Part shown: positions 1-59,747 of the stretch, piece by piece
Layout of the letters: every line of letters begins with the position of its first letter
Position numbering within the stretch: the first letter of the stretch is position 1
IMG/VR virus record: IMGVR_UViG_3300050821_002577
Span: 1 to 59,747 of that record
DNA length: 59,747 nucleotides
Strand: one strand, 5' to 3'
From: a virus
Made by a program: the position numbers and the translations under genes
Notes under the pieces: model-generated
Seen by the model: the letters and a program-made list of their open reading frames with translations, nothing else
What the model was told of the DNA's origin: nothing
Databases searched by the model: none

Positions 1-98
1 GGCTCGCCCGGATCACGATAGCCTACATTGGTGAGGCGATTATTGAGAGTTGGCGCGACCATCTTAGGCAACCGCCTTGACGTTCGCGCGAACGATCT
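1..98. repeat. Terminal direct repeat, left copy
   Basis: These bases are identical to the last 98 bases of the window. The copy contains the first codons of the leftward gene that is complete at the right end. The simplest reading is an assembly overlap of a circular or circularly permuted genome. A true 98-bp terminal repeat would be short for a phage. Confidence 0.95.
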
Positions 99-336
99 TG
101 TCGATATCGCGGCGGCTCAGCGGATACTGTTTGGACGTGACGACGGTTACGAAGACGTGCTGACCCTGACCCAGATTTTCAACGCTACTCAAGGCATGCA
201 GCAACCCTTCTTCCGTCCACACATCGAATGGCCTGCCATTTTCGTGGATGGGGTTTGCGACACGCCAATGCTCGCATTGATCGGTCGAGACGGACACCGC
301 TTCGATGGCCTTTGTCGTCTTGGTTTTGAGCATCAT
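64..336 (-). CDS. Hypothetical protein, first gene of the leftward early array
   Basis: A 90-residue protein of unknown function with no membrane segment and no recognised domain. The start is the first of two consecutive ATG codons; it carries the motif GTAAGGCGATG, a variant of the start-associated motif seen at many early genes of this phage. It is the first gene to the left of the operator region, so it is probably transcribed early from a leftward promoter. It stops just before the start of the next leftward gene across the circle join. Confidence 0.75.
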   Translation of the reverse strand: MMLKTKTTKAIEAVSVSTDQCEHWRVANPIHENGRPFDVWTEEGLLHALSSVENLGQGQHVFVTVVTSKQYPLSRRDIDKIVRANVKAVA

Positions 337-462
337 CGCCTTACTCCATACGCGATAGTCGCATAATAGCATGGATGGCGCGACTCAGCTATGCAAAGAA
401 CGCATACGCGATAGTCGCAATTAGCGATGGTCGCGCCGCGACAGTCGCGTATTATCCGCTCT
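337..462. promoter_or_regulatory. Divergent early control region with three operator-like palindromes
   Basis: The spacer between the leftward and rightward early arrays contains three related sites: CGCGATAGTCGCA at 351-363, the same sequence at 408-420, and the perfect palindrome CGCGACAGTCGCG at 437-449. A further half site GGTCGCG lies at 429-435. TATTAT, a possible -10 element, follows the rightmost site on the + strand (450-455) and precedes the leftmost site on the - strand (368-363). This is the architecture of a repressor-controlled divergent promoter pair. The cognate repressor is not known; candidates are the HTH proteins at 3562, 52930 and 59302. Confidence 0.7.
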
Positions 463-852
463 ATGAACGCAACCCGCCTTTCCCTCTTGATGCGAACCGC
501 CTGGCAGATGGCCCGGCGCGGCGCGCGCCGTTACGGCGGGAAGGCGCGAGACTATATCGCCGTCGCCATGAAGCTGGCGTGGGCTGAACTGCGGAGGGCG
601 ACATGGGGAATTATTCCGGCGGACTTGTTCACTGGCCGCCTCGGTTCAACCGCGCCTATGAGCAAGAAAGCATGGACGCTTTCGATGCGTGGGACGCTGA
701 GCAGCGCCTTGGCCGGCTTTCGGTCAGGATTGACTGGCTTGAGAACCGCATTTGGCAGCTTGAATGCGCGCTTCGGTTCAAGCGAGCGGGGCTTCTCTCG
801 GATGTTCTCGAAAAGCGCCGCGCCGAGTACAAGCGCCTTGAACAGCAGCTAA
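463..852 (+). CDS. Hypothetical basic protein, 3' half overlaps the next gene out of frame
   Basis: A 129-residue reading frame. The first 45 residues, rich in Arg, Ala and aromatic residues (TAWQMARRGARRYGGKARDY), look like a genuine small phage protein. From about residue 47 onward the frame runs across the next gene in a different frame and becomes Ser/Ala/Gly rich. Either the two genes truly overlap by 250 bases or the stop codon near 600 has been lost. The start is the ATG just downstream of the operator region, without a strong Shine-Dalgarno sequence. Confidence 0.45.
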   Translation: MNATRLSLLMRTAWQMARRGARRYGGKARDYIAVAMKLAWAELRRATWGIIPADLFTGRLGSTAPMSKKAWTLSMRGTLSSALAGFRSGLTGLRTAFGSLNARFGSSERGFSRMFSKSAAPSTSALNSS

Positions 853-872
853 AGGAATTGGAGGACTTCTGA
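603..872 (+). CDS. Hypothetical coiled-coil protein
   Basis: An 89-residue protein with a good ribosome binding site (GGAGGGCGAC before ATG). The C-terminal half is a charged heptad-like helix (LEKRRAEYKRLEQQLKELE), so it probably forms a coiled coil. No family recognised. It stops one base into the next gene (TGATG type overlap). Confidence 0.75.
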   Translation: MGNYSGGLVHWPPRFNRAYEQESMDAFDAWDAEQRLGRLSVRIDWLENRIWQLECALRFKRAGLLSDVLEKRRAEYKRLEQQLKELEDF

Positions 873-967
873 TGGGCTACAGTTGGGACGGGGGAGCCTA
901 CTCGTGGATGCGCGAACTCTGTTTTGGCGTGCTGCTGGTCGCTGTCTTTGTATGGGGGATGCAATAA
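872..967 (+). CDS. Small membrane protein, 31 aa
   Basis: A very short gene tightly coupled to both neighbours: its ATG overlaps the previous stop and its TAA overlaps the next ATG (TAATG). Residues 17-29 are hydrophobic (CFGVLLVAVFVWGM), giving one probable membrane segment. Function unknown; small inner-membrane peptides are common in phage early regions. Confidence 0.6.
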   Translation: MGYSWDGGAYSWMRELCFGVLLVAVFVWGMQ

Positions 968-1143
968 TGCCAACGCTGGCGAAACCGCGCTACGAGCCGC
1001 GTACGCTGCCGACGAAGCGCGCCGCTGTGTTCGACACGTTCGATCAATCGTTTTGCGTCGGCGAGGAATTCGCGACGCTGGCAGAGGCGATCCGCGCGTC
1101 GAGTCGCATGAACGCCGCTTACGAGAGGGCGATTGCAGAATGA
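967..1143 (+). CDS. Hypothetical protein, 58 aa
   Basis: A compact soluble protein beginning MPTLAKPRYEPRTLPT. It starts at an ATG overlapping the previous TAA and ends in an ATGA overlap with the next gene, so it is almost certainly translated by coupling. The text RAAVFDTFDQSFCVGEEFATLAEAI resembles the short beta-beta-alpha proteins frequent in phages, but no family is assigned. Confidence 0.7.
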   Translation: MPTLAKPRYEPRTLPTKRAAVFDTFDQSFCVGEEFATLAEAIRASSRMNAAYERAIAE

Positions 1144-1529
1144 CTGATCTATCGAAGGCAACGCCTAGGCCATGGCGGGAAATGAGCGGCGAGGTTTATG
1201 ACGGCGCTGGCTATAGGATAGCTGATCCGACGCGAGGGCCGCATTTGCACTGTGATTACAACAGCGATGACGGCCATTGGGCCAATCTTCCCCGTGCTTA
1301 TATCGAGCGGGAGGAAGATGAGGAGATCGCCAACGCCGCTCTGATCGTCCGGGCCGTCAACGAGCGAGACGAGCTGATCGCGGTGCTGCGGGAGGCTACC
1401 GACAAGCTTTGCCATTACGCGACGGATTATCCCCAGCCGGATGCGCTGGCGATCATAAACCGGAGTGATCGACTTCTCGCTCGCGGACATTATTGGCGAG
1501 CCGCGCTCGACAAGGCCGACGCGCCATGA
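1140..1529 (+). CDS. Hypothetical phage protein with N-terminal TPRPW motif
   Basis: A 129-residue protein. The beginning (ATPRPWR...) and the central IANAALIVRAVNERDELI resemble a widespread phage and prophage family of unknown role with the pattern TPgPW ... D a.fIa.Arnd...L. The start ATG overlaps the previous stop. Function is not known; the family is typical of early, non-essential regions. Confidence 0.75.
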   Translation: MTDLSKATPRPWREMSGEVYDGAGYRIADPTRGPHLHCDYNSDDGHWANLPRAYIEREEDEEIANAALIVRAVNERDELIAVLREATDKLCHYATDYPQPDALAIINRSDRLLARGHYWRAALDKADAP

Positions 1530-1729
1530 GTGTCCCGCTGCATCTACACGTCGCCAACGTCTCGCACGGCAAGCTACGGCCCGTCCGCGAACCGAAGCCG
1601 CGCCGTAGTCAGCTTACGCCGCACATCTGGCTTTCGGGGCAGACGCTCATCACTGCTCTTGGAATTGTCTTCATAGGCGGCATCTTTCTCGGCGCGCTGC
1701 TGGTGCGGCTCGGGGAGCATGTGCCGTGA
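1526..1729 (+). CDS. Hypothetical membrane protein, 67 aa
   Basis: The N-terminal half is basic (KPRRSQ) and the C-terminal half holds one membrane segment (residues about 41-60, LITALGIVFIGGIFLGALLV). Topology would put the basic part in the cytoplasm. Start and stop overlap the neighbouring genes by four bases. Function unknown. Confidence 0.7.
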   Translation: MSVPLHLHVANVSHGKLRPVREPKPRRSQLTPHIWLSGQTLITALGIVFIGGIFLGALLVRLGEHVP

Positions 1730-1956
1730 CCGAAACCGACACGAAGGGCCGGAAATACGCCCAATTGAGCAAGCTGAAGGCCGGCGATGTCGTCCAGGTG
1801 GACGAAGGGTTCAACTGTATCGGTCGCGGGCAAACACGCGTCGTGCAGGTGGATGGTGCCGGCTTTCTCTGGATCGCGTGTAGGCATGGTCAACATGGCC
1901 TGACCGGGCAGTTAATGGGCGACGGCGACAGCCTGATCGGGTTGTACGCGCTATGA
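1726..1956 (+). CDS. Hypothetical protein with small beta-barrel look
   Basis: A 76-residue protein starting at GTG in a GTGA overlap. The sequence LSKLKAGDVVQVDEGF and the following VVQVDGAGFLWIAC suggest an SH3-like or KOW-like small beta barrel, but this is a visual impression only. It ends in an ATGA overlap with the next gene. Confidence 0.7.
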   Translation: MTETDTKGRKYAQLSKLKAGDVVQVDEGFNCIGRGQTRVVQVDGAGFLWIACRHGQHGLTGQLMGDGDSLIGLYAL

Positions 1957-2141
1957 ACAGGAAAATCATACAGTTGGTCCCGTTTCAAGCGATTGCGATT
2001 CCGGGTGTGGAAGATACGGTTACGCACCATTTTTCGTTCGTGATCGCATTGTGCGATGACGGGACTGTGTGGCGGTGCGTTGATCCTGCGAACAAATCCA
2101 ACTGGAAAGAAATTCCCACTAATTCCGTTATGGAGCAATAG
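1953..2141 (+). CDS. Hypothetical protein, NSVME-tail family (copy 1)
   Basis: A 62-residue protein ending WKEIPTNSVMEQ. The same C-terminal pattern (MPPNSVMEV) ends the 64-residue protein at 6025-6219, and a looser version (MPPNCVPEPW) occurs near the end of the protein at 3079-3333. The central DDGTVWRCVDPANKSNW looks like paired beta strands. Probably part of a small paralogous family of unknown role. Confidence 0.7.
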   Translation: MNRKIIQLVPFQAIAIPGVEDTVTHHFSFVIALCDDGTVWRCVDPANKSNWKEIPTNSVMEQ

Positions 2142-2142
2142 C

Positions 2143-2532
2143 GTGACAAGTTCCGGCCGTAGGCTGGACGGATCGGCCGGCAAATCGGAGGTAGGGATAC
2201 CTCACATCCAACGATTTGCGTGGTTGGCGGTACGGAGAGCAAGTCGCCAAGTGGGACAGCTAGGCGATAGTCCGATGGTCCGGGGTGGGGAATCCCGGCG
2301 GCCGATCCGATATTACAAGTTCTATGGAGGGCGCTTAGGCGTAGGGAAACCAGTGACCGCAGGTTGTCGCAGAGCCGATTGCACGACGGGAGAGCATGCG
2401 TATCTTGTCGGAGGCAAGCGTGGGTGCGGGCAGTGTGCATGCTGTTCGCCGGTCGAACTCAAAGGCCCTTCCCGTGAGGTGCTGGCTGTAATCGGGGCCT
2501 TCATAGATCGATTTTCCCCTATAGGAGAATAA
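2143..2532 (+). CDS. Hypothetical cysteine-containing protein, uncertain
   Basis: A 129-codon frame starting at GTG, with GGAG provided by the tail of the previous gene. The C-terminal half holds a cysteine cluster (C74...C79, then CGQCACC) that could bind a metal. The N-terminal half is Arg/Gly rich and less gene-like, so the real start could be the ATG near 2275. The overall arrangement, GTG just after an NSVME gene, is repeated at 6224. Confidence 0.45.
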   Translation: MTSSGRRLDGSAGKSEVGIPHIQRFAWLAVRRASRQVGQLGDSPMVRGGESRRPIRYYKFYGGRLGVGKPVTAGCRRADCTTGEHAYLVGGKRGCGQCACCSPVELKGPSREVLAVIGAFIDRFSPIGE

Positions 2533-2536
2533 GGCG

Positions 2537-2923
2537 ATGATAGAATTTATCGTGGGCGGTCTCATTTTCGGCGCATGCTTGGCTTTTGCGTTCTGGGGCT
2601 TGCCTAGATTCGGTGTTTATCGCAAACGTCTCGCTGGCGTCGCGGCCTTAGCTGAAGCTCAGGCCGAGGCCGAGGTAACGGTTCGCGAGGCAAGAGCAGA
2701 TCGCGATGCGGCGGTTTTGCTTGCGGAGGCTGAAGTCGAACGCGCAAAGGGTGTCGCAAAAGCCACTGAAATTGTCGGTAAGGCTCTTCACGAGAACGAA
2801 GGATATTTACGATATCTGTGGATCGAGCGTCTGACGAATCAAGAGGCGAAGATAATTTACGTTCCTACTGAAGGTGGCCTCCCTATTCTTGAGGCAGGAC
2901 GCCGCGCTCACGGGAAAGTCTAA
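2537..2923 (+). CDS. Minimal SPFH/band-7-like membrane protein
   Basis: A 128-residue protein: an N-terminal membrane segment (residues 4-24, IVGGLIFGACLAFAFWGLP), a long Ala/Glu/Arg coiled coil (about 35-85, EAQAEAEVTVREARADRDAA), then the text AKGVAKATEIVGKALHENEGYLRYLWIERL followed by IIYVPTEGGLPIL. That last part is typical of the end of SPFH (prohibitin/HflC/flotillin) proteins, but the globular SPFH domain itself is missing. It may act on host HflKC/FtsH-type membrane complexes, which control lysogeny in lambda; this is inference. The start carries the ATAAGGCGATG motif. Confidence 0.65.
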   Translation: MIEFIVGGLIFGACLAFAFWGLPRFGVYRKRLAGVAALAEAQAEAEVTVREARADRDAAVLLAEAEVERAKGVAKATEIVGKALHENEGYLRYLWIERLTNQEAKIIYVPTEGGLPILEAGRRAHGKV

Positions 2924-3066
2924 TGGACGCCCTGCATCGCATTCTCTCTGGTCAATGTTTGACGCGCGGGCAATTGATCGCAGCTGGATGCTTCGTACTC
3001 TTTTGGTTCGGAATTGATGTGGTCCAGTTTGTCGATTGGCTTGTCCAAAAACTAATCACCCTATGA
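2923..3066 (+). CDS. Small membrane protein, 47 aa
   Basis: The ATG overlaps the previous TAA. Residues 17-34 (GQLIAAGCFVLFWFGIDV) form one probable membrane segment, followed by an amphipathic tail. It may work with the SPFH-like membrane protein immediately upstream. No family recognised. Confidence 0.6.
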   Translation: MDALHRILSGQCLTRGQLIAAGCFVLFWFGIDVVQFVDWLVQKLITL

Positions 3067-3078
3067 GCAGATAACGCG

Positions 3079-3333
3079 ATGAAGTTCATCATTGGAAAGG
3101 GCGCAAGAAAGCGCGAGATTGAAGGACCGTTTGGTATGTGCGGTTCGCGAGAGGATTTCGTTCAGTTAATCCGCAGTTTACAGGAAACAATTGGCAATCC
3201 TAAAACCGAACGCGAAGAATCGCATGGTTGGTTTCAGCATGGAATTACCTATGGATGGCTCAACATCGTCGAATTGCCATCAGAGATGCCGCCAAACTGT
3301 GTCCCGGAACCTTGGGACAACACGCTATCATAA
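3079..3333 (+). CDS. Hypothetical protein, 84 aa
   Basis: A soluble protein preceded by the start-associated motif ATAACGCGATG. The first half resembles small immunity-type beta proteins (MKFIIGKGARKREIEGPFGM); the C-terminus carries MPPNCVPEPW, related to the NSVME tails of two other small proteins here. Function unknown. Confidence 0.75.
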   Translation: MKFIIGKGARKREIEGPFGMCGSREDFVQLIRSLQETIGNPKTEREESHGWFQHGITYGWLNIVELPSEMPPNCVPEPWDNTLS

Positions 3334-3347
3334 CATAGGGGCCTGAC

Positions 3348-3539
3348 ATGCTTGAAGTACGGCAGTACTCCCCCGAGGGAGTCAATGTCAAAAAGTTTGG
3401 CACGAAATGGGCGGCGCAAGGTGGTTACTATTTTAACTGGATTTGGGGTTTCGATACGAAGGAAGACGCGCAGATCGTAGCGGACGCACTACAAATGAGC
3501 GCCGACAATGCGACTGACGCGTACTCTTCATCTTATTAA
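3348..3539 (+). CDS. Hypothetical protein, 63 aa
   Basis: A small protein with the pattern WAAQGGYYFNWIWGFDTKEDA and QIVADALQ, which suggests a beta hairpin plus one helix. The sequence ATAGGGGCCTGAC before the ATG contains a usable ribosome binding site. No family recognised. Confidence 0.7.
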   Translation: MLEVRQYSPEGVNVKKFGTKWAAQGGYYFNWIWGFDTKEDAQIVADALQMSADNATDAYSSSY

Positions 3540-3561
3540 TCAATAGGGAAAGGACATAAAG

Positions 3562-3984
3562 ATGCCACGACAGAACCAAGTGGTCACTGAGTTTGAGGAT
3601 CGCTATGGCGATACGCGGGTAATTCACCGAAACAAGAAAGGCGAGCTTAAGCTGGCTCGGCAAGGAACAACGGTCGCCCTTTCGTTCATGGCCGTTATTG
3701 CCGTGGAGGTAGGTAAGCGTATTCGTGACCGCCGCAAGGCGGCCGGAATGACGCTTGAACAGCTTTGTGTCCGCGCCGGAATCCCATCAACTGTACCGAA
3801 GACGCGTATGTGGGAAATCGAAAACGCCATCCGTCAGCAAGGCGTAAAGTTAGGAACTCTCTATGCCATAGCTCAGGCGCTAGGATGTCCCATTCAAAAG
3901 TTGCTTCCAACGGTCGAGGAAGCTGCGGAGGCGGCGGGAATCGAGCTTGAGACCCCAACTCCACGCCTCGCTGTTGCTCGGTAA
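3562..3984 (+). CDS. XRE/Cro-CI family HTH regulator
   Basis: A 140-residue protein with a helix-turn-helix domain at about residues 49-112: KRIRDRRKAAGMTLEQLCVR, then TRMWEIENAIRQQGVKLGTL and YAIAQALGCPIQKLL, the usual five-helix Cro/CI layout. The first 45 residues form a separate charged extension. It sits inside the rightward early array, so it may be a Cro-like regulator or control later transcription. The three palindromes at 351-449 are plausible targets, without direct proof. Confidence 0.8.
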   Translation: MPRQNQVVTEFEDRYGDTRVIHRNKKGELKLARQGTTVALSFMAVIAVEVGKRIRDRRKAAGMTLEQLCVRAGIPSTVPKTRMWEIENAIRQQGVKLGTLYAIAQALGCPIQKLLPTVEEAAEAAGIELETPTPRLAVAR

Positions 3985-4017
3985 TCACCCTATAATCAAA
4001 TAACGGAGTTACGCTTA

Positions 4018-4191
4018 ATGGAAAATTTGGAGATCATCTATCAATCGGCGCGTCAGTACAATTTCACATCTGAATTGTCGAGGGTGAAAGTGCCCGGCGG
4101 ATGGCTGTATAGGGATTTCATCATAGGTAATGGCGGCGCATCGATTGTGCACACGTTCGTTCCTGATCCTCCCAATCAAATAGGAGAATGA
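4018..4191 (+). CDS. Hypothetical protein, 57 aa
   Basis: A 57-residue soluble protein (MENLEIIYQSARQYNFTSEL at the N-terminus). Its stop overlaps the start of the Gp157-like gene by four bases, and it follows an intergenic stretch AATCACCCTATAATCAAATAACG that is repeated in similar form before other small genes. No domain recognised. Confidence 0.65.
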   Translation: MENLEIIYQSARQYNFTSELSRVKVPGGWLYRDFIIGNGGASIVHTFVPDPPNQIGE

Positions 4192-4688
4192 CATTGCCCG
4201 ATCTGTACAAGGCCACGATGGAACACAAAGCGCTCGTCCAACGCTTGCGCGAAGCGTTCCCCGAAGCCAGCGATGATGACTTGGCCGATACGATCGAGGG
4301 CGAAAGTACCATTGAGGATGCCATCATCGTCACTCTGCGCGCGGCGAATGAGAACGATGCGACCGCCGCTGGCCTAAAGGCGTACATGGAGAAGCTTGTC
4401 GAGCGCGCCGAATTGTTGAAGGCTCGATCCGAGCGACTGCGCCAAGCCGCGCTTCAAGCGGCTCAGGAGGGAGGCGTGAAGATGCCACTGACTGCGCCGG
4501 ATTTCACGGCAACCGTGACGCTCGGCAAGCCGAAGGTGCAGATTACCGGCGACGTGCCCGACACGTTCTGCCGGACGAAGAAAGAGCCGAATCGCACGGC
4601 AATTGCCGATGCATTATCAGTGGGTGTGAGTCTGCCGTGGGCATCACTATCAAATGCAACGCCGCATTGGGTTATCAGGGTGAAATGA
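4188..4688 (+). CDS. Gp157-like protein
   Basis: A 166-residue protein with the layout of the Siphovirus Gp157 family: an N-terminal DLYKATMEHKALVQRL helix, a central charged coil (MEKLVERAELLKARSERLRQ) and a C-terminal beta part with FTATVTLGKPKVQITGDVPD and FCRTKKEPNRTAI. Members usually sit beside phage recombination genes and were first noted in a Streptococcus phage resistance context; the molecular role is unclear. Here it is coupled by a TGATG overlap to a likely annealing protein, the expected neighbourhood. Confidence 0.8.
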   Translation: MTLPDLYKATMEHKALVQRLREAFPEASDDDLADTIEGESTIEDAIIVTLRAANENDATAAGLKAYMEKLVERAELLKARSERLRQAALQAAQEGGVKMPLTAPDFTATVTLGKPKVQITGDVPDTFCRTKKEPNRTAIADALSVGVSLPWASLSNATPHWVIRVK

Positions 4689-6028
4689 TGGACGAAGTTG
4701 AGGTTATGGGTAAGCAGATCGCGAACCCATTTGGACAGCAACAGCGTGAGATCGCGCCGGCCGGGCGCGGGCTTATTAGCGTTGAACAGCAAAAGGCGGT
4801 TGCCGAGGTTCAGGCCCGAATGATTATCGCGCGGTCTAATCCGCGTGACGTTATCCGGGCAACTGATCTAATTCTTCAGGATTGCACGCGGCCGACGCTG
4901 GCCCAAGGCGCTCTATATCAATATTCGCGCGGCGGCACGGATATCTCAGGCCCAAGCATCCGGTTAGCCGAAGCGATTGCCGGACGATGGGGGAACATTG
5001 CATCCGGTATTAAGGAAATCAGCCGAAACGAAGGCTATAGCGAGTGCATCGCCTATGCGTGGGATTTGGAGAGTGGCTATTATGATGAGCGGCAGTTTCA
5101 AGTACGGCACTGGCGAGACACCAACAGGGGTGGCTATCAACTCCGCGACGAGCGGGATATCTACGAACTGATCGCCAACATGGGACAGCGCCGGAAGCGT
5201 GCGGTTCTCCTTACAGTGATTCCTGGCGACGTGGTTGAGGCCGCCGTAGAACAGTGCGAAGAAACTCTCCGTTCTAGCGCCGACACATCCCCAGATGCAT
5301 TGAAAAAGATGGTTGAAGCCTTTGGAGCGTATGGGGTTACGCAGGACATGATCGAAAAACGCATACAACGGCGGCTAGAGGCTGTGCGGCCCGCGCAAAT
5401 CATTCAGTTACGGCGCATCTACAATTCTCTTAAGGATGGCGTGAGCGAACCGAGCGATTGGTTTGGAGCTGATCCAGTAGTTGATGGGCAAATCGACCAA
5501 TGGCGCAACGAGCGCGAAGGTAAACAGACGAAGCCCGAATTTTTGGATATGGGATCAGATCGTTCTAAACTCATCGCTCAAGGAAACGCGATTTGTCATG
5601 ATCCTGATCTATTGAAGTTGCTTTGGAACGATCATTTCACCCGTGAGCAGCGTGTTGTACTCGGTGCAGGGAAAGGCCGAGATTATGGCCCGGTCATGAC
5701 TCAATGGTCAAAGGGTCTGAAATTTGAAGAACACGCTTCGTCGGAAGAACCGGCGGAGCCGCCTGTGGTGCCGGACACCGCTAGCGCGGGGCCACCACAG
5801 GCGGGGCCACAAGAGGACGCCTTCGGTCTACTGCCGCTGCCGGATGATGAGGCGGCATGCGTGAACATCCTGGCCGAGATTCAGGCGACGCGCGATCCAA
5901 AGGTGATTGATGAAATCAAAGAGCGCTGGCAGAAGCGCATGGATCGGCTTCCGCGTCCGTTGTGGCTTAAGCTTGGTGAGGACATCGGGAAGCATGAGAC
6001 GGCCTTACAACGGGGAGACGCGGCATGA
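4685..6028 (+). CDS. Probable phage recombination (single-strand annealing type) protein
   Basis: A 447-residue protein starting at the first of two ATG codons overlapping the Gp157-like stop. The region of residues about 45-190 (ALYQYSRGGTDISGPSIRLA, WGNIASGIKEI, ELIANMGQRRKRAVLLTVIP, GDVVEAAVEQCEETL) is the signature of a phage family that normally accompanies Gp157 and exonuclease genes, as RecT, Erf and Bet do. The C-terminus (about 370-445) is an acidic Pro/Glu linker and a helical tail. I infer ssDNA annealing; I have not identified catalytic residues. Confidence 0.6.
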   Translation: MMDEVEVMGKQIANPFGQQQREIAPAGRGLISVEQQKAVAEVQARMIIARSNPRDVIRATDLILQDCTRPTLAQGALYQYSRGGTDISGPSIRLAEAIAGRWGNIASGIKEISRNEGYSECIAYAWDLESGYYDERQFQVRHWRDTNRGGYQLRDERDIYELIANMGQRRKRAVLLTVIPGDVVEAAVEQCEETLRSSADTSPDALKKMVEAFGAYGVTQDMIEKRIQRRLEAVRPAQIIQLRRIYNSLKDGVSEPSDWFGADPVVDGQIDQWRNEREGKQTKPEFLDMGSDRSKLIAQGNAICHDPDLLKLLWNDHFTREQRVVLGAGKGRDYGPVMTQWSKGLKFEEHASSEEPAEPPVVPDTASAGPPQAGPQEDAFGLLPLPDDEAACVNILAEIQATRDPKVIDEIKERWQKRMDRLPRPLWLKLGEDIGKHETALQRGDAA

Positions 6029-6219
6029 GCGGACGGAAGCCGGGAATCTACCGCGTCAAGTTGGGCCAGCGGTGGACCGTTGGCGAGTATGTGGTGCCGG
6101 ATGATGACTTCGACGCCTATTGGATCGTTCTCGGATCGGATGAAGGTTTTACCGATCGGGAGTTTGCCAAGATCGGTAAGCCGGTGAAGATGCCGCCTAA
6201 TTCCGTTATGGAGGTATAG
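6025..6219 (+). CDS. Hypothetical protein, NSVME-tail family (copy 2)
   Basis: A 64-residue protein with two short beta-rich segments and the ending KMPPNSVMEV. The last 17 bases of this pattern (CTAATTCCGTTATGGAG, 6197-6213) are identical to those at 2119-2135 in the first copy. Start overlaps the preceding gene by ATGA. Function unknown. Confidence 0.7.
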   Translation: MSGRKPGIYRVKLGQRWTVGEYVVPDDDFDAYWIVLGSDEGFTDREFAKIGKPVKMPPNSVMEV

Positions 6220-6223
6220 GGAC

Positions 6224-6466
6224 GTGAGCAAAATTTGGGCGAGCAAACCATCGGCTTCAGTTCGCCGCGCACGCGGGAAGCGTGGCTATTGGAAAGCCCG
6301 TAGGCCGCAAGATCGTCCGAGCCTGCGGCGTGATGATTTCGCGGTAACTATCGAACGGATGACCAACCGGGAGCGCTCTGCATGGGGTCGCGCCGGCTAT
6401 CCTGGCGCACGAGAAAGGGACGCTGAAAAGCCACTCGCCTTCATAAATCATCCTATGAGGGCATAA
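6224..6466 (+). CDS. Hypothetical basic protein, 80 aa
   Basis: A highly basic protein starting at GTG, with GGAGG supplied by the end of the upstream gene. It is rich in Arg/Lys (SVRRARGKRGYWKARRPQDR), so it may bind nucleic acid. The placement mirrors the GTG gene behind the other NSVME gene. No family recognised. Confidence 0.6.
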   Translation: MSKIWASKPSASVRRARGKRGYWKARRPQDRPSLRRDDFAVTIERMTNRERSAWGRAGYPGARERDAEKPLAFINHPMRA

Positions 6467-6470
6467 GACG

Positions 6471-6692
6471 ATGAGAACCGAAAAAATCAGGGTGCGGGTT
6501 CTGATTAATAAAGACGGTCAATGGGCTGCGTACGGTTGGAAGGGAGCGTCGCCTGGCGATGAGGAAGATACTCTCTACGTCTGCCTTCAGGAATACGATG
6601 TGACAACGTCCCGGATGGTGGATTTGACCGCTGAAATTCCCGTTCCCGAAATTGAGGAAATAATGACGGTAGTTTCTAGCATTGTTACGTGA
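6471..6692 (+). CDS. Hypothetical protein, 73 aa
   Basis: The start carries the ATAAGACGATG motif. The sequence is beta-strand rich and acidic (KIRVRVLINKDGQWAAYGW; VDLTAEIPVPEIEEI). No homologue recognised. Likely a small host-takeover or accessory protein by position only. Confidence 0.7.
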   Translation: MRTEKIRVRVLINKDGQWAAYGWKGASPGDEEDTLYVCLQEYDVTTSRMVDLTAEIPVPEIEEIMTVVSSIVT

Positions 6693-6707
6693 AAAGGGGT
6701 TAGAGCG

Positions 6708-6905
6708 ATGACCGAAATGAGGTGGCGAATCCATCCAATCTCTAATGAGGAAATGGATGACCTTATAGAAAGCGAGTCCCACAAGACCCGAGTGCGCCTG
6801 ATAGGGTATCCTCAATTTCGTTCTCCTGATGGCAGGCTGTACCCTCTAGCCGTTTACGGTGTTAGAATAAAAGGTGACTATTTCGTAGTGGGCAAACAAG
6901 ATTAA
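6708..6905 (+). CDS. Hypothetical protein, 65 aa
   Basis: A small protein of mixed character (WRIHPISNEEMDDLIESESH; YPLAVYGVRIKGDYFVVGKQ). The upstream GGGGTTAGAGCG gives a weak ribosome binding site. No family recognised. Confidence 0.65.
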   Translation: MTEMRWRIHPISNEEMDDLIESESHKTRVRLIGYPQFRSPDGRLYPLAVYGVRIKGDYFVVGKQD

Positions 6906-6919
6906 GAGGATAGACATAA

Positions 6920-7168
6920 ATGATAGCGGTTACTAACGAGCAATTCGACAGTAGCAGATGGGGAGAAACATTCCCCATGTCTCGTGAAGAGCGCTCTACT
7001 GCAATACGAGGGTTAGAGGTGGCCCGGCATTGGTTATTGCTAATCCATAACACAACACCAACGTGGGAAGGAGACGGTCATCCTACATTCAATATACGAT
7101 TGTTGGCGGATATTGATCGTCTAATCGACCGGCTGAAACATGCCGAAATCGTTCCCAACGTTACGTAA
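6920..7168 (+). CDS. Hypothetical protein, 82 aa
   Basis: A mostly helical protein (SREERSTAIRGLEVARHWLL; LADIDRLIDRLKHAEIV). It starts after AAGAGGATAGACATAA and is followed by a purine-rich spacer. No domain recognised. Confidence 0.65.
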   Translation: MIAVTNEQFDSSRWGETFPMSREERSTAIRGLEVARHWLLLIHNTTPTWEGDGHPTFNIRLLADIDRLIDRLKHAEIVPNVT

Positions 7169-7186
7169 AAGGGAGATAAAGGAGTC

Positions 7187-7420
7187 ATGGGCGAATTGTT
7201 CACCCGCGCCGAGGTAAAGCGGCACATGGCCGAAGAAGTGGCCGCTTGCGGGGGCGCGCGCAAATGGCTGCGAAAGCATCCCCATGCGGGGAATTGGAGC
7301 CATGCCATGCATATGATCGAAAACGGCGACGCAGCTTTTGCGCAGGCGGGAATTCTGGATATTCTTGGTTTTAAGCGAGTTGAGCGGTTCGAAGCTATAA
7401 ATCCTGATATCGGCAAATAA
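7187..7420 (+). CDS. Hypothetical helical protein, 77 aa
   Basis: A helical protein with the pattern HMAEEVAACGGARKWLRKH and AQAGILDILGFKRVERFEAI, which suggests a compact all-alpha fold. A strong ribosome binding site (GGGAGATAAAGGAGTC) precedes the ATG. No family recognised. Confidence 0.7.
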   Translation: MGELFTRAEVKRHMAEEVAACGGARKWLRKHPHAGNWSHAMHMIENGDAAFAQAGILDILGFKRVERFEAINPDIGK

Positions 7421-7434
7421 GAGAGGATTGAAAA

Positions 7435-7602
7435 ATGACTTTTGAAGAATATGTCGCTAGAATCAACGAGCTTGCGGGTAAAGATGACGCGTTAGACAAC
7501 ACAGGGCGATACTGTGATGCAGAAGCGTGGCGCGAATTCTACCACGATGGCTCAACGCCAGAAGAGGCGTGGGCTGAAGAAAAGTCAAATTGGAGCTACT
7601 AA
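7435..7602 (+). CDS. Hypothetical protein, 55 aa
   Basis: A short acidic protein (MTFEEYVARINELAGKDDAL; WREFYHDGSTPEEAWAEEKS). The GAGAGGATTGAAAA leader gives a good ribosome binding site, and its TAA overlaps the ATG of the next gene. No family recognised. Confidence 0.65.
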   Translation: MTFEEYVARINELAGKDDALDNTGRYCDAEAWREFYHDGSTPEEAWAEEKSNWSY

Positions 7603-7793
7603 TGCCTGAGCGTGTCGTTTTTGAGGAAGAAGGCCGAAGCGGACATATTCGGATATTCGCCACTGGCGAAGTTGGGGCAGACTTAATGGACGGAGTTGCC
7701 GGATACATTGAACGCCAGCGTTCTCGGGCCAATGCGCTCAATGCGGGCGATGTCGAGGTGGCGTCTTGGCAGTTTCATGACGCTATCAGTTAA
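7602..7793 (+). CDS. Hypothetical protein, 63 aa
   Basis: Starts at an ATG overlapping the upstream TAA. Beginning MPERVVFEEEGRSGHIRIFA, it reads as beta strands followed by a helix (GVAGYIERQRSRANALNAGD). No family recognised. Confidence 0.65.
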   Translation: MPERVVFEEEGRSGHIRIFATGEVGADLMDGVAGYIERQRSRANALNAGDVEVASWQFHDAIS

Positions 7794-7810
7794 TCAGAAG
7801 GAGAGAAAAG

Positions 7811-8047
7811 ATGACTGAAGACCAAATTGAAGCAGCCGCAGACCTGATCCGTTGCCGTAACCGCTTGAACGAGATGCTTGCCGAAATGGACGGAGAGGGG
7901 AAAGATATGTCCTTTTCCCTTCTCTTGGGGCGTGACCAAACCGTTTGGGACACCACGCCGCCAGTTAAGCAAATGATATGTATTGCCGCGCTTCGACTGA
8001 TGGCGAAAATGTGTGAGGCGGAATTGGACAAAATTCATACTACCTGA
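7811..8047 (+). CDS. Hypothetical protein, 78 aa
   Basis: A protein with two helices flanking a short beta part (ADLIRCRNRLNEMLAEMDGE; MICIAALRLMAKMCEAELDK). The leader AGAAGGAGAGAAAAG is a strong ribosome binding site. The spacers before this gene and the next share the sequence TCAGTTAATCA. No family recognised. Confidence 0.7.
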   Translation: MTEDQIEAAADLIRCRNRLNEMLAEMDGEGKDMSFSLLLGRDQTVWDTTPPVKQMICIAALRLMAKMCEAELDKIHTT

Positions 8048-8070
8048 ATCAGTTAATCACGGAGTGTGCC

Positions 8071-8463
8071 ATGTGTATGATAGACGATAGTGACCCTTGC
8101 CGAGTTTATAGCACGCGGTTTGTGGTTGCCCGGAAGACACACGTTTGTACCGAGTGCGGGAGAAATATCGCAATCGGCGAGCGGTACAAATATGCCTTCG
8201 GCGTTGATGATTTTCCATTCTCGGCACACACCTGCCATCACTGTACTGTTGCGCAAGACTGGCTTGTTCAGAATTGCGGAGGCTTTTTGCATTCCGGGGT
8301 CAGCGAGGATATCGCCGAGCACGTCATAGAATATCCTGACTTGGCCTTTGGCTTGACAAGACTGAGGCGCGGGATGGAGCGGAGATGGCGCAGCTTTAAG
8401 GGCACTGGACTGTTGCCGTTGCCAAGAATGCCCGACAGTATTTCGTCTGTCGTCACAGCCTAA
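8071..8463 (+). CDS. Zinc-binding CxxC protein, paralogue of the protein at 57128
   Basis: A 130-residue protein with paired cysteines: HVCTECGRNIAIGERYKYAF (CxxC) and AHTCHHCTVAQDW (CxxC), giving a likely four-cysteine zinc site. The further text CGGFLHSGVSEDIAEHVIEY is also found, nearly unchanged, in the 126-residue protein at 57128-57508 on the other strand. The two are clear paralogues in opposite early arrays. Family members are common in phages of Gram-negative hosts; function unknown. Confidence 0.8.
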   Translation: MCMIDDSDPCRVYSTRFVVARKTHVCTECGRNIAIGERYKYAFGVDDFPFSAHTCHHCTVAQDWLVQNCGGFLHSGVSEDIAEHVIEYPDLAFGLTRLRRGMERRWRSFKGTGLLPLPRMPDSISSVVTA

Positions 8464-8478
8464 ATCAGCAATAGCACG

Positions 8479-8805
8479 ATGAGAGGAACGGAGATGCTCA
8501 ACCGAGCAATCTTAGAGGAAGTCGGCACCGAGCGTGAGCGCCAGCAAACGGCGGAAGGCTTCGATCTTGACCATGACGACGGGCACGACATTATCGAATT
8601 GCCGCTCGCTGCGATGGCCTATTGCCAGAGCGCCTCGGTGGGTCTTGACGACACCACGAAGCTGCGCGGGAAGCCGCCGAGCTACTGGCCCTGGGACGCT
8701 GATTGGTGGAAGCCGAGCAGCAATCGCCGCGATCTTGTGAAGGCGGCGGCGCTGTGTTTAGCCGCCATCGAGAGGATTGATCGCGAAATCGACCGGCGCG
8801 GGTGA
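8479..8805 (+). CDS. Conserved phage protein with HDDxHD and WPWDxDWWKP motifs
   Basis: A 108-residue protein with the recognisable signatures ERERQQTAEGFDLDHDDGHD, PSYWPWDADWWKP and RRDLVKAAALCLAAIERID. This family occurs in many phages and plasmids; the acidic motif and helical ending resemble MazG-like nucleotide hydrolases or dCTP-pyrophosphatase-type helices, but the activity is unproven. Start motif is ATAGCACGATG, a variant of the start-associated motif; a second ATG follows at codon 6. Confidence 0.75.
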   Translation: MRGTEMLNRAILEEVGTERERQQTAEGFDLDHDDGHDIIELPLAAMAYCQSASVGLDDTTKLRGKPPSYWPWDADWWKPSSNRRDLVKAAALCLAAIERIDREIDRRG

Positions 8806-8835
8806 TCTTTCTCTAATAGCACATAGGGGCACACC

Positions 8836-9141
8836 ATGACCAAGCCGACGCCGATCATCAATGCCGCCATTGAGGCAGTATTAATTGCAGTAGACCATAT
8901 TGAAACTCGTATCCGCAATTTAACTGTGGCGCGAGGAATAGCGATAGAAGTCCTCCGCTCCGTCTGCCCCAAGGAGCCGTCTGCCGAGGAGATCGAGGCA
9001 CGAGCGACACGCCTAGCTGAGATCGCTTCGGAACACGACGAGAAAGTCGCCTGGACATGGCAGGAATACACCGAAGACGCGCTTGAGGATTACCGCGCCC
9101 GGCCGCTCTGGCGCGAACTCTGGGAAGGAGACGAGACGTGA
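8836..9141 (+). CDS. Hypothetical helical protein, 101 aa
   Basis: Mostly helical, rich in Ala and Glu (AAIEAVLIAVDHIETRIRNL; AEEIEARATRLAEIASEHDE). The leader ATAGGGGCACACC before ATG recurs before the genes at 52180 and 52930. Its stop overlaps the GTG start of the next gene. Confidence 0.7.
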   Translation: MTKPTPIINAAIEAVLIAVDHIETRIRNLTVARGIAIEVLRSVCPKEPSAEEIEARATRLAEIASEHDEKVAWTWQEYTEDALEDYRARPLWRELWEGDET

Positions 9142-9590
9142 CCGATCCAGTCCGCGAGGCCGATGAGTTTGAGTCAGAGCGCCGACGTGCTGCTGAAATT
9201 GGCGGCAGGGTGCTCGTCGATCGTCTCTATCATATACCGACAAAGTCGGAGCGCGACGCCGAAACAATAATTCTCGTGGCGAGGTTATTGATAGACTACG
9301 AAGCCGCGCAGGCCAAACTCGCGGCGCCGGCAGACGGCAAGCCGAACCCGCGTGAGGTGGGCGTGTTGTTGGCTAATATCGCCGAGGCTGAGGGCGATGC
9401 GGGGACTATTATACGGCTGATCGACGCCTTCCGCGCTGCCGGCGTCGCTGCGGAGCGGGAGCGGTGTGCAGGAGAGGCAGACTTTAGAGAACGGCAGATG
9501 CGTCCTAGCGCGGAACAATCAAATTACAGTAATGGATACGCCGACGCAGCAAAGCATATAGCTGCCGCTATCCGCGACCTCAATACCTGA
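9138..9590 (+). CDS. Hypothetical protein, 150 aa
   Basis: A 150-residue helical protein starting at GTG in a GTGA overlap. The end, with DAFRAAGVAAERERCAGEAD and QSNYSNGYADAAKHIAAAI, resembles the C-termini of many phage ead/Ea22-like early proteins. Role unknown. Confidence 0.7.
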   Translation: MTDPVREADEFESERRRAAEIGGRVLVDRLYHIPTKSERDAETIILVARLLIDYEAAQAKLAAPADGKPNPREVGVLLANIAEAEGDAGTIIRLIDAFRAAGVAAERERCAGEADFRERQMRPSAEQSNYSNGYADAAKHIAAAIRDLNT

Positions 9591-9605
9591 AGGTACGATA
9601 AGACG

Positions 9606-9845
9606 ATGAACATCTCCCCAAATGTCGTTATCCTCACTACGAAAGAACTACGTGAGCGGGAGGACCGGGCCTTTCAGCGCGGCGTGGAACGCGGGAAATT
9701 TGAAGCGGGTCACATCAACACAAGGGTAGCTCGCAATTGTATACACTGGCGCAGCGGTCGCTGCGAGACCTGCGGCTCACAGATACAGGCGTTTGAGGTG
9801 TCGGGCGATTACAAATGCCCTCACTTCGTTCCTGACATCGCCTAA
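9606..9845 (+). CDS. Small zinc-ribbon-like protein, 79 aa
   Basis: Contains CIHWRSGRCETCGSQ and a later YKCPHF, so three or four cysteines could hold a metal. The first half is a charged helix (ELREREDRAFQRGVERGKFE). Starts with the ATAAGACGATG motif. No family assigned. Confidence 0.7.
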   Translation: MNISPNVVILTTKELREREDRAFQRGVERGKFEAGHINTRVARNCIHWRSGRCETCGSQIQAFEVSGDYKCPHFVPDIA

Positions 9846-9869
9846 ACTGTATTTAAGAGAGGATTAGAA

Positions 9870-10166
9870 TTGAACCACCTAGAGTATGAAGAGGCGCGGG
9901 AACGTCGTCGGCATGAGTGGCTGATGAAATGGACCAAACGCTGCGCCGCTGATGCGCGTCTTGAGCGTGTGGCCTGCGCGTTGGCGTTGGCGCGCAACGT
10001 TAACCCGTTCGATACCCGGAAGGGCTTGGACTATAGGTGGATGGACGTAGTGAACCCGCCAGACCGAGTGATTTGGCTTGTTGGGGAACCCTACTGGAAA
10101 GAATATCAACAAGAGGCTTGGGAATTTATCCATATGCAAGACGCATCTCGCGCTATAACTGAATAA
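9870..10166 (+). CDS. Hypothetical protein, 98 aa
   Basis: Starts at TTG after a good ribosome binding site (GAGAGGATTAGAA). A basic helical N-terminus (EEARERRRHEWLMKWTKRCA) is followed by a Trp-rich C-terminus (VIWLVGEPYWKEYQQEAW). No family recognised. Confidence 0.65.
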   Translation: MNHLEYEEARERRRHEWLMKWTKRCAADARLERVACALALARNVNPFDTRKGLDYRWMDVVNPPDRVIWLVGEPYWKEYQQEAWEFIHMQDASRAITE

Positions 10167-10170
10167 CGTG

Positions 10171-10341
10171 ATGATCCCTCCAGATGCCCCGTTCACCTGT
10201 ATGCGTTGCGGCTTCGCGTTCCGTGATAGACCCACGCCAAGTTATGATGTTTCTGGCAACTTCATTGGAAACACCTGGAAGACGGAGTGTCCAAAATGCG
10301 GCTCGATCTACGCCCGGCGTGAGACGCCTGCATATCCATAA
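10171..10341 (+). CDS. Small zinc-ribbon protein, 56 aa
   Basis: A classical small zinc ribbon: CMRCGFAF at residues 10-17 and CPKCGSIYARR at 40-50. The start is ATG, with an in-frame GTG one codon earlier. Such ribbons in phages usually bind DNA, RNA or host proteins; the partner is unknown. Confidence 0.7.
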   Translation: MIPPDAPFTCMRCGFAFRDRPTPSYDVSGNFIGNTWKTECPKCGSIYARRETPAYP

Positions 10342-10369
10342 CGCTATGCCACAACAGGAGAGAATGGAA

Positions 10370-10552
10370 ATGGAGAACATCAACGAGGCACTTGCCCGCA
10401 AAGTTCGGGATGAAGCCACTGAGATGTCTGACCGCGAGCTTCTTGAAGCTGTCTATTGCATGCTTCGAGAGAATTTTCTAGGCCAGCAATATGCAGCCGA
10501 CGCCGCTCACTTGGAAAAAATGGGAGTCATCCTCGATAGGGATGCGAAATGA
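10370..10552 (+). CDS. Hypothetical helical protein, 60 aa
   Basis: A helical acidic protein (INEALARKVRDEATEMSDRE). AGGAG nine bases upstream favours this ATG. Two other in-frame ATGs exist at 10364 and 10346; the last has an ATAACGCTATG leader resembling the start-associated motif, so the start is not certain. Stop overlaps the next ATG. Confidence 0.65.
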   Translation: MENINEALARKVRDEATEMSDRELLEAVYCMLRENFLGQQYAADAAHLEKMGVILDRDAK

Positions 10553-10743
10553 GTTGGGAAGGCGTAATATCGCTCGGCGCTCACCGTAAGCCCGTTTGCT
10601 GGACTATCCACATTCGACAGGGCTGGGACGGCGAGCTTGCGGTTTACGTCAAGGACATCGCCGATGATGCTCGCTCACGCAAAGCCGCTATCGCCGCGCT
10701 TCGTCGCGCCGCTGATCTGATTGAAGACGATAATGGTACATAA
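10549..10743 (+). CDS. Hypothetical protein, 64 aa
   Basis: An ATGA-coupled small protein: a beta-rich front (KPVCWTIHIRQGWDGELAVY) and a helical end (KAAIAALRRAADLIEDD). No family recognised. Confidence 0.65.
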   Translation: MSWEGVISLGAHRKPVCWTIHIRQGWDGELAVYVKDIADDARSRKAAIAALRRAADLIEDDNGT

Positions 10744-10747
10744 GGCG

Positions 10748-11080
10748 ATGACACAGAATTTCATACTGAAGAGCGATGTAGATGAGGCTTTGCGCTCGCC
10801 CGTAGACCGTGCCGCATGGGCGATCAGCGCGGCGTTCCGCGAGGAAGGCTATGACCCGGAGCGCGACGAACCATCCGTCTTCGCCGAGTTCGTCAAGGCT
10901 GCCGAGCGCGTGCTACACGCGCTCGAATGGGATGACGTGACGCTGATGCTGCACAACGCCCGCGCCTATATGCTGCGTGAACGGGATGACGACGGAGAAG
11001 ACGAGACGGTGGAGAAGGCGGCCCGAGATTTTATGATCGAGCGCATCACTAGCTTGCTACGCGACGGCAACGACACCTAA
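10748..11080 (+). CDS. Hypothetical acidic protein, 110 aa
   Basis: An acidic, helical protein with no recognised domain (FREEGYDPERDEPSVFAEFV; RDDDGEDETVEKAARDFMIE). The start carries the ATAAGGCGATG motif; the motif lies just after the stop of the gene before. Confidence 0.7.
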   Translation: MTQNFILKSDVDEALRSPVDRAAWAISAAFREEGYDPERDEPSVFAEFVKAAERVLHALEWDDVTLMLHNARAYMLRERDDDGEDETVEKAARDFMIERITSLLRDGNDT

Positions 11081-11095
11081 AATGGTAATAACGCG

Positions 11096-11386
11096 ATGAA
11101 CGAGCCAACGTATCATGTGAGGCAATACCGACCGAACTACTTCTCTGGCTTTGATAATGCTGTGGTGCGCGATGTGAGCCGCGAAGCGATTCTTCAAGCG
11201 CCGTGGTTCCGAAACTTTGAGCGCGAAGGTTTCGACCACTTCTCGGTAGAGCCGTGCTCATCGGGCGAATTGATTATCTCAGCGCACTACAAAGACGGTG
11301 CGCATTGGGTAGCCGGGTTTGCGGTTAGCATCAAGCATGAATTGGCTAAAAACTGGCGATACGCCCCAGGAAATGTGTCGCCATAA
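11096..11386 (+). CDS. Hypothetical protein, 96 aa
   Basis: A soluble protein of 96 residues starting with the ATAACGCGATG motif. YHVRQYRPNYFSGFDNAVVR and ELIISAHYKDGAHWVAGFAV suggest beta sheets. No family recognised. Confidence 0.7.
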   Translation: MNEPTYHVRQYRPNYFSGFDNAVVRDVSREAILQAPWFRNFEREGFDHFSVEPCSSGELIISAHYKDGAHWVAGFAVSIKHELAKNWRYAPGNVSP

Positions 11387-11415
11387 CACCTAATCAGTGG
11401 ATAGGAGAAGGACAA

Positions 11416-11604
11416 GTGGATTTCGACAAAGAATGGATCGAAGACGTTGTGCGTTACATCATGCGGCATGACGGACCTGACCGGCATACCGATGGATCGG
11501 ATGTCATCACAGATTTTATCTGCGCCTACATCATGGGCGACGGAGATCGATGGCTTCTTGACTATAAGGCGCAGAAAGTCAAGACTCATCGTTTCTCTAT
11601 GTGA
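11416..11604 (+). CDS. Hypothetical acidic protein, 62 aa
   Basis: Starts at GTG after ATAGGAGAAGGACAA, a good ribosome binding site. The protein is acidic with Asp-rich stretches (FDKEWIEDVVRYIMRHDGPD). No family recognised. Confidence 0.6.
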   Translation: MDFDKEWIEDVVRYIMRHDGPDRHTDGSDVITDFICAYIMGDGDRWLLDYKAQKVKTHRFSM

Positions 11605-11614
11605 CGATAGGATC

Positions 11615-11695
11615 ATGATCTGGCTCTTCCCCCTCGGCCTCTTAACTCTTGCCTTTTGGCCCTGGCATCCGGTAGGCTGCGTTCCTCCCACGTAA
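11615..11695 (+). CDS. Small hydrophobic peptide, 26 aa
   Basis: A 26-residue peptide that is hydrophobic throughout its first 17 residues (MIWLFPLGLLTLAFWPW), so it could insert in the membrane. It lies just before the lysozyme-like gene, where a small holin-like or antiholin-like peptide would make sense, but this is position-based inference. Confidence 0.4.
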   Translation: MIWLFPLGLLTLAFWPWHPVGCVPPT

Positions 11696-11715
11696 ACCAT
11701 TGATGGAAAAGAGCA

Positions 11716-12060
11716 TTGAGATGTATCGCGCTCTGCTCCCTGATCGCGTCCTGGCTTAACTCCCACGGCTACGACGCTCCTCACCAAACCGCCTTTCTCC
11801 AACATATCTGGCTCGAATCCCGCTTTGAAGCGTGCGCGGTTAACCCTGCGTCCGGGTCGAGCTATCTCGCCCAATGGGACGGCCCGCGTCTGGCATGGTT
11901 CCGCAGGCGATACAAAGGCTGCCCGCCGTGGCAGGCCCAGCTAGAGCGGGCTGATTGGGAGCTTAGAAACGTGCCAGAGTATGGCTGCTTTTGGCACGCC
12001 AAGACGGAAGGTGCTGCGCTCGCGGCCTTACGGAGAGGGTTCGGTGGAGGGCGATGCTGA
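11716..12060 (+). CDS. Lysozyme-like protein of the phage tail lysozyme type
   Basis: A 114-residue protein starting at TTG. The centre carries LESRFEACAVNPASGSSYLA followed by QWDGPRLAWFRRRY, which matches the pattern (glutamate, then G..G..QW.g.R) of the phage tail lysozyme family that cleaves peptidoglycan. The N-terminus is hydrophobic (CIALCSLIASWL) and might act as a signal-anchor. It is the last gene of the rightward array and ends four bases from the convergent late block, which has its own GH25 lysozyme. Confidence 0.65.
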   Translation: MRCIALCSLIASWLNSHGYDAPHQTAFLQHIWLESRFEACAVNPASGSSYLAQWDGPRLAWFRRRYKGCPPWQAQLERADWELRNVPEYGCFWHAKTEGAALAALRRGFGGGRC

Positions 12061-12063
12061 GGG

Positions 12064-12282
12064 TCAGCGCAAGGTGGGCATGCCCATCCCTCCGCCTCCA
12101 ACGACTTCCGTTAGGAACCAGATGAGGCAGAGAAGACCGATCACGATCAGCGCGATCTTCACGGCCATCGGGGGAACAGGGATGCCGAGTTGCCCCAGAA
12201 CCCATAGGATCACCCAGCCGATGCCGACTAGGATGCACAGTCCGACGAGAAACCAGAGAACGGCAATTGCTAGATGGATCAT
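12064..12282 (-). CDS. Small membrane protein, last gene of the late block
   Basis: A 72-residue protein with two membrane segments (AIAVLWFLVGLCILVGIGWV and IALIVIGLLCLIWFL) separated by a short loop. The arrangement and size resemble the Thivi_2564 family of small bacterial membrane proteins found in prophages, and a holin role is possible. It is the most distal gene of the lysis cassette. Confidence 0.65.
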   Translation of the reverse strand: MIHLAIAVLWFLVGLCILVGIGWVILWVLGQLGIPVPPMAVKIALIVIGLLCLIWFLTEVVGGGGMGMPTLR

Positions 12283-12333
12283 GGCGCGGCCCCTTGCCGG
12301 CCACAATGGCCGTCGCCCTGTGAACGCCAGAAG

Positions 12334-12651
12334 CTACGCTGGCGTTCCCGAGACGATCTGGACAGTGGTGAGAACCTGCGGCTTCGGTTCAACGGTCACG
12401 GCAATAGACGCCGAGAAGGTCTTCCCGCCGACAGTAACATCGAACGTGATGCCGTCCGCGCCGGTCTCTGCGGCCTTCTGAACGGCGGTCATGCCATCAG
12501 CCGCAACCTCAAGAGTCTCGGCGGCGGTATTCGTGTTCGTCCACGTAGGGACCGCATCCGGCGTCGGCACGGTCGCCATCGGCTGGCCGTTTTCGTCAAG
12601 CCATGCGAGCGAAAGCGTGTCGGTCTGACCAACCTGGATAGTCTCAGCCAT
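12334..12651 (-). CDS. Ig-like small protein
   Basis: A 105-residue protein starting after AAGGATTCTGAAA. The sequence (IQVGQTDTLSLAWLDENGQP ... ITFDVTVGGKTFSASIAVTV) reads as a single Ig-like beta sandwich. Ig-like proteins of phages often decorate capsids or tails and bind carbohydrates; here the position in the lysis cassette leaves the role open. Confidence 0.65.
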   Translation of the reverse strand: MAETIQVGQTDTLSLAWLDENGQPMATVPTPDAVPTWTNTNTAAETLEVAADGMTAVQKAAETGADGITFDVTVGGKTFSASIAVTVEPKPQVLTTVQIVSGTPA

Positions 12652-12817
12652 TTTCAGAATCCTTTCCGATTCGAGTTCTATTGCCAATCCCTTGACGAGC
12701 AACACGGGACGTACATGGCGCAGCGGGTGACGGTGGAACCAATGGGGCCAGTGGCAGCGCATGTTCGATCATATGGTGCGGGACGGTCACTTTGTCATCG
12801 CCCGCCAGCGGCGGGCA
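12652..12817. other. Short stretch without a convincing gene
   Basis: On the minus strand a GTG frame of 48 codons (ending inside the next gene) and a Cys/His-containing frame without a start can be read. Neither has a good ribosome binding site. I see no clear terminator or repeat here. Confidence 0.4.
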
Positions 12818-13069
12818 TCAGCCGCAATCCCCATGTCCCCAGAAGTGCAGCGCCGCACCGCCCACGAGGATGCCGAGGACGAAGATCAAGATCGGCTGGT
12901 TGAGCGTGGTCTTCCGCGTCCAAGCTGTCAGCGTGCCGGAAACCCCGACAGTCGCCAGGGCTATCCCTTCATGTATCGCGAAGGTCAGAACGATGGTTCC
13001 AACCCACGCTCCCCAGGAAGCTACCAGCGACACAGCAACCCCGTCTCGCGGCTCAGCCGCACGGCCCAT
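12818..13069 (-). CDS. Membrane protein of the lysis cassette, holin candidate
   Basis: A protein of about 83 residues with two membrane segments (VGTIVLTFAIHEGIALATVG and ILIFVLGILVGGAALHFW), linked by TLTAWTRKTTLNQP. Its start overlaps the end of the upstream lipoprotein gene; a GTG about 17 codons later is an alternative. Two-TM membrane proteins next to an endolysin are commonly holins. Confidence 0.6.
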   Translation of the reverse strand: MGRAAEPRDGVAVSLVASWGAWVGTIVLTFAIHEGIALATVGVSGTLTAWTRKTTLNQPILIFVLGILVGGAALHFWGHGDCG

Positions 13070-13281
13070 GGCACGTTCGGGCCGAAGGAATTGGCGAAGG
13101 CTTGCGTAGCGCACGCCAGTTTCGCGGCATCAGACAGCACGGCAAAGCCGGTGTTGACGATCGTGACGATTTGGGGGACGGCCACGGCGGTGGCGACCCC
13201 AACCCCTGCCGCCATTGGAACGGCGCAGCCCCCGAGAACGAGGACTGCGCCTATCGCCAGATTACGGGGCCGGAGCGGCAT
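13021..13281 (-). CDS. Putative lipoprotein of the lysis cassette
   Basis: An 86-residue protein with a type II signal peptide: basic N-terminus (MPLRPR), hydrophobic stretch and lipobox LGGC at residues 16-19. The mature part is Val/Ala rich with no charged coiled coil, so it is not a typical Rz1 spanin. Start overlaps the end of the upstream gene. Confidence 0.65.
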   Translation of the reverse strand: MPLRPRNLAIGAVLVLGGCAVPMAAGVGVATAVAVPQIVTIVNTGFAVLSDAAKLACATQAFANSFGPNVPWAVRLSRETGLLCRW

Positions 13282-13459
13282 TGACCACGGCCGGATGCGT
13301 GGAGATCACCTGCTGCACGATCTGCACACCGCCCATCATGTCGCCCGCGAGCTTGACGATCTTCTGCAATCCGCCTTCGCCCGTCGCGGCATCCTGCGCC
13401 GCCTGCATGAGCGTCGGCAGCAGGGCTGCGAACGCCTGTTCGATTTCAGCAAACGTCAT
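13262..13459 (-). CDS. Hypothetical helical protein of the lysis cassette
   Basis: A 65-residue protein with two helices (AEIEQAFAALLPTLMQAAQD; GLQKIVKLAGDMMGGVQIVQ) and a Pro/Ala tail. The ribosome binding site (AAAGGGAAACAAA) is good. Unknown role; could bind or regulate the membrane-protein partner next to it. Confidence 0.65.
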   Translation of the reverse strand: MTFAEIEQAFAALLPTLMQAAQDAATGEGGLQKIVKLAGDMMGGVQIVQQVISTHPAVVNAAPAP

Positions 13460-13594
13460 TTTGTTTCCCTTTCTGCTAGTTGGACCGCGAAGGCGCGCTA
13501 GCGGGATAGGGGAATCCCTCGGTCACACATCCTTGCGGCAGAACCGCACACCCTCGCGGCCCGAAAGTTCCTTAGCACGAATTCCCGCTTTGCG

Positions 13595-14275
13595 CTACGA
13601 TTTCCCTAGAAGCTCATCCCAGAACCGCACGAGCCAGTTTCCGTTCTTTGGCGCTGGCGGCGTCGCCGGAACGGCGAACGATCCCGTCGCGCACCATCTC
13701 CTGAACATGGGGAGGGTGCACGCCAGCACGTCTAGGTCGAAGCTCCCCTTCTCGCCCTGGAACGTCCCGCGCTGGCTGCGTTGCCAAATTAGCCATTGCC
13801 TTGACCAGTCCGGCGTCGATACGCCATCCCACGCCGGCAAACGCGGAAATGCGTTGTATTCTGGAAACGCGCGCGGAAGGGCCGCAATGGCCTGAATTAT
13901 GGTATCGGGCGGGTCGATACCATAGTAGGCCATCGTTGGCCGCTTCAGAAGCCCATCAGCCCAAAGGAGAACCGTCGAGTCCATTACCCCGGCAGCTTCC
14001 CAATCGAGAACCGCAGGCATTGTGGGGCCGACAACGCTATCAAACTTGGCGATAGAAGCTTCCGAATCACCCGACGTAAGGAACGGATAGGCCAGCGCGA
14101 CGATATCTACCTTGTCCGCTCCCGTTGCATTCGTCGAAAACAAAGGGTCTTCGTACACGTTTTGAACAGCTTTGATATATGCGAAATCCACACCGTCAGC
14201 CTTCAACTTGGGCCAGTCGATCATACCCTGCCAGTGCGAGACATCCACTCCTTTGACGAGCGCATCATAGTTCAC
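13595..14275 (-). CDS. Endolysin, GH25 lysozyme
   Basis: A 226-residue GH25 muramidase that hydrolyses the N-acetylmuramic acid-N-acetylglucosamine bond of peptidoglycan. The N-terminal pattern GVDVSHWQGMIDWPKLKADG and FAYIKA is typical, the DWE at about residue 93-95 contains the catalytic acids expected of the family, and AYYGIDPP and WLIWQRSQ are later conserved segments. There is no signal peptide, so export needs the holin. Size fits the family. It starts four bases into the upstream small membrane protein gene. Confidence 0.9.
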   Translation of the reverse strand: MNYDALVKGVDVSHWQGMIDWPKLKADGVDFAYIKAVQNVYEDPLFSTNATGADKVDIVALAYPFLTSGDSEASIAKFDSVVGPTMPAVLDWEAAGVMDSTVLLWADGLLKRPTMAYYGIDPPDTIIQAIAALPRAFPEYNAFPRLPAWDGVSTPDWSRQWLIWQRSQRGTFQGEKGSFDLDVLACTLPMFRRWCATGSFAVPATPPAPKNGNWLVRFWDELLGKS

Positions 14276-14484
14276 GGCACAGTCCTTTCTCCAACAGCAG
14301 CGGCAGCAGAGGCGCGCTCGCTCAGTACCGCCTCTTTCCGCTCGGTAACGATACGCTCATCCATGAGACTGTTCGTAGCATGTTCGACGCGCTTGATGGC
14401 CCGAGAATTATGCCAACTCTGCCAGCCGCCGAAGATCACGCCAAGCGCGACGACAAGGTTGGCAAGGTGATCGATCCATTCCAT
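14272..14484 (-). CDS. Small membrane protein, possible holin or spanin partner
   Basis: A 70-residue protein with one N-terminal membrane segment (HLANLVVALGVIFGGWQSW) followed by a charged helix (RAIKRVEHATNSLMDERIVT). The layout fits a class III holin or an i-spanin-like protein. The ATG overlaps the TAA of the upstream gene (TAATG), and the stop overlaps the endolysin start. Confidence 0.65.
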   Translation of the reverse strand: MEWIDHLANLVVALGVIFGGWQSWHNSRAIKRVEHATNSLMDERIVTERKEAVLSERASAAAAVGERTVP

Positions 14485-14810
14485 TACTTTACGAGAGCCT
14501 GCCAAGGTGCCGCATGAGTCAGCAGGTAGCCGACGATGAGCAAGAGCATGGTGATTGTCGCCGCAGCCGTGCGCCAAAGCAAGCTATAGACGCGACGCTG
14601 CGAATCCTCGCGGTCTCGCGCACCTTGGTCGAGTTTTGAATGAAGCTCTTTGAGGCTACTGTCGAGAACGGAGTAGCGTCGCGTGCATTCATCCTCGTGC
14701 CGCTCCTGCACTTTTGCAACTCCCGCCGCCACTTCGATGGCGCGTGTGTCGAGAAGATGCTGGGCATCGTACTGCTGATGTCGTTGGCCCCACATTTGAC
14801 GCGCCCTCAT
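14484..14810 (-). CDS. Coiled-coil protein with C-terminal membrane segment
   Basis: A 108-residue protein: charged helices (AIEVAAGVAKVQERHEDECT and SLKELHSKLDQGARDREDSQ) and a C-terminal membrane segment (AATITMLLLIVGYLLTHA). The topology recalls XhlA-type haemolysins found in phage lysis cassettes. It is directly downstream of the CRP-like palindrome at 14836-14851. Confidence 0.65.
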   Translation of the reverse strand: MRARQMWGQRHQQYDAQHLLDTRAIEVAAGVAKVQERHEDECTRRYSVLDSSLKELHSKLDQGARDREDSQRRVYSLLWRTAAATITMLLLIVGYLLTHAAPWQALVK

Positions 14811-14835
14811 CCTAGCCGGCTTGTTGTTTCTTCAA

Positions 14836-14851
14836 TGTGACCTGCGTCACA
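14836..14851. promoter_or_regulatory. CRP-type palindrome TGTGA-N6-TCACA
   Basis: A perfect palindrome, TGTGACCTGCGTCACA, 26 bases upstream of the coiled-coil/TM gene start. It matches the TGTGA-N6-TCACA form bound by CRP/FNR-family regulators. As RNA it also folds into a six-base-pair hairpin with loop GCAG, but there is no T tract, so it is not a standard terminator. Confidence 0.4.
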
Positions 14852-14852
14852 C

Positions 14853-15062
14853 TCACTCGGTAAACGTCGGTTCGGCTAGTTGAGCATCCTTTTCACGCCT
14901 AAGCTCCTGTATTCGATCGTAGATGTCATCGACAACGCTCGCCGGGATAGGCCGACTGGCGGGTTCTGGCCGCCTCACGCAAGGCCGATCTTTGTTCACA
15001 TTATGAGCCGCTAGATCGCCGCAAATCTCACACCGGCCATCGACGTAAGCGTGTTCGGTCAT
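14853..15062 (-). CDS. Small zinc-binding protein, 69 aa
   Basis: The N-terminus holds MTEHAYVDGRCEICG and a later PCVRR, so three cysteines and a histidine could bind zinc. The rest is a charged helix (DDIYDRIQELRREKDAQLAE). A GGAAAGGATAGG leader precedes the ATG. Function unknown. Confidence 0.7.
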   Translation of the reverse strand: MTEHAYVDGRCEICGDLAAHNVNKDRPCVRRPEPASRPIPASVVDDIYDRIQELRREKDAQLAEPTFTE

Positions 15063-15104
15063 CCTATCCTTTCCCCTTCGTTACGCTATTCCTAAATAAC
15101 GTCT

Positions 15105-17378
15105 TTAGTTTGAATGGACCTGGGCCGTCGCCGCTATATCGATCGAGGCGCATGTTCCGGCCGTGATGGAAAAAGCCACATAATCCCCCGCCGTGATCGC
15201 GGGGGCAGACACAGTTCCATCGACTACCGTGCCGGCGCTAGTCACGGTTACTGTTCCGATTGTGGTTGGCGTCGAGGAGCAGCTTGCGCTTGTACCGCAC
15301 TCGTACATCGTGATCGTCGGGTTGCTAACGCAGGAGAATGTCGCGGCAGAACCTTCGATATTGTCAACCGTCGCGGCTTTCGAGAATTTATGGAAAACCG
15401 CTTTGGTCGCATTCACTGCCGTCAGCAGACCAGGCTGATAGCTGACGTGCTCCACGGCGTTGCTCGATACGGTGCTGCCGCTCTGACCTAACCCTGTACC
15501 CGCAGTCGTAAATCCGGTTCCAAGACCGCACCCAGCAGAGAGAGCAACGACGCCACCGCCAGATACCTGACAGAGAGCGGCCTGTGCCGTTCCAGACGTA
15601 GCCAGGGCATTCGCATTCAGCGTGCTGTCCAGTTGCAAGGCACTGCCTATTTCGGTGCCTGTGACCGGAGCGGTAACGCCGTTTATCCCGACGTTCCCTC
15701 CATTGGGATTAATCACAGTTGGCGTGTATGCAGACCCGGTGCGAACCGATTGAATGAAGCCTGAGCCATTAGTGCCGAGCGCGGCGTCGTAGCCCATGTA
15801 GAGCTTCTTAGCTTCGGTAGTGGGATTGCTGATAGCAAAAGCGCCGGCCCCGTTCGTGCTGTAGGTTCCGGCCTGGCTAATCTCCAAACTAAAGTTTGGA
15901 GATTGAATGCCGATTCCGACTAAGTTTAATCCCGGAAACGAAATCAGCTTATTAGCTGAATCGATCGCAACATTGGCGCTATACGCGCCACCAACGATAG
16001 AGGAATAATTGCCGATGGCTCCGAGATAGGCGCTCCCTCCTTCAAGTCGCAGATATTCACCAGCACCAGTTCCGCTCGACGCTCCGTTTAGCCGTTCCAC
16101 GACGGTTCCCGTACCGGGGCCGATGTCGAGATTGTATGTTGGGTTCGTGCTCGCCGGAAGCATAACGCCCATTCGGTTTTGAAATATGGAATAGTCTCCA
16201 GCGGCGTCCACAAGGATGCCATGGTAGAACGAAGAACGTTGCCCGTTATAAGTGCTTAAAAAACTCTGGCTAGTCGCCGCACCACCCGCGACAAGAGTAA
16301 CGCTAGTATCAACCAGTCCAGGAGAAACGTTCTGCTCCCCAACGCCTGTTGCGTAAAAATAGCTCCCTTGAGAAGTTGCGCCATGGTCTCCGCAATAAGC
16401 ATGGGAAACGGTGTTGTTTTTTATCGCGCCGCCGCCATTAAAAAATGACGTGCAATAGGAGTAATTTTGCAATTCTATTATGCCGGCGCTCACATAGTTC
16501 CCGGTGTTTCCTCCACCAATGCCCATAAACATGAATGGCGCGCCATTAGTCTCGGCGTCGCCCGACGTATAGTCAACCGTATACCCGATATGCTTTATTC
16601 CATTAGCGGAGCTATTAAATGTCGCAGCGCGGCGCATGTAGCTGAACGTATCGTTTTCACTGTATGAGTTGTATCCTTGGAATTGAGCAGTATCCCCTGT
16701 TCCGCCGCCGCTGGAAGTGCCGCCCCACACGAAGGCATCTTGGTTACAGGCCGGCGCTACGCATGTAGTGGTTCCAACCCAATGATTATCGTGAGAATGG
16801 ATTGTCGTGTAGCTCGCAAACAACAGGGGAACAGTATCTCCGGCATTACCGTTTGTGATATTCATGTGGTCAAGTTCCAGAATGCCAATTCCTTTGGCGA
16901 CCATCTTTCCTGCTCCCGCCCCGGCATAAGGCAGGATAAGCGTCGAACCTCCGGTTGGACTTTGATTATTCAAAGTGCCGTCCCACGCGGGATTGGTCCC
17001 GGTAAGCCGAACCGGGCCGGCCATTTTGGGAGGAGATGTACCCGTGAATGGAATTAATAGCTGACTGGTATGTAGACAGGACTTTCCGTTTGGAAATGCA
17101 ACCGCTCCACCGCCAGCACTGAGCGCGGCGGTTATTGCGGCATCGATCTTTGATGAATCATCCGTCGTGCCATCGCATTTCGCGCCGTAGGCCATCACCT
17201 CATACGGAACACCTGTTCCTGCCGTAATCGTGTTCGTGCCGTTGTTGACGCCCGTGCAACCCTGAGCAGGTGTACAGGGAAAGGCAAAACCACCCGAATC
17301 TTGCGGCTGGTTTTGCGCGTTAGCAGGCGTCAGACCAAGCAGTAGGGCAACTGCGATGGCCGTTATTTGTAAAAGCAT
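15105..17378 (-). CDS. Tail spike-like protein with signal peptide, pectate-lyase-like fold
   Basis: A 757-residue protein. Residues 1-22 form a Sec signal peptide (MLLQITAIAVALLLGLTPANA, cleavage after ANA). About residues 60-90 hold VMAYGAKCDGTTDDSSKIDA, a hallmark of phage tail spikes with right-handed beta helices (YGAkgDG..DD...i..A), and the middle is full of short Gly/Asn-rich strands. The C-terminal third has repeated small beta segments. The start overlaps the upstream gene by 16 bases. A signal peptide is unexpected for a tail protein. Confidence 0.75.
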   Translation of the reverse strand: MLLQITAIAVALLLGLTPANAQNQPQDSGGFAFPCTPAQGCTGVNNGTNTITAGTGVPYEVMAYGAKCDGTTDDSSKIDAAITAALSAGGGAVAFPNGKSCLHTSQLLIPFTGTSPPKMAGPVRLTGTNPAWDGTLNNQSPTGGSTLILPYAGAGAGKMVAKGIGILELDHMNITNGNAGDTVPLLFASYTTIHSHDNHWVGTTTCVAPACNQDAFVWGGTSSGGGTGDTAQFQGYNSYSENDTFSYMRRAATFNSSANGIKHIGYTVDYTSGDAETNGAPFMFMGIGGGNTGNYVSAGIIELQNYSYCTSFFNGGGAIKNNTVSHAYCGDHGATSQGSYFYATGVGEQNVSPGLVDTSVTLVAGGAATSQSFLSTYNGQRSSFYHGILVDAAGDYSIFQNRMGVMLPASTNPTYNLDIGPGTGTVVERLNGASSGTGAGEYLRLEGGSAYLGAIGNYSSIVGGAYSANVAIDSANKLISFPGLNLVGIGIQSPNFSLEISQAGTYSTNGAGAFAISNPTTEAKKLYMGYDAALGTNGSGFIQSVRTGSAYTPTVINPNGGNVGINGVTAPVTGTEIGSALQLDSTLNANALATSGTAQAALCQVSGGGVVALSAGCGLGTGFTTAGTGLGQSGSTVSSNAVEHVSYQPGLLTAVNATKAVFHKFSKAATVDNIEGSAATFSCVSNPTITMYECGTSASCSSTPTTIGTVTVTSAGTVVDGTVSAPAITAGDYVAFSITAGTCASIDIAATAQVHSN

Positions 17379-17710
17379 ACGAACCCCGTCGCCGCAGATG
17401 CGGTTTGGATGAGTTGGAGGGATGCCAGATTGCCGCTGTATGGGAGCCACGACGTTCCGGCGAAAATCGTCAACCCTAACGTCGCGGTCGGCGCAACCCC
17501 GTCATCGCGGTAGTTGACGTTCTGGCTGGACACCTGAATGTCCGCAAGCGTCGCACCTTGCGGGATGCCAACGCTGCTGAGGAAAGCTGCCGTCGCCATA
17601 CTCGGCAGCGGCGCGCACCCGAGAGGCTGCCACGAGCCAGAATGAACGCCCTGCGCCAGCGCTGCCCCGGAACACAGGACGAGGGCGGCAAGAGATGCGA
17701 GGAGCTTCAA
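17363..17710 (-). CDS. Small exported protein of the tail fibre cluster
   Basis: A 115-residue protein starting at TTG after GAGGAGGATGGC. Residues 1-19 are a clear signal peptide (MKLLASLAALVLCSGAALA). The mature part (VSSQNVNYRDDGVAPTATLG; TIFAGTSWLPYSGNLASLQL) is beta-rich with conserved Cys near each end. It lies between two larger fibre-type genes and probably shares their assembly path. Confidence 0.7.
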   Translation of the reverse strand: MKLLASLAALVLCSGAALAQGVHSGSWQPLGCAPLPSMATAAFLSSVGIPQGATLADIQVSSQNVNYRDDGVAPTATLGLTIFAGTSWLPYSGNLASLQLIQTASAATGFVCFYK

Positions 17711-17720
17711 GCCATCCTCC

Positions 17721-20183
17721 TCAATGGATCGACTTCGTATCGGTCGGAGCGGCGCTATACGTCACCGAGAACGTTTCGTTTGGTCCGATGTCTACCATGC
17801 AGGGCGTACTCGTACAGACGGTCGTGCCTCCGCTCGCGACCTTAACCGCCGTGACCGTACCGCCAGTAAGATAGTGCGTCTCGGGAGATGGCCCGGCAGT
17901 GTACGCTGCGGTAGCAAGCGGCGAATATGTCCCGGACGACACCCCTACAGGGTTATAGCCAGGGTTATTCGTAAAGATATTGTGAGCACCCGTCGCACTG
18001 TTGCTGATGGGAGCTACCGCGCTGACAAAGTTATTATTGTAGACTTCAATGTAATCCCCGGTTCCGGCGCTCAGTAAAATCCCGATAGCCCCCGTAAATA
18101 CATTACCGTCAATAATTGAGTTTCCGATGTTTCCGCTCATTACGATATCTGTTCCACTGTTTGTGGACAGAATGCTCCCAAGAACTTGGAGGTATCCCCC
18201 AGAGCCGTTAAGATGGATGCAAATAGGCGTGTTGTTGCACGTCACTCCGGTGAATCGTTCGTTCGCGAAATTGGTTTCGAACCTAGCCTCTTCGCAGGCA
18301 AGCAAGACGCACCCGCTCATCTCGGTTCCGCCACCCGCCGCAAAATTCGCACCCTCAACCGCCCAGAAACCATAGTGGAGAGTGCCGCCGATAATTTCGT
18401 CGGTAAACGAAAGCACGCTGGGACCAGACCCGCCCGCCGCATTGTCCATCACCACGCCAGCATAAAAAACTCCGGTATGGTCGTTATCGTTGCTATAGAT
18501 GTTCAATCCGCTTTGGATTTCTTCTGAATAGTATGTGTATGGAGCCATAAATTTCCAAGTAGCCGTCCCATCCGTGAATGAGTTTTCGTAAGGAAGAACC
18601 GTGGGCGACGAACTTCCTGACGTTCCTGTCGCCAGAAGAACCATGAGACATCCATTAGATATTACGCACCCCGCCGTATTGTTTACGACAGTTCCCAAAA
18701 TGGAATAATTATTATTTGGCAACCATGCCGGAATATCGGTCGCAGAAGGAAAAACTGGCGCTGATCCCTGCGGGCCATTCTGGTCGAACTTGTTTCGGAA
18801 GATGAACGCCGCATTGCCCGCGCCGGGGTTGACAGTCAGAATTGCCGTACCGTAAGAGAATTGAAAATCGTTGTTGAGCAGTATGTTGTCCCCTCCCGTT
18901 ATGTCTACCCCCGTCCCCCACTGCGAAAAGACATTGGTGATCGAACTCTCGTTGCCCGCACTTACGAGCGCCGGATGCGTGGCGTTTATCGAGTTGTCGC
19001 CCAGAATCATCATGTTCGAAAGAGAGATTCTGCCCACCCGAAGCGTCAGCGTCGTAACGTCTCGACCGCAAGCGTCAAGAGAATCGGGGATGAACGTGCC
19101 GGAACCCATGATATTCTGAAAATAGCCAGTGGCGCTCGCCGCCTGCCCGTAGACGATCCCTCCAGGTACGCAAAAATGACCCGGCGGGAAATAGAGGTTT
19201 CCGTTCGTGGTGTTCGCAAGGTTAGCTGCCGCCTGAACCGCCACGGTATCGTCCGTTCCATACACGTAGTTCGCGTTCGTAATGGAGGTTCCCGCCGCAA
19301 ACCCCAGCGTGACCTGCGTGGCGCTCGTGTATCCGGTAATCGTCGTTGCCAGTACGGTCGCGGTCGGCCCGGCCCCGTTGACGGCGATGACCTTGTTTAC
19401 CGGGCCAGTACACCCCGTTCCCGGCGGCGCGCAATCTCCCGGCTGAAAAACCCCAGACGCCGACGTGAAAACCTTGCTTCCAGACGTGGTAGTTCCATCG
19501 CCGTTCGGCCCTCCGTACGGGGGATTTGAAATCGCATCCCCCTTCGCACCGAAGCATTTGGCGTCAACCCACGGGGAGCCGGAACAGAAAAACGTGTTGA
19601 ACGGGACAGTTCCGGCCATTTGCGCCGTGAATTGCGTGAACACCAATCCTGTCTGACCGATCGATATCGGCGGGTTAGTCGTGAGCACAAAACTTACCTT
19701 CCCGTTCACCCCGCCATTGACCGCGTAAACCGATACCCCGTAAAAAAGCTGGCTCGATTGCTGCGCGTCCGTGGTTCGCACCAATTGAAACTTGGCGAAA
19801 CCGCCACCCGTCGCCGTGACCTGATAGATGCCGTTCTGATAAGGCAGGGCTTGATTTTTGACCAGGACACGATCGCCGAACACGACGCTATAGCCGTCAA
19901 TCGTCAGTGCGCCATTGGTGGTCGCGGTAAGCGTTGCGTTGATCCCAAGCGAACCGTTGTTGTAGACAGGGGCATTGGAGAGCGCCGCTATCGTGGCTGC
20001 CGCTACCGGCGACAGGGGGAAGAGGCCCAGATTGTTCCCGGTGATCGGCCCGCTGACCGCAATGGTATTAACCTGGGGTAGCGTGCCGCCTACGACGCAT
20101 TTATCGCCAACACAAGTCGGTTGCGCGAGTGCGAGATGTGACCCCGCGAAAACGAAGAGCGCCGCAAGAATCCGACGCATCAT
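17721..20183 (-). CDS. Large tail spike or fibre-type protein with signal peptide
   Basis: An 820-residue protein starting at ATGATG with GGAGG in front. Residues 1-19 are a signal peptide (MMRRILAALFVFAGSHLALA), followed by QPTCVGDKCVVGG. Further on there is FGAKGDAISNPPYG and TDDTVAVQAAANLANTTNGN, the same YGA/FGAkGD motif as in the spike gene downstream, which marks a beta-helix spike. Central repeats are Asn/Gly rich, as in polysaccharide-binding spikes. Overlaps the gene upstream by four bases. Confidence 0.75.
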   Translation of the reverse strand: MMRRILAALFVFAGSHLALAQPTCVGDKCVVGGTLPQVNTIAVSGPITGNNLGLFPLSPVAAATIAALSNAPVYNNGSLGINATLTATTNGALTIDGYSVVFGDRVLVKNQALPYQNGIYQVTATGGGFAKFQLVRTTDAQQSSQLFYGVSVYAVNGGVNGKVSFVLTTNPPISIGQTGLVFTQFTAQMAGTVPFNTFFCSGSPWVDAKCFGAKGDAISNPPYGGPNGDGTTTSGSKVFTSASGVFQPGDCAPPGTGCTGPVNKVIAVNGAGPTATVLATTITGYTSATQVTLGFAAGTSITNANYVYGTDDTVAVQAAANLANTTNGNLYFPPGHFCVPGGIVYGQAASATGYFQNIMGSGTFIPDSLDACGRDVTTLTLRVGRISLSNMMILGDNSINATHPALVSAGNESSITNVFSQWGTGVDITGGDNILLNNDFQFSYGTAILTVNPGAGNAAFIFRNKFDQNGPQGSAPVFPSATDIPAWLPNNNYSILGTVVNNTAGCVISNGCLMVLLATGTSGSSSPTVLPYENSFTDGTATWKFMAPYTYYSEEIQSGLNIYSNDNDHTGVFYAGVVMDNAAGGSGPSVLSFTDEIIGGTLHYGFWAVEGANFAAGGGTEMSGCVLLACEEARFETNFANERFTGVTCNNTPICIHLNGSGGYLQVLGSILSTNSGTDIVMSGNIGNSIIDGNVFTGAIGILLSAGTGDYIEVYNNNFVSAVAPISNSATGAHNIFTNNPGYNPVGVSSGTYSPLATAAYTAGPSPETHYLTGGTVTAVKVASGGTTVCTSTPCMVDIGPNETFSVTYSAAPTDTKSIH

Positions 20184-21589
20184 GCGATCCTCCGGCGTCG
20201 AACGACCGCTGCAACGGCGACGCAGAAGGAAATCAGGATGCCCATTGAAAGCCACCGGATTTCGTTCTGCTGTTCCTGAACTGCCACGATGAGCGGAGCG
20301 ACCAATTTTCCGTAGTCTAGCCGTTCGATGTTATCGACCGTCCGCTGCGTACCGTCTGCGAGAGTGATGGTGTCGCTTCCACCCGCCGTCACAATCTCGG
20401 GAAATATCTTTGCCACCGATTGCGCCCCAAGCCCAAGCTGGCGGCCCTGTTCTTTTGCCATCTTGGCGTCGGCCCAAGAGAAATAGCCGGGACGCAGTTG
20501 CATGATCGCGCTCAATCCGGGCACACCGTGATCGAAGTCGCCCTTCAGCCGCTCATCCGAGGGAATGCAGGTTGCGCCAACCGTGCGGGTAATCGCTGTC
20601 GTTCCCGTTGTCGCGGCGAAGCACGCCGACGCGTTGCTTGCCGTTCCGCCAACAAGATTAGAAAACGTGCCGGTGCTGTCATCGAGTACCCACGCGCCCT
20701 GAATCAGCGGGGCAGTTGTGAGCACTATAAGGCCGCTGCCCGTTACTCCGTTGGAGAGGCCACTAGCGGCTGGAGCGCACGAGCCGCCATTGGTACAGGT
20801 AGCGCCCGCGACTGTTATGGCTGTCGTCGATAAGACGCCGGCGGTGTCGGCGATCGTCGCATTGTCCGGCTTCACGACGCCGTAGACGGACGGCGTGGAG
20901 ATTGCGATGGCGGGCGCTCCATCGCTGCGCATAAATGTAGAAGCAGAACCATTGACCGCAACATTGCCAGCCGTTGCGGTTGGGTTCGCCCCCACCGGCA
21001 AGGCGGCCTGCACAAAAGCAGTGGTTGCGACCTGTGCGGTATTGTTGCCGCCGCCCGCTGTCGGGGCTGTCGGAGTACCGCTTAGCGTCGGGCTGACGAT
21101 GGAGGGGCTGGTATTCAGAACGACAGCGCCGGTTCCAGTGCTGCTGGCGAACCCCGGATTCGGGTACGTACCGTTGAGAACGCCCCCCGCCGTCACGCCG
21201 AATAACGCGCTTCCCGGCACGTTATCGATCGTCCAGATAGGAGTTGACGGCGGGTCGCTGTCGCCTTGCGGAGCCAGGACGTACTTATAATTCTGGCTTT
21301 CGGTCGCCCAAATGCCGACCGAAGCCCCTAGCGAGTTTTGCGGTTCGCCACGAGAGTTTAGGACTATCGGGTTTGTCTGCGCTATTGATCCGGTCGAATT
21401 GACAAAAGTCGTCTGTTTGGTGGTGGTCCCGGCACCGTAGGTAAAGAGAAGGCAGCCGACACATGGGTTGCCGCTGTTATCGTTAAAATGGGGGATCGCG
21501 TCGGGCGCAAGCTGGAAGCCGTCCGCTACGGCAACGGCAGGCCATAGCAATGCGCCAAGCAGCAGGAACCGCGCAACCGCGTGCCTCAC
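20180..21589 (-). CDS. Tail fibre protein with signal peptide, S74 chaperone domain and C-terminal TM segment
   Basis: A 469-residue protein. Residues 1-22 form a signal peptide (MRHAVARFLLLGALLWPAVA). A collagen-free, Gly/Thr-rich fibre region follows. From residue 343, PSDERLKGDFDH with LRPGYFSW, LGLGAQSVAKIFPEIV and LDYGKLVAPLIVAVQEQQNE is a peptidase S74 intramolecular chaperone domain; Ser344-Asp345 is the expected autocleavage site. Residues about 104-121 from the domain start form a TM segment (WLSMGILISFCVAVAAVV) capped by RRRR. This combination is unusual. Confidence 0.8.
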   Translation of the reverse strand: MRHAVARFLLLGALLWPAVAVADGFQLAPDAIPHFNDNSGNPCVGCLLFTYGAGTTTKQTTFVNSTGSIAQTNPIVLNSRGEPQNSLGASVGIWATESQNYKYVLAPQGDSDPPSTPIWTIDNVPGSALFGVTAGGVLNGTYPNPGFASSTGTGAVVLNTSPSIVSPTLSGTPTAPTAGGGNNTAQVATTAFVQAALPVGANPTATAGNVAVNGSASTFMRSDGAPAIAISTPSVYGVVKPDNATIADTAGVLSTTAITVAGATCTNGGSCAPAASGLSNGVTGSGLIVLTTAPLIQGAWVLDDSTGTFSNLVGGTASNASACFAATTGTTAITRTVGATCIPSDERLKGDFDHGVPGLSAIMQLRPGYFSWADAKMAKEQGRQLGLGAQSVAKIFPEIVTAGGSDTITLADGTQRTVDNIERLDYGKLVAPLIVAVQEQQNEIRWLSMGILISFCVAVAAVVRRRRIA

Positions 21590-21615
21590 TCGGCACTCTC
21601 CATCTCAGGGCAACC

Positions 21616-21629
21616 GCGTCTCGCGACGG
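21616..21629 (-). other. GNRA-loop stem, weaker copy
   Basis: On the minus strand the sequence CGTC-GCGA-GACG folds into a four-base-pair stem with a GCGA tetraloop. It is similar to the stronger elements at 28429-28449 and 38835-38855 and lies in the 42-base spacer before the S74 fibre gene. Its significance is uncertain. Confidence 0.3.
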
Positions 21630-21631
21630 GG

Positions 21632-22957
21632 TTAGGCTTCTAGGTTAAGTGCATACCCGAATTTGCGCAGTTTTGGCAAGCAATCCGCGACCTTCTCTCC
21701 AATGTCGTCACGATAAATCTTGTCCGCGAAGCGGATTCCTTCGACCGCCCGGTAGACCTTCGATCGCGCTTTCTCGATGGTCTTTCCCAATCCGGTGCAA
21801 ACCAGCACATACGGCCCCGTCGTTTCGTAGGTCTGTTCCTCGACGATCTTGCCATCGCGCCATACCGGCCCCTTCGCCCGCATGACCGACGCAAGGTGGA
21901 CTTGGTCGCGGAAGTCGTCCACCCCAGCGATAGGGTTGCCCTCCACCATGTCATGCGGAACGTCGTGACCATAGGGAAACGGAGGATGGGCGCAGACCAC
22001 GCCAATCGCTACGTCGTAGCTGACCCTCAGACTGTCCTTGCCTTTGAGCAGATCGAACATCCATTTTGCCGGATCGCCTCGGTGCGAAGCGGTCTGAATC
22101 CACCATGCGGGATAGCCGCACCTCGCCGTCACCTCAAGGAACCATGCCTTGCCGGAGGTATCGACGATGCAGCCAACCGAGAAATCGCCGCGATGACCAA
22201 GCGTCCGCATCACCGGCTCAAGCGGCATGAGCATTTCGTCCGCCAGCTTCTCGCTCTCCTCGTACTGGCAGACCGTGCCCATTTCCCCCGTCGCCGGGCC
22301 GTGTTCTCCGCACATGAGTTTCTTGTGCTCAATCGACAACCCCCACTTGTCGCGAAGAAATCCGTCGACGCCCATCCATCCCGAGACCCCAAGCTCGCTT
22401 AGAACTTCGACCTTTTCTTGAAGCAGGCATTGTTTCATCTGCTTGCCGGCCTTGATCTGTCGGCGTAGCCAGCCGACTAAATCCGCCGGATCGGACGCCA
22501 CATAGGTCAGCGCCTTGTTCTCTTCATCACCAGCCGGCTTGAAAACGAAGCCGCGATCTTGCTTCCGGGCGAAGGCTTCCGTCTCTTCAAGGCTGCCGAA
22601 GACGTGGTACTCCGGCACGGCGAGACCGGCGGCCTCAGCCATCTTCATCCCGGCCATGCGGTCAATCTCGATCTTCGCGCTCGCCGCGCTGGGCGCAAAG
22701 ATATTGAAGCCGAAATCTCGATATCTTTCCAACTGCGTTAGCAGCGTGAAATTCCCTGTGCAGACGACAAGACCTTCTTTGGCCCACCCCATTTCGGCCT
22801 GCCAGTTGTCCACCAGCTTGATTCGCTTGAACCCCTCGCCGTAGCGTTCCTGCCGTTTCGGCATGTGCCGGTACAGTTTGACATCGTGCCCAGCGTCCGC
22901 ACAGCGCAAGGCAAAATCGAGACCCATAAGCTCGATATCGATGACAAGAATTCTCAA
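21632..22957 (-). CDS. PurD-like ATP-grasp ligase
   Basis: A 441-residue protein related to phosphoribosylamine-glycine ligase (GARS), which joins glycine to phosphoribosylamine with ATP. ATP-grasp features: GFVFKPAGDEENK (Lys140), LLQEKVEVLSELGVSGW (178-194), DFSVGCIVDTSGKAWFLEVT with ARCGYPAW (258-284, acidic metal ligands). The C-terminus has YRAVEGIRFADKIYRDDIGE, like the PurD end (Y..v..I.F...yR.DIG). The Rossmann start is divergent, so the amide substrate may differ. Length matches PurD. It starts at TTG between the ejection and fibre genes, an odd place for purine synthesis. Confidence 0.8.
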   Translation of the reverse strand: MRILVIDIELMGLDFALRCADAGHDVKLYRHMPKRQERYGEGFKRIKLVDNWQAEMGWAKEGLVVCTGNFTLLTQLERYRDFGFNIFAPSAASAKIEIDRMAGMKMAEAAGLAVPEYHVFGSLEETEAFARKQDRGFVFKPAGDEENKALTYVASDPADLVGWLRRQIKAGKQMKQCLLQEKVEVLSELGVSGWMGVDGFLRDKWGLSIEHKKLMCGEHGPATGEMGTVCQYEESEKLADEMLMPLEPVMRTLGHRGDFSVGCIVDTSGKAWFLEVTARCGYPAWWIQTASHRGDPAKWMFDLLKGKDSLRVSYDVAIGVVCAHPPFPYGHDVPHDMVEGNPIAGVDDFRDQVHLASVMRAKGPVWRDGKIVEEQTYETTGPYVLVCTGLGKTIEKARSKVYRAVEGIRFADKIYRDDIGEKVADCLPKLRKFGYALNLEA

Positions 22958-23032
22958 AGTGCTACCATGAACAATATGGATGACATGCTACGCGCTGCGG
23001 CAATGGGACTAAGCGGGTCGCTCGTCATCGTT

Positions 23033-25417
23033 CTAAAATCCTGGTGGCGGCGTTGGAGAAGACGCCGCAATGCCGGCAGCGGGAGTTAGCACCCTCGCGC
23101 CACCCTGCGCCGCACGAGCAAGAAGATTACGAACCGCCGGCAACCCCGCGCCTGCCGCCGCCCGTAGCAGCTTGAGTCCTGGACCAGTATAGCCGACCGT
23201 GCCAGCCCCAATCGTCGCCAACACCCCCGGATGCGCGAATAGCGCGCTTCCGCCGCTAAGGAGCGCATCCGCCATCAATGCGCGCCCCACGGTGCCCGAG
23301 TCAGGCAAATTATTCGGCAAAACTTCCTCGGCATCCTTCGCCAAGTCCTGCATCAGCGCATCACCCCGAGCGAACACGCGGCGACCTGCGGAGCGTTTTG
23401 CTGCCGTCAGTAAATCGGCCGGGGTGAAAATACCCAGCGACTTAACCCGGTTCGTCGCGGCATCCCGCAGTCGCACGAACCCGGCCCAAGCGCCGTTGAT
23501 CTTGCGCAGCGCTGCCGACGCACTCGGGTTCTGCCGCTCAAGATTTTCGCGCATCATCGCATTCACTTCGTCCACCGCGCGCCCCAGATCGCGCTGACCC
23601 TCAACTTCGGAACGGCTCAAGCGACGCGAAATCTCCGACAGTTCGCTCTCAACGGCTTTGAACGTTTGCCCGTCCATCGCTCCTTCCGGCCCCATGCGTT
23701 TGATGACCCGGTTTTTGACGATAGCCTCGAATTGTCTGGCCTCATCTGGCGGCATCTCGGCGGCCAAATCACGGAGATTCTGAAGGTCAGCAGCAAACCT
23801 TTCGTCAACTTTGAAGCGCAACGGCGTCAATATCCTATTGTATTCCTTAGACAACTCCTTCTCGACGGCATTGATGCCTTCGTACCCAACTTCTTTTCCT
23901 TCATATGCCTTGCCAATGCGTGACAGCACTTTGTCGTAGGCAACGCGATTGAAGTCTTCGATGCTGCGCTTGATCGCGCCGGGCGCTGTCGGGATGATGC
24001 TGGTCAGACGATTCTCCGCACCCTTGGCCGCACCGCCAAGCATCTGTCCGGGCGTCAGACGGACGCCTTGTTCCATCAATCTTCGCGCCGCTGGCGATAT
24101 GGCCGGATTCACCATGCGGCCTAAAACGTTCCCGCCCGCGCCAATTTCCGCACCGAGCAAGCCGCCGATGCCGATTTCCTTAGCCTTCTGTGTAGCGAAG
24201 TCGCCTTGCGTGACCGGGGCCATCGCGCCGCCTGCCGCGCCACCAAGCGCACCGGCAGCCATCGCGCCGCGTATGCCGCCCCCCATTTCCGGTCCAAGCG
24301 CCATGAATGGTGCGCTGCCCGCCATATTTCCGGCCAACCGCCACCAATCTGTTCCTGTCTGACCGGCGGCGGAACGTTCTTGCTCGATTTGCCGCTCGCG
24401 CTGCTGAAGACTTTGATCTACCGCCGCTGCCTGTTCTTGCTGCCGTTCCGGCGCTACCGCCTGAGCCTGCTGCTCAGTGTACGCTATTGGCGGCGGATCG
24501 ATAACGCCACGGACGCCCATCTGCGCCAAACCCGCCCCGACATCGACGATTCCGCGACCAAATTCCTTAGCCGCAGTAGGCGCTTTCGGCACCACCGGCA
24601 CCGGCTTGAAGTCGAATGGTTTGATCTGACCGCCCATGCCGATGATTTCGCTCGCGTCCCCTGCCGCGCCATGAATGGCAACGGGGATTAGTTGAGCGCC
24701 GGCCCTCTCCGCAGCATCGGCACGTCGCCATCCGTCCTGGTCGATCACTTCGTATTTGCCGTCCTTCGAACGAACGGTGAGTTCAGGAAGAGTGTTGACG
24801 CTATCGCCGCCGGAAAGGCTTTTCGAGAGCGATTTACTCTCGGGACGATCCTCTGGCTGGTCGCCTTTTTGCGCCATCTGCTTGTATTCGTCAGGCTGCA
24901 TCCAGACAACTTTAGTGTCTTTTTTATCTTGCTCCGTCTCGATTGCGGCGGGATCAACCTTCCAATTTCCAGCGGCTACCGTTGCGCCGGGCCACGTCTG
25001 CCACGGCTTCAAGCCTTGCTGCTTGTAAAGTTCGTTCGCGACCTTGACTTGGCTCTCAAGAGAGAAATCCTTGATGCCGAGTTGCTTCGCGATCGGTCGC
25101 CATGTTCCGGGCTGAAATTGGAGAATTCCAGCGGCATGAGACATCAGTCCGGTCTCGGGGTCTCGGTTGCCGGACCACACTGGAAACCCCGTATCGTCCA
25201 GCGGCGCGCTCGATAGATCGACGAGCGGCTTACCCGGCGGGGTGTATCCAACGAAAGGCTTGCCGCCGCTCTCCCTCGGAACGTACTGCATCAATGCCGG
25301 TGAGAGACCGGAGAACGGAGCGCCCTGTTGAGGGGACGCTTGTTGCATGCTCACGGCATTTTGCGGTTGCTGGAATGGCGTACCGGGCCACTGATCTTGT
25401 GCTGCACCAGCGGCCAT
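23033..25417 (-). CDS. DNA ejection protein with transglycosylase-like domain (gp16-like)
   Basis: A 794-residue internal virion protein. Near the N-terminus, YVPRESGG (Glu49) and further on SHAAGILQFQPGTWRPIAKQ with NELYKQQGLKPW follow the SLT transglycosylase pattern and would open peptidoglycan for DNA entry. The middle is a helical and Gly/Ala-rich membrane-active region (GGGIRGAMAAGALGGAAGGA, about 385-405). The order with the next two genes matches P22 gp7-gp20-gp16. Start overlaps the upstream stop (ATGA). Confidence 0.75.
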   Translation of the reverse strand: MAAGAAQDQWPGTPFQQPQNAVSMQQASPQQGAPFSGLSPALMQYVPRESGGKPFVGYTPPGKPLVDLSSAPLDDTGFPVWSGNRDPETGLMSHAAGILQFQPGTWRPIAKQLGIKDFSLESQVKVANELYKQQGLKPWQTWPGATVAAGNWKVDPAAIETEQDKKDTKVVWMQPDEYKQMAQKGDQPEDRPESKSLSKSLSGGDSVNTLPELTVRSKDGKYEVIDQDGWRRADAAERAGAQLIPVAIHGAAGDASEIIGMGGQIKPFDFKPVPVVPKAPTAAKEFGRGIVDVGAGLAQMGVRGVIDPPPIAYTEQQAQAVAPERQQEQAAAVDQSLQQRERQIEQERSAAGQTGTDWWRLAGNMAGSAPFMALGPEMGGGIRGAMAAGALGGAAGGAMAPVTQGDFATQKAKEIGIGGLLGAEIGAGGNVLGRMVNPAISPAARRLMEQGVRLTPGQMLGGAAKGAENRLTSIIPTAPGAIKRSIEDFNRVAYDKVLSRIGKAYEGKEVGYEGINAVEKELSKEYNRILTPLRFKVDERFAADLQNLRDLAAEMPPDEARQFEAIVKNRVIKRMGPEGAMDGQTFKAVESELSEISRRLSRSEVEGQRDLGRAVDEVNAMMRENLERQNPSASAALRKINGAWAGFVRLRDAATNRVKSLGIFTPADLLTAAKRSAGRRVFARGDALMQDLAKDAEEVLPNNLPDSGTVGRALMADALLSGGSALFAHPGVLATIGAGTVGYTGPGLKLLRAAAGAGLPAVRNLLARAAQGGARVLTPAAGIAASSPTPPPGF

Positions 25418-26997
25418 CAGCGCACCATTATCCGACCATCAGGCGTCATATACTGAGTTCCCGGCGGCAGCGCCTTAGCCTCATCCGGGGTTTGAGGCTT
25501 CGCGATGCCATTGGCCGCGACCGGAACCTCTTTCCCTTGTTGTCCCGTACCCCCTACTCCCATGTCGCGCAAGGTCTGTCCCGGCTTGGCCCGGTCCAGT
25601 TGGATGACTTGCGCCGGAGTCCAAGGGACGATCTCCGCCAGATTATCCATTACCTGCTGCGCTGCCTTACGCTGCTCTTCACCCAGCCGCCTATTAGTGA
25701 GAAGAGTTTCCATGCCGGCATCAACGATTTCACGCTGTCGAGCAAGTTTGAGCATCTTCGTCTTAACTGTGTCTCCCTCTTTGAGCATTTCAGCATTGAA
25801 CGAGTCGGTGAATTTCTGACCCGGAGCCAGCCCCTGCGATTCAATAAATGCCAAAGAGCGCGCCACACCCGGCATGAGCGCGTTGTAATCCTGAACGTCT
25901 TGGCTCGTGACCGTGTTGGTCAGCGTTTCTTTCGCCGCGTTCAACAGCCCCGGAGCCTGCCCGCGCCCGCCGAAGAATCCGGCCGACGAATCTGACGGAA
26001 GAGAGACGATATCCTTCAACGCCTTAACCGATTGGATACCCGCACCCAACTGCCTTTGGAGCAAGGTCGCCTCTCGACCTCCAAGAACGACCATGTTGGC
26101 CGTCTGCCCGACATCGATTCGACCTCCGGTCGGAATATCGACGGGTGCTCCGTTGTCAGAACGAACCCATTTCCCAGCCTGTTTGACATCCTCTCTAGCG
26201 GCCATGCGGCTAATCACGTTTCCGTCTTTGTCCAAGACGGCAATTTCCTTGCTTGGGCTTAGCTCTTTTCCTGCTGTGGTCGGAACGCCAGTTGGCGGCT
26301 GCGCCAACGGCGTACCGCCAATGCTCAACGGAGGCTTTTTCGGATCAGGATTCGCCCAGAATTCAACTGGCCCACCCGGCCCTTGCTCTATGGTCTTTAC
26401 GTAGCCTTCGCTTTTCAGCTTTTCCGCCTGCTGTTGCTGTTGGATCGTCTGAAGGTTCTTGCCAATGCGGATCGGATCGAACGTCGGACTCATCTGCTGT
26501 TTCAAAACATCCGGCATACCGGCGTCCATTAGCGTCTTCGAACCGTCCGTGTACTTTTGCTGCGCGCGCTGCATAGCCACGGAAGGCGGTACGCCTTCCT
26601 CAAGCGCCGCGTTGTATTCGTCCAGAGCCGGTTTCCCAACATCGGTAGCGGCACGTTTGATCCACCCTTGCGACGCTTCGTTCTGCTGGTTCTGCGTAAC
26701 CGCCGCCTTCTGCTGAAGCGTCGCCAGGTTGTTGCGCAAATCCATGCCAGCCGGAGGCGATGCGCGGAATAGAGCGCCCCACGCATCCTGAGTCGGCTGC
26801 ATCGTCTTCGGATCATAGTTCTTCGGATCGGCATAGAGCGACTTAAGCGCGTTCTGGGCCTGTTGGACTTGATGTGCGTTCTGGATAGCAATCGCGACCT
26901 TCTGCATCTCGGCGACTTGCTGCATGTTCGGCCCGAAGGTCGGCAGATTGCGCCCCGCCTGTAGCGGGATGTTGGCGTCTACGTTGTCGAGCGCCAT
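25417..26997 (-). CDS. DNA ejection protein (gp20-like)
   Basis: A 526-residue, mostly helical Gln-rich protein (QQVAEMQKVAIAIQNAHQVQQ at the start). It lies between the small and the large ejection proteins, the position of P22 gp20. A late segment with PKKPPLSIGGTPLAQPPTGV is a proline-rich linker. It starts at ATG in a TGATG overlap; an earlier in-frame GTG exists. Assigned mainly from position and composition. Confidence 0.65.
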   Translation of the reverse strand: MALDNVDANIPLQAGRNLPTFGPNMQQVAEMQKVAIAIQNAHQVQQAQNALKSLYADPKNYDPKTMQPTQDAWGALFRASPPAGMDLRNNLATLQQKAAVTQNQQNEASQGWIKRAATDVGKPALDEYNAALEEGVPPSVAMQRAQQKYTDGSKTLMDAGMPDVLKQQMSPTFDPIRIGKNLQTIQQQQQAEKLKSEGYVKTIEQGPGGPVEFWANPDPKKPPLSIGGTPLAQPPTGVPTTAGKELSPSKEIAVLDKDGNVISRMAAREDVKQAGKWVRSDNGAPVDIPTGGRIDVGQTANMVVLGGREATLLQRQLGAGIQSVKALKDIVSLPSDSSAGFFGGRGQAPGLLNAAKETLTNTVTSQDVQDYNALMPGVARSLAFIESQGLAPGQKFTDSFNAEMLKEGDTVKTKMLKLARQREIVDAGMETLLTNRRLGEEQRKAAQQVMDNLAEIVPWTPAQVIQLDRAKPGQTLRDMGVGGTGQQGKEVPVAANGIAKPQTPDEAKALPPGTQYMTPDGRIMVR

Positions 26998-27854
26998 CAC
27001 AGACCACTCGTCCCGGCTCCATACGCAGCCTGTCCGCCGCCGCCTTGGAGCAGCGAGGCCAAGAGGCTGTTCTGATAACCGCTTGTGGGACTGAGCAGGT
27101 TCGTCGTCAAGCTATTCAGTCCGCCCGTCAGTGCGTTGGCCTGCCCGACTTGCCCCGCCGCGAGCGCATTGCCCGCGCCGATCTGCGCGCTCCCAATGTT
27201 CGTCGCCGCATTAGCGCCGAATCCACCAGTCTGAGCCGCAGCGTTCTGACCCATGCCAGACAATTGCGAGAGCCAATTGAAGGCGTTGCTGTTTTGCTGG
27301 TTCATTGCATTGTACTGGTTCCAGTAATTCGAATTGTTGGCCCCAAACTGGTTCTGATAGTTTGTCGCGTAGTTTTGGTATGCCTGCTGAAAATCCTGAT
27401 TGGCAAGCCCCGTGCCATAGCCCTGAAGCGCCTTGAGAACATTCCCCGACATAGCGCCCGTCGTGTTCGCTCCGGCGTTCTGCAACGCCTGTTGGCCGCC
27501 CTGAAGCTGCGCCGCGTATCCCGGAGATTGCTGGTACTGCTGCGCGGTAAACGCCGGCATGTTGTACTGCTGCGGCGCGCCAAGCTGCTGCATCGGATTG
27601 GTGAGAATGCCCTGTCCTGGCCCACCGGCCAACAAGGCTTCAAGCTGAGAAAGATTCCCCTGCCCCGCTTGCAAGAACGGCAGCAAGTTCTTTTCCGTCT
27701 GGTTGAACTGGTTCTGCTGAGTTTGCTCGGCTTGCGCCGCCGCGTTGGCCTGAGTTTGGGCGGCATCTTTCGCCGCATTGCCCGAAATGATCGAACCGCC
27801 GATCGTGGCGGCAGCCCCAACCCCGGCGACGGCAGCAGCTACGGCAAACGGCAT
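26997..27854 (-). CDS. DNA ejection protein (gp7-like)
   Basis: A 285-residue Ala/Gln/Asn-rich protein starting with a membrane-like helix (MPFAVAAAVAGVGAAATIGG). The repeated AQTQANAAAQAEQTQQNQFN helix and the Gly/Asn-rich body fit the small ejection protein that inserts first into the cell envelope in P22 (gp7, 229 aa). Next gene downstream is the gp20-like protein. Confidence 0.65.
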   Translation of the reverse strand: MPFAVAAAVAGVGAAATIGGSIISGNAAKDAAQTQANAAAQAEQTQQNQFNQTEKNLLPFLQAGQGNLSQLEALLAGGPGQGILTNPMQQLGAPQQYNMPAFTAQQYQQSPGYAAQLQGGQQALQNAGANTTGAMSGNVLKALQGYGTGLANQDFQQAYQNYATNYQNQFGANNSNYWNQYNAMNQQNSNAFNWLSQLSGMGQNAAAQTGGFGANAATNIGSAQIGAGNALAAGQVGQANALTGGLNSLTTNLLSPTSGYQNSLLASLLQGGGGQAAYGAGTSGL

Positions 27855-27855
27855 G

Positions 27856-28434
27856 TCAGCCTCTCATCACGAAGATTGCGGACAGCCGTTCCGTCTTGCC
27901 TCGGTTCTCACAGGTATGGACAACCTGATTGTCGAACCGCCACGCCTCGCCTGGAGCCATAACGAACTCATCGTCTTCAAAGCGGTTGACGCAACCTTCG
28001 TTACCCCGAAGACAGACGTACACCTTGCGGTCGTAAAACGTCGCGTGCCACGAGCCGCGATCATGATGCGGATGGATACATCGGCCCGGCAGCAAACGTG
28101 TCAGCAGGATGCCGCCAAGAAATTGCGATTCGGTCGCGTTGAGCAATCCCGTTGCCATCGGCCGGATCGCGGGCAGGGTCTCTGCCGCCGGATACCAAGC
28201 ACTCTCGTGCGGTTCAAGATAGCTGTGGTTGGTGGTCAGTTCCGCCGGATCACGGAACCGCACCCAGATATCGCTAGCTTCGCGGTGCGGAGATGTCGGA
28301 AACCACGTCCGCCCCCGGTCGCGATCCCATAGTTCTGGGTGCGCGTCGAGTTGCCCCAACAGCGGCGCTACGTCGATCCCCTTGGCGATGCGTGAGAAAT
28401 GCGCCGACAAGCGCGGTCTCCATCTGGCGGACAC
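27856..28434 (-). CDS. Aspartyl/asparaginyl hydroxylase-like 2OG-Fe(II) oxygenase
   Basis: A 192-residue protein. The C-terminal half matches the aspartyl beta-hydroxylase family: LLTRLLPGRCIHPHHDRGSW (H-x-D iron ligands), VYVCLRGNEGC, FVMAPGEAWRFDNQVVH and RLSAIF with the distal His and Arg expected for 2-oxoglutarate. It would hydroxylate a side chain using 2-oxoglutarate, iron and oxygen. GTG start; a conserved stem-loop ends two bases upstream. Substrate unknown; the neighbouring virion proteins are candidates. Confidence 0.75.
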   Translation of the reverse strand: MSARWRPRLSAHFSRIAKGIDVAPLLGQLDAHPELWDRDRGRTWFPTSPHREASDIWVRFRDPAELTTNHSYLEPHESAWYPAAETLPAIRPMATGLLNATESQFLGGILLTRLLPGRCIHPHHDRGSWHATFYDRKVYVCLRGNEGCVNRFEDDEFVMAPGEAWRFDNQVVHTCENRGKTERLSAIFVMRG

Positions 28435-28449
28435 GGCGTCTCACGACGC
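28429..28449 (-). other. GNRA stem-loop element, copy A
   Basis: On the minus strand GCGTC-GTGA-GACGC folds with a GTGA tetraloop (GNRA class). The whole 21-base element is identical in 20 of 21 positions to the element upstream of the coat protein gene at 38835-38855. Here it sits right at the GTG start of the 2OG oxygenase gene. Confidence 0.6.
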
Positions 28450-28464
28450 TGTAAGCCCTCTATA

Positions 28465-28812
28465 CTACACAATGTTGTGCTCGGCGAGAACTCTGAGGGC
28501 ATCGGGTGTCGTCAGGGCATGGATGCAATAGAGAACCGTCCCGTCTTCCAGCGTTTCAAATAGATGCTTCACCCCTGCCTCGATATAGATACCGCACGGC
28601 GCTTCATACATCGCGTCCAATTCGCCATCCCGCCACAGGTTGACCGAACCGTTCGTCAGCAGCGTCAAATGAGGTAACGCGTGGGCATGCTGCGGCAAGT
28701 AGGTATGCGCCTTCGGTACGACAGTCTGCTTCGCATAGAGATCATTGGTCTCATAGATCATCGTCTCGATCGGCTGTTTTTCGGCTCGGACGAACGTTTT
28801 ATCCATGCTCAT
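28465..28812 (-). CDS. Cupin-fold protein
   Basis: A 115-residue single-domain cupin: LPQHAHALPHLTLLTNGSVN carries the paired histidines and PCGIYIEAGVKHLFETLEDG the second motif with a later His. The start ATG overlaps the stop of the upstream gene. Beside the 2OG oxygenase it may be a second metal enzyme or a sugar-binding partner. Small phage cupins with unknown ligand are known. Confidence 0.7.
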   Translation of the reverse strand: MSMDKTFVRAEKQPIETMIYETNDLYAKQTVVPKAHTYLPQHAHALPHLTLLTNGSVNLWRDGELDAMYEAPCGIYIEAGVKHLFETLEDGTVLYCIHALTTPDALRVLAEHNIV

Positions 28813-29681
28813 GCCGCCGGGTAAATAACAGAAAAGACAATAGTTTTTCCAGAAAAGTCCGAATTCTTTGATTGTACGCCGGTCGGCGTAATAAACCCCG
28901 CCTCTGATGTGTTTTGGAGAGTGATTATCGCCCCTCCAGTAACGCCAGCCACCGCCAACTGCGATATCGCCTGCGCATACGGATGATTCGGAACTGGAAT
29001 TGGAACCGAGATGAGCGCGTTGCTGCCGTCCACCGTTGTCGGATAAGTCAGCGCCCCATACATCCACACTTGATTTGCGGTCTTTGCGTACTGAACCGAA
29101 ACCGACGTAAAAACCAACCCAGCCCCACTTTGGTCGGTAGGGGAGAACGACGCGGGAGCGAGGGTGTCCGAAAGATCGGTGGACACTGGCTGAGCCGCCA
29201 CTGGCTGTCCAGCCGTAGAGATCGACGTGACAAAGTTGTGAGCGACAGCCGCTAAGCTTCTTACCCCGCCTAGTGTCGAAGCTGCGGGATTCGGCAAATC
29301 CGCACCGACCAACGCGCGCGGCGCGACAGCGCCCGCGCTGCCGTTCGGCGAAGCGAGAACCTGATTTTGCGACTCAGACGTGCCGGTTACGGTGAAAGTA
29401 CCTGTCCCGCCGACGATCGGAGACCCGGATACGGTCAGCCAACTTGGCAACGCCAGCGTAATAGACTGAGCGGCAAATTGCGTCGCGAGGGTAGCCACCT
29501 GCGTCACGAGCGCGGCGAATTGAACAAGAAGCTGTCCAAGCGTGAGCGCGGCTTGGCCTGCACCCGTAGTGTTGAAGAGGTTCACGAAAAACGTGTACCA
29601 GACGGGAGACACTGCCCGCGTGCTCCCCTCTTCGATCGGCACGGCCGGAGAGGGCGGAATGCCGTATTTAGTCGCCGCCAT
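28809..29681 (-). CDS. Putative tail needle or tail fibre protein
   Basis: A 290-residue protein with a conserved N-terminal PPSPAVPIEE, then a hydrophobic heptad stretch (LTLGQLLVQFAALVTQVATL, about 46-68) that could trimerise, then beta-rich repeats. It directly follows the gp10-like tail completion protein, the place of P22 gp26 (needle). The assignment is by position and coiled coil; a fibre is also possible. Confidence 0.55.
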   Translation of the reverse strand: MAATKYGIPPSPAVPIEEGSTRAVSPVWYTFFVNLFNTTGAGQAALTLGQLLVQFAALVTQVATLATQFAAQSITLALPSWLTVSGSPIVGGTGTFTVTGTSESQNQVLASPNGSAGAVAPRALVGADLPNPAASTLGGVRSLAAVAHNFVTSISTAGQPVAAQPVSTDLSDTLAPASFSPTDQSGAGLVFTSVSVQYAKTANQVWMYGALTYPTTVDGSNALISVPIPVPNHPYAQAISQLAVAGVTGGAIITLQNTSEAGFITPTGVQSKNSDFSGKTIVFSVIYPAA

Positions 29682-31378
29682 CAGACATCCAATTCGGCAT
29701 TCACAATCGCCACAGGGAATTGATCGGTGCTCGACAACTCGAAAATTCGATCGAGACCGCTGTTCCTCCGTGTACTGCCCAGCCTAGTCCACCGAACGCG
29801 CCACGAAGTTTGTCCCAACCTGCCCACCGACGCATAGCGCTCTGACGACCAATTGTGCCCTCCATCGTCCGAAAACCGCAACACGACCTGTGGGTTCGCC
29901 CCTACCGCGATACCAATTCCGGTCTGGAAATCCACCTGTAGAGATGTAAATCTCTGTGGCATCATCGACGGCCTCGCCGTAGCGCGCCATGTCCTAACCC
30001 ACTTTCGTGCCGCACCTGCGTCTGTCAGGGTATTCAAGTCGAGTTGATAGAGATGGCCGCTCGCATAATCACCTATGATCAGGAATTGGTTGAAAAAGCT
30101 AAAAACATTTCCGGGGTGTCGCGAGAACAGCCCATTAGCGAACGACAGCCATTGATACCAGACGGGGACACCCGCGAGCATGCTGTCCGTCTTGTCGTAG
30201 ACAAGCGTGAAATTTCCGGTAGGCAGCGTCAGAACATAAAGCTGATGACCCTCCTGCGTGTAGGAGTAGGCGAAAGCGTCCGTCATAATCGCGGTAGCAA
30301 GCAGCGTCTCAATCGCATGGTTCGAAACCCGGCGTGGCGCAAATCCTTCGATTTCTACGACAATGCCAACGCCCTGAGACGTTTCCGACAGGTACATCAG
30401 AGATTCGCCGACCTTAGCCACGCTCCCCCAAGCCGGGGTGCCTCGCTCGATCATCACCGCGCCAAGCGGTTGGAAGGCAAAGCCCGCTGCCCCGGCGTTG
30501 TTCCACACTTCCGTACTGCGTGTCTTGACGACAAAAATTTCGCGGTGAATCGATTTGAGTGCCTGTACCGTGTCCGATTCGCCATCAGCCGTAGCGAAAT
30601 TCAGTGCCGGCCAGACCGAAATATCAAGAACCTGAGACTGCCAGATGGTCATGGTTCCAGGCTGATTGATGAGGGCAAAGCCGTCCTGGAATACCGCCGA
30701 CATAGCTTGGCCCGCGCTCGGAGTGAACGGCAAGGCCACTTGGCACAGCGCTTGAGACCCACCGAACGTCAGCGTGCCAAGCTGAAATCCTGAACCGCTT
30801 CCCGTTGTGTTTTGCTGAACCAATGTCGTAGGTTTCGGATTGAACGCACCCGTCTGGGTTATGGTAAACGTCGATACCGCGCCTCCCGAAACTCCCGTCA
30901 CACGAATAATGCAGGCGGCGGTTTGCCCGCCCGCCAGCGATTGGAGGACGATCGTATCGCCGCTGCTGTAGTTTATTCCGCCCGCCGAAACCGCGCCTCC
31001 CGTTATAGGAAATCCCGCAGGACCGACGTAACCGGCCAGATCGGTAAAAATAGCGATCTGCGTTCCGTTGTCGATCATGCTCACGCGACCGCCGCTTCCG
31101 ACGATTACTCCCGCCGTAAAGGAGACAAATTGTGTCGTGACCGTGTAGACGGTCAGATTGCTTACGACGTACAAAACGTTGGAAATCGAGTGCAGGCCGT
31201 TTACCGGCCCTACACCGACCGCCGCGAGCAAATCGAGGCCGGGAGTGCCATACAGAGCGCCGAGACCCTTTCCATCCTTACCGTCGCCGATTTCAGGCCG
31301 CAGGTTGATTAGCTGATTGTCCGCGAAATTGGTCGAGCGCGTTACGTCATACGGCCCGAAAATCGGGGTCGCCGCCAT
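29681..31378 (-). CDS. Packaged DNA stabilisation protein (P22 gp10-like)
   Basis: A 565-residue protein, somewhat longer than P22 gp10 (472). The beginning SYTRSTNFADNQLINLRPE-type text (TRSTNFADNQLINLRPEIGD) and the beta-propeller-like repetition (GLHSISNVLYVVSNLTVYTV, VGESLMYLSETSQGVGIVVE) are typical of the gp10 family, which closes the portal below gp4. It follows the gp4-like gene with a TAATG overlap, the P22 order. Confidence 0.8.
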   Translation of the reverse strand: MAATPIFGPYDVTRSTNFADNQLINLRPEIGDGKDGKGLGALYGTPGLDLLAAVGVGPVNGLHSISNVLYVVSNLTVYTVTTQFVSFTAGVIVGSGGRVSMIDNGTQIAIFTDLAGYVGPAGFPITGGAVSAGGINYSSGDTIVLQSLAGGQTAACIIRVTGVSGGAVSTFTITQTGAFNPKPTTLVQQNTTGSGSGFQLGTLTFGGSQALCQVALPFTPSAGQAMSAVFQDGFALINQPGTMTIWQSQVLDISVWPALNFATADGESDTVQALKSIHREIFVVKTRSTEVWNNAGAAGFAFQPLGAVMIERGTPAWGSVAKVGESLMYLSETSQGVGIVVEIEGFAPRRVSNHAIETLLATAIMTDAFAYSYTQEGHQLYVLTLPTGNFTLVYDKTDSMLAGVPVWYQWLSFANGLFSRHPGNVFSFFNQFLIIGDYASGHLYQLDLNTLTDAGAARKWVRTWRATARPSMMPQRFTSLQVDFQTGIGIAVGANPQVVLRFSDDGGHNWSSERYASVGRLGQTSWRVRWTRLGSTRRNSGLDRIFELSSTDQFPVAIVNAELDV

Positions 31379-32133
31379 TACTGACCGCCGCCTCGACGGT
31401 TGGAGTCGGTGTAAATATTGTAAGTCCCGTTCGCGCGGCTGACCAACTCGGGATCGTAATTAGCGATATTAATTCGGAGATTCGTGCGCTTGATGTTGCC
31501 CTTACTTTCCGCCGCGAGTTTAACCAGAACCGGCGGCACTCTTACCGCGTCCGGCTTAAAATACGGCCACAGCATCAGTCGCAAATTATCCTGGATCGCT
31601 TTCTGATAACCCGGCGGCAGACTCATCTGCTGCGCTGGATTGGCGAAGTCCACAAGCTGAAGATTGCTGTCCCAATAAAGCGTCCATCCCTGATTGGGGA
31701 TCGGATAGAGGTTGATGACGCCAAGCGGAAACTGTGGATCGTAGAACAGTCGATTGGGGAAATTCGACGTAACCTGCGCGATGTTGCCGATCAAATTCCA
31801 GCGGTCTCGCGGCAAGACTTCGAGGTTGTAGCGGTTGCCGTTGCTGTCGAGCACGTAGCAGCTACCGGGGCTATCAAGGATGCCCAGCGGGCGCTGAACC
31901 GGGAAACTGGCACCGCCGCTCGTGCCCACCGTGTATTGGTACTGCCCCGGAATTAGCAACCCGCTCTGCTCAAGGATCGCGTACGTCATCAACGCTTCGT
32001 TCGACCAACTGTCGAGCATTGTATTGAGTTCTTGCAGCCCGAGCGCGGTATCCTCAGCCCTCAGCGGCTCACCGGGAGCATAGACCCCGATGCCCTGCAC
32101 CGCGTTGGTGATAAGGTCGAGGGCAGAGGCCAT
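31378..32133 (-). CDS. Tail accessory factor (P22 gp4-like)
   Basis: A 251-residue protein of the P22 tail accessory family. N-terminal ALDLITNAVQGIGVYAPGEP with LQELNTMLDSWSNEALM is the family hallmark, and the middle has VINLYPIPNQGWTLYWDSNL. It binds below the portal ring and blocks DNA leakage. Start and stop overlap neighbours by TAATG, so translation is coupled with gp10. Confidence 0.85.
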   Translation of the reverse strand: MASALDLITNAVQGIGVYAPGEPLRAEDTALGLQELNTMLDSWSNEALMTYAILEQSGLLIPGQYQYTVGTSGGASFPVQRPLGILDSPGSCYVLDSNGNRYNLEVLPRDRWNLIGNIAQVTSNFPNRLFYDPQFPLGVINLYPIPNQGWTLYWDSNLQLVDFANPAQQMSLPPGYQKAIQDNLRLMLWPYFKPDAVRVPPVLVKLAAESKGNIKRTNLRINIANYDPELVSRANGTYNIYTDSNRRGGGQ

Positions 32134-32999
32134 TACTCAGCGGCATCCTCTCTGCCCATCACCGTCTCGCGCAGACGGTCAAGCCGCCAGCGACGGTCGA
32201 TCTTGATTCCGCCTTCCTCTGCCAGAGCGTACAGTGCCTCACGCTCTTCGGCTTCAGCCTGATCCGTCGCCATGAAAGCCGCGCGCTCTTCATCGGCCTG
32301 CTTTGCGGCCTTCCATGCACGGAATTCCGCCATCTCTGCGTCTTCCGGCGGCGTCGCGACATACGGCTTTGGCTCCGGCTTCACCGGCACCGCCTCGCCA
32401 CGCGAGCGTAGAATGCGCTCCTCATCCCTGGGGTCTTTAGCGATGAGCGAATCGCCGTTCGAAAAATGCAGCCACTTCGGGTAATCCCGTGTCAAATCCT
32501 CCGGCAGATCAGGGTCTTGCACCAGAACGCCGTCAACCCACTTCGGATATTCGGAACCCGGCTGACCTGGCGACAGCAGAGCCTTTTCGAAAGCATATTC
32601 GTCCGATGTGCCGGCTTCGGTGTACCCTTTCGCGCGCCACTCCGCTTCCTCAGCTTCATTCTTGACAAAGACATCCGGGTACTTCTCGGGGGTTCCGGGA
32701 ATGAGGCTCGTTACCAGCCTGCCATTGTCCAACGTTGCCCCCTGCGACGGAGGCATCGCATCGATGTGGCCGGGATGCACCAACGCCTTTGGAAACACGC
32801 TGTATTCCACGATCTTTTCCATCTGTTCTCCATAGCGCAGATAGCCGCGAGCACGCTCCCGCTCTTCCTGATCGGGGCTATGAACCTCGATCGGCGGAAA
32901 CATCTCAGGCTTTCCGGGGATTGGATTCTCCGGCCCACTGATCGTTGCCGCGACATGGTGCGGATGCACCATCAACTGCGGAAAACCCGGCGAGTCCAT
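32133..32999 (-). CDS. Repeat protein with FP/YP-K-x-HP motifs
   Basis: A 288-residue protein with repeated units: FPQLMVHPHHV, FPKALVHPGHI, YPKWVDGVLVQDP and YPKWLHFSNGDSLIAKDP, most followed by an acidic EE or DE and GY or RG turn. Proteins with such YPKW...EE repeats are common near phage structural genes, and the units probably form small beta hairpins. The C-terminus is a charged helix. Role may be scaffold, connector or cement. Confidence 0.65.
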   Translation of the reverse strand: MDSPGFPQLMVHPHHVAATISGPENPIPGKPEMFPPIEVHSPDQEERERARGYLRYGEQMEKIVEYSVFPKALVHPGHIDAMPPSQGATLDNGRLVTSLIPGTPEKYPDVFVKNEAEEAEWRAKGYTEAGTSDEYAFEKALLSPGQPGSEYPKWVDGVLVQDPDLPEDLTRDYPKWLHFSNGDSLIAKDPRDEERILRSRGEAVPVKPEPKPYVATPPEDAEMAEFRAWKAAKQADEERAAFMATDQAEAEEREALYALAEEGGIKIDRRWRLDRLRETVMGREDAAE

Positions 33000-34543
33000 T
33001 ATTCAGCAGCCTCAGCCATTGCGATCTTGTCATCGCGAATCTTCTGGATCACGCGGCAGCTATAGTCCACGCGGGTCATCTTAACCGATTTGTCCGCGAA
33101 ATACTCATCTACCGCCTGGCGGCAACCGAGCCAATGACCGTAATCATCGATTATCAACACGCCACCGGGGGCGATGCGCGGCCACAAAACTTCCAGTTCA
33201 ACTTTAGTGGAAGCGTACCAATCGGTATCGAGACGTGCGAGCGCAATCGGCCAGCTCTCATTCACAACACGAGGCAGGGTGTCTTCAACCAAACCCTTGA
33301 TGTATTGGACGTGCGGATACCCGGTGCGCGCCATGTTCGCAGTGACAACGTTTAGTGCGCCCTTAGCCATCTCGGGCTTCCATTGCTTGGCTGCCGACCT
33401 GTCGAAAAGGTCAACGTCAATCTCATCGGGGTAAGGTAACCCCTCAAACGTATCGTACAGCATGAGCCTGCGGTCCATATCGTCGCCGAACTTTTTGAGC
33501 GCCAGCGCCGCCATCATCATACTGCCGCCACGCCACACTCCGCACTCAACGATGGCTCCCGGCACCTTCTCACGGACAATGTACTCAACCGTCTTGTAAA
33601 GATCGAAAAGCCGCTCAACCGGCGTCATCGTTTCCTCGCGGCACTCGTCATAGAGCGCCCAGAAATCGGCGTCGAGGTCGGCGAACGCGGTCCTGGCCTC
33701 CGGGTCAGCCAGCATTTCGGCGGAAGAAATCGAACGGCGATCCCATTGAGCCTTCACCTTATCGATAGTGACCTGGATGCCGTCCATGATCTTGCCAGAA
33801 TTAGGATCGAGCAACCCCTTCGAAGCGGCCTTTGCCCTCCGTCTGAAAGTCGGCAAATGGTCGAGTATACGATCTTCCCATGTCCGTACGCCCTGATGCT
33901 TGAAGGTGATGTTCGGATCGACCCAGATGTTTAATCCAGCCGCCGTGACCTTGCGGCAGAACGTATAGTCCTCACCCCAAAACTTGCCGTCCTCACCCCG
34001 GCCGCATTCGAAGATATAGTGGTAATCCAGCCGCTCGCCGCCCGGCGCTTCGTCAGAGAAGATGTTCGACTCAGCCGCCAGTTTCTCCAACACGTGGCGC
34101 TTGATCCGCATGAACCCTGTCGGGACCATCGTAGCGAGTATCAACCCCTCGCTCTCAATCAACTCGCCTTCATGGCTCACTGCGAAGGTACAGGGCCAGT
34201 CCACTTCCTCTGACTTCTTCGGGTACACCCCAGCGACGATAGGATCGGGACGCAGGATGAATTCGAGCGCTTTTTCGGCGGTCCACCCGATATCGTCATC
34301 AAGGAAGAAGAAATTCTCCGTCTTGGGAAACACGCGCAGGAAATCGGTCACGAGCTTATTGCGCGCCTTATCGACGAAGCAATCGCCCGGCCGCACCATG
34401 CACCCCCATGTGATGCCATTGGCCGTAAGCAGACATTGGGTCTCCTGCAAAGACCGCATGTAGTGAGCGACGAACGAATGGCTATACGTCGGCGTCGCAA
34501 AGATAACGTTCGGGCAAAGCTCGTCTGGAACCACGCTCATCAT
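32999..34543 (-). CDS. Fused glycosyltransferase and TylF-type O-methyltransferase
   Basis: A 514-residue two-domain protein. Residues 1-270: GT2-like glycosyltransferase with NVIFATPTYSHSFVAHYM, the metal site DDD at 82-84 (FFFLDDDIGWT) and LIESEGLILATMVPTGF. Residues 334-505: TylF/MycF macrocin O-methyltransferase family with the SAM motif VECGVWRGGSM, LARLDTDWYAS and IIDDYGHWLGCR. It would transfer a sugar and methylate it. Stop and start overlap the neighbouring genes. Target is probably a virion or cell-surface glycan. Confidence 0.85.
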   Translation of the reverse strand: MMSVVPDELCPNVIFATPTYSHSFVAHYMRSLQETQCLLTANGITWGCMVRPGDCFVDKARNKLVTDFLRVFPKTENFFFLDDDIGWTAEKALEFILRPDPIVAGVYPKKSEEVDWPCTFAVSHEGELIESEGLILATMVPTGFMRIKRHVLEKLAAESNIFSDEAPGGERLDYHYIFECGRGEDGKFWGEDYTFCRKVTAAGLNIWVDPNITFKHQGVRTWEDRILDHLPTFRRRAKAASKGLLDPNSGKIMDGIQVTIDKVKAQWDRRSISSAEMLADPEARTAFADLDADFWALYDECREETMTPVERLFDLYKTVEYIVREKVPGAIVECGVWRGGSMMMAALALKKFGDDMDRRLMLYDTFEGLPYPDEIDVDLFDRSAAKQWKPEMAKGALNVVTANMARTGYPHVQYIKGLVEDTLPRVVNESWPIALARLDTDWYASTKVELEVLWPRIAPGGVLIIDDYGHWLGCRQAVDEYFADKSVKMTRVDYSCRVIQKIRDDKIAMAEAAE

Positions 34544-35388
34544 GCCGCCTTCAGATCGTTTTCAAGTTCAGGCCACGCCGCGACCATCATTTCCGCCGCT
34601 TTCGCTTTTAGGCGATCGTATCGTTCGCCGCCCGGCAAAGTCGCCGGCCACCGCTGCGAACGGCAGAAATCGTTGATCGCCTGCGATTTGTACTCAACCA
34701 GCGGGTAGTGCCGGCGCAAAATCTCTTTGCGCCACTTGGGTTCCTTGAAATCGGGCGAATCGATGATCGCCCTGGCCTGCCGACGCCGCACGAGCCGCTG
34801 GCTATCGAAAAAGGTCGCCCACCACGCGACTTCGCGCAACTCCTGCGTGGCGATCTTCGGCCCGGCATCCACCTGAACGTCAGCGAACGAAATCCGATCG
34901 ATCAAGAGCGCGATGTCATGCAGCCAGTGATCGACGAACCAGTAGGGGAAATACGGCGGGTACATGAAGCCGAGCTTCTTCACGAGGCCGTGTGTCGCGC
35001 CCTGGCTGCGCGGAAACGACCAGTTTGCCATCTGGGTATAGACCACGCCGATCCCGTCTGGGAACAGCGCCGCCGCGTCGAGAATCTTCGTGTCAAATCC
35101 CGGCGTCACGTAGGGGGTATAGTCCGCCATCGGAAAATAGACCGAAGCCTTGTAATCGAGGCCCCGATCCCACTTGGCACCCAGCGCATCCTCACGCAGC
35201 CGGCTATCGATGATAATCCGCTTGTCGATTTTCAGCTTGCCAGCGACCGCTTGCGTAGCCGCGTCATCGTCATCGATTGAAATGACGAATTGAGTGGACG
35301 CCTCACCAAGCAAGGGAATCGTCCGCTCAACCGTGTCAAGAAGCCTTTCGGGACGCCCTCGCGTAACCAGATTGATGGTCAGGTTCAT
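34540..35388 (-). CDS. Glycosyltransferase-like protein
   Basis: A 282-residue protein with LTINLVTRGRPERLLDTVER, then FVISIDDDDAATQAV, so a GT-A fold with a DxD-type acidic site. The end is basic (WRKEILRRHYPLVEYKSQAI). It is coupled to the GT-methyltransferase fusion by an ATGA overlap, suggesting a two-enzyme sugar pathway. Family membership is by fold impression. Confidence 0.7.
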   Translation of the reverse strand: MNLTINLVTRGRPERLLDTVERTIPLLGEASTQFVISIDDDDAATQAVAGKLKIDKRIIIDSRLREDALGAKWDRGLDYKASVYFPMADYTPYVTPGFDTKILDAAALFPDGIGVVYTQMANWSFPRSQGATHGLVKKLGFMYPPYFPYWFVDHWLHDIALLIDRISFADVQVDAGPKIATQELREVAWWATFFDSQRLVRRRQARAIIDSPDFKEPKWRKEILRRHYPLVEYKSQAINDFCRSQRWPATLPGGERYDRLKAKAAEMMVAAWPELENDLKAA

Positions 35389-35407
35389 GCCGCAATGGCA
35401 TAAACCA

Positions 35408-36793
35408 TTACGCTCCAGCCATCAAGCCCAAGCTGACCAGTGCCGATCGCATCGCATCGACCAGCGTCGCCGCCTGTGCGCCCTGCGGAGTCACCGGGTA
35501 AATCCAGGTGTCGCCCGGATCGGGAACCGCCTGCGTAAAGTTGGCGATCTGGTAAACCTCACCGTTGGTCGGCGTCAGCGTCGCTGCGGTCGGATTGATG
35601 AAGGTGATTTCCAACAGGTTCGCTGCCGAGACCCGAGCGCCGCCGATGCCAAGGCCGGGCTGGAAACTCGGCTTGTTGACCAGCACCACCGATGACGTAG
35701 TGATGCCCGTCACGGTGAACACCTGAGAAGACGTGGTGTTCGGCGGCACCGCTGCCGGGCTGAGAGCCTGCGCGTAGTTCACGACAGGCGCAACCGGCGA
35801 CGGACGGAAGATCGTCACGCCGTAGACTTCATAGGTGGTGGGCGTCACGGTCGCCGTGATGCAGATATAGTTCACGCCCAACAGGTTTGCCGCCGAGACG
35901 AAGGCATTTCCGACCGAAAGGCCGGTCTGGGCAGTCGGCTTGCTGACGCCCATCACCGTATCTGATACCGCGAGGCCAGTGACGGTAAAGCTCTGCGCCG
36001 TAACCGTGCTGGAAGACGGGCCGGCGGTCACGCCGACATTGGCCTGAATCTGGAGCACGTTCCCAGCCGCACCAACACCGTTGGTCTGCCAGAAGGTATA
36101 GCTGCCGGCCGGCGGCGCGGTCGCGGTCGCCGTCGAAGCGTTGGAGAAGGTAATCCCAACCTGGTTTGGCCCGGCGACCCGAACGCCCGCGATATTCACG
36201 TTGGTCACGGTAGATGGCGCGGAAGCCGCCACCGGGCCGCCGCCAACGGCGATGCCCGGCACGGTGAAAATCTGTTCCGCAGTCGTAGCCGCCGCGACCG
36301 CCGCAGGCGTCAAGGTCTGTGTCACGGTCGGCATCCCGCGAATGGCGACTATACCCCACTTCTCGCCCGCCGTCGCCGTCACGGTCGCCGCAGTGAAGTT
36401 GGAGAACGCGACATCCACAGCTTGCGACGTGGCATAGCGCACGTTGCCCACCGCAAGACCCGCCTGCTGCGACGGCTTGTTGGCGATCACCAAATCGGTC
36501 GAAAGCAGAGAGAACGAAGCGCCCGTCGCCGCCACAGTGGTCACACCGAGCGTCATCGCCACTTCGTTGGTCGAGTTGATGGTGACGCCGCCGGGGGTTT
36601 GCGAAGTCGCGTTGGTGGCGACAAAACCGCCCGCCGTCGCCGTCGAAGTGGTGATCTCACCGCCACCCGAAGGCTGCACGACAGGCGTTGCCCCGAAGAA
36701 CGCAATCAGGTCGGTAGCGCTCTTGCCGAGAACCGTACCGGCCGTGTTGCCGTCCGAAAGCTGCCGAACTGCCGAAGAGACCGAAAGAGGCAT
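35408..36793 (-). CDS. Repeat-domain surface protein (decoration type)
   Basis: A 461-residue Ala/Thr/Val-rich protein with four related units of about 90-100 residues (about 70-165, 170-260, 265-345 and 350-445). Each unit has QxFTVtGI, then a KPsxQxGLxVGNxRVS segment and FxNxTAATxTPTxGExYxI. Such tandem Ig-like or beta domains are typical of phage decoration proteins. It starts after AGGAGCTAGCAA. Thr-rich repeats make it a plausible target for the glycosyltransferases one and two genes downstream. Confidence 0.7.
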   Translation of the reverse strand: MPLSVSSAVRQLSDGNTAGTVLGKSATDLIAFFGATPVVQPSGGGEITTSTATAGGFVATNATSQTPGGVTINSTNEVAMTLGVTTVAATGASFSLLSTDLVIANKPSQQAGLAVGNVRYATSQAVDVAFSNFTAATVTATAGEKWGIVAIRGMPTVTQTLTPAAVAAATTAEQIFTVPGIAVGGGPVAASAPSTVTNVNIAGVRVAGPNQVGITFSNASTATATAPPAGSYTFWQTNGVGAAGNVLQIQANVGVTAGPSSSTVTAQSFTVTGLAVSDTVMGVSKPTAQTGLSVGNAFVSAANLLGVNYICITATVTPTTYEVYGVTIFRPSPVAPVVNYAQALSPAAVPPNTTSSQVFTVTGITTSSVVLVNKPSFQPGLGIGGARVSAANLLEITFINPTAATLTPTNGEVYQIANFTQAVPDPGDTWIYPVTPQGAQAATLVDAMRSALVSLGLMAGA

Positions 36794-36803
36794 TTGCTAG
36801 CTC

Positions 36804-37076
36804 CTAAACAAGAACGCGGACGACATGCGGATCGCTCAACTCTTTCTCGACGCCCAGCCTGATCGCGGTACTCACCGCATGGTAAAGTTCGTCAACCGCC
36901 GCTTTCCCCATCTTCGGGAACATCGGCACCTGCTCCTTGCCCCGATGCTCCGTCTGCCGCGTCACCACCAGTTGGTACAGCGGCTCGCGCGCGGGCTTCG
37001 CCTTACCCATGCTCCGCCCATGCCCGTTGACCGGGTGGAACGGCTTGTCGGAACCGGGAAACCAGACTTCAGGCAT
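36804..37076 (-). CDS. Hypothetical protein, 90 aa, between repeat protein and HNH gene
   Basis: A 90-residue basic protein (MPEVWFPGSDKPFHPVNGHG at the start, VDELYHAVSTAIRLGVEKEL later). The ATG overlaps the end of the HNH gene by eight bases. No family recognised; without the HNH insertion it would follow the coat protein directly. Confidence 0.65.
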   Translation of the reverse strand: MPEVWFPGSDKPFHPVNGHGRSMGKAKPAREPLYQLVVTRQTEHRGKEQVPMFPKMGKAAVDELYHAVSTAIRLGVEKELSDPHVVRVLV

Positions 37077-37557
37077 CAGGCGCACCCTTCGCAAGGTAGG
37101 CGCGAATTTTCTCTATACCGATGCGGTCTCGAAGAGCCTCGTAAGACCCAAGACGGGCGTTGCAAGCGTGACAAAGAAGCCCCCTCACCACCCCGGTGGC
37201 ATGATCGTGATCCACATAAAAATACTTCCGTTCCCATTGGGCGTTTCCGACTTCTGTCGTCCCGCAGAGCGCGCAACTGTGATTTTGAGTCTCCAGCAAC
37301 GCGTCGAATTGGGTTTCGGTTAAGCTGTACTTGTGTTTCAGCCTGTGTCGGCGAGACGCTTCTGGCGTCTTTACCTGTAGCTTGGAAGCGGCCTTCCGGC
37401 GCTCCCGGTATGATTCGCTCTTCGCATAGTGAGCGTTCGCGCGAGCGCGCTCGCACGTCTTGCACCACGTGTTGCGACGCCCCGTCTTGCGATCGGTGAC
37501 GATATACTGGTCTATCGGCTGCTCTATAGAACAACGGCTGCAAACCTTTCCGTCCAT
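37069..37557 (-). CDS. EndoVII-type HNH endonuclease, probably mobile
   Basis: A 162-residue protein of the recombination endonuclease VII (T4 gp49) type. A zinc finger with CSRC and CKTC at the start (6-9, 32-35), then CALCGT (95-98), the active YVDHDHATGVVRGLLCHAC (115-132). It cuts DNA and this family is common as free-standing homing-type genes. It lies immediately downstream of the coat gene, and its ribosome binding site is locked in a hairpin. The ATG is chosen because GAGAGG lies eight bases upstream; an earlier in-frame GTG exists. Confidence 0.85.
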   Translation of the reverse strand: MDGKVCSRCSIEQPIDQYIVTDRKTGRRNTWCKTCERARANAHYAKSESYRERRKAASKLQVKTPEASRRHRLKHKYSLTETQFDALLETQNHSCALCGTTEVGNAQWERKYFYVDHDHATGVVRGLLCHACNARLGSYEALRDRIGIEKIRAYLAKGAPDA

Positions 37558-37559
37558 TT

Positions 37560-37589
37560 GATTCACCTCTCAACTTCGAGAGGTGAATC
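37560..37589 (-). promoter_or_regulatory. Perfect 12-bp hairpin covering the HNH ribosome binding site
   Basis: GATTCACCTCTC and GAGAGGTGAATC are exact inverted complements separated by six bases (37560-37571, 37578-37589). In the mRNA the 3' arm holds the GAGAGG Shine-Dalgarno sequence of the HNH gene, so translation would be blocked when the stem forms. No T tract follows, so it is unlikely to be a terminator. Confidence 0.75.
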
Positions 37590-37622
37590 CTACCCATACT
37601 ATCCCGAGATGTCATCTCAACG

Positions 37623-38816
37623 TTAATTAGTAAGTCGAACTGCCAACTCTGGATAGAAGCAACTGGTCCCCCAAAGAATATCGACACGCGCGGGGAACAC
37701 GTCATTATTCACGTCATAAGCGCGAATAATTCTCATGGAGATATTCTTGTACATTTCACGAGCACGGAAATCGACGCCTTCGGGCAACTCCATCGGCACG
37801 GTAACGAGGCCGAAGGCGTCGCGTACGAAGGCGAGATTTTGTGCGTAGGCCGTCGAGGCGCTTGCCGTCGATGGATTAATGTTGACGCGGGCGAGGTTGG
37901 CGGGGGAGCCGCTGACCGACTGATACGCGCCAGTTGTGGTGATTGATGGGTAGATCGAGAGCGTCGCGTTACCGCCGCTGTCGGAACTTGCCGGTGCGGT
38001 AAGGACGAAGTTGGCGAGCGATCCCGTCGAGGCGCGGGACTGCGGGTTGATGTTGTTGACGCCCGCAAAGGTGATCGAGTCGCCCACGTTGAAGAGGCCG
38101 GTAACGCTGGCGGTCCAACCGTTGGTGACGATCTGGCTGCCGGTCTGGTTCGCGCCGTTGACCACACCCGTGCCGGCAAACGCGCCGAGCGTCTGCGATT
38201 GGATGTTCTCGTCCATATAGATTTCGAAATTGGCGATGGCGGCGAGGAAGCCTTTCAGCGCCGGTTCGGCGACCGACCGGACATAGAGGGTCGAGAGGCC
38301 AGTCGCCATGCCCCAATAAGCGGCGGGGTTGAGCATCAGAACGCGACCATCCTGCGGAGCCGCGTTCTCGTCCATGCGCTGACCGACAGCAGCGAGGAAC
38401 GAAAAGTTGTTCGGCGCAGTGCCGGGGGTGCCGACGACGTTCTGAACCTGCGTGAAGTTGCCGATAACGCCAGAATCGATGCTGTTGGCGAGGGACGCGG
38501 CAGCGGGCTTCAGATAACGTTCGCTGAATTCTTCGATCGTCAGCGTCAAATCCTGAGACGTGAACTGGAAGTCCACATGCTGCTGATTGCTGATCGTGAT
38601 CGAGGTGGATGGCTCGGTGATGTTCTGGATTTGCAGGCCAGGGCCGTTCGAGACCGTGAAGCGGTTCGGCTTGCGAACGGTAAGCGTCGTGCCGATCTTC
38701 GCGAACTGGTTCTCGAATTGGCGGTTGACCTTGGCTGCGGCCACCAGATTGTTTTCGAGAATAACCAGCGTCTCTTTGGTGATGATCGCCGGAGTAAGAA
38801 GCGTATTCGTCGCCAT
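37623..38816 (-). CDS. Major capsid protein (P22 coat fold)
   Basis: A 397-residue coat protein of the P22 gp5 type. The N-terminus (TNTLLTPAIITKETLVILEN, NRQFENQFAKIGTTLTVRKP) is the family hallmark, and an inserted domain with FTVSNGPGLQIQNITEPSTS is as in P22. The C-terminus (SFLRIIRAYDVNNDVFPARV-type text: IIRAYDVNNDVFPARVDILW) ends the HK97-like fold. Slightly shorter than P22 (430). It follows the scaffold gene across a 254-base spacer with a GNRA stem-loop. Confidence 0.85.
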   Translation of the reverse strand: MATNTLLTPAIITKETLVILENNLVAAAKVNRQFENQFAKIGTTLTVRKPNRFTVSNGPGLQIQNITEPSTSITISNQQHVDFQFTSQDLTLTIEEFSERYLKPAAASLANSIDSGVIGNFTQVQNVVGTPGTAPNNFSFLAAVGQRMDENAAPQDGRVLMLNPAAYWGMATGLSTLYVRSVAEPALKGFLAAIANFEIYMDENIQSQTLGAFAGTGVVNGANQTGSQIVTNGWTASVTGLFNVGDSITFAGVNNINPQSRASTGSLANFVLTAPASSDSGGNATLSIYPSITTTGAYQSVSGSPANLARVNINPSTASASTAYAQNLAFVRDAFGLVTVPMELPEGVDFRAREMYKNISMRIIRAYDVNNDVFPARVDILWGTSCFYPELAVRLTN

Positions 38817-39070
38817 AGGGCGCTCTCCGATAAAGGACGCGGCGTCTCACGACGCGGCACAATTGGCTCACTCCAAAACGATCATCGCCAAAAAGGCGCA
38901 TCGTCTTCTCTGAGAGCACGTCCCTCGAACGGATAAGCGCGAGTGCGGCCCGCCCGCTGCGGCATCGGCTTTACGCCCCGATTCGGCGGATTTTCCCGGC
39001 TAGTTCGGCCGGTACGATTTAGACCTACTGCGCGATTAAAGCGGTTTGACTGTCTTGTCAACTATTCATT
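38817..39070. other. Spacer between scaffold and coat genes
   Basis: No gene is seen in these 254 bases. It holds the GNRA stem-loop near the coat start and a short weaker hairpin with a TTTTT loop near 38893. It may give mRNA stability or extra translation of the coat gene, which must be highly expressed. No promoter is obvious. Confidence 0.45.
38835..38855 (-). other. GNRA stem-loop element, copy B
   Basis: The second copy of the 21-base element (GCGTC-GTGA-GACGC core). It ends 19 bases before the coat protein ATG. Identity to the copy at 28429-28449 is 20 of 21. Confidence 0.6.
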
Positions 39071-40207
39071 TCAATTCGCGCGACTCAAAAGCGGCGGACT
39101 AGTGACCGCCCCATGGTTGAGGCGCGCCGCTACCGCACGTGCGGTTTGGTCGCTCCCGCGAGCGCGCGCCAGAGCATATTCTTCGACCGAGCCTTCCGCG
39201 CCAATGTCTTCGAGGCTTTTCTGCACGGCGGCATTGTTGCCGCGCCGCAGCGGATTGATCGGTGCGGGCGGTGGCGGCGGTTCCTTTGGCGCAGGGGGAG
39301 CGGGCGGAGCGGCGTTCTGCGCCGCGACCGTGGCGAAAACCTTGCCCATCTCAATAAGCTGCGCCTGCACGTCGGGGACTGGCTGACCGGCCATCGGGTT
39401 GCCCTCGGGAAATACCTGACCCGGAACGACCAAGGCGGCGATCTTCTTGGCGATCTCCGGGTTCTTGCCGAGGTAATGCGCCACATCGGGACCATCCGCG
39501 TGCCGCATGATCGCAAGGCTCATCGGTATCGATGGCTGCCAGTGATCGCCCTCCGCGACTTCGGCATAGTCCGGGTATTTCTCAAGCGCCTTGGTGCGGT
39601 TTTCGGTGTATTGCGTCTGCATGGCCGCAATGCTGTCGCTTTCTGCTTTTGCGGCGGCGGAGCGTTGCTGTTCCTCACGCTGCGCCTTGGCGTGCTGGAC
39701 GCGCTCGGTTTCGGCGGCTTGCAGAGTCTTCTTGGTTGACCATTCGATCAGCGCCTCGTCATAGGCTTCCGGCGTATCGAACGTCTCGCGCTGCGGGCGC
39801 GGCTCGATTACCGGGGGCGGAACCTCGACTGGCTCACCGTCCGTCTTGGGGATGCGAGCCAGCGCCTCTTGCAAAAGACGCTTGGCTTCAGCGGCCTCAG
39901 CCCTCGCCGCCGCCGCGTCGGACTCAGCAGCCTTCCGCTGAGCAGTCATCTCAGAGAACCGTTCGTTGATCCCCGCCTTCGGCGTTTTAGGCGCTTTTGG
40001 ATCGGGATCGCCCACTGCTTCGGACGGCGGGGCGGCTTCGGCCTCCTCAACCTCCGCTGACGCTTCCGGTTCCGACACAGGATCAGCCGCCGGCTCCGGC
40101 GTCGCCGCAACCGGCTCTTCCAAGCTCGGCCTGTCCGATGTCGTGGATAACGACGGCGCAGAGCGAACGTCGAGCAAATCAGCAGTGATCGTTACCGCTT
40201 CAGCCAT
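39071..40207 (-). CDS. Scaffolding protein
   Basis: A 378-residue protein. The N-terminal 90 residues are acidic Pro/Ala/Glu-rich and disordered. The middle is helical (ERFSEMTAQRKAAESDAAAA; RLLQEALARIP), and the C-terminal part is a compact helical region (VAHYLGKNPEIAKKIAALVV) with a short basic end, the coat-binding layout of P22 gp8. It lies between portal and coat, the expected gene order. Confidence 0.75.
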   Translation of the reverse strand: MAEAVTITADLLDVRSAPSLSTTSDRPSLEEPVAATPEPAADPVSEPEASAEVEEAEAAPPSEAVGDPDPKAPKTPKAGINERFSEMTAQRKAAESDAAAARAEAAEAKRLLQEALARIPKTDGEPVEVPPPVIEPRPQRETFDTPEAYDEALIEWSTKKTLQAAETERVQHAKAQREEQQRSAAAKAESDSIAAMQTQYTENRTKALEKYPDYAEVAEGDHWQPSIPMSLAIMRHADGPDVAHYLGKNPEIAKKIAALVVPGQVFPEGNPMAGQPVPDVQAQLIEMGKVFATVAAQNAAPPAPPAPKEPPPPPAPINPLRRGNNAAVQKSLEDIGAEGSVEEYALARARGSDQTARAVAARLNHGAVTSPPLLSRAN

Positions 40208-40218
40208 TCAAGCCCCTC

Positions 40219-42402
40219 TTAATGCGCCGGAACCCCTTCGGGCCTCAGCATGGATTCCAACATATTGTGAACCAATTCGATACGAGACAGCAGATGAGCG
40301 TTCGCCGACTGGTCCGCCTTCTGCATCGTCGAGAACAGCTTCGCCTCGAAATCAAGCTCCATCTTGCGATCACGTTGCTCGCGATCGGCAACCTGATCGG
40401 TCAGCGCCTTGGTCAATTGCACGATCTGCTGCTGCGACTGCTGCAACTGCGCCTGCATCCCCATCATCACCGCCTGCACCTGCGGCGGCACGTCCCGGAT
40501 GTCCGGGGCGGTAATGCCGGGGTGCATCTGCGCTACCAGCTTGGCGAGGCGCGTCGCGAACTCCTCCGCACCAGGCCAATCCTGGTTTTTTGCGATCAAA
40601 TCCATAATTCCTGTCGCGGCCTGCGGAGCGGCCGGCGCAATCGCGCGCACAAAATCCATCATGCTCTCAGCCGACTCGATCCGCTTCGTCGCGTAACTCG
40701 GGCCGATCGTCACAGTGACGCCATACTCGCCGAAAGTAGGATTGAAAATCTTCATGATCTTGTTCGTCTGAGGATCGCGCTCTTCCTGCATCGGCTTCGC
40801 CGCCGCCGGGTCGATGGTCACGCGCTCTTCGGTGTTGTCCTCGCGCAAGATTGTCTCGATCCGCTTTCTATTGTAAAGTTTCGGGATCAGATCGACGAGG
40901 ATAACCCCCGTGTGACGCAGCGAGCGCGAGAGGTTATCAACGAGGTGAAACCAGCTAAGATCGCCGATTTTGCGCAACTCGCGCAACGCCCGGCCGCTCT
41001 CATCATACATCAAGTCCTTTGTCGTCGCGTCGAACCGGATGCCAGTCGTGGTCATCATGTCCTGGGCGGCGTTCTGTAGCCCCTGCTGAATCCCCGCCGG
41101 AACCTGCACCGCAGGCTGCCGACTCGGGGGCGGCAACGGCTTCCCGTCTACCGCCTCAACCTTGTATTGCAAGTAAGGGTTGGAGCGGAGATTGGCGTTC
41201 TTCCACTCCTGCTCATGCCCCTCAAACTGACCCTCTGCCCCGATATACGGAGCCTTGGGAGCCAGCGCGACCATCTCGGTAAACGAAGCGTTCCAGTAAT
41301 TGTACATGCGCTGAGAGTCTTTTGCGTGGCGCACGATGCCGTTATACGTGACCTTCCCCTCAAGGTCGGTCTCATCCCCGATCACCTTGACGACGGGTAT
41401 CCACTGGCCGGGCCAATCGCGCTCGTCAATGACCTCGACCGCCGTAAGTTTGAACCACTTGATCTTATTGCACTCGGCCTCACGCTCTTCAACAATCTCG
41501 AACTTGTCGAGAACAGCCTTGTCCATGTCGTCATGCCAGCCGGTCGCCCCATTCGACAGCCGTACAAGCGTCCGCTTCTCCGTGACCATCTCGAAATACT
41601 CGGCGATCCGCACCGTGTCCTTCTTGATCCAATCCTTCATGCTATCGCCAACGCCAGTCTGCGACCACGGCATGGGCTGCGCGTCGGGATAATCGTCATC
41701 AAACTCGGAACGGGGCAATTCGTCGGAGATGAAGGCCCACTTGGCATCGGAACCGTCCGGCTCCTGGTGCGCGGGATCGAGGTAGACAGTGAACGGGTTC
41801 CTGATCCGCTTGATCGTCGCGACCTGATTGAAGCTGCTCGGCTTCTCAAACTCGGTGATGACCCGCCAATAGCCAATCCCGCCGCGCGCCGCCGAGGCGA
41901 AGCCTGTGTCGTAGGCAATGTCGGCGACCGATTTACGCTCTATCTCGCGGATCATGCCCGAATACATCTTCGCAACTTCGGGGTCGCTGCGGTCGCCCAC
42001 CGGAGACACGTTGATCGACGGCCGGTTCTGTCGCACGTCGTTAGTCGCCTGAAGCACGAACGTCGGCAGCTTGTTGACCGTTGGGCATGGGCGATTATCC
42101 AAGTTACGCTGCGCCTGAATATCGGCGGGCCACTGGTCGCCCTTGTAGAATTTCAGATCATCGACCGCGGCCTTGCGGTTGTCGCTCTCCGCCGCCGCCG
42201 CCTTGTCGAAACGCTTGCGCGCGCGCTCAAGGATTCTCGCTTCTTCGGCCCTGTCTTCCGCGCCAAGCCGCGTGTCCCGCTTGTCCTTGGCCGAACCCTT
42301 GCCGCCCGCTGTATCGCTAGGGGCGATCTTGTTCATCGCCGCGTCTACCGGCGGGAGGCTTATTGCTCCGCTATCGGGGGGGCGGCCGGGCGAATCGGCC
42401 AT
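40219..42402 (-). CDS. Portal protein (P22-type)
   Basis: A 727-residue portal protein, almost the size of P22 gp1 (725). Typical segments: FYKGDQWPADIQAQRNLDNR, CPTVNKLPTFVLQATNDVRQ, NRPSINVSPVGDRSD and SAARGGIGYWRVITEF. The C-terminal 200 residues are helical and form the barrel. It forms the dodecameric DNA channel. The gene follows the terminases through a string of small genes. Confidence 0.9.
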   Translation of the reverse strand: MADSPGRPPDSGAISLPPVDAAMNKIAPSDTAGGKGSAKDKRDTRLGAEDRAEEARILERARKRFDKAAAAESDNRKAAVDDLKFYKGDQWPADIQAQRNLDNRPCPTVNKLPTFVLQATNDVRQNRPSINVSPVGDRSDPEVAKMYSGMIREIERKSVADIAYDTGFASAARGGIGYWRVITEFEKPSSFNQVATIKRIRNPFTVYLDPAHQEPDGSDAKWAFISDELPRSEFDDDYPDAQPMPWSQTGVGDSMKDWIKKDTVRIAEYFEMVTEKRTLVRLSNGATGWHDDMDKAVLDKFEIVEEREAECNKIKWFKLTAVEVIDERDWPGQWIPVVKVIGDETDLEGKVTYNGIVRHAKDSQRMYNYWNASFTEMVALAPKAPYIGAEGQFEGHEQEWKNANLRSNPYLQYKVEAVDGKPLPPPSRQPAVQVPAGIQQGLQNAAQDMMTTTGIRFDATTKDLMYDESGRALRELRKIGDLSWFHLVDNLSRSLRHTGVILVDLIPKLYNRKRIETILREDNTEERVTIDPAAAKPMQEERDPQTNKIMKIFNPTFGEYGVTVTIGPSYATKRIESAESMMDFVRAIAPAAPQAATGIMDLIAKNQDWPGAEEFATRLAKLVAQMHPGITAPDIRDVPPQVQAVMMGMQAQLQQSQQQIVQLTKALTDQVADREQRDRKMELDFEAKLFSTMQKADQSANAHLLSRIELVHNMLESMLRPEGVPAH

Positions 42403-42403
42403 C

Positions 42404-42766
42404 TCAAACCGTCATCGTCAGAGTCGCGCCGGCCTGATTGCCAGGGGCGATGAGATTAAGCGCCGCCGCGTAGCTGCTGTACGGCGCGCCAAGCCTTATC
42501 TCCTGCGAAATCGTGTTCGGCGAACCCTTTTCGATCGCCATGACAAGGAGCGTCGGATAGATCACCTGCTCGATCACGTTGGTATAGCCCGGCACCGTCG
42601 CCGAGACAGTCGCCTCCGCATACGCCGTCGCCGGACCGCTCAGGCTGAACGTAAACCGCGCCCGAGTCGGCGTGCCCAGCACGCTTACCGGCGTCGGCAC
42701 ACCAATCCCGTCCGGCGCGTTGTTCGGCACCGTCTGTCCAGCCATGAGGGTGTACGTCGTCGGCAT
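42404..42766 (-). CDS. Small beta protein, tandem paralogue 3
   Basis: A 120-residue protein (TLMAGQTVPNN...; FTFSLSGPATAYAEATVSAT; LNLIAPGNQAGATLTMTV). The end (PGxQAGxTMTV) and the central GPATxYAxATV are shared with the next upstream gene. ATG overlaps the previous stop. Probably a small Ig-like decoration or connector protein. Confidence 0.7.
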   Translation of the reverse strand: MPTTYTLMAGQTVPNNAPDGIGVPTPVSVLGTPTRARFTFSLSGPATAYAEATVSATVPGYTNVIEQVIYPTLLVMAIEKGSPNTISQEIRLGAPYSSYAAALNLIAPGNQAGATLTMTV

Positions 42767-43083
42767 CACACCGTCATCGTCATGCCGGCGGATTGACCGC
42801 CGGGCACGATATAGTTGAGCAGCGCGTCGAACTGAATGAAATTGTCCGCGAACCGATGCTCGACAGTTACCGTATTCGGCCCCTGAGGCTCGATAACCAC
42901 TGTCTGGATCGGAATGAAAACCTGCCCATCCGGCGAGGCAATCACCGTCGCGCTCGCATACCCGGTTGCCGGGCCAGTAAGCGCTAGCGTGTACCCGGCC
43001 TTCGTCGGGTTGCCCGGAACCGCAATCGGCGACAGCGGCCCATCCACCATCCCCGTACTGCCCATCAGGGTATAAGTCGCCAT
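42766..43083 (-). CDS. Small beta protein, tandem paralogue 2
   Basis: A 105-residue protein: YTLALTGPATGYASATVIAS, VTVEHRFADNFIQFDALLNY, IVPGGQSAGMTMTV. It aligns over its length with the two flanking genes. Together they form a tandem triplication next to the portal gene. Unknown role; may be a head-fibre or cement protein. Confidence 0.7.
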   Translation of the reverse strand: MATYTLMGSTGMVDGPLSPIAVPGNPTKAGYTLALTGPATGYASATVIASPDGQVFIPIQTVVIEPQGPNTVTVEHRFADNFIQFDALLNYIVPGGQSAGMTMTV

Positions 43084-43092
43084 CTCCCAACC

Positions 43093-43422
43093 TCAATAGG
43101 TGATCGTCAGGGTTGCCGCGCAGCCGGGCGCAACGTTGGTCAGAACCGCCGTCACGTACTGATGCGCAGCGAACCGATGCGTCTCGGCGATGCTGCCGCC
43201 GCTGTTCGGTGCGCAGAAAACCGACTGCCCGCCAAGCCAATTCTTGCCGTCGAAGCCGCCCATGATCGTTGCGTCCGCCCAGCCGGTAGCCGGCGTGACC
43301 GTCAGCGTCGCCGTGGCCCGGTCAATCGGCGATCCGGTATTCACAATCGCATTAGGCACGCTTGAACCTGCCGCGTTCTGGTTCGCCGATACGCTCGAAA
43401 AGAGGGTTGCCGTGGTCACCAC
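43093..43422 (-). CDS. Small beta protein, tandem paralogue 1
   Basis: A 109-residue protein: TATLTVTPATGWADATIMGG, ETHRFAAHQYVTAVLTNVAP, GCAATLTITY. It shares the trace TPATGxAxATV ... HRFA ... NxxPG...TxT with the two genes downstream. Most divergent of the three. Confidence 0.7.
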   Translation of the reverse strand: MVTTATLFSSVSANQNAAGSSVPNAIVNTGSPIDRATATLTVTPATGWADATIMGGFDGKNWLGGQSVFCAPNSGGSIAETHRFAAHQYVTAVLTNVAPGCAATLTITY

Positions 43423-43580
43423 TTACCTCCGCGCTTGCCTGTTTTCTCCATCATCCGCCGACCCGTCTCGTTCGGCTTCGACAACACAGCCTGCTTAACC
43501 GGCCGCGCGGTCTTCGACTCAGCCTTCTTCGTCATTGCCGGAGCCATCTTGCCGCCAGCGTTTCTCATGTGCCCCTTCAT
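43416..43580 (-). CDS. Small basic protein, 54 aa
   Basis: A highly basic Lys/Arg/Met-rich protein (APAMTKKAESKTARPVKQAV; RRMMEKTGKRGGKW). Start ATG overlaps the stop of the upstream gene. It could be a small DNA-binding or head-associated protein. Confidence 0.65.
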   Translation of the reverse strand: MKGHMRNAGGKMAPAMTKKAESKTARPVKQAVLSKPNETGRRMMEKTGKRGGKW

Positions 43581-43738
43581 TCGTTCTCTCCCGACAGCAT
43601 CAGTTGCGTGAACGCTTCCAATCGAGCCTCGTACGCCCGGCACAAATCCGATAGCGTCCGCTCAGGCGACAGCAGCACCCGGTCGTAGTCCTCAACCGCG
43701 TCCTCATAGAGCCGCTGAAGCCACGGATCAGCCATCAT
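43577..43738 (-). CDS. Small acidic protein, 53 aa
   Basis: MMADPWLQRLYEDAVEDYDR then SPERTLSDLCRAYEARLEAF, entirely helical. ATGATG start overlaps the previous stop and its TGA overlaps the next ATG. No family recognised. Too short for a normal ORF cut-off but fully coupled to its neighbours. Confidence 0.6.
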   Translation of the reverse strand: MMADPWLQRLYEDAVEDYDRVLLSPERTLSDLCRAYEARLEAFTQLMLSGENE

Positions 43739-43839
43739 TTCCCCCGCCTAGCCAGCTTTGGACCCGGCGCGGCCTTCACCGTAACCGGCTTCTTCAGCGT
43801 CGGTTTGCTAATCTTCAACGGCTTCGACTCGCTCTTCAT
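43735..43839 (-). CDS. Tiny basic protein, 34 aa
   Basis: A 34-residue Lys/Pro-rich peptide (SKPLKISKPTLKKPVTVKAA). Start lies inside the end of the upstream gene (32 bases of overlap) and the stop overlaps the next start. A small basic peptide in the head region; role unknown. Confidence 0.5.
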   Translation of the reverse strand: MKSESKPLKISKPTLKKPVTVKAAPGPKLARRGK

Positions 43840-44047
43840 CCGCAACCTCTCCCGGCTCTTCGCCTCGCGCTATCGCGCCCTCAATCGCTGTAAGCGCCAG
43901 GTCTCTCATCTCACGATACGCCTTGCCCGGCGATTCTACCGACACAATCCTGTAGAACTCTCCACCCCTCGCGTCAACCATGCTCAGCCGTACCGCATGC
44001 GATCCCAGCATCACCGACCAGAACCGAAGCTCTCGATAGACGCTCAT
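43808..44047 (-). CDS. Hypothetical protein, 79 aa
   Basis: A beta-then-helix protein (YRELRFWSVMLGSHAVRLSM; RIVSVESPGKAYREMRDLAL) with an acidic C-terminal tail. ATGA overlap with the upstream gene. No family recognised. Confidence 0.65.
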   Translation of the reverse strand: MSVYRELRFWSVMLGSHAVRLSMVDARGGEFYRIVSVESPGKAYREMRDLALTAIEGAIARGEEPGEVADEERVEAVED

Positions 44048-44217
44048 GCCTCCGGCACCACCACGTAATGATCCAGCACCCGAACCGTCCCGTCTGCCGT
44101 CATATTTCCCCTCCTGTATCCCAGCGATCGCAGCGCCTCCTCTGGCGTCATGCCCTCAGCCTCCTCGACCACCTCCGGCAGCAGACCATCCGCCTTCCAG
44201 ACGAAGCGATATCTCAT
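44044..44217 (-). CDS. Hypothetical protein, 57 aa
   Basis: MRYRFVWKADGLLPEVVEEA then MTPEEALRSLGYRRGNMTAD. Short mixed alpha/beta protein in the overlapping run between terminase and portal. Start overlaps the previous stop by four bases. Confidence 0.6.
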   Translation of the reverse strand: MRYRFVWKADGLLPEVVEEAEGMTPEEALRSLGYRRGNMTADGTVRVLDHYVVVPEA

Positions 44218-44417
44218 TGCTTCGGACCTTCAACGATACAATCGTCAACCGACGATAGTCTCCGCCTCATCTCCGCTTCACGATCTGCCCGTTGATCGGG
44301 AAACAGGCCGTCCCAAAGAAGCGCGCCGATGAACGGGAGAAATCGTTTCATGTCCTCATAGCTACTGATGTCAAAATCTACGTGTTTTCCACCGCCCTCC
44401 AGCTTGAATCTTGTCAT
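44214..44417 (-). CDS. Hypothetical protein, 67 aa
   Basis: The ATG overlaps the methyltransferase stop (AAAATGA) with GGAGG seven bases upstream. Contains KHVDFDISSYEDMKRFLPFI and an acidic/basic helical tail. No family recognised. Confidence 0.65.
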   Translation of the reverse strand: MTRFKLEGGGKHVDFDISSYEDMKRFLPFIGALLWDGLFPDQRADREAEMRRRLSSVDDCIVEGPKQ

Positions 44418-45058
44418 TTTGCCTCCGCGCAAACAGCGAACAGATAGTGGCACATCGGCAGAAAACCCGTATGAACCACCTCATCGTTCATCCCGAAGAT
44501 AAAAACCGCGTGAAAGAACTCGCCCATCAGCGACCGCAACCGCTCCCCCGTGAAGCAGTTCACATGCCCCGCCTTGCTCATCGGCGAGGCGTAGGGCTGG
44601 CTCTCCAGCGACGGCGTACCGACAATCGCCACCCCATGCGGCCACAAAGACCCCGCCAAATTCGCCACGTAATCCCGCTCCCGCGTCACCGAGATATGCT
44701 CGATCACGTCGAGGCTATATACCGCATCGAACTTCCCCGGCAGCGCCCCGTCCAAGATGTCCGCATAGTATGCCGGCTGCTCCACGCCCTCCCGCTCGTT
44801 GATGTCGTTCAAGAATCGCCGGTCGAAATCGAACACCGTCAGCCGCCCAACCTCTTTCCGTACGACCCGCGAACCAAACGCGTCGCCGCACCCCACTTCG
44901 GCCACTACCTGCCGACCCGCCAACATCTTCGATACGAACTTGTACCGCGCCAGCATGATACCCAGCCGCTTCGGGTCTTGCTGCCACACCTGATTCGACA
45001 TCAAGCCAAGCGACGCGCGCTCCCAATCCAGCAGCCTCACATACTGAGCCTCAGCCAT
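44414..45058 (-). CDS. Class I SAM-dependent methyltransferase
   Basis: A 214-residue methyltransferase. Motif I AEVGCGDAFGS (about 53-63), motif II LTVFDFD, motif IV-like FDAVYSLDVIEHISVT and a VAIVGTPSLESQ segment are of the ubiE/small-molecule type, not a DNA methylase. Substrate may be a sugar or protein; other sugar enzymes of the late block are candidates for a shared pathway. ATG chosen over an in-frame TTG one codon earlier. Confidence 0.8.
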   Translation of the reverse strand: MAEAQYVRLLDWERASLGLMSNQVWQQDPKRLGIMLARYKFVSKMLAGRQVVAEVGCGDAFGSRVVRKEVGRLTVFDFDRRFLNDINEREGVEQPAYYADILDGALPGKFDAVYSLDVIEHISVTRERDYVANLAGSLWPHGVAIVGTPSLESQPYASPMSKAGHVNCFTGERLRSLMGEFFHAVFIFGMNDEVVHTGFLPMCHYLFAVCAEAK

Positions 45059-45062
45059 CAAT

Positions 45063-45350
45063 TCACCTTCCCCTCTCGATCAGCTTCTCCGCCACGTCTA
45101 CCGAAACCACCAGCACGTTCCCAGACTCCGGCCGATACCCAACCCCCGGCAACCCGTGAAACGGCCCCGCCACAAACCCCATCGTGTTCGCGTCAACCCG
45201 CCGGCCCAGCGCCCACGTTCCATACGTCATCTGCGGCGTCACCATCACCGTGTACGGACGATCCGCCAACCCGCGCGCCAGCACGTCAAGCCGCGACTCC
45301 TTCGCTTCCTGCGCCGCCTCGCTCGCCCGCAATGCCGCCACCTCGTCCAT
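45063..45350 (-). CDS. Hypothetical protein, 95 aa
   Basis: An N-terminal helix (LRASEAAQEAKESRLDVLAR) and a beta part (TVMVTPQMTYGTWALGRRVD; GVGYRPESGNVLVVSVDVAE). The ATG overlaps the large terminase stop (TGATG). No family recognised. Confidence 0.65.
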   Translation of the reverse strand: MDEVAALRASEAAQEAKESRLDVLARGLADRPYTVMVTPQMTYGTWALGRRVDANTMGFVAGPFHGLPGVGYRPESGNVLVVSVDVAEKLIERGR

Positions 45351-46693
45351 CAAACCCCCAGCCAACTCGTCGCCATGTCGCCCGAAGACTGCATCAACCG
45401 TCTCGGCTCCGGCGCAGCCGCCCGCCGCGCAACCGTAACCTTATGCCCAACAGCCAGATACCGCGCCGCGTCGCTCCCGTTCGATGACCAGTCATGGTAC
45501 GGCGCGGAACTGAACATGTGCCGCCGCTCATCCCACGTCCGATGATAGCTTATCAGTGCCAACCGACCACGCTCCGTCTTCACCCGGTCAAACCAGCACC
45601 GCGACAGAAACGCCCGCGTGATGTTGATTCCTTCCTGCTTGTCGATGTTCGGCACATCCTCAAACCGGAAACCAAAACTCGCCGCCACCTCATATGTGCT
45701 CTTCCCGCCCGCCGCGAACGCGTGCTGGTGGATGTCGTGCGGCCCATGATGCGAACCCCACAGATACGGCTTCCCCTGCAAGTGCTTGATGTAGTGATCA
45801 ATTCCCACCCCAACCCCGCTATTCTCGCAATAGTCGATCAGATGAACCTCGCGCCCAACGTCCTGCGTGAACCATATCGCCGTAGGATCGCCCGTCCCAA
45901 TGTCCCACCACGTATGAACCGGCAATTCCCGCCGCCACGGAACCGAGCAAATTCGCCCCTCCCGCTCCGCCTCGTCCATCTGCTTCCCGTAGATCGATCC
46001 CTGCTGCGCACCCGCGAAAGAGCAGTAATACTCCTGCTGAATCATCTCCTCGTCCATGCCCTCGCGCCGCTCCGCGTCTATGTCCGCCGCCGTCAAAACC
46101 CCCGTGTCCTCAACCGTCAGACGCTCCGCGTACCAGGCCGGATCACCCTCAACCATCAGCTTGCGCGCCATCTCGTACAGCGTGTAGCCGTGGTTCTTAC
46201 CGCGCGGCGTATAGTCAAAGATCGCCCATCCGCCATTCTCACGCAAGATCGGCCGCAGATAATCCCAGCCACGCGGGTCTTGCAGACTGTATTCGGCAAA
46301 CACAACTCCGATTGGATTAGTTGACATCAGCGAGTCAATGTTATCGGTGCCAACTATCTGAAATATTGAACCGTTAATCAGCGTCTTCTTTAGCTCCGTT
46401 GCGTCACTCGCCGACACTACTTCTTTCGGAAAATGTCCCATGAACGGGAAACCGTCTCGGTCTCTACCATCCCATATCGCCCGCTTTCCTTGAGTATACG
46501 TCGGAAACGCATAGAAATACGTGCCAACGCGATCGAAACACTTGCGGGCAGTATAGTTAAGAAAGGTTTTTTCTTTTCCTGAGCGTCGGTGCCACACGGC
46601 TACAGCCCGTGTAGCACCACCATCCAATGCTCTGAGCACCGGCAATTGATAGCGCCGTGGCGTGAAGTTGAAGGGGATCGTTATCTCAGGCAC
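45350..46693 (-). CDS. Terminase large subunit
   Basis: A 447-residue terminase ATPase-nuclease. Walker A HRRSGKEKT (35-43), Walker B VVFAEYS (130-136), and a C-terminal RNase H-like nuclease with HTWWDIGTGDPTAIWF (Asp264, Asp269) and GSHHGPHD. It cuts concatemers and pumps DNA through the portal. Start GTG overlaps the small upstream gene by eight bases. The P22 equivalent has 499 residues. Confidence 0.9.
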   Translation of the reverse strand: MPEITIPFNFTPRRYQLPVLRALDGGATRAVAVWHRRSGKEKTFLNYTARKCFDRVGTYFYAFPTYTQGKRAIWDGRDRDGFPFMGHFPKEVVSASDATELKKTLINGSIFQIVGTDNIDSLMSTNPIGVVFAEYSLQDPRGWDYLRPILRENGGWAIFDYTPRGKNHGYTLYEMARKLMVEGDPAWYAERLTVEDTGVLTAADIDAERREGMDEEMIQQEYYCSFAGAQQGSIYGKQMDEAEREGRICSVPWRRELPVHTWWDIGTGDPTAIWFTQDVGREVHLIDYCENSGVGVGIDHYIKHLQGKPYLWGSHHGPHDIHQHAFAAGGKSTYEVAASFGFRFEDVPNIDKQEGINITRAFLSRCWFDRVKTERGRLALISYHRTWDERRHMFSSAPYHDWSSNGSDAARYLAVGHKVTVARRAAAPEPRRLMQSSGDMATSWLGV

Positions 46694-46853
46694 AAGAAAT
46701 CCTGGTCCGCCATAGGCGTTTTATCCGCCCGCATAGCGTCCTGGCCTTACGCTCTTCATTAGCAGACCACCGGCAGTGCTTTTCCTCACGCCACCATTGA
46801 GGCCACCTAGAGGCCATTACTAGCCATCCTCGTGCCGTCTTCGTTGCGCTCAC
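46686..46853 (-). CDS. Small basic Trp-rich protein, 55 aa
   Basis: A short GTG-start gene: SRWPQWWREEKHCRWSANEE, strongly basic with several Trp, in GTGA overlap with the gene before and overlapping the terminase start. No family recognised. Its tight coupling on both sides supports it. Confidence 0.55.
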   Translation of the reverse strand: MSATKTARGWLVMASRWPQWWREEKHCRWSANEERKARTLCGRIKRLWRTRISCA

Positions 46854-47260
46854 TCACCAGAACCACCACACCCCACATTGGCCACCGATGAATCATACTC
46901 GATCCAATCTACGCCAAACTCCGCCGCAAGCAACCGCTCAACCGACGTGGCAAAGAAATGCTCCTTGCGGTAAGGGCAAGCAGGATCATCCCCAGGCTCG
47001 CCGCTTCCATTAAACGCTAGGTCGAATGCAGTCACCGACTCGTCGCTGATGTGGCGAGCATGGCACAACAGAGCCTCCACGAGTTCGTGTACGGCCACCA
47101 ACGCCTCTTTGCGCCAGTCGCCCATGTCAGACACGCGGACCAAAAGCTTGAATTCGCCCACTGGCGGCGGCAACCCTTTGCTCGCCTTGAAAATCAGCCA
47201 GTCCCCAACTGTCTCGTAACGCTGCCCCTCGTGGGGAATGGTTTTAATTTCGATCTCCAT
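46850..47260 (-). CDS. Conserved phage protein with HELVEALLC motif
   Basis: A 136-residue protein between small and large terminase. The central VAVHELVEALLCHARHISDE resembles metal-binding HExxE helices; Asp/Glu residues downstream (FDLAFNGSGEPGDDPACPYR) could add ligands. Position suggests a packaging- or head-related role. Similar phage proteins exist but I know of no proven function. Confidence 0.65.
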   Translation of the reverse strand: MEIEIKTIPHEGQRYETVGDWLIFKASKGLPPPVGEFKLLVRVSDMGDWRKEALVAVHELVEALLCHARHISDESVTAFDLAFNGSGEPGDDPACPYRKEHFFATSVERLLAAEFGVDWIEYDSSVANVGCGGSGE

Positions 47261-47911
47261 TCACTCGCCCTCCTCAGTCGTAGGCGTCACATCAATGTAC
47301 CTAGCCGGCGCTGGCGCGGGAGCATCGCCGTACATCGTGGTCCGCACAATCACCTCCCCCGAGTGCTGGTGATCCACCTTCGGGCCATACCGCCTCGGAG
47401 CCATATGCGCCATCATGCGGAACCGCGCGTCAACACGGAGCCGCGAGCGCAGCACAGCCTCGTTGTCTACGGCCCGATACTCCTTCCCGTCGCGCCCTAC
47501 CCTCGTCACATGGTCGGCCGAAACATCGTCGGCAATGCCGATGATCTGTTCCCCGAAAGCGTCCGCTTGCGCCTCCTTGGCGCGGCGGTACTGAGCTTCG
47601 AACTCCGCGTCCTGAGCGACCCACATGAGGATCGTGGTATGGCTATTAGCGCCCATCGCATGCCCGATCGCGGTGAGCGACATACCCTGAATGATCATGT
47701 CACAAATCTTCGCCGCGTTCTCGGGCGTGCGAGGGATCACGGCATTCGTCGCGCCGTGAGGGTATTTGGACCCCTTCTTGCGACTCATCCCGCCGGCCGC
47801 GTTAAGCTGGCGCATACGCTCCGAACGCGCCGCCCGCTCCTCCGGAGTGTACTCCCGAGGCTTGCGCTTCTTGGTCAGCTTAACCTTGCGTGTTGGACGT
47901 TCGGTCAGCAC
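47261..47911 (-). CDS. Terminase small subunit (Sf6-like)
   Basis: A 216-residue protein with a basic N-terminal tail (KVKLTKKRKPREYTPEERAA), then the DNA-recognition HTH of Sf6-type terminase small subunits (ICDMIIQGMSLTAIGHAMGA; TILMWVAQDAEFEAQYRRAK) and DNEAVLRSRLRVDARFRMMA near the C-terminus. It recognises the packaging site, likely within or near its own gene. GTG start. Confidence 0.85.
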   Translation of the reverse strand: MLTERPTRKVKLTKKRKPREYTPEERAARSERMRQLNAAGGMSRKKGSKYPHGATNAVIPRTPENAAKICDMIIQGMSLTAIGHAMGANSHTTILMWVAQDAEFEAQYRRAKEAQADAFGEQIIGIADDVSADHVTRVGRDGKEYRAVDNEAVLRSRLRVDARFRMMAHMAPRRYGPKVDHQHSGEVIVRTTMYGDAPAPAPARYIDVTPTTEEGE

Positions 47912-48075
47912 AGCTCACCTATCGACACACGCTCCCACCAGTGCGCCTTAGCTGCTGCGATGAGAGAAGCTAGCGAGTCTTTCTCCGCCCGCGTCCTCGC
48001 GACAGCTAGGCATTTGTTAAGCGCCTTGACCTGCGCCATCGTCCTGCGCGCTTCGATCTCGGTATTAATCAGCAC
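47905..48075 (-). CDS. Small helical protein, 56 aa
   Basis: A GTG-start gene preceded by ATAGGTGAGTC. Helical and basic (EARRTMAQVKALNKCLAVAR). Its stop overlaps the small terminase start. The 15 bases at its start (GATAGGTGAG...GTGCTG) are closely repeated at the terminase start. Confidence 0.55.
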   Translation of the reverse strand: MLINTEIEARRTMAQVKALNKCLAVARTRAEKDSLASLIAAAKAHWWERVSIGELC

Positions 48076-48082
48076 GACTCAC

Positions 48083-48145
48083 CTATCCACACAACATCTT
48101 GTGTTTCGCCAAGTACGCGAAACCTAACTCATTGATATCGTTCAT
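48083..48145 (-). CDS. Possible 20-residue leader peptide
   Basis: MNDINELGFAYLAKHKMLCG, starting at ATG just after ATTATGCGACATTGCGC and ending eight bases before the next gene. Could be a leader peptide or chance. No good ribosome binding site. Confidence 0.25.
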   Translation of the reverse strand: MNDINELGFAYLAKHKMLCG

Positions 48146-48172
48146 GCGCAATGTCGCATAATGCACATTGGG

Positions 48173-48197
48173 GAAAATGCCGGCACAAAACCGGCAT
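48173..48197 (-). terminator. Rho-independent terminator on the minus strand
   Basis: ATGCCGG and CCGGCAT pair across a seven-base loop (48177-48183, 48191-48197) and are followed on the minus strand by TTTT. It ends the transcript of the 70-residue gene at 48216. Stem is GC-rich at the top. Confidence 0.65.
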
Positions 48198-48215
48198 CTC
48201 CGCACAACCTATAGG

Positions 48216-48428
48216 CTAACGGTCGCTCTGTGACTTGCCACCACCCGAATCGCCAACGCCCAACGCGCCCGGCACGCCACGGTCGAGCATGCGCGGCTCC
48301 GCAGGTGCGCTCGTCATGATCTTGTAACGCGACGACGTAGGACGCGACCCACTGCCGACGCTCGTGTTCTGCGGAGCGCTCGTCTCCTTCGGATGCTTCA
48401 ACGTCGGCGAATCGCTGAAAATGCCCAT
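48216..48428 (-). CDS. Hypothetical protein, 70 aa, disordered
   Basis: MGIFSDSPTLKHPKETSAPQ with Pro, Ser and Gly along the length, likely disordered. Good ribosome binding site (TAGGAGCATCAAAAC). It is preceded by an AT-rich spacer and followed by a terminator, so it seems to be an independent late or packaging-associated transcript. Confidence 0.65.
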   Translation of the reverse strand: MGIFSDSPTLKHPKETSAPQNTSVGSGSRPTSSRYKIMTSAPAEPRMLDRGVPGALGVGDSGGGKSQSDR

Positions 48429-48463
48429 GTTTTGATGCTCCTACGCATGCGTTTGAGCCTCGG

Positions 48464-48583
48464 CTATTGGCATGAATTTGCCAAAGTGTCAAACAGAAAC
48501 GTCGCCCCCGGTGGGACTTTCCGTGTAGTACGTAGTTGGGGTGTAGGGGGTATTTTCCTCGTAGACCCCCACCGCACTTTCAT
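48464..48583 (-). CDS. Tiny basic protein, 39 aa
   Basis: MKVRWGSTRKIPPTPQLRTT then RKVPPGATFLFDTLANSCQ. The ribosome binding site is excellent (TAAGGAG then AAAAGAGGT). Two similar TRK-x-PP units suggest an internal duplication. It lies immediately downstream of the iteron-like repeats. Confidence 0.5.
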   Translation of the reverse strand: MKVRWGSTRKIPPTPQLRTTRKVPPGATFLFDTLANSCQ

Positions 48584-48736
48584 ACCTCTTTTCTCCTTAC
48601 ACACCCATATATACATACTACACCTACTACATATACTACATATAAGTGATAACAAGGGTTTACAGTCGTAGCGACAAATTGGCGGTAGTAGGGGATATAA
48701 GACAGTATTATTGCCGTAATTTCGGGCGTAGTAGGG
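48584..48736. other. AT-rich spacer with short direct repeats, origin or promoter candidate
   Basis: Three tandem nine-base units ending ACTACA lie at 48617-48640 (on the minus strand TGTAGTA), and GTAGTAGGG occurs at 48685-48693 and 48728-48736. TATATATA-like stretches lie between. This is the most AT-rich part near a replication gene, so it may be an origin or a set of regulator sites. No gene longer than a few codons is seen. Confidence 0.5.
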
Positions 48737-49960
48737 TTAATAAGTGAAGGACGGCGGTATGTAGTTGGGTGGGACATAGCGATAGGACGGTGTTCCGCGA
48801 TAACGGATAGATCGGCGTATCCACCCGAGCGCCTTGAGGCAGGCGGCGGCGCGGTTCTGGTGGATTTGTTGTTGATCTTTAACGTCTATTCCCAATTCGA
48901 TAAGCATTTCGGAGGCTGTGGTAGAGGATAGGACCAACACCTTTTGCGCTATTTGATCCTGCCACGGATCAACTATTCGGCGCGCTTCCTGCTCGACGCT
49001 TGCTGCCGTAGTCAGTGCTTCGCTGTCGAGCCACCAAATTTCATCGGCTAGAAATCTGTCTCTCGCTTCGGCCCAAAGCATGTCGCGGACTGTAGCGAGT
49101 GCGTCGAGATCGATGCGCCCTGTCGCGACCGACCAGAAACGGCGCGCGCCGGTTTCGTCGCGCAGATATTCGTTGTGGTTGACGGTGCCGGCGAAAACGT
49201 TCTGACGCGGTTGCTCAATTACGCGATGCCCGTAAGCCGGGCGGAAGCGATCGGCGGTGCGAGACATGAACGCCTTGATCTTTGAAACATCGCCGCGTCC
49301 CATAGCGTCAAGCTCGGCAATCTCGAAGCACCACGCGCCGGGCAATTGCATTGAGGCATCCTTGGTGCCGAGGTCGGATATCTCATCGGTAAACCAAGGG
49401 TGAAACATCGTCTTGAGCGCAGATGATTTTCCTCTGCCCTGTGGCCCCTCAAGAATGAGCGCACAATCGGCCTTGCACCCTGGCTGCATGACGCGAGCGA
49501 CCGCGCTGATAAGCCACCGACCGCTGATAGCGCGGACCAGCGGCGTGTCTTCGACGCCAAGGCATTTGATTAGCCATTCGTCGAGGCGCGGCCTGCCGTC
49601 CCAGCGACAGCGCTCAATGTAATCCACCACCGGATGAAAGATCGCGTCTTGCGCAGCGGCCTCGACAGCTTGGCCGGCCGTATCCTTGGATACGAGAATG
49701 CCGTTGTGCTGCAGCCAGTTCGCGGCGCGCAGATCGTCAAGGTCGAGCCAAATTCTATCTTCCGGCGCGCTCGACCAGGGCGGGGTTCCCCGAATGATTG
49801 TCTGTTGGCGGAAAGCATCAAACTTCAGAACGCCGTGCCACTCGGGCGCTTCCTTGAACGCGGTGATCGCGTTGGCTAATAGCGGCTTGGGAACGCCCTT
49901 GTTCGTCGTGATGAGCGAGAATTGCCAATTCGATGTCTGGCTATGCCCGTTGCCCTTCAC
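48737..49960 (-). CDS. VirE/VapE-like primase-helicase ATPase
   Basis: A 407-residue protein of the VirE family (D5-like SF3 ATPase). Walker A GPQGRGKSS at 172-180; later AWCFEIAELDAMGRGDVSKI (Walker B region), IKAFMSRTADRFRPAYG (sensor and Arg finger) and VFAGTVNHNEYLRDETGARR match the family. It unwinds DNA for phage replication. GTG start overlapping the previous stop by four bases is chosen over a longer, unlikely Arg-rich extension. Confidence 0.85.
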   Translation of the reverse strand: MKGNGHSQTSNWQFSLITTNKGVPKPLLANAITAFKEAPEWHGVLKFDAFRQQTIIRGTPPWSSAPEDRIWLDLDDLRAANWLQHNGILVSKDTAGQAVEAAAQDAIFHPVVDYIERCRWDGRPRLDEWLIKCLGVEDTPLVRAISGRWLISAVARVMQPGCKADCALILEGPQGRGKSSALKTMFHPWFTDEISDLGTKDASMQLPGAWCFEIAELDAMGRGDVSKIKAFMSRTADRFRPAYGHRVIEQPRQNVFAGTVNHNEYLRDETGARRFWSVATGRIDLDALATVRDMLWAEARDRFLADEIWWLDSEALTTAASVEQEARRIVDPWQDQIAQKVLVLSSTTASEMLIELGIDVKDQQQIHQNRAAACLKALGWIRRSIRYRGTPSYRYVPPNYIPPSFTY

Positions 49961-50145
49961 CGCAGCGCCTCGATTTCCCACTGTTGCGCAAGATCGACGA
50001 ACCGCCTGGGCGTATTGGCGTCGATGAGCGCGAGTAGCTGGCGTGAGAAATAGGCGTTTGCGGCGCTGTAGACGATGGCGACGTGTCGCGCGTGCGCCTC
50101 GATCTCCTCGGCGACGGGAACGTAATCTGTAGGCGATTTCGGCAA
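49957..50145 (-). CDS. Hypothetical protein, start uncertain
   Basis: A 62-residue protein from a TTG start (SPTDYVPVAEEIEAHARHVA; FSRQLLALIDANTPRRFVDL). The frame is open for another 85 bases upstream with coding character (KRLWRPAFYPGEAWRRAALP), but no start codon is found there, so a frameshift may lie near 50235. Ends in a GTGA overlap with the helicase gene. Confidence 0.55.
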   Translation of the reverse strand: MPKSPTDYVPVAEEIEAHARHVAIVYSAANAYFSRQLLALIDANTPRRFVDLAQQWEIEALR

Positions 50146-50397
50146 AGCGGCGCGCCTCCATGCCTCGCCGGGATAGAACGCGGGTCGCCAAAGCCGTTTA
50201 GCGGGAGGCGCGATATTGGCCGGACAATCAGGTCATGACTCCTGACGGGCGACCCGCAGCGCTGAGTTTGCACGGAACCGAGGCGCGTCTCAACCGTTAA
50301 TTCGCCCCGTCATCATCGCAATCTGAAAGAGCGATAGCACGGTATGCACGTGAGAGAAGGCTTGACGAAGCGTCGGGCGCGCTCTAAATGTCGCGGC
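50146..50397. other. Divergent spacer between helicase operon and rightward block
   Basis: The left part probably holds the 5' end of the leftward gene in a shifted frame. Near the right end TTGACG (50362-50367) and TAAATG seventeen bases later could form a promoter for the rightward genes; the transcript would then begin almost at the first ATG. No operators like those at 351-449 are seen. Confidence 0.35.
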
Positions 50398-50628
50398 ATG
50401 AATGATCGACTTTGGCGCGAGGGCGCAACCCCTGACGAATTGAACGCGGTGGCGCGTATCGACCGCGACATTGCAAACCTCGTCGCCTTGCGCGCATCTT
50501 ATACCTATGAACGCCAACGGATCACCAATCGAGCCTGCCAGCGTGCCCGCTACGTACCTCGAAAAAAAGTTGTTGCATCACGTGCGGACAGTGATAATAT
50601 GTCTCTTAACGAAGCGGGAGACGAGTGA
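50398..50628 (+). CDS. Hypothetical protein, first gene of the rightward block
   Basis: A 76-residue basic helical protein (NDRLWREGATPDELNAVARI; ANLVALRASYTYERQRITNR). No Shine-Dalgarno sequence; the mRNA may be nearly leaderless. Stop and the next start overlap as TGATG. No family recognised. Confidence 0.6.
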   Translation: MNDRLWREGATPDELNAVARIDRDIANLVALRASYTYERQRITNRACQRARYVPRKKVVASRADSDNMSLNEAGDE

Positions 50629-50819
50629 TGGCGCTTTCAATGACGGTCGGTCGGGACTACCGCACCAACAGCAAGTACGAGTACGTCATTTTCGAGGGTG
50701 AGCAGGTCGTGGCTCGCGATGGCTTCATGTCCTACGCTCAGGCGAAGCGCGCCGGCTACAAAAAGGCGACGGAAATCTATGCCGAGCGCGATCGGGTAGC
50801 GCCGGAATTGGCCCTCTAA
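50628..50819 (+). CDS. Hypothetical protein, 63 aa
   Basis: A 63-residue alpha/beta protein (YRTNSKYEYVIFEGEQVVAR; SYAQAKRAGYKKATEIYAER). Coupled by TGATG to the previous gene. No family recognised. Confidence 0.65.
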   Translation: MALSMTVGRDYRTNSKYEYVIFEGEQVVARDGFMSYAQAKRAGYKKATEIYAERDRVAPELAL

Positions 50820-51028
50820 TGGTAACTCTATGGGGACATAGCAAGGTGAGCAGCACCGAACGCAAGCGCTTCCTACAAACCCGCACGAGCACGGCGGCGG
50901 AATCCGCTGAACGATGAACAAACCACCGACCTGGAGCGCATTGTCGAATTGTATGGGCCGCTCCCGCAGTCGGTATGCGGCTCGACAAGCCTGACAACCT
51001 AAACGGACATTAACGAAAGGAGAAAACC
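50820..51028 (+). pseudogene. Possible frameshifted small gene
   Basis: GTG at about 50847 opens a 23-codon frame (MSSTERKRFLQTRTST...). In another frame the following text PLNDEQTTDLERIVELYGPL continues to a stop near 51003, but has no start of its own. A one-base shift near 50900 would join both into one protein of about 50 residues. Could equally be non-coding. Confidence 0.25.
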
Positions 51029-51277
51029 ATGAGCGTACAGCAAAAAATCGATCAGCGGCTTGTTGAAGGCGCGCTGAATTATGCGGCAGCCGACCGGAGC
51101 GACCCATTCGCCTTCAACCGAGCAATGACGCACATTAAGAATGGCATCTGCAAGGACGGCGCGACCTATGAGGCGCATCCGACGCAGGAAATGCGCCATT
51201 TAGAGCCGGGCATGGTTTTCAGCGACGGGACGAATACCTATCCCGTCACAGTCTATCGCGAGGTGAAGCGCCCATAA
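51029..51277 (+). CDS. Hypothetical protein, 82 aa
   Basis: A soluble protein preceded by GAAAGGAGAAAACC. Helical front (QQKIDQRLVEGALNYAAADR) and beta end (GMVFSDGTNTYPVTVYREVK). No family recognised. Confidence 0.7.
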   Translation: MSVQQKIDQRLVEGALNYAAADRSDPFAFNRAMTHIKNGICKDGATYEAHPTQEMRHLEPGMVFSDGTNTYPVTVYREVKRP

Positions 51278-51319
51278 AGGGCGCTCACTGCGCTATGCGC
51301 TGATAAGGAGACGACAAGA

Positions 51320-51538
51320 ATGCTTTACCATCTAGCGGAGGAACTGGCGCGAGACGGATATATAATCCGCCGGAAAGGCTGGAATGACGAGAGCGACGCC
51401 GTTTGGCGCAAAGGGAAACTGATCGTGCTCAAGTGCGGAGAGCCGCAAGAATGTTCTGTGCCGGCGTGGGATTTAGCCGCAGACGATTGGGATGTGCGGG
51501 TTGAGGGAGAAAAGGAATGCCAAGAATGGCCGTTCTAG
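51320..51538 (+). CDS. DUF2829/Tad2-like protein
   Basis: A 72-residue protein: LAEELARDGYIIRRKGWNDE, then WRKGKLIVLKC and WDLAADDWDVRVEG. The RxGWN motif near the front and D-A-DDW-V at the end are the marks of DUF2829, the family of Tad2, a protein that sequesters the Thoeris signal gcADPR. The middle is shorter than in typical members. A good TAAGGAG leader is present. The anti-defence role is inferred from the family. Confidence 0.6.
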   Translation: MLYHLAEELARDGYIIRRKGWNDESDAVWRKGKLIVLKCGEPQECSVPAWDLAADDWDVRVEGEKECQEWPF

Positions 51539-52107
51539 CTCGTCACAATGTTGCAGGCGAGCGCACGATTACCGACTTTGAGCGGGTTGATAATGATTGG
51601 TATGTCGAGCCGATGTGGGTTGTGCGCAAACTCTTAGCGGCTTGCCATTTTGAAGGCGAGATACATGATCCCTGCTGCGGTCAAGGAACGATCCCCCAGG
51701 CGGCGCACAACGCGGGGTATGTCGCCACTGGCGCGGACATCGTTGACCGAGGATATGCGCCAGCTAAACGCCTAGATTTCATGACGGACCCTCATGTGTA
51801 CGATAATATCATTTTCAATCCACCATATAAATTCGCGGAACAGTTCATTCACCGTGCAATGATCATGGTGAGAGGTAAAATTGCGGTCATCGTCAACATC
51901 AAGTTTCTGGCGTCTCAAGGTCGTTACGACCGTCTTTTTCAGCAGATTCCGCCTGCTGAAGTGTTTATCTGTTCGCGTCGGCCAAGTATGCCGCCTGGTG
52001 GCGGAGCCGTCGAGGCTAAGGGTGGCACGGCGGATTATTGTTGGATCGTTTGGGACATGGGCAAGCGACCGCGCCCTGAAACTACGCAGATGAAGTGGCT
52101 GATTTGA
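51517..52107 (+). CDS. Adenine-specific DNA methyltransferase (N6A type)
   Basis: A 196-residue methyltransferase with motif I DPCCGQGTIPQAAHNAGY (51-68) and motif IV NPPY (101-104). The order SAM motif then catalytic DPPY-like motif points to the gamma/beta class acting on adenine amino groups. It probably protects phage DNA from restriction or controls expression. ATG lies inside the previous gene (22-base overlap), with GGGAGAAAAGGA in front. Confidence 0.85.
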   Translation: MPRMAVLARHNVAGERTITDFERVDNDWYVEPMWVVRKLLAACHFEGEIHDPCCGQGTIPQAAHNAGYVATGADIVDRGYAPAKRLDFMTDPHVYDNIIFNPPYKFAEQFIHRAMIMVRGKIAVIVNIKFLASQGRYDRLFQQIPPAEVFICSRRPSMPPGGGAVEAKGGTADYCWIVWDMGKRPRPETTQMKWLI

Positions 52108-52179
52108 TAGCCGATCTTCACAAGGCGGCAAATGCCGAGAAGGCCGCGTAACTGCCCTATATCAGAATAGGAGAACACC

Positions 52180-52476
52180 ATGCCTTTCGACGGTTCGCTG
52201 CTGACGCAGGATCAACGCGATTTTCTTAGAGCGCGGGAAATCCTGCTCTCTTGGGGATGGCAGCCAAGATGTGGCTCCCTAGGAGCGGGGCCTCAATGTA
52301 TCGTATCGGCACTGCACAATGCGGTTGATAATTGGGGCCGCAAAGACGAACTTTGGGATAAAATGGCTGCTGTAGCTGGATTTGACAATCGCGACGATCT
52401 AACTGCTTGGAATGATGATCAAAAATCCGCAGAACCAGTGTTAGCATTGTTTGACAGGGTGATCGCTGGCACGTAA
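52180..52476 (+). CDS. DUF6197-like protein
   Basis: A 98-residue protein with REILLSWGWQPRCGSLGAGP, IVSALHNAVD and, near the end, LTAWNDDQKSAEPVLALFDR. The pattern GW...GA...A ... WND...t..eVlaLfd is that of DUF6197, a family frequent in actinobacteria and phages without known function. Leader ATAGGAGAACACC. Confidence 0.6.
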   Translation: MPFDGSLLTQDQRDFLRAREILLSWGWQPRCGSLGAGPQCIVSALHNAVDNWGRKDELWDKMAAVAGFDNRDDLTAWNDDQKSAEPVLALFDRVIAGT

Positions 52477-52513
52477 TCACAACCCTATGTCGCTATAACG
52501 GGAGATTGAAGAA

Positions 52514-52666
52514 ATGGCCACGTTGTCGGTTCCCTACGCTGTCAGGTGGGGGCATCCTCGGACTCGGACACTGAAAGGGCATCCGAAGCGCCAAGCGCGG
52601 CGTGAGCGAGCTTATCAGCGGGGAGCGCCCCGCCCTAAGCCGGCGAAATGATGCTATTGGGGTATA
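52514..52666 (+). CDS. Hypothetical basic protein, 50 aa
   Basis: A 50-residue Arg/His/Pro-rich protein (VRWGHPRTRTLKGHPKRQAR). Leader ATAACGGGAGATTGAAGAA. No domain. Highly basic small proteins of this kind may bind nucleic acid or be poorly conserved. Confidence 0.45.
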
Positions 52667-52671
52667 GAGAG

Positions 52672-52920
52672 ATGATGCTAGCAGAGGCAGTGGAGGCCGC
52701 AAAACTCAACCGCCAAGTTCGCTGGTGGCGAGCCGGCTGGCGCTCGGGCAAGATGGTGCGCTTAGACCACGGAAAAAATGGGCATTGCATTGCGGTCATC
52801 AAGGATGCAAAGGGTCGTGAAGTGCGCCACGAAATTACTCTGCTTTGTCTCGATGCAGAGGCGAGGCGGATACCTCGGGCAACGGTGCGGGAGAACGGGA
52901 CCCGCGCTATTAGTAAATAG
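52672..52920 (+). CDS. Hypothetical protein, 82 aa
   Basis: Starts MMLAEAVEAAKLNRQVRWWR; later RLDHGKNGHCIAVIKDAKGR. The upstream in-frame ATG at 52648 would add eight residues. A DUF2829-like front (AxxxNRxVRxxRAGW) was considered but the DW end is absent. No family assigned. Confidence 0.6.
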   Translation: MMLAEAVEAAKLNRQVRWWRAGWRSGKMVRLDHGKNGHCIAVIKDAKGREVRHEITLLCLDAEARRIPRATVRENGTRAISK

Positions 52921-52929
52921 GAGCACACC

Positions 52930-53247
52930 TTGAGCGTGATCGATTGGGAAGCGAAACCGGAGCCATGGCGCTCGATTGGATTGAGATTTTGCAGAGACTT
53001 GGTCGCGCTACAAGGTTTGTCAGAAACAATCGACTATGGCGTTTCGCTCGCATCTGGCGACAAACTCCGATATTTTCGCTGCCAGCGTGGATGGACTCAA
53101 GAGGAACTGGCGCGAAAGTCCGGCTACGACGAGCGCACGATCCTGCGAATTGAAAACGCACAGGTGAGGTTTCCTGGAATCGAAACGCGCCACGACATTG
53201 CTCAAGCGCTTGGCGTCGATGTCGCGGACATATGGGACAAGCGATGA
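52930..53247 (+). CDS. XRE-family HTH regulator
   Basis: A 105-residue protein starting at TTG after ATAGGAGCACACC. A helix-turn-helix domain at 42-103: KLRYFRCQRGWTQEELARKS, YDERTILRIENAQVRFPGIE and HDIAQALGVDVADIW. It may regulate the rightward block or the early promoters. Confidence 0.8.
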   Translation: MSVIDWEAKPEPWRSIGLRFCRDLVALQGLSETIDYGVSLASGDKLRYFRCQRGWTQEELARKSGYDERTILRIENAQVRFPGIETRHDIAQALGVDVADIWDKR

Positions 53248-53465
53248 ACGACAATGACTCCGGCGAGCGCTACACTGTCCGCGTGCTTGCCAAGAAGCCA
53301 AGGAAAATGGCCCCAATCTTCGAAGGATGGTTCTACGTGAGCGATCCCGACAACCGGTGCGTATCGATGTATTTCCAAACGCGTGCTCAAGCCGACCGCT
53401 GCCGCGACGTACTCATAGCTGACGACCGTCGCCGATCCGCTCCCCAGCCTCCCGGAGCCGCGTAG
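53244..53465 (+). CDS. Hypothetical protein, 73 aa, convergent end
   Basis: A beta-rich protein with a helix (ERYTVRVLAKKPRKMAPIFE; MYFQTRAQADRCRDVLIADD). ATGA-coupled to the HTH gene. Its last 53 bases overlap the end of the VRR-NUC gene on the other strand. Confidence 0.65.
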   Translation: MNDNDSGERYTVRVLAKKPRKMAPIFEGWFYVSDPDNRCVSMYFQTRAQADRCRDVLIADDRRRSAPQPPGAA

Positions 53466-53892
53466 CGCTCGGCTTCTCCGCTCGCGTGGGAATGCCCCAG
53501 ACGGCCAGGATATCGCGCACCTGGTCGATCGAGCGGCAGACAGCGACAACGCCGCCAGCGACTGTGATTGCGGTGTGTACCACCTTCTGCGCCGGACTAA
53601 GCGCGCCCTGAGTCGCCTTCAACTCTATGAAGCACGGGCGACCGCGATAGATGAGCATCAGATCGGGCCATCCTGCGTGAACTCCCATGCCCTTGAGGAT
53701 CATCCCGCGCTGTTTTCCGCCACCGCCGTGGCCTATTGCGGTCCACGGCACTTCCGGCGGTAGGAGCCATCCCAGAAGTTCCGCAACGTGCGTCTGTAGG
53801 CTTTGTTCGGGGTGCGCTCGCTTGACGCCAGGCTTACGCGGGCTTTTGGCATAGCCGGCGGGGAGCTTCCAAAGCGTCACATCATTTCCCAT
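53413..53892 (-). CDS. VRR-NUC domain nuclease
   Basis: A 159-residue single-domain nuclease of the VRR-NUC type. Expected acidic residues: Glu in HPEQSLQTHVAELL, Asp77 in GWPDLMLIYRG and E90-L-K92 in PCFIELKATQG. Phage single-domain members cut branched DNA such as Holliday junctions. It lies next to the integrase. Overlaps the rightward gene at its end. Confidence 0.85.
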   Translation of the reverse strand: MGNDVTLWKLPAGYAKSPRKPGVKRAHPEQSLQTHVAELLGWLLPPEVPWTAIGHGGGGKQRGMILKGMGVHAGWPDLMLIYRGRPCFIELKATQGALSPAQKVVHTAITVAGGVVAVCRSIDQVRDILAVWGIPTRAEKPSATRLREAGERIGDGRQL

Positions 53893-53928
53893 ACGGTCAC
53901 ATCATCTCCGTAATGCCACGAAGATGAT

Positions 53929-54852
53929 TCAGAGCGCTCGGGCGATAGCGCCGACAGCTAGATTTGCCGCCGCGTCCTTGTGCGCGATGTAGGAGTCATA
54001 AATGCCCGGCGATTTGTGGCGGCTCTGACGCATCCCCGACTGGCGGTCTACGCCGGCCTCATGAATCGTTGTGATCGCGCCGCGCCGTAGCGAATGTCCG
54101 CCAAACGGGCGAGGGTCAAGTCGAGCCGACTTCGCATAACGCTTGATCGCCCAATAGACATAGGCGTTGTCGATACGTTTGCCGACCTTGAACCGGGGGT
54201 GTTGGAAGAGTGGCCCTTCGGTGATCCCGCTGCATTCGAGCCAGCGTTTCATCGCGGCGATCGGACATGTTTCCGGCGTAGCACCACGGCCGGCTGCTAG
54301 TGTAACGCCGTGGCCCTGCTGATCGGTTTTGCTGCGCCGAATATGGACCAGCATCGTATCGTCGCCGTCGAATTCGATATCGTCACGATTGAGTGCGGCG
54401 ATCTCCGACCGGCGCATGGCGATGGAGAAGCCAACCAGAAGCGCGGCGCGATCCATGATGCCGACTGCGGTATCGGGCAGTTGCGCCAAGAACACCTTGA
54501 GCTTCGCCGCGTCGATAGCCTCGCGTGGTACATGGCGGTTGCCCTTGCGTCGGCTGATCTCCTTCCAGCCAAGCGCTAGTGCGTCGTCGTGGTCGAGCAT
54601 ATAAGGCGCGCGCTTAGCTTTCGGCAGTCGAGACCGTGCGTCTTTATGAGCGGCGATGATAGCCGCTCTGCGGGCGCTGAGGGCGCTGCTGGAATGCGTC
54701 GGCTCTCTGGCTCGCAAAAATTCCAACACCGTCTCTGCGGTCGCCGGGAGCGCCTTAGCGTCGATCGTGGCGCAGAACCGTTCCCAATCGCCCCAGCACG
54801 TCACGTAAAGCTCGGTTGTGCGTGGTGCGCGGCTACGCGAGAAGTCGAACAT
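53929..54852 (-). CDS. int: Tyrosine recombinase integrase
   Basis: A 307-residue integrase. N-terminal SAM-like DNA-binding region (TELYVTCWGDWERFCATIDA), catalytic residues Arg147/148 (AMRRSEIAAL), Lys175 (RRSKTDQQG), His253-Arg256 (GHSLRRGA), His279 and Tyr288 (HKSPGIYDSYI). It inserts phage DNA into the host chromosome. ATG with TAGGAG five bases upstream is chosen. attP is expected nearby but could not be recognised. Confidence 0.9.
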   Translation of the reverse strand: MFDFSRSRAPRTTELYVTCWGDWERFCATIDAKALPATAETVLEFLRAREPTHSSSALSARRAAIIAAHKDARSRLPKAKRAPYMLDHDDALALGWKEISRRKGNRHVPREAIDAAKLKVFLAQLPDTAVGIMDRAALLVGFSIAMRRSEIAALNRDDIEFDGDDTMLVHIRRSKTDQQGHGVTLAAGRGATPETCPIAAMKRWLECSGITEGPLFQHPRFKVGKRIDNAYVYWAIKRYAKSARLDPRPFGGHSLRRGAITTIHEAGVDRQSGMRQSRHKSPGIYDSYIAHKDAAANLAVGAIARAL

Positions 54853-55028
54853 CTGGTCTCCTAAAAATACTGCCGACACCGAGTACATCCGGCGCGAGGC
54901 ACCCGACTCATTATGGCTGGCCCCTGGCCGGGATTTTGGTGGCGCAGCTTGCCCGCCGGCAGCAACAGAAGCATCGCAAAAATCGCGTTCTTATGTCAAC
55001 CCTTTATGTGGATATAGGGTGAGATTGT
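54853..55028. other. Spacer upstream of the integrase, candidate attP or promoter
   Basis: 176 bases without a gene. On the minus strand TTGACA (about 54998-54993) is a good -35 element, with no clear -10. No tRNA-like 3' end is visible, so an attachment site inside a tRNA gene cannot be shown. attP may lie here or between integrase and nuclease. Confidence 0.35.
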
Positions 55029-55577
55029 TCAGCCCCATTGTGCGGCCATTGCGGATGCAATTCCTACGTAGGTGCGGCTGCGGTTTTTCCAGCGTTCGGG
55101 CGACGGGGGTTCACGCCATACCCGTCCCTGCCGTCCCTCGACAATCCTGGTTGGCTCCAATCTTGGCAAGCCGCGTAACCAAAGGCATGTTGCTTTCGTC
55201 TCGCCATGTCCAAACTGCCAAGGTTGAATTATCTGGTCAGGGCGACGAATGCGAGTGCTGATAACAGACACGGGATTTTCAAGAGCAATCCGAGGTATGG
55301 GCGCATCCATAAGCGCCCTAACAAAGTCGAGCGCAGCAGCTTGTTCCGTTCGCTTTTCAGCGAACCAGCGTGCGCCGGAAACTGCCAAATGAGTACACGG
55401 AGGATGAGCCACCATGATATCCCAACCGTCACGCAGGCGGTCCAATATGTTGGACTGGAAATGATGCTCATCGTTGTCCTCAGCCGGCAATAGGTCGCAG
55501 GACCATGCGTCATGACCGCGCTCACGGAAGGCGTGGCGCACAACACCGGAAAACTCGCAGGCGACTAGAACTCGCAT
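55029..55577 (-). CDS. Cytosine-C5 methyltransferase-like phage protein
   Basis: A 182-residue protein starting MRVLVACEFSGVVRHAFRER, with the catalytic-type PPC at 59-61 (AHPPCTHLAV) and ENP at 100-102 (ALENPVS), in the order of C5 methyltransferase motifs. It is too short for a target-recognition domain, as in a known class of phage proteins annotated as DNA cytosine methylase. Activity is unproven. Last gene of the leftward array before the integrase. Confidence 0.7.
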   Translation of the reverse strand: MRVLVACEFSGVVRHAFRERGHDAWSCDLLPAEDNDEHHFQSNILDRLRDGWDIMVAHPPCTHLAVSGARWFAEKRTEQAAALDFVRALMDAPIPRIALENPVSVISTRIRRPDQIIQPWQFGHGETKATCLWLRGLPRLEPTRIVEGRQGRVWREPPSPERWKNRSRTYVGIASAMAAQWG

Positions 55578-55584
55578 GTTTACC

Positions 55585-55938
55585 CTATCGATGAATAAGA
55601 CGCTGAGCCGTGTACCTTTGGGCCGGCCCCTCATCCCCCAAAAGGCTTTCGCCTTTGATCGGAATTAACCAACCTTGTTTGACCATGCGGTTGAATGCCC
55701 CTGCACCGAGTTCCGACCCGTCGCGTTTTCCGCTGTTAATGACCACACCATCGTCGTAGCTGTAGAGCGGATTGGTGCCCTCTCTCATGGTGACTTGGAC
55801 GTACCCGCGCGCCGCGCGGCGCAGTATAGCTACCTCATGCGGGGAAGGCATCGGTTCCCGTATTTCTTTCCCGGTCACGGCGTTCCGCCTGACATGCTTA
55901 GACCTTTCCAGAATCGAATGAGGGGACGTATTTTCCAT
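55585..55938 (-). CDS. Hypothetical protein, 117 aa, possible winged-helix type
   Basis: A 117-residue basic protein (SKHVRRNAVTGKEIREPMPS; FNRMVKQGWLIPIKGESLLG). The helix and basic turn LGAGAFNRMVKQGWL recall small winged-helix or MarR-like readers. GGAGG leader. No family assigned. Confidence 0.65.
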   Translation of the reverse strand: MENTSPHSILERSKHVRRNAVTGKEIREPMPSPHEVAILRRAARGYVQVTMREGTNPLYSYDDGVVINSGKRDGSELGAGAFNRMVKQGWLIPIKGESLLGDEGPAQRYTAQRLIHR

Positions 55939-56093
55939 CAACAATCCTCCGGCTCAAAGAAATCATCATCGTTTCTGGCCTCTAAAACTCTGTCTATGAA
56001 CTCCGCCAAATCTTCGTCGGTCGGCTCTCGCTTCCGGCCGATCCATTGGCTGCGGAATTCTTCAAGGAGCGCCCAAGCTTCGTTGCTTGCCAC
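55938..56093 (-). CDS. Small acidic protein, 51 aa
   Basis: MASNEAWALLEEFRSQWIGR then EPTDEDLAEFIDRVLEARND, fully helical and acidic. GTG start with AGGGG nine bases upstream, and TGATG overlap with the next gene. Below usual ORF cut-off but well coupled. Confidence 0.6.
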   Translation of the reverse strand: MASNEAWALLEEFRSQWIGRKREPTDEDLAEFIDRVLEARNDDDFFEPEDC

Positions 56094-56102
56094 GTCATTC
56101 CC

Positions 56103-56378
56103 CTATGCGTCGATAGGGTGAGGCGGAGGGCATCCAATTCGATTCGACCATTCTATAAGTTTTCCAGCTATTCGCCGTGCCGTATCTGGCTCATGGAAAT
56201 GGAAGACATGGTAGCATCCGCAACCATCGTCTCCCGAATCACCAATCTCAATACGGAAGCCATTTCCAAGGCTATTCGATAAGAGGATATCTTCGTCCTG
56301 ATAGCCAGGCTCTCCACTGCGGATATGCAGAAGCTCGATTCCAGGGCGTTCTTCATCGAAAACGGTAAAGTCACTCAT
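56103..56378 (-). CDS. Hypothetical protein, 91 aa
   Basis: A 91-residue acidic protein with FDEERPGIELLHIRSGEPGY and a CGCYHVFHFHEPDTARRIAG segment near the end. Cys/His cluster could bind metal. ATG follows AGAGAAG. No family recognised. Confidence 0.65.
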   Translation of the reverse strand: MSDFTVFDEERPGIELLHIRSGEPGYQDEDILLSNSLGNGFRIEIGDSGDDGCGCYHVFHFHEPDTARRIAGKLIEWSNRIGCPPPHPIDA

Positions 56379-56384
56379 CTTCTC

Positions 56385-56621
56385 TTATCCGTTGTTAGCG
56401 CTGTAAGGGTATGAACGAGCAAGGAAATCGCCGCGTCCGTAGTACATGTTCAACCACTCAAACCATGAGTGTCCATGCTTCGTCTTCCAGTAAGGCACAT
56501 GGACACGAATAGGTTGCCCCGGTTCATCCACCGTCCGGGGCCACGCGGCAGAAAACGGAGGGGTGCCATCCTCGCAGGTTGACGCTACACCTTGTTCCTC
56601 CGACCGGATTTCATTTCTCAT
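56385..56621 (-). CDS. Hypothetical protein, 78 aa
   Basis: The minus-strand motif ATAACGCGATG marks this ATG; an in-frame ATG four codons upstream exists. Aromatic and polar (WPRTVDEPGQPIRVHVPYWK; EWLNMYYGRGDFLARSYPYS). No family recognised. Confidence 0.65.
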   Translation of the reverse strand: MRNEIRSEEQGVASTCEDGTPPFSAAWPRTVDEPGQPIRVHVPYWKTKHGHSWFEWLNMYYGRGDFLARSYPYSANNG

Positions 56622-56625
56622 CGCG

Positions 56626-56829
56626 TTATACATTCATCAAGTGATGACGAATAGCGGCGCGGATGTCATCCGCGCAGTTCTCAGAATCTCTTATTTCCCG
56701 CCGATAGATTAGCCGCTCATTTTCATTTTTAGGTTGCACAGAACGAAGCCTTGCCGCACTCGCTTCAATGGCAGAAAGCTGTCTACGCAACGCCTTTAGT
56801 GGCCATCTTTTCCAGTTCACATGCGTCAT
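56626..56829 (-). CDS. Hypothetical basic helical protein, 67 aa
   Basis: A helical protein (LKALRRQLSAIEASAARLRS; RREIRDSENCADDIRAAIRH), basic at the front. The stop overlaps the possible upstream start of the next gene. No family recognised. Confidence 0.65.
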   Translation of the reverse strand: MTHVNWKRWPLKALRRQLSAIEASAARLRSVQPKNENERLIYRREIRDSENCADDIRAAIRHHLMNV

Positions 56830-56838
56830 CGTCCTAAC

Positions 56839-57102
56839 TCACAATAGAGGTTTGTTATTCCAAGAGGCAACTTCGACTTCGCCGGCCGATGAATCTTTGG
56901 CCTCATCTTCCCGAAGCCATTTCCCCAGCAACTCAAGGTGAGCGATGAGATGAGCGAGAGTATTTGAGCGGATTCTATCGCCGAATATCTCTAGCCTGAA
57001 ACGCGTATGCAAACCGAGAATGCCGCTGCATTCATAGTGCCGTGGAGGGTTCTGTTCGTTGAAATAAGCGGCGCTCGGTGGCGTTGAGATAGGTCTCAGC
57101 AT
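56839..57102 (-). CDS. Hypothetical protein, about 87 aa
   Basis: Contains RHYECSGILGLHTRFRLEIF and NTLAHLIAHLELLGKWLRED. The start is uncertain: the ATG with GGGGAAGAGCGGAAA in front is chosen; longer starts at 57138 and 57144 overlap the upstream zinc protein. No family recognised. Confidence 0.6.
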   Translation of the reverse strand: MLRPISTPPSAAYFNEQNPPRHYECSGILGLHTRFRLEIFGDRIRSNTLAHLIAHLELLGKWLREDEAKDSSAGEVEVASWNNKPLL

Positions 57103-57127
57103 TTTCCGCTCTTCCCCTATGGACACA

Positions 57128-57508
57128 TCACGCGACATACTCATGCGAAGTCGCTGTTGGTATAGCAGGTATAGGAAAACCCGCCCATTTCTTGCGAAAA
57201 CCAACCATGAGACGGCCGAGCGGGAACCGCAGTGCGGGATATTCCCGGATGTGCTCGGCGATGTCTTCCCAGACTCCTTCGATTAAAAACCCACCGCATT
57301 CTCGCCTAAGCCATGCCTGCGCTACCAAACAATGGGAGCACGTGTGGAATTGGTACGGGTCGCCATCGTAGATTTGGAACGCGTAGTGATAGCGCTCCCC
57401 GATGGCAATGATGCGCCCGCACTCGCAGCAGCGATGTTCTTTGCGGGCCGTTACGTCCTTGCTGCGATGGATCGAAGGATAATCATCGCACTCGTCCCAC
57501 ATGCACAT
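57128..57508 (-). CDS. Zinc-binding CxxC protein, paralogue of the protein at 8071
   Basis: A 126-residue protein with HRCCECGRIIAIGERYHYAF (CxxC), FHTCSHCLVAQAWL (CxxC) and CGGFLIEGVWEDIAEHIREY. It aligns along its length with the 130-residue protein on the other early array (8071-8463). The two copies begin MCMWDE and MCMIDD. Function unknown; duplicated in one genome. Confidence 0.8.
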   Translation of the reverse strand: MCMWDECDDYPSIHRSKDVTARKEHRCCECGRIIAIGERYHYAFQIYDGDPYQFHTCSHCLVAQAWLRRECGGFLIEGVWEDIAEHIREYPALRFPLGRLMVGFRKKWAGFPIPAIPTATSHEYVA

Positions 57509-57519
57509 TGGTCACTCCG

Positions 57520-57918
57520 TTATTTGTGGATAGCGCGTTTTGTGATCAGTGCTTCGAGATTCATGACGGCTATCTCTAATTCGTCAAAACTTGCCTCCTG
57601 CTTAAATGCCTTGCGTGCGGTCTCGACTATCTCTCGTCGGGCCGCTTCAATAGACGAGTCCAGCCGATGAGATTGATAGCGAGCATTCGCGGCAATTTCC
57701 CGCGCAGCTTTTGCTTCAGGAGTGTGCGTTTTGCAATAAAGACCCTCCGGCCCGTGCCCGCGCTTTCGCTGACATTGATAATGGTAGGAATGGTTTCCTT
57801 CGCTTCTCCAGACTTCCTCTATACAACGCGCCTTATCTTCGGGTACGCCATTTGGTAGGCCAGCCCAGCAACCATAGCGCCGCTGACCAGCGATCATAGT
57901 AGGTTCACCAAAAGGCAT
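57520..57918 (-). CDS. Cys-rich hypothetical protein, 132 aa
   Basis: The front has cysteines and histidines spaced for zinc (RRYGCWAGLP, KARCIEEVW, HYQCQRKRGHGPEGLYCKTH), the back is a helix (LDSSIEAARREIVETARKAF). A second possible start is ATG at codon 8. No family recognised. Confidence 0.7.
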   Translation of the reverse strand: MPFGEPTMIAGQRRYGCWAGLPNGVPEDKARCIEEVWRSEGNHSYHYQCQRKRGHGPEGLYCKTHTPEAKAAREIAANARYQSHRLDSSIEAARREIVETARKAFKQEASFDELEIAVMNLEALITKRAIHK

Positions 57919-57924
57919 ATCGCG

Positions 57925-58098
57925 CTATTCCATAGTAGCGGCGTTTGCCGTTGCCTGGAGAACGGTATTGGCATGCGCGCGCCATTTTAGTTTGGTCGTG
58001 TTCGGTAATGTCTCCCAAGCGTTCAGACGCTTACCGGATTGCAGGCGCTCGCGGAGCGCCTTCGCGCCGGCCTCAACCATTTCGGCGGTCACTTTCAC
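57925..58098 (-). CDS. Small helical protein, 57 aa
   Basis: GTG start overlapping the previous stop (GTGA). VEAGAKALRERLQSGKRLNA then TLPNTTKLKWRAHANTVLQA. Helical, basic. No family recognised. Confidence 0.6.
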   Translation of the reverse strand: MKVTAEMVEAGAKALRERLQSGKRLNAWETLPNTTKLKWRAHANTVLQATANAATME

Positions 58099-58364
58099 TG
58101 AGCGGCCCTCACGGCAGCCTCGCCCAGCGGACCAAGCTGTTCGACGAGCAACTGCGCCTTGCGCTCAAGCTCCCGGCGTTCCTTAGCCTTGTCTGGGTCT
58201 TCCAGCGCCAGTTTGACGGCACGCTTCAGAACCTTCAGATCGTCCTTGTCGAGCGCGTCCCTGGCGGACTGCCAAAGCGCCTTCAGGTCTTCCCGTCGCT
58301 CGGCGATCTCGCCCTCGATCTGCATGATGCGGTCGAAGTGCGGCTTCTCAGCGATGTTGGTCAT
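58095..58364 (-). CDS. GapR/DUF2312-like DNA-binding protein
   Basis: An 89-residue coiled-coil protein. RIMQIEGEIAERREDLKALW followed by KDDLKVLKRAVKLALEDPDK and RELERKAQLLVEQLG lines up with GapR, an alphaproteobacterial nucleoid protein that senses overtwisted DNA. The N-terminal basic part is shorter than in GapR. Start is placed at MTNIAEKPH; it overlaps the upstream gene by 17 bases. Confidence 0.6.
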   Translation of the reverse strand: MTNIAEKPHFDRIMQIEGEIAERREDLKALWQSARDALDKDDLKVLKRAVKLALEDPDKAKERRELERKAQLLVEQLGPLGEAAVRAAQ

Positions 58365-58539
58365 TGATATCTCCGAATTCGTAGCGAGTCTCCCATCGGG
58401 AGTATTTATCGGCTTCCAGTGTGATGCCGTCTGGAAAGCGAACACCGTAGCGGCGACGACCGAAATAGTCGTCGAGCCAATCGGCCATGACGAACTCGCC
58501 GGATCGCGGGTCCTTGGTCATCTGTCGATAACTGCTCAC
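58348..58539 (-). CDS. Hypothetical protein, 63 aa
   Basis: MSSYRQMTKDPRSGEFVMAD then FPDGITLEADKYSRWETRYE. GTG start with AGGAG seven bases upstream. Beta-rich. No family recognised. Confidence 0.65.
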   Translation of the reverse strand: MSSYRQMTKDPRSGEFVMADWLDDYFGRRRYGVRFPDGITLEADKYSRWETRYEFGDINDQHR

Positions 58540-58551
58540 GATCTGCTCCTA

Positions 58552-58725
58552 TTAGGCAATAGAGCGTTGAGCGTCACGAAATTCTCGTAGGTCTTTCTCG
58601 ATCTCCAAAGCTTTCGTCAGAAGCGCCTGAGCCTCGCATTCAAGCTTGTGCGCTTTAGCGCGCAATTGCGACGCTTGCCAATGAAGATTGAGCGCGTCGC
58701 GGGTCTCATTATTCGGCAAGCCCAT
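58552..58725 (-). CDS. Small coiled-coil protein, 57 aa
   Basis: A single long helix (LNLHWQASQLRAKAHKLECE; LLTKALEIEKDLREFRDAQR). The ATG follows AAGGTA. Not captured by usual ORF size limits. Role unknown. Confidence 0.6.
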   Translation of the reverse strand: MGLPNNETRDALNLHWQASQLRAKAHKLECEAQALLTKALEIEKDLREFRDAQRSIA

Positions 58726-58747
58726 TACCTTATCTCCGCATTACGTT

Positions 58748-58951
58748 TCAATAAAAGCTGCCACCTTCCGCCGCTCTCCGGCATCGAACGGCGCTTTGGC
58801 GAAAGAAACCAATATTGGTATAAGCGCCTTCGCGTTCGGTTATGGTTGCAATATCATCGAACCGGGATGCCGCCGCAAAAAGTGCGTCCCGCATTTGATC
58901 TTGTTCGCGACAGAGAGCGTCCAGCTCCGCTCGGGTTATCAACTTTATCAC
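58748..58951 (-). CDS. Hypothetical helical protein, 67 aa
   Basis: MIKLITRAELDALCREQDQM and RFDDIATITEREGAYTNIGF, helical with a basic end (RCRRAAEGGSFY). Weak ribosome binding site. No family recognised. Confidence 0.6.
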   Translation of the reverse strand: MIKLITRAELDALCREQDQMRDALFAAASRFDDIATITEREGAYTNIGFFRQSAVRCRRAAEGGSFY

Positions 58952-58963
58952 GCTATCCTCACT

Positions 58964-59077
58964 TCAGGTGACGTTGGGGCGGGTAGCGGGCGAGTCCGGC
59001 GTGTCTGCGGACTCGCCCGCGCCCTGTACAGGATCGTACCTGTCGCCGGACACGTCGGCTGAGTGTAGTCCTGTCAT
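58964..59077 (-). CDS. Possible small protein, 37 aa
   Basis: MTGLHSADVSGDRYDPVQGA then ESADTPDSPATRPNVT, hydrophilic and probably disordered. The leader GAGGGTTAGCGAG precedes the ATG. Support is weak. Confidence 0.4.
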   Translation of the reverse strand: MTGLHSADVSGDRYDPVQGAGESADTPDSPATRPNVT

Positions 59078-59081
59078 CTCG

Positions 59082-59294
59082 CTAACCCTCAATAAGGTGG
59101 CTTCTCGCAACCAGCGCCGCCTCATAGGCCGCTGTAGCAGCCGCATAGCGGACCTGCGCCTGACGATAACCGAGATCGATAGAGATCAATTCTTCGGCGG
59201 TTTTCCCGTAGGTATTTTGTAAACTCCAACACTCGTAGGTCTTTTGAGCGTCGAGTTTTTCCTGGCAGAGTTTGATGAGGAGATCATTGGTCAT
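59082..59294 (-). CDS. Hypothetical helical protein, 70 aa
   Basis: A protein with NDLLIKLCQEKLDAQKTYEC and GYRQAQVRYAAATAAYEAAL, all alpha. It starts after GGAATAAGGTAATC. No family recognised. Confidence 0.65.
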   Translation of the reverse strand: MTNDLLIKLCQEKLDAQKTYECWSLQNTYGKTAEELISIDLGYRQAQVRYAAATAAYEAALVARSHLIEG

Positions 59295-59301
59295 GATTAC
59301 C

Positions 59302-59502
59302 TTATTCCTTCATAGAGTTCTGTTGCACCTGAGCAAGAGCCAAGACGATGCTCTTAGGTATAGGGGCCGGGGTTCCCCGTCCTCGCGTATAGCCTATCTC
59401 ATAGTCCAGCAGCCGGCTTTGGCTGATCCCTAACTCAACGGCCATTTCGCGGCGCGTCATTCCAAGGCGCTCACGCAGCGCCGCAAGTTCAGTGTGCGTC
59501 AT
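59302..59502 (-). CDS. Small XRE-family HTH protein
   Basis: A 66-residue helix-turn-helix protein: HTELAALRERLGMTRREMAV, ELGISQSRLLDYEIGYTRGR, SIVLALAQVQQ. It lacks a dimerisation or cleavage domain, so it resembles a Cro-like regulator more than a CI repressor. It lies 0.6 kb from the operator-like region across the circle join and could bind it. Confidence 0.8.
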   Translation of the reverse strand: MTHTELAALRERLGMTRREMAVELGISQSRLLDYEIGYTRGRGTPAPIPKSIVLALAQVQQNSMKE

Positions 59503-59504
59503 TG

Positions 59505-59720
59505 TTATCCGCGACAGGTCTGTTGAATGCGATGACGACGATACGTGCCGTTCTTATCAGGTCGCCACTCATCGATCACATAGTGAAATAGTGATTGAAA
59601 GCGCGCGGCCTCGCGCGCGGCCTCTACCGTTGTAAACCATTGCGCCTCCGGCTCGCCCGGATCACGATAGCCTACATTGGTGAGGCGATTATTGAGAGTT
59701 GGCGCGACCATCTTAGGCAA
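59505..59720 (-). CDS. Hypothetical protein, 71 aa, spans the circle join
   Basis: Begins PKMVAPTLNNRLTNVGYRDP with a TTG start (an ATG is three codons later) and has the pattern DPGEPEAQWFTTVEAAREAA. Its 5' part lies in the terminal repeat and is copied at 1-71. No family recognised. Confidence 0.65.
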   Translation of the reverse strand: MPKMVAPTLNNRLTNVGYRDPGEPEAQWFTTVEAAREAARFQSLFHYVIDEWRPDKNGTYRRHRIQQTCRG

Positions 59721-59747
59721 CCGCCTTGACGTTCGCGCGAACGATCT
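59650..59747. repeat. Terminal direct repeat, right copy
   Basis: Identical to bases 1-98. Joining both copies gives a continuous leftward array from base 336 into 59720. Confidence 0.95.

Follow-up and report, generated by a model that had tools for sequence, protein, structure and literature searches.

In textbook tailed phages the virion is built wholly inside the cell, in the reducing cytoplasm. Why, then, should four consecutive genes of tail fibre or spike type, in a 59,747-nucleotide stretch of viral DNA (IMG/VR record IMGVR_UViG_3300050821_002577; the whole stretch is the window below), each begin with what an initial annotation read as a Sec signal peptide? All four open reading frames were found at the coordinates given there (21589 down to 15105), as follows, with a slash marking each predicted cut:

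20180..21589, minus strand: gene 1, GTG start, 469 aa; signal peptide, P22-type tailspike head-binding domain, fibre region, Peptidase_S74 chaperone and C-terminal TM segment, in that order (predicted)
17721..20183, minus strand: gene 2, ATG start overlapping the gene 1 stop, 820 aa; predicted signal peptide and tail-fibre/spike protein
17363..17710, minus strand: gene 3, TTG start with GGAGG ahead, 115 aa; predicted signal peptide and 96-aa mature part
15105..17378, minus strand: gene 4, ATG start, overlapping gene 3, 757 aa; predicted signal peptide and probable spike
21524..21589, minus strand: gene 1 signal peptide, MRHAVARFLLLGALLWPAVAVA/DG, rule-based call; missing where relatives begin with the domain that follows
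20124..20183, minus strand: gene 2 signal peptide, MMRRILAALFVFAGSHLALA/QP, rule-based call
17654..17710, minus strand: gene 3 signal peptide, MKLLASLAALVLCSGAALA/QG, rule-based call
17316..17378, minus strand: gene 4 signal peptide, MLLQITAIAVALLLGLTPANA/QN, called only with a relaxed charge rule

The genes are consecutive and translationally coupled, with neighbours overlapping or sitting no more than about 10 bp apart, and the cassette lies in the late structural operon, adjoining the ejection and lysis genes. The window also encodes P22-type portal, head-closure, scaffold and DNA-ejection genes (portal phrog_156, Hc3 phrog_578). The description of all four products as fibre or beta-helix spike sequence held in part: residues 82-337 of gene 2 gave PHROG tail fibre and pectin-lyase-like matches, gene 3 had no family match in Pfam and PHROG searches, and gene 4, likewise without a family match in either and with relatives of its C-terminal domain only, is no more than a probable spike.

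Signal peptides were called with a rule-based caller benchmarked on E. coli proteins, which found 21/21 exported proteins and also called 9 of 98 non-exported ones, mostly inner-membrane proteins; none of the P22 virion genes run through the same caller was called. An n-region, an h-region and a c-region with an A-x-A-type site were detected in all four genes, as the initial annotation had described, except that its basic n-region is missing from gene 4, the only one of the four without K or R there. Among these proteins and their relatives, predicted mature N-termini after cleavage include DGFQLAPDAIPH..., QVPVAP... and QVQLGKNVQIG.... No in-frame start codon follows shortly after the signal peptide in any of genes 1-4, the next ones falling at residue 14 (within the signal peptide) and then 124 in gene 1, and at residues 101, 38 and 61 in genes 2, 3 and 4. 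As a prediction from sequence, the presence of Sec/SPase I-type signal peptides at the start of genes 1-4 is thus confirmed, and we infer that their products are indeed exported and cleaved.

The clearest indication of what would be exported comes from gene 1, the only one of the four with a recognised docking domain. Its relevant features are:

21212..21523, minus strand: head-binding (virion-docking) domain, gene 1 residues 23-126, from profile and Foldseek matches
21452..21463, minus strand: CVGC cysteine pair in the head-binding domain, a diagnostic feature of the signal-peptide type
20390..20560, minus strand: Peptidase_S74 intramolecular chaperone, gene 1 residues 344-400, Pfam PF13884, E=2.5e-8, over cut-off
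20195..20260, minus strand: C-terminal hydrophobic segment (mean KD 2.05 over 19 residues), then RRRR

In profile searches (profile A5) the domain matched the Pam1 tailspike head-binding domain (7eeq_A, E=7e-14) and the Pan3 tail spikes 9vyg (E=4e-12) and 9vyh, and its AlphaFold model (pLDDT 84) matched P22 1lkt_A in Foldseek (TM 0.69/0.72, prob 1.00) as well as 8eb7, 7sg7 and 7eeq, including in-virion structures of Sf6, Pam1 and Pan3. By sequence and predicted fold, the mature N-terminus of gene 1 is therefore a P22-type tailspike head-binding domain, which is predicted to dock on the tail hub. The domain begins at residue 23, directly after the predicted cut, and cultured relatives (PBR31, Rhodoferax P26218, DSL-LC05 and others) have their Met exactly where the gene 1 signal peptide is cut; the signal peptide is therefore an add-on ahead of an intact virion-docking domain. 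Known members of the P22 gp9 head-binding family (P22, Sf6 and the cyanophages Pam1 and Pan3), which this domain resembles in both sequence and fold, start at the domain and have no signal peptide, whereas gene 1 adds one, together with the CxGC pair. Farther along, the over-cut-off PF13884 match likens gene 1 to Peptidase_S74/endosialidase-type chaperone fibres, from which it differs by its C-terminal hydrophobic segment and RRRR on a predicted exported precursor. This segment is possibly a membrane tether. Among 17 S74-like ORFs from all loci it was found in gene 1 alone, and a general mechanism combining S74 with a membrane anchor was dropped, the segment being confined to one record.

Signal-peptide spikes recur in other phages, as the survey proposed in the initial annotation brought out. 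An unselected survey of 192 head-binding places yielded 5 genuine signal-peptide cases, with CxGC present in 4/5 of these versus 0/187 other head-binding domains (Fisher 9e-8), and in a pattern scan of IMG/VR all 18 of 18 CxGC head-binding domains carried a signal peptide. A candidate signal peptide in L187 was rejected, its apparent signal being the domain's own N-terminus, without K or R. Several IMG/VR records carry cassettes of 3-5 signal-peptide-bearing spike-type genes, and 15/19 records of the type have a P22-type portal. Spikes with the motif QVQ[IL]GKNVQ[IV]G, collected without regard to signal peptides, have a signal peptide cut at the motif or one residue off in 6/6 cases, which suggests that the motif is a docking peptide at the mature N-terminus. 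The phages of this type form a scattered set of uncultivated relatives: no close relatives of the whole of gene 1 or gene 2 were found in IMG/VR, a genome-wide search of prophages of 84,980 species returned no head-binding domain of the signal-peptide type, and INPHARED contained none either, the relatives there all being without a signal peptide. The BcepMigl pectin-lyase relative of gene 2 also has none, and searches of the open-access literature found no account of tail spikes with Sec signal peptides.

The cysteines of the mature proteins give separate information on the compartment. Gene 2 has 16 cysteines forming 8 close pairs, and the mature parts of genes 3 and 4 have 2 and 14, compared with 0-2 in virion proteins encoded elsewhere in the window. 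Across non-redundant mature proteins of the signal-peptide type, the cysteine count is even in 35/36, against 30/68 in the control (p=1e-8), and gaps between cysteines are 14 residues in-pair versus 84 out of phase (35/35 proteins), with no such difference in the control. The pattern persists with the CxGC pair removed, and in proteins not chosen by cysteine. Parity and pairing point to disulfides and to folding in an oxidising compartment, so that export of the spikes into such a compartment is, on these residue patterns, well supported. Disulfides alone are no proof of export, because disulfides also form a large network in the tail of Agrobacterium phage Milano (PMC10811340). Milano thus shares disulfide-stabilised virion proteins, which here are predicted from the cysteine pattern; its disulfides link contractile sheath and baseplate subunits, and the available text of that paper describes no signal peptide and mentions neither periplasm nor cytoplasm.

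Of the three explanations put forward in the initial annotation, the one that finds most support is periplasmic export of proteins that enter virions as the cell lyses or afterwards, on the strength of cysteine parity and pairing and of the docking domain of gene 1. Against it stands the cytoplasmic assembly of P22-type particles, which exported spikes could then reach only at a late stage. We still consider it likely that folding takes place in the periplasm and that the spikes attach to P22-like particles built in the cytoplasm as soon as lysis breaches the membrane. The receptor-binding module of a P22-type podovirus would be synthesised as Sec precursors, signal peptidase I would cut off the N-terminal signal, and the spikes would acquire their fold and their disulfides in the periplasm, or in another space outside the cytoplasm, while heads and particles are assembled in the cytoplasm. 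Holin and endolysin would then open the inner membrane and the mature gene 1 spike, headed by its P22-type domain, would dock on the tail hub, presumably at or after lysis; the remaining exported proteins may be added there as extra spikes or as adaptors, a mode of attachment that we infer for the products of genes 2-4. As a conjecture from one sequence, S74 and the C-terminal segment with RRRR might tether the gene 1 precursor to the inner membrane, with S74 autocleavage then freeing the spike. Two nearby genes bear on the lysis step:

13595..14275, minus strand: endolysin (GH25), Pfam PF01183, E=4.7e-14, PHROG endolysin; no signal peptide
13021..13281, minus strand: small protein with lipobox-like LVLGG/C, signal-peptide-like call

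The endolysin, having no signal peptide, is predicted to be holin-dependent. The small protein, which had no match in a PHROG search, is a possible outer-membrane spanin or lipoprotein, and its lipobox-like sequence is a hint of a diderm host.

Export could also be followed by another order of docking, in a membrane-associated complex or by released spikes that coat particles in lysate or biofilm as a shared pool. The evidence for export is the same and does not fix the timing, and gene 1 does have a hydrophobic segment and positive tail after its S74 chaperone; with that segment in only 1/17 S74-like ORFs a membrane platform is not general, and we regard this order as rather unlikely. Slightly less plausible is that the proteins are exported in lysogens or during infection and work at the cell surface or in the envelope, by masking receptors, excluding superinfection or degrading polysaccharide, and that they are not, or not mainly, parts of the virion. 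Display by lysogens, as initially suggested, gains from an integrase gene in the window (53929-54888) and in 8/19 records of the type, and there is precedent for a class of exported phage proteins that alter the surface, such as lambda Lom, which is mentioned in PMC12309495. Lom, Rz1 lipoproteins and the T4 RI antiholin likewise use host Sec, but serve in the membrane, in lysis or in lysogeny rather than as spikes of the virion. Lysogen display is nevertheless a weaker rival: a tyrosine integrase was not detected in 11/19 records (which may be incomplete), gene 1 retains a complete virion-docking domain that would be pointless off the virion, and the genes lie in the late structural operon, with no second head-binding-domain spike gene seen among the window ORFs. 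The four proteins have no outer-membrane anchor or autotransporter domain, and their +1 residues (D, Q, Q and Q in genes 1-4) include no Cys for lipidation by SPase II.

That the hydrophobic N-termini are instead uncleaved virion parts anchoring the proteins to the particle, the third early suggestion, fits the usual cytoplasmic location of tail proteins and the position of the segment at the docking end, yet is very improbable. The docking domain alone is enough in all cultured relatives, which start there, the c-regions of relatives of the type look cleavable by SPase I (A at -1 in 38/46, Q at +1 in 26/46), and the segments occur on four unrelated architectures, with the cysteine pattern tracking them. 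Wrong starts or composition-driven hydrophobic stretches might be suspected, since three of the starts either use GTG/TTG or overlap the gene before and the gene 4 n-region is uncharged, but such an artefact is scarcely credible. Only 20 of 1,539 candidate starts across the window (ORFs of at least 60 aa) were called, three of genes 1-4 among them with high scores, which puts four in a row far below chance, and the pattern recurs in independent contigs with divergent sequences; the early view that such a run cannot be due to chance is borne out.

To return to export with late docking, it seems to us an evenly balanced proposition that a group of P22-type tailed phages splits its assembly, with cytoplasmic heads and hubs and a Sec-exported, disulfide-bonded receptor-binding module joined only at lysis. 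Export of this module, if true, would be a different assembly route, in which disulfide-stabilised spikes become possible, surface-active enzymes are kept out of the cytoplasm, and lysis becomes an assembly step. A sequence rule for finding such phages follows (signal peptide, CxGC head-binding domain and even, paired cysteines), which also guides spike expression (periplasmic, with the signal peptide left off); these spikes would escape gene callers and annotators that disregard such N-termini or cut them back.

The association with signal peptides extends to the distal part of gene 4:

15108..15611, minus strand: gene 4 C-terminal beta domain, in which four Cys are shared by every relative

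Each of the six relatives of this domain has a signal peptide. A fold search gave generic jelly-roll or fibre-tip matches only and was set aside; disulfide-linked endospore appendages are among these matches, at low TM.

The window phage, an IMG/VR virus record of 59,747 bases, is a P22-type podovirus that encodes, alongside a P22-family portal, the scaffold, major head protein, head-closure protein Hc3 and DNA-ejection protein of this type, together with a terminase, a helicase and a tyrosine integrase, given which it is probably temperate, although 84,980 genomes yielded no prophage with the gene-1 type of head-binding domain. Genes 1-4 overlap or almost abut one another and are followed by the lysis region, which holds a GH25 endolysin without a signal peptide; a small protein with a lipobox sequence hints at a diderm host.

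53929-54888, minus strand: tyrosine integrase
40219-42402: P22-family portal
21589-20180, minus strand: gene 1, downstream of ejection-type genes; predicted cut between AVA and DG
20183-17721, minus strand: gene 2; predicted cut between ALA and QP
17710-17363, minus strand: gene 3; predicted cut between ALA and QG
17378-15105, minus strand: gene 4; predicted cut between ANA and QN
15108-15611, minus strand: gene-4 C-terminal beta domain, four invariant cysteines, relatives in IMG/VR stretches L236-L241
13021-13281: small lipobox protein

Signal peptides were predicted with a rule-based caller calibrated on E. coli proteins, which recovered 21/21 exported proteins and called 9/98 others, mostly inner-membrane proteins. 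Across the window it called 20 of 1,539 candidate starts; no P22 virion protein was called. The initial annotation had given all four genes a basic n-region, a hydrophobic core and an A-x-A-type site; the short core and the site hold throughout, but gene 4 lacks a positive n-region residue and was called only after relaxing the charge rule. Genes 1-4 are not lipoproteins, since cysteine follows none of the predicted cuts, and none has an in-frame start codon just behind the signal peptide that could yield a cytoplasmic version.

In gene 1, a signal peptide stands in front of what is probably a virion docking protein. Over residues 23-126 the product matches a family with which spike proteins begin in cultured P22-like phages (PBR31, Rhodoferax P26218, DSL-LC05 and others), and the initiator methionine of those spikes aligns with the predicted mature N-terminus; in these relatives the spike starts at the head-binding domain, whereas in gene 1 a signal peptide precedes it. 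The domain profile hits Pan3 tail spikes as well as the Pam1 tailspike head-binding domain (7eeq, E=7e-14), and an AlphaFold model (pLDDT 84) matches the P22 head-binding domain (1lkt, TM 0.69/0.72), P22 gp9N in situ, Sf6 gp14N, Pam1 and Pan3. Mature gene 1 would therefore present the exact domain that docks on a P22-type tail hub. The domain is already known, and the new part is the proposed export route: no description of Sec signal peptides on tailed-phage spikes was found in the open-access papers searched, nor the signal-peptide form among INPHARED cultured phages.

Of the 192 places returned by two IMG/VR scans with the head-binding domain, 5 carry a genuine signal peptide, namely L004, L149, L182, L183 and L214; the rest start at the domain. 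The cysteine pair CxGC is present in 4 of these 5 domains, as in the window, and in 0/187 without a signal peptide (Fisher 9e-8), the others reading PLxGG at that position. In L182 the signal peptide precedes a domain from a different subfamily that lacks CxGC, which shows that the signal-peptide form can do without this pair. A separate pattern scan for CxGC, in which the signal peptide was not a criterion, gave 18 stretches, all 18 with a signal peptide ahead of the domain. Adjoining genes often carry signal peptides too: L149 and L227 each have four such genes in a row, L222, L219 and L234 each have at least three, and contig IMGVR_UViG_3300022557_000010 (L220 together with L243) has five. 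Among 19 records of this type, 15 have a P22-type portal and 8 an integrase.

Two independent tests agree with this recurrence. The gene-4 C-terminal domain is common to otherwise unrelated spikes, and its six relatives all (6/6) lie in signal-peptide proteins. Second-tier spikes of L149, L222, L227, L243, L244 and L245 share the mature N-terminal peptide QVQ[IL]GKNVQ[IV]G, a candidate docking peptide; searched as DNA, this motif found six stretches, in all of which the predicted signal peptide ends at the motif or one residue away.

Cysteine counts in the mature parts are 6 for gene 1 (one further cysteine lies in its C-terminal hydrophobic segment), 16 for gene 2, 2 for gene 3 and 14 for gene 4, and most of these residues are closely paired; the remaining virion proteins have 0-2 each. 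Once redundancy is removed, 35/36 spikes with a signal peptide and a length of 250 aa or more have an even cysteine number, versus 30/68 control proteins without a signal peptide. Gaps have a median of 14 within successive pairs versus 84 between pairs, the former being smaller in 35/35 signal-peptide proteins, and the control showed no phase (18/42). These results hold when the CxGC pair is dropped or when only proteins not selected by cysteine are used. The pattern fits disulfides between sequence neighbours and is hard to explain by folding in a reducing cytoplasm. Disulfides by themselves are not proof of export, because the tail of phage Milano is disulfide-linked (PMC10811340). Jointly with the predicted signal peptides, the disulfide-type cysteines make export likely.

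In the route we propose, spikes would be exported through Sec with cleavage of the signal peptide, would fold oxidatively outside the cytoplasm, and would dock on otherwise complete particles once lysis opens the inner membrane. P22 tailspikes join last and can also attach to heads in vitro, so late joining is plausible here. The endolysin, lacking a signal peptide, needs a membrane lesion, which would also allow the exported-spike and particle pools to mix.

Gene 1 ends in a Peptidase_S74 intramolecular chaperone, then a hydrophobic segment and RRRR (20195-20560, minus strand), a type I membrane topology unusual for a fibre; over all loci, only gene 1 among 17 S74-like ORFs has such a segment. 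Conjecturally, exported gene 1 would be a membrane-tethered precursor, from which S74 autocleavage would release the spike.

Between the ejection-type and spike genes sits an ATP-grasp/phosphoribosylglycinamide synthetase-like gene (21632-22957, minus strand; Pfam GARS_C E=7e-12), for which no PHROG match was found and whose product may serve to modify some component of the virion or of the cell surface. The structural module also includes two genes (32999-35388, minus strand) that are methyltransferase- and glycosyltransferase-like by match.
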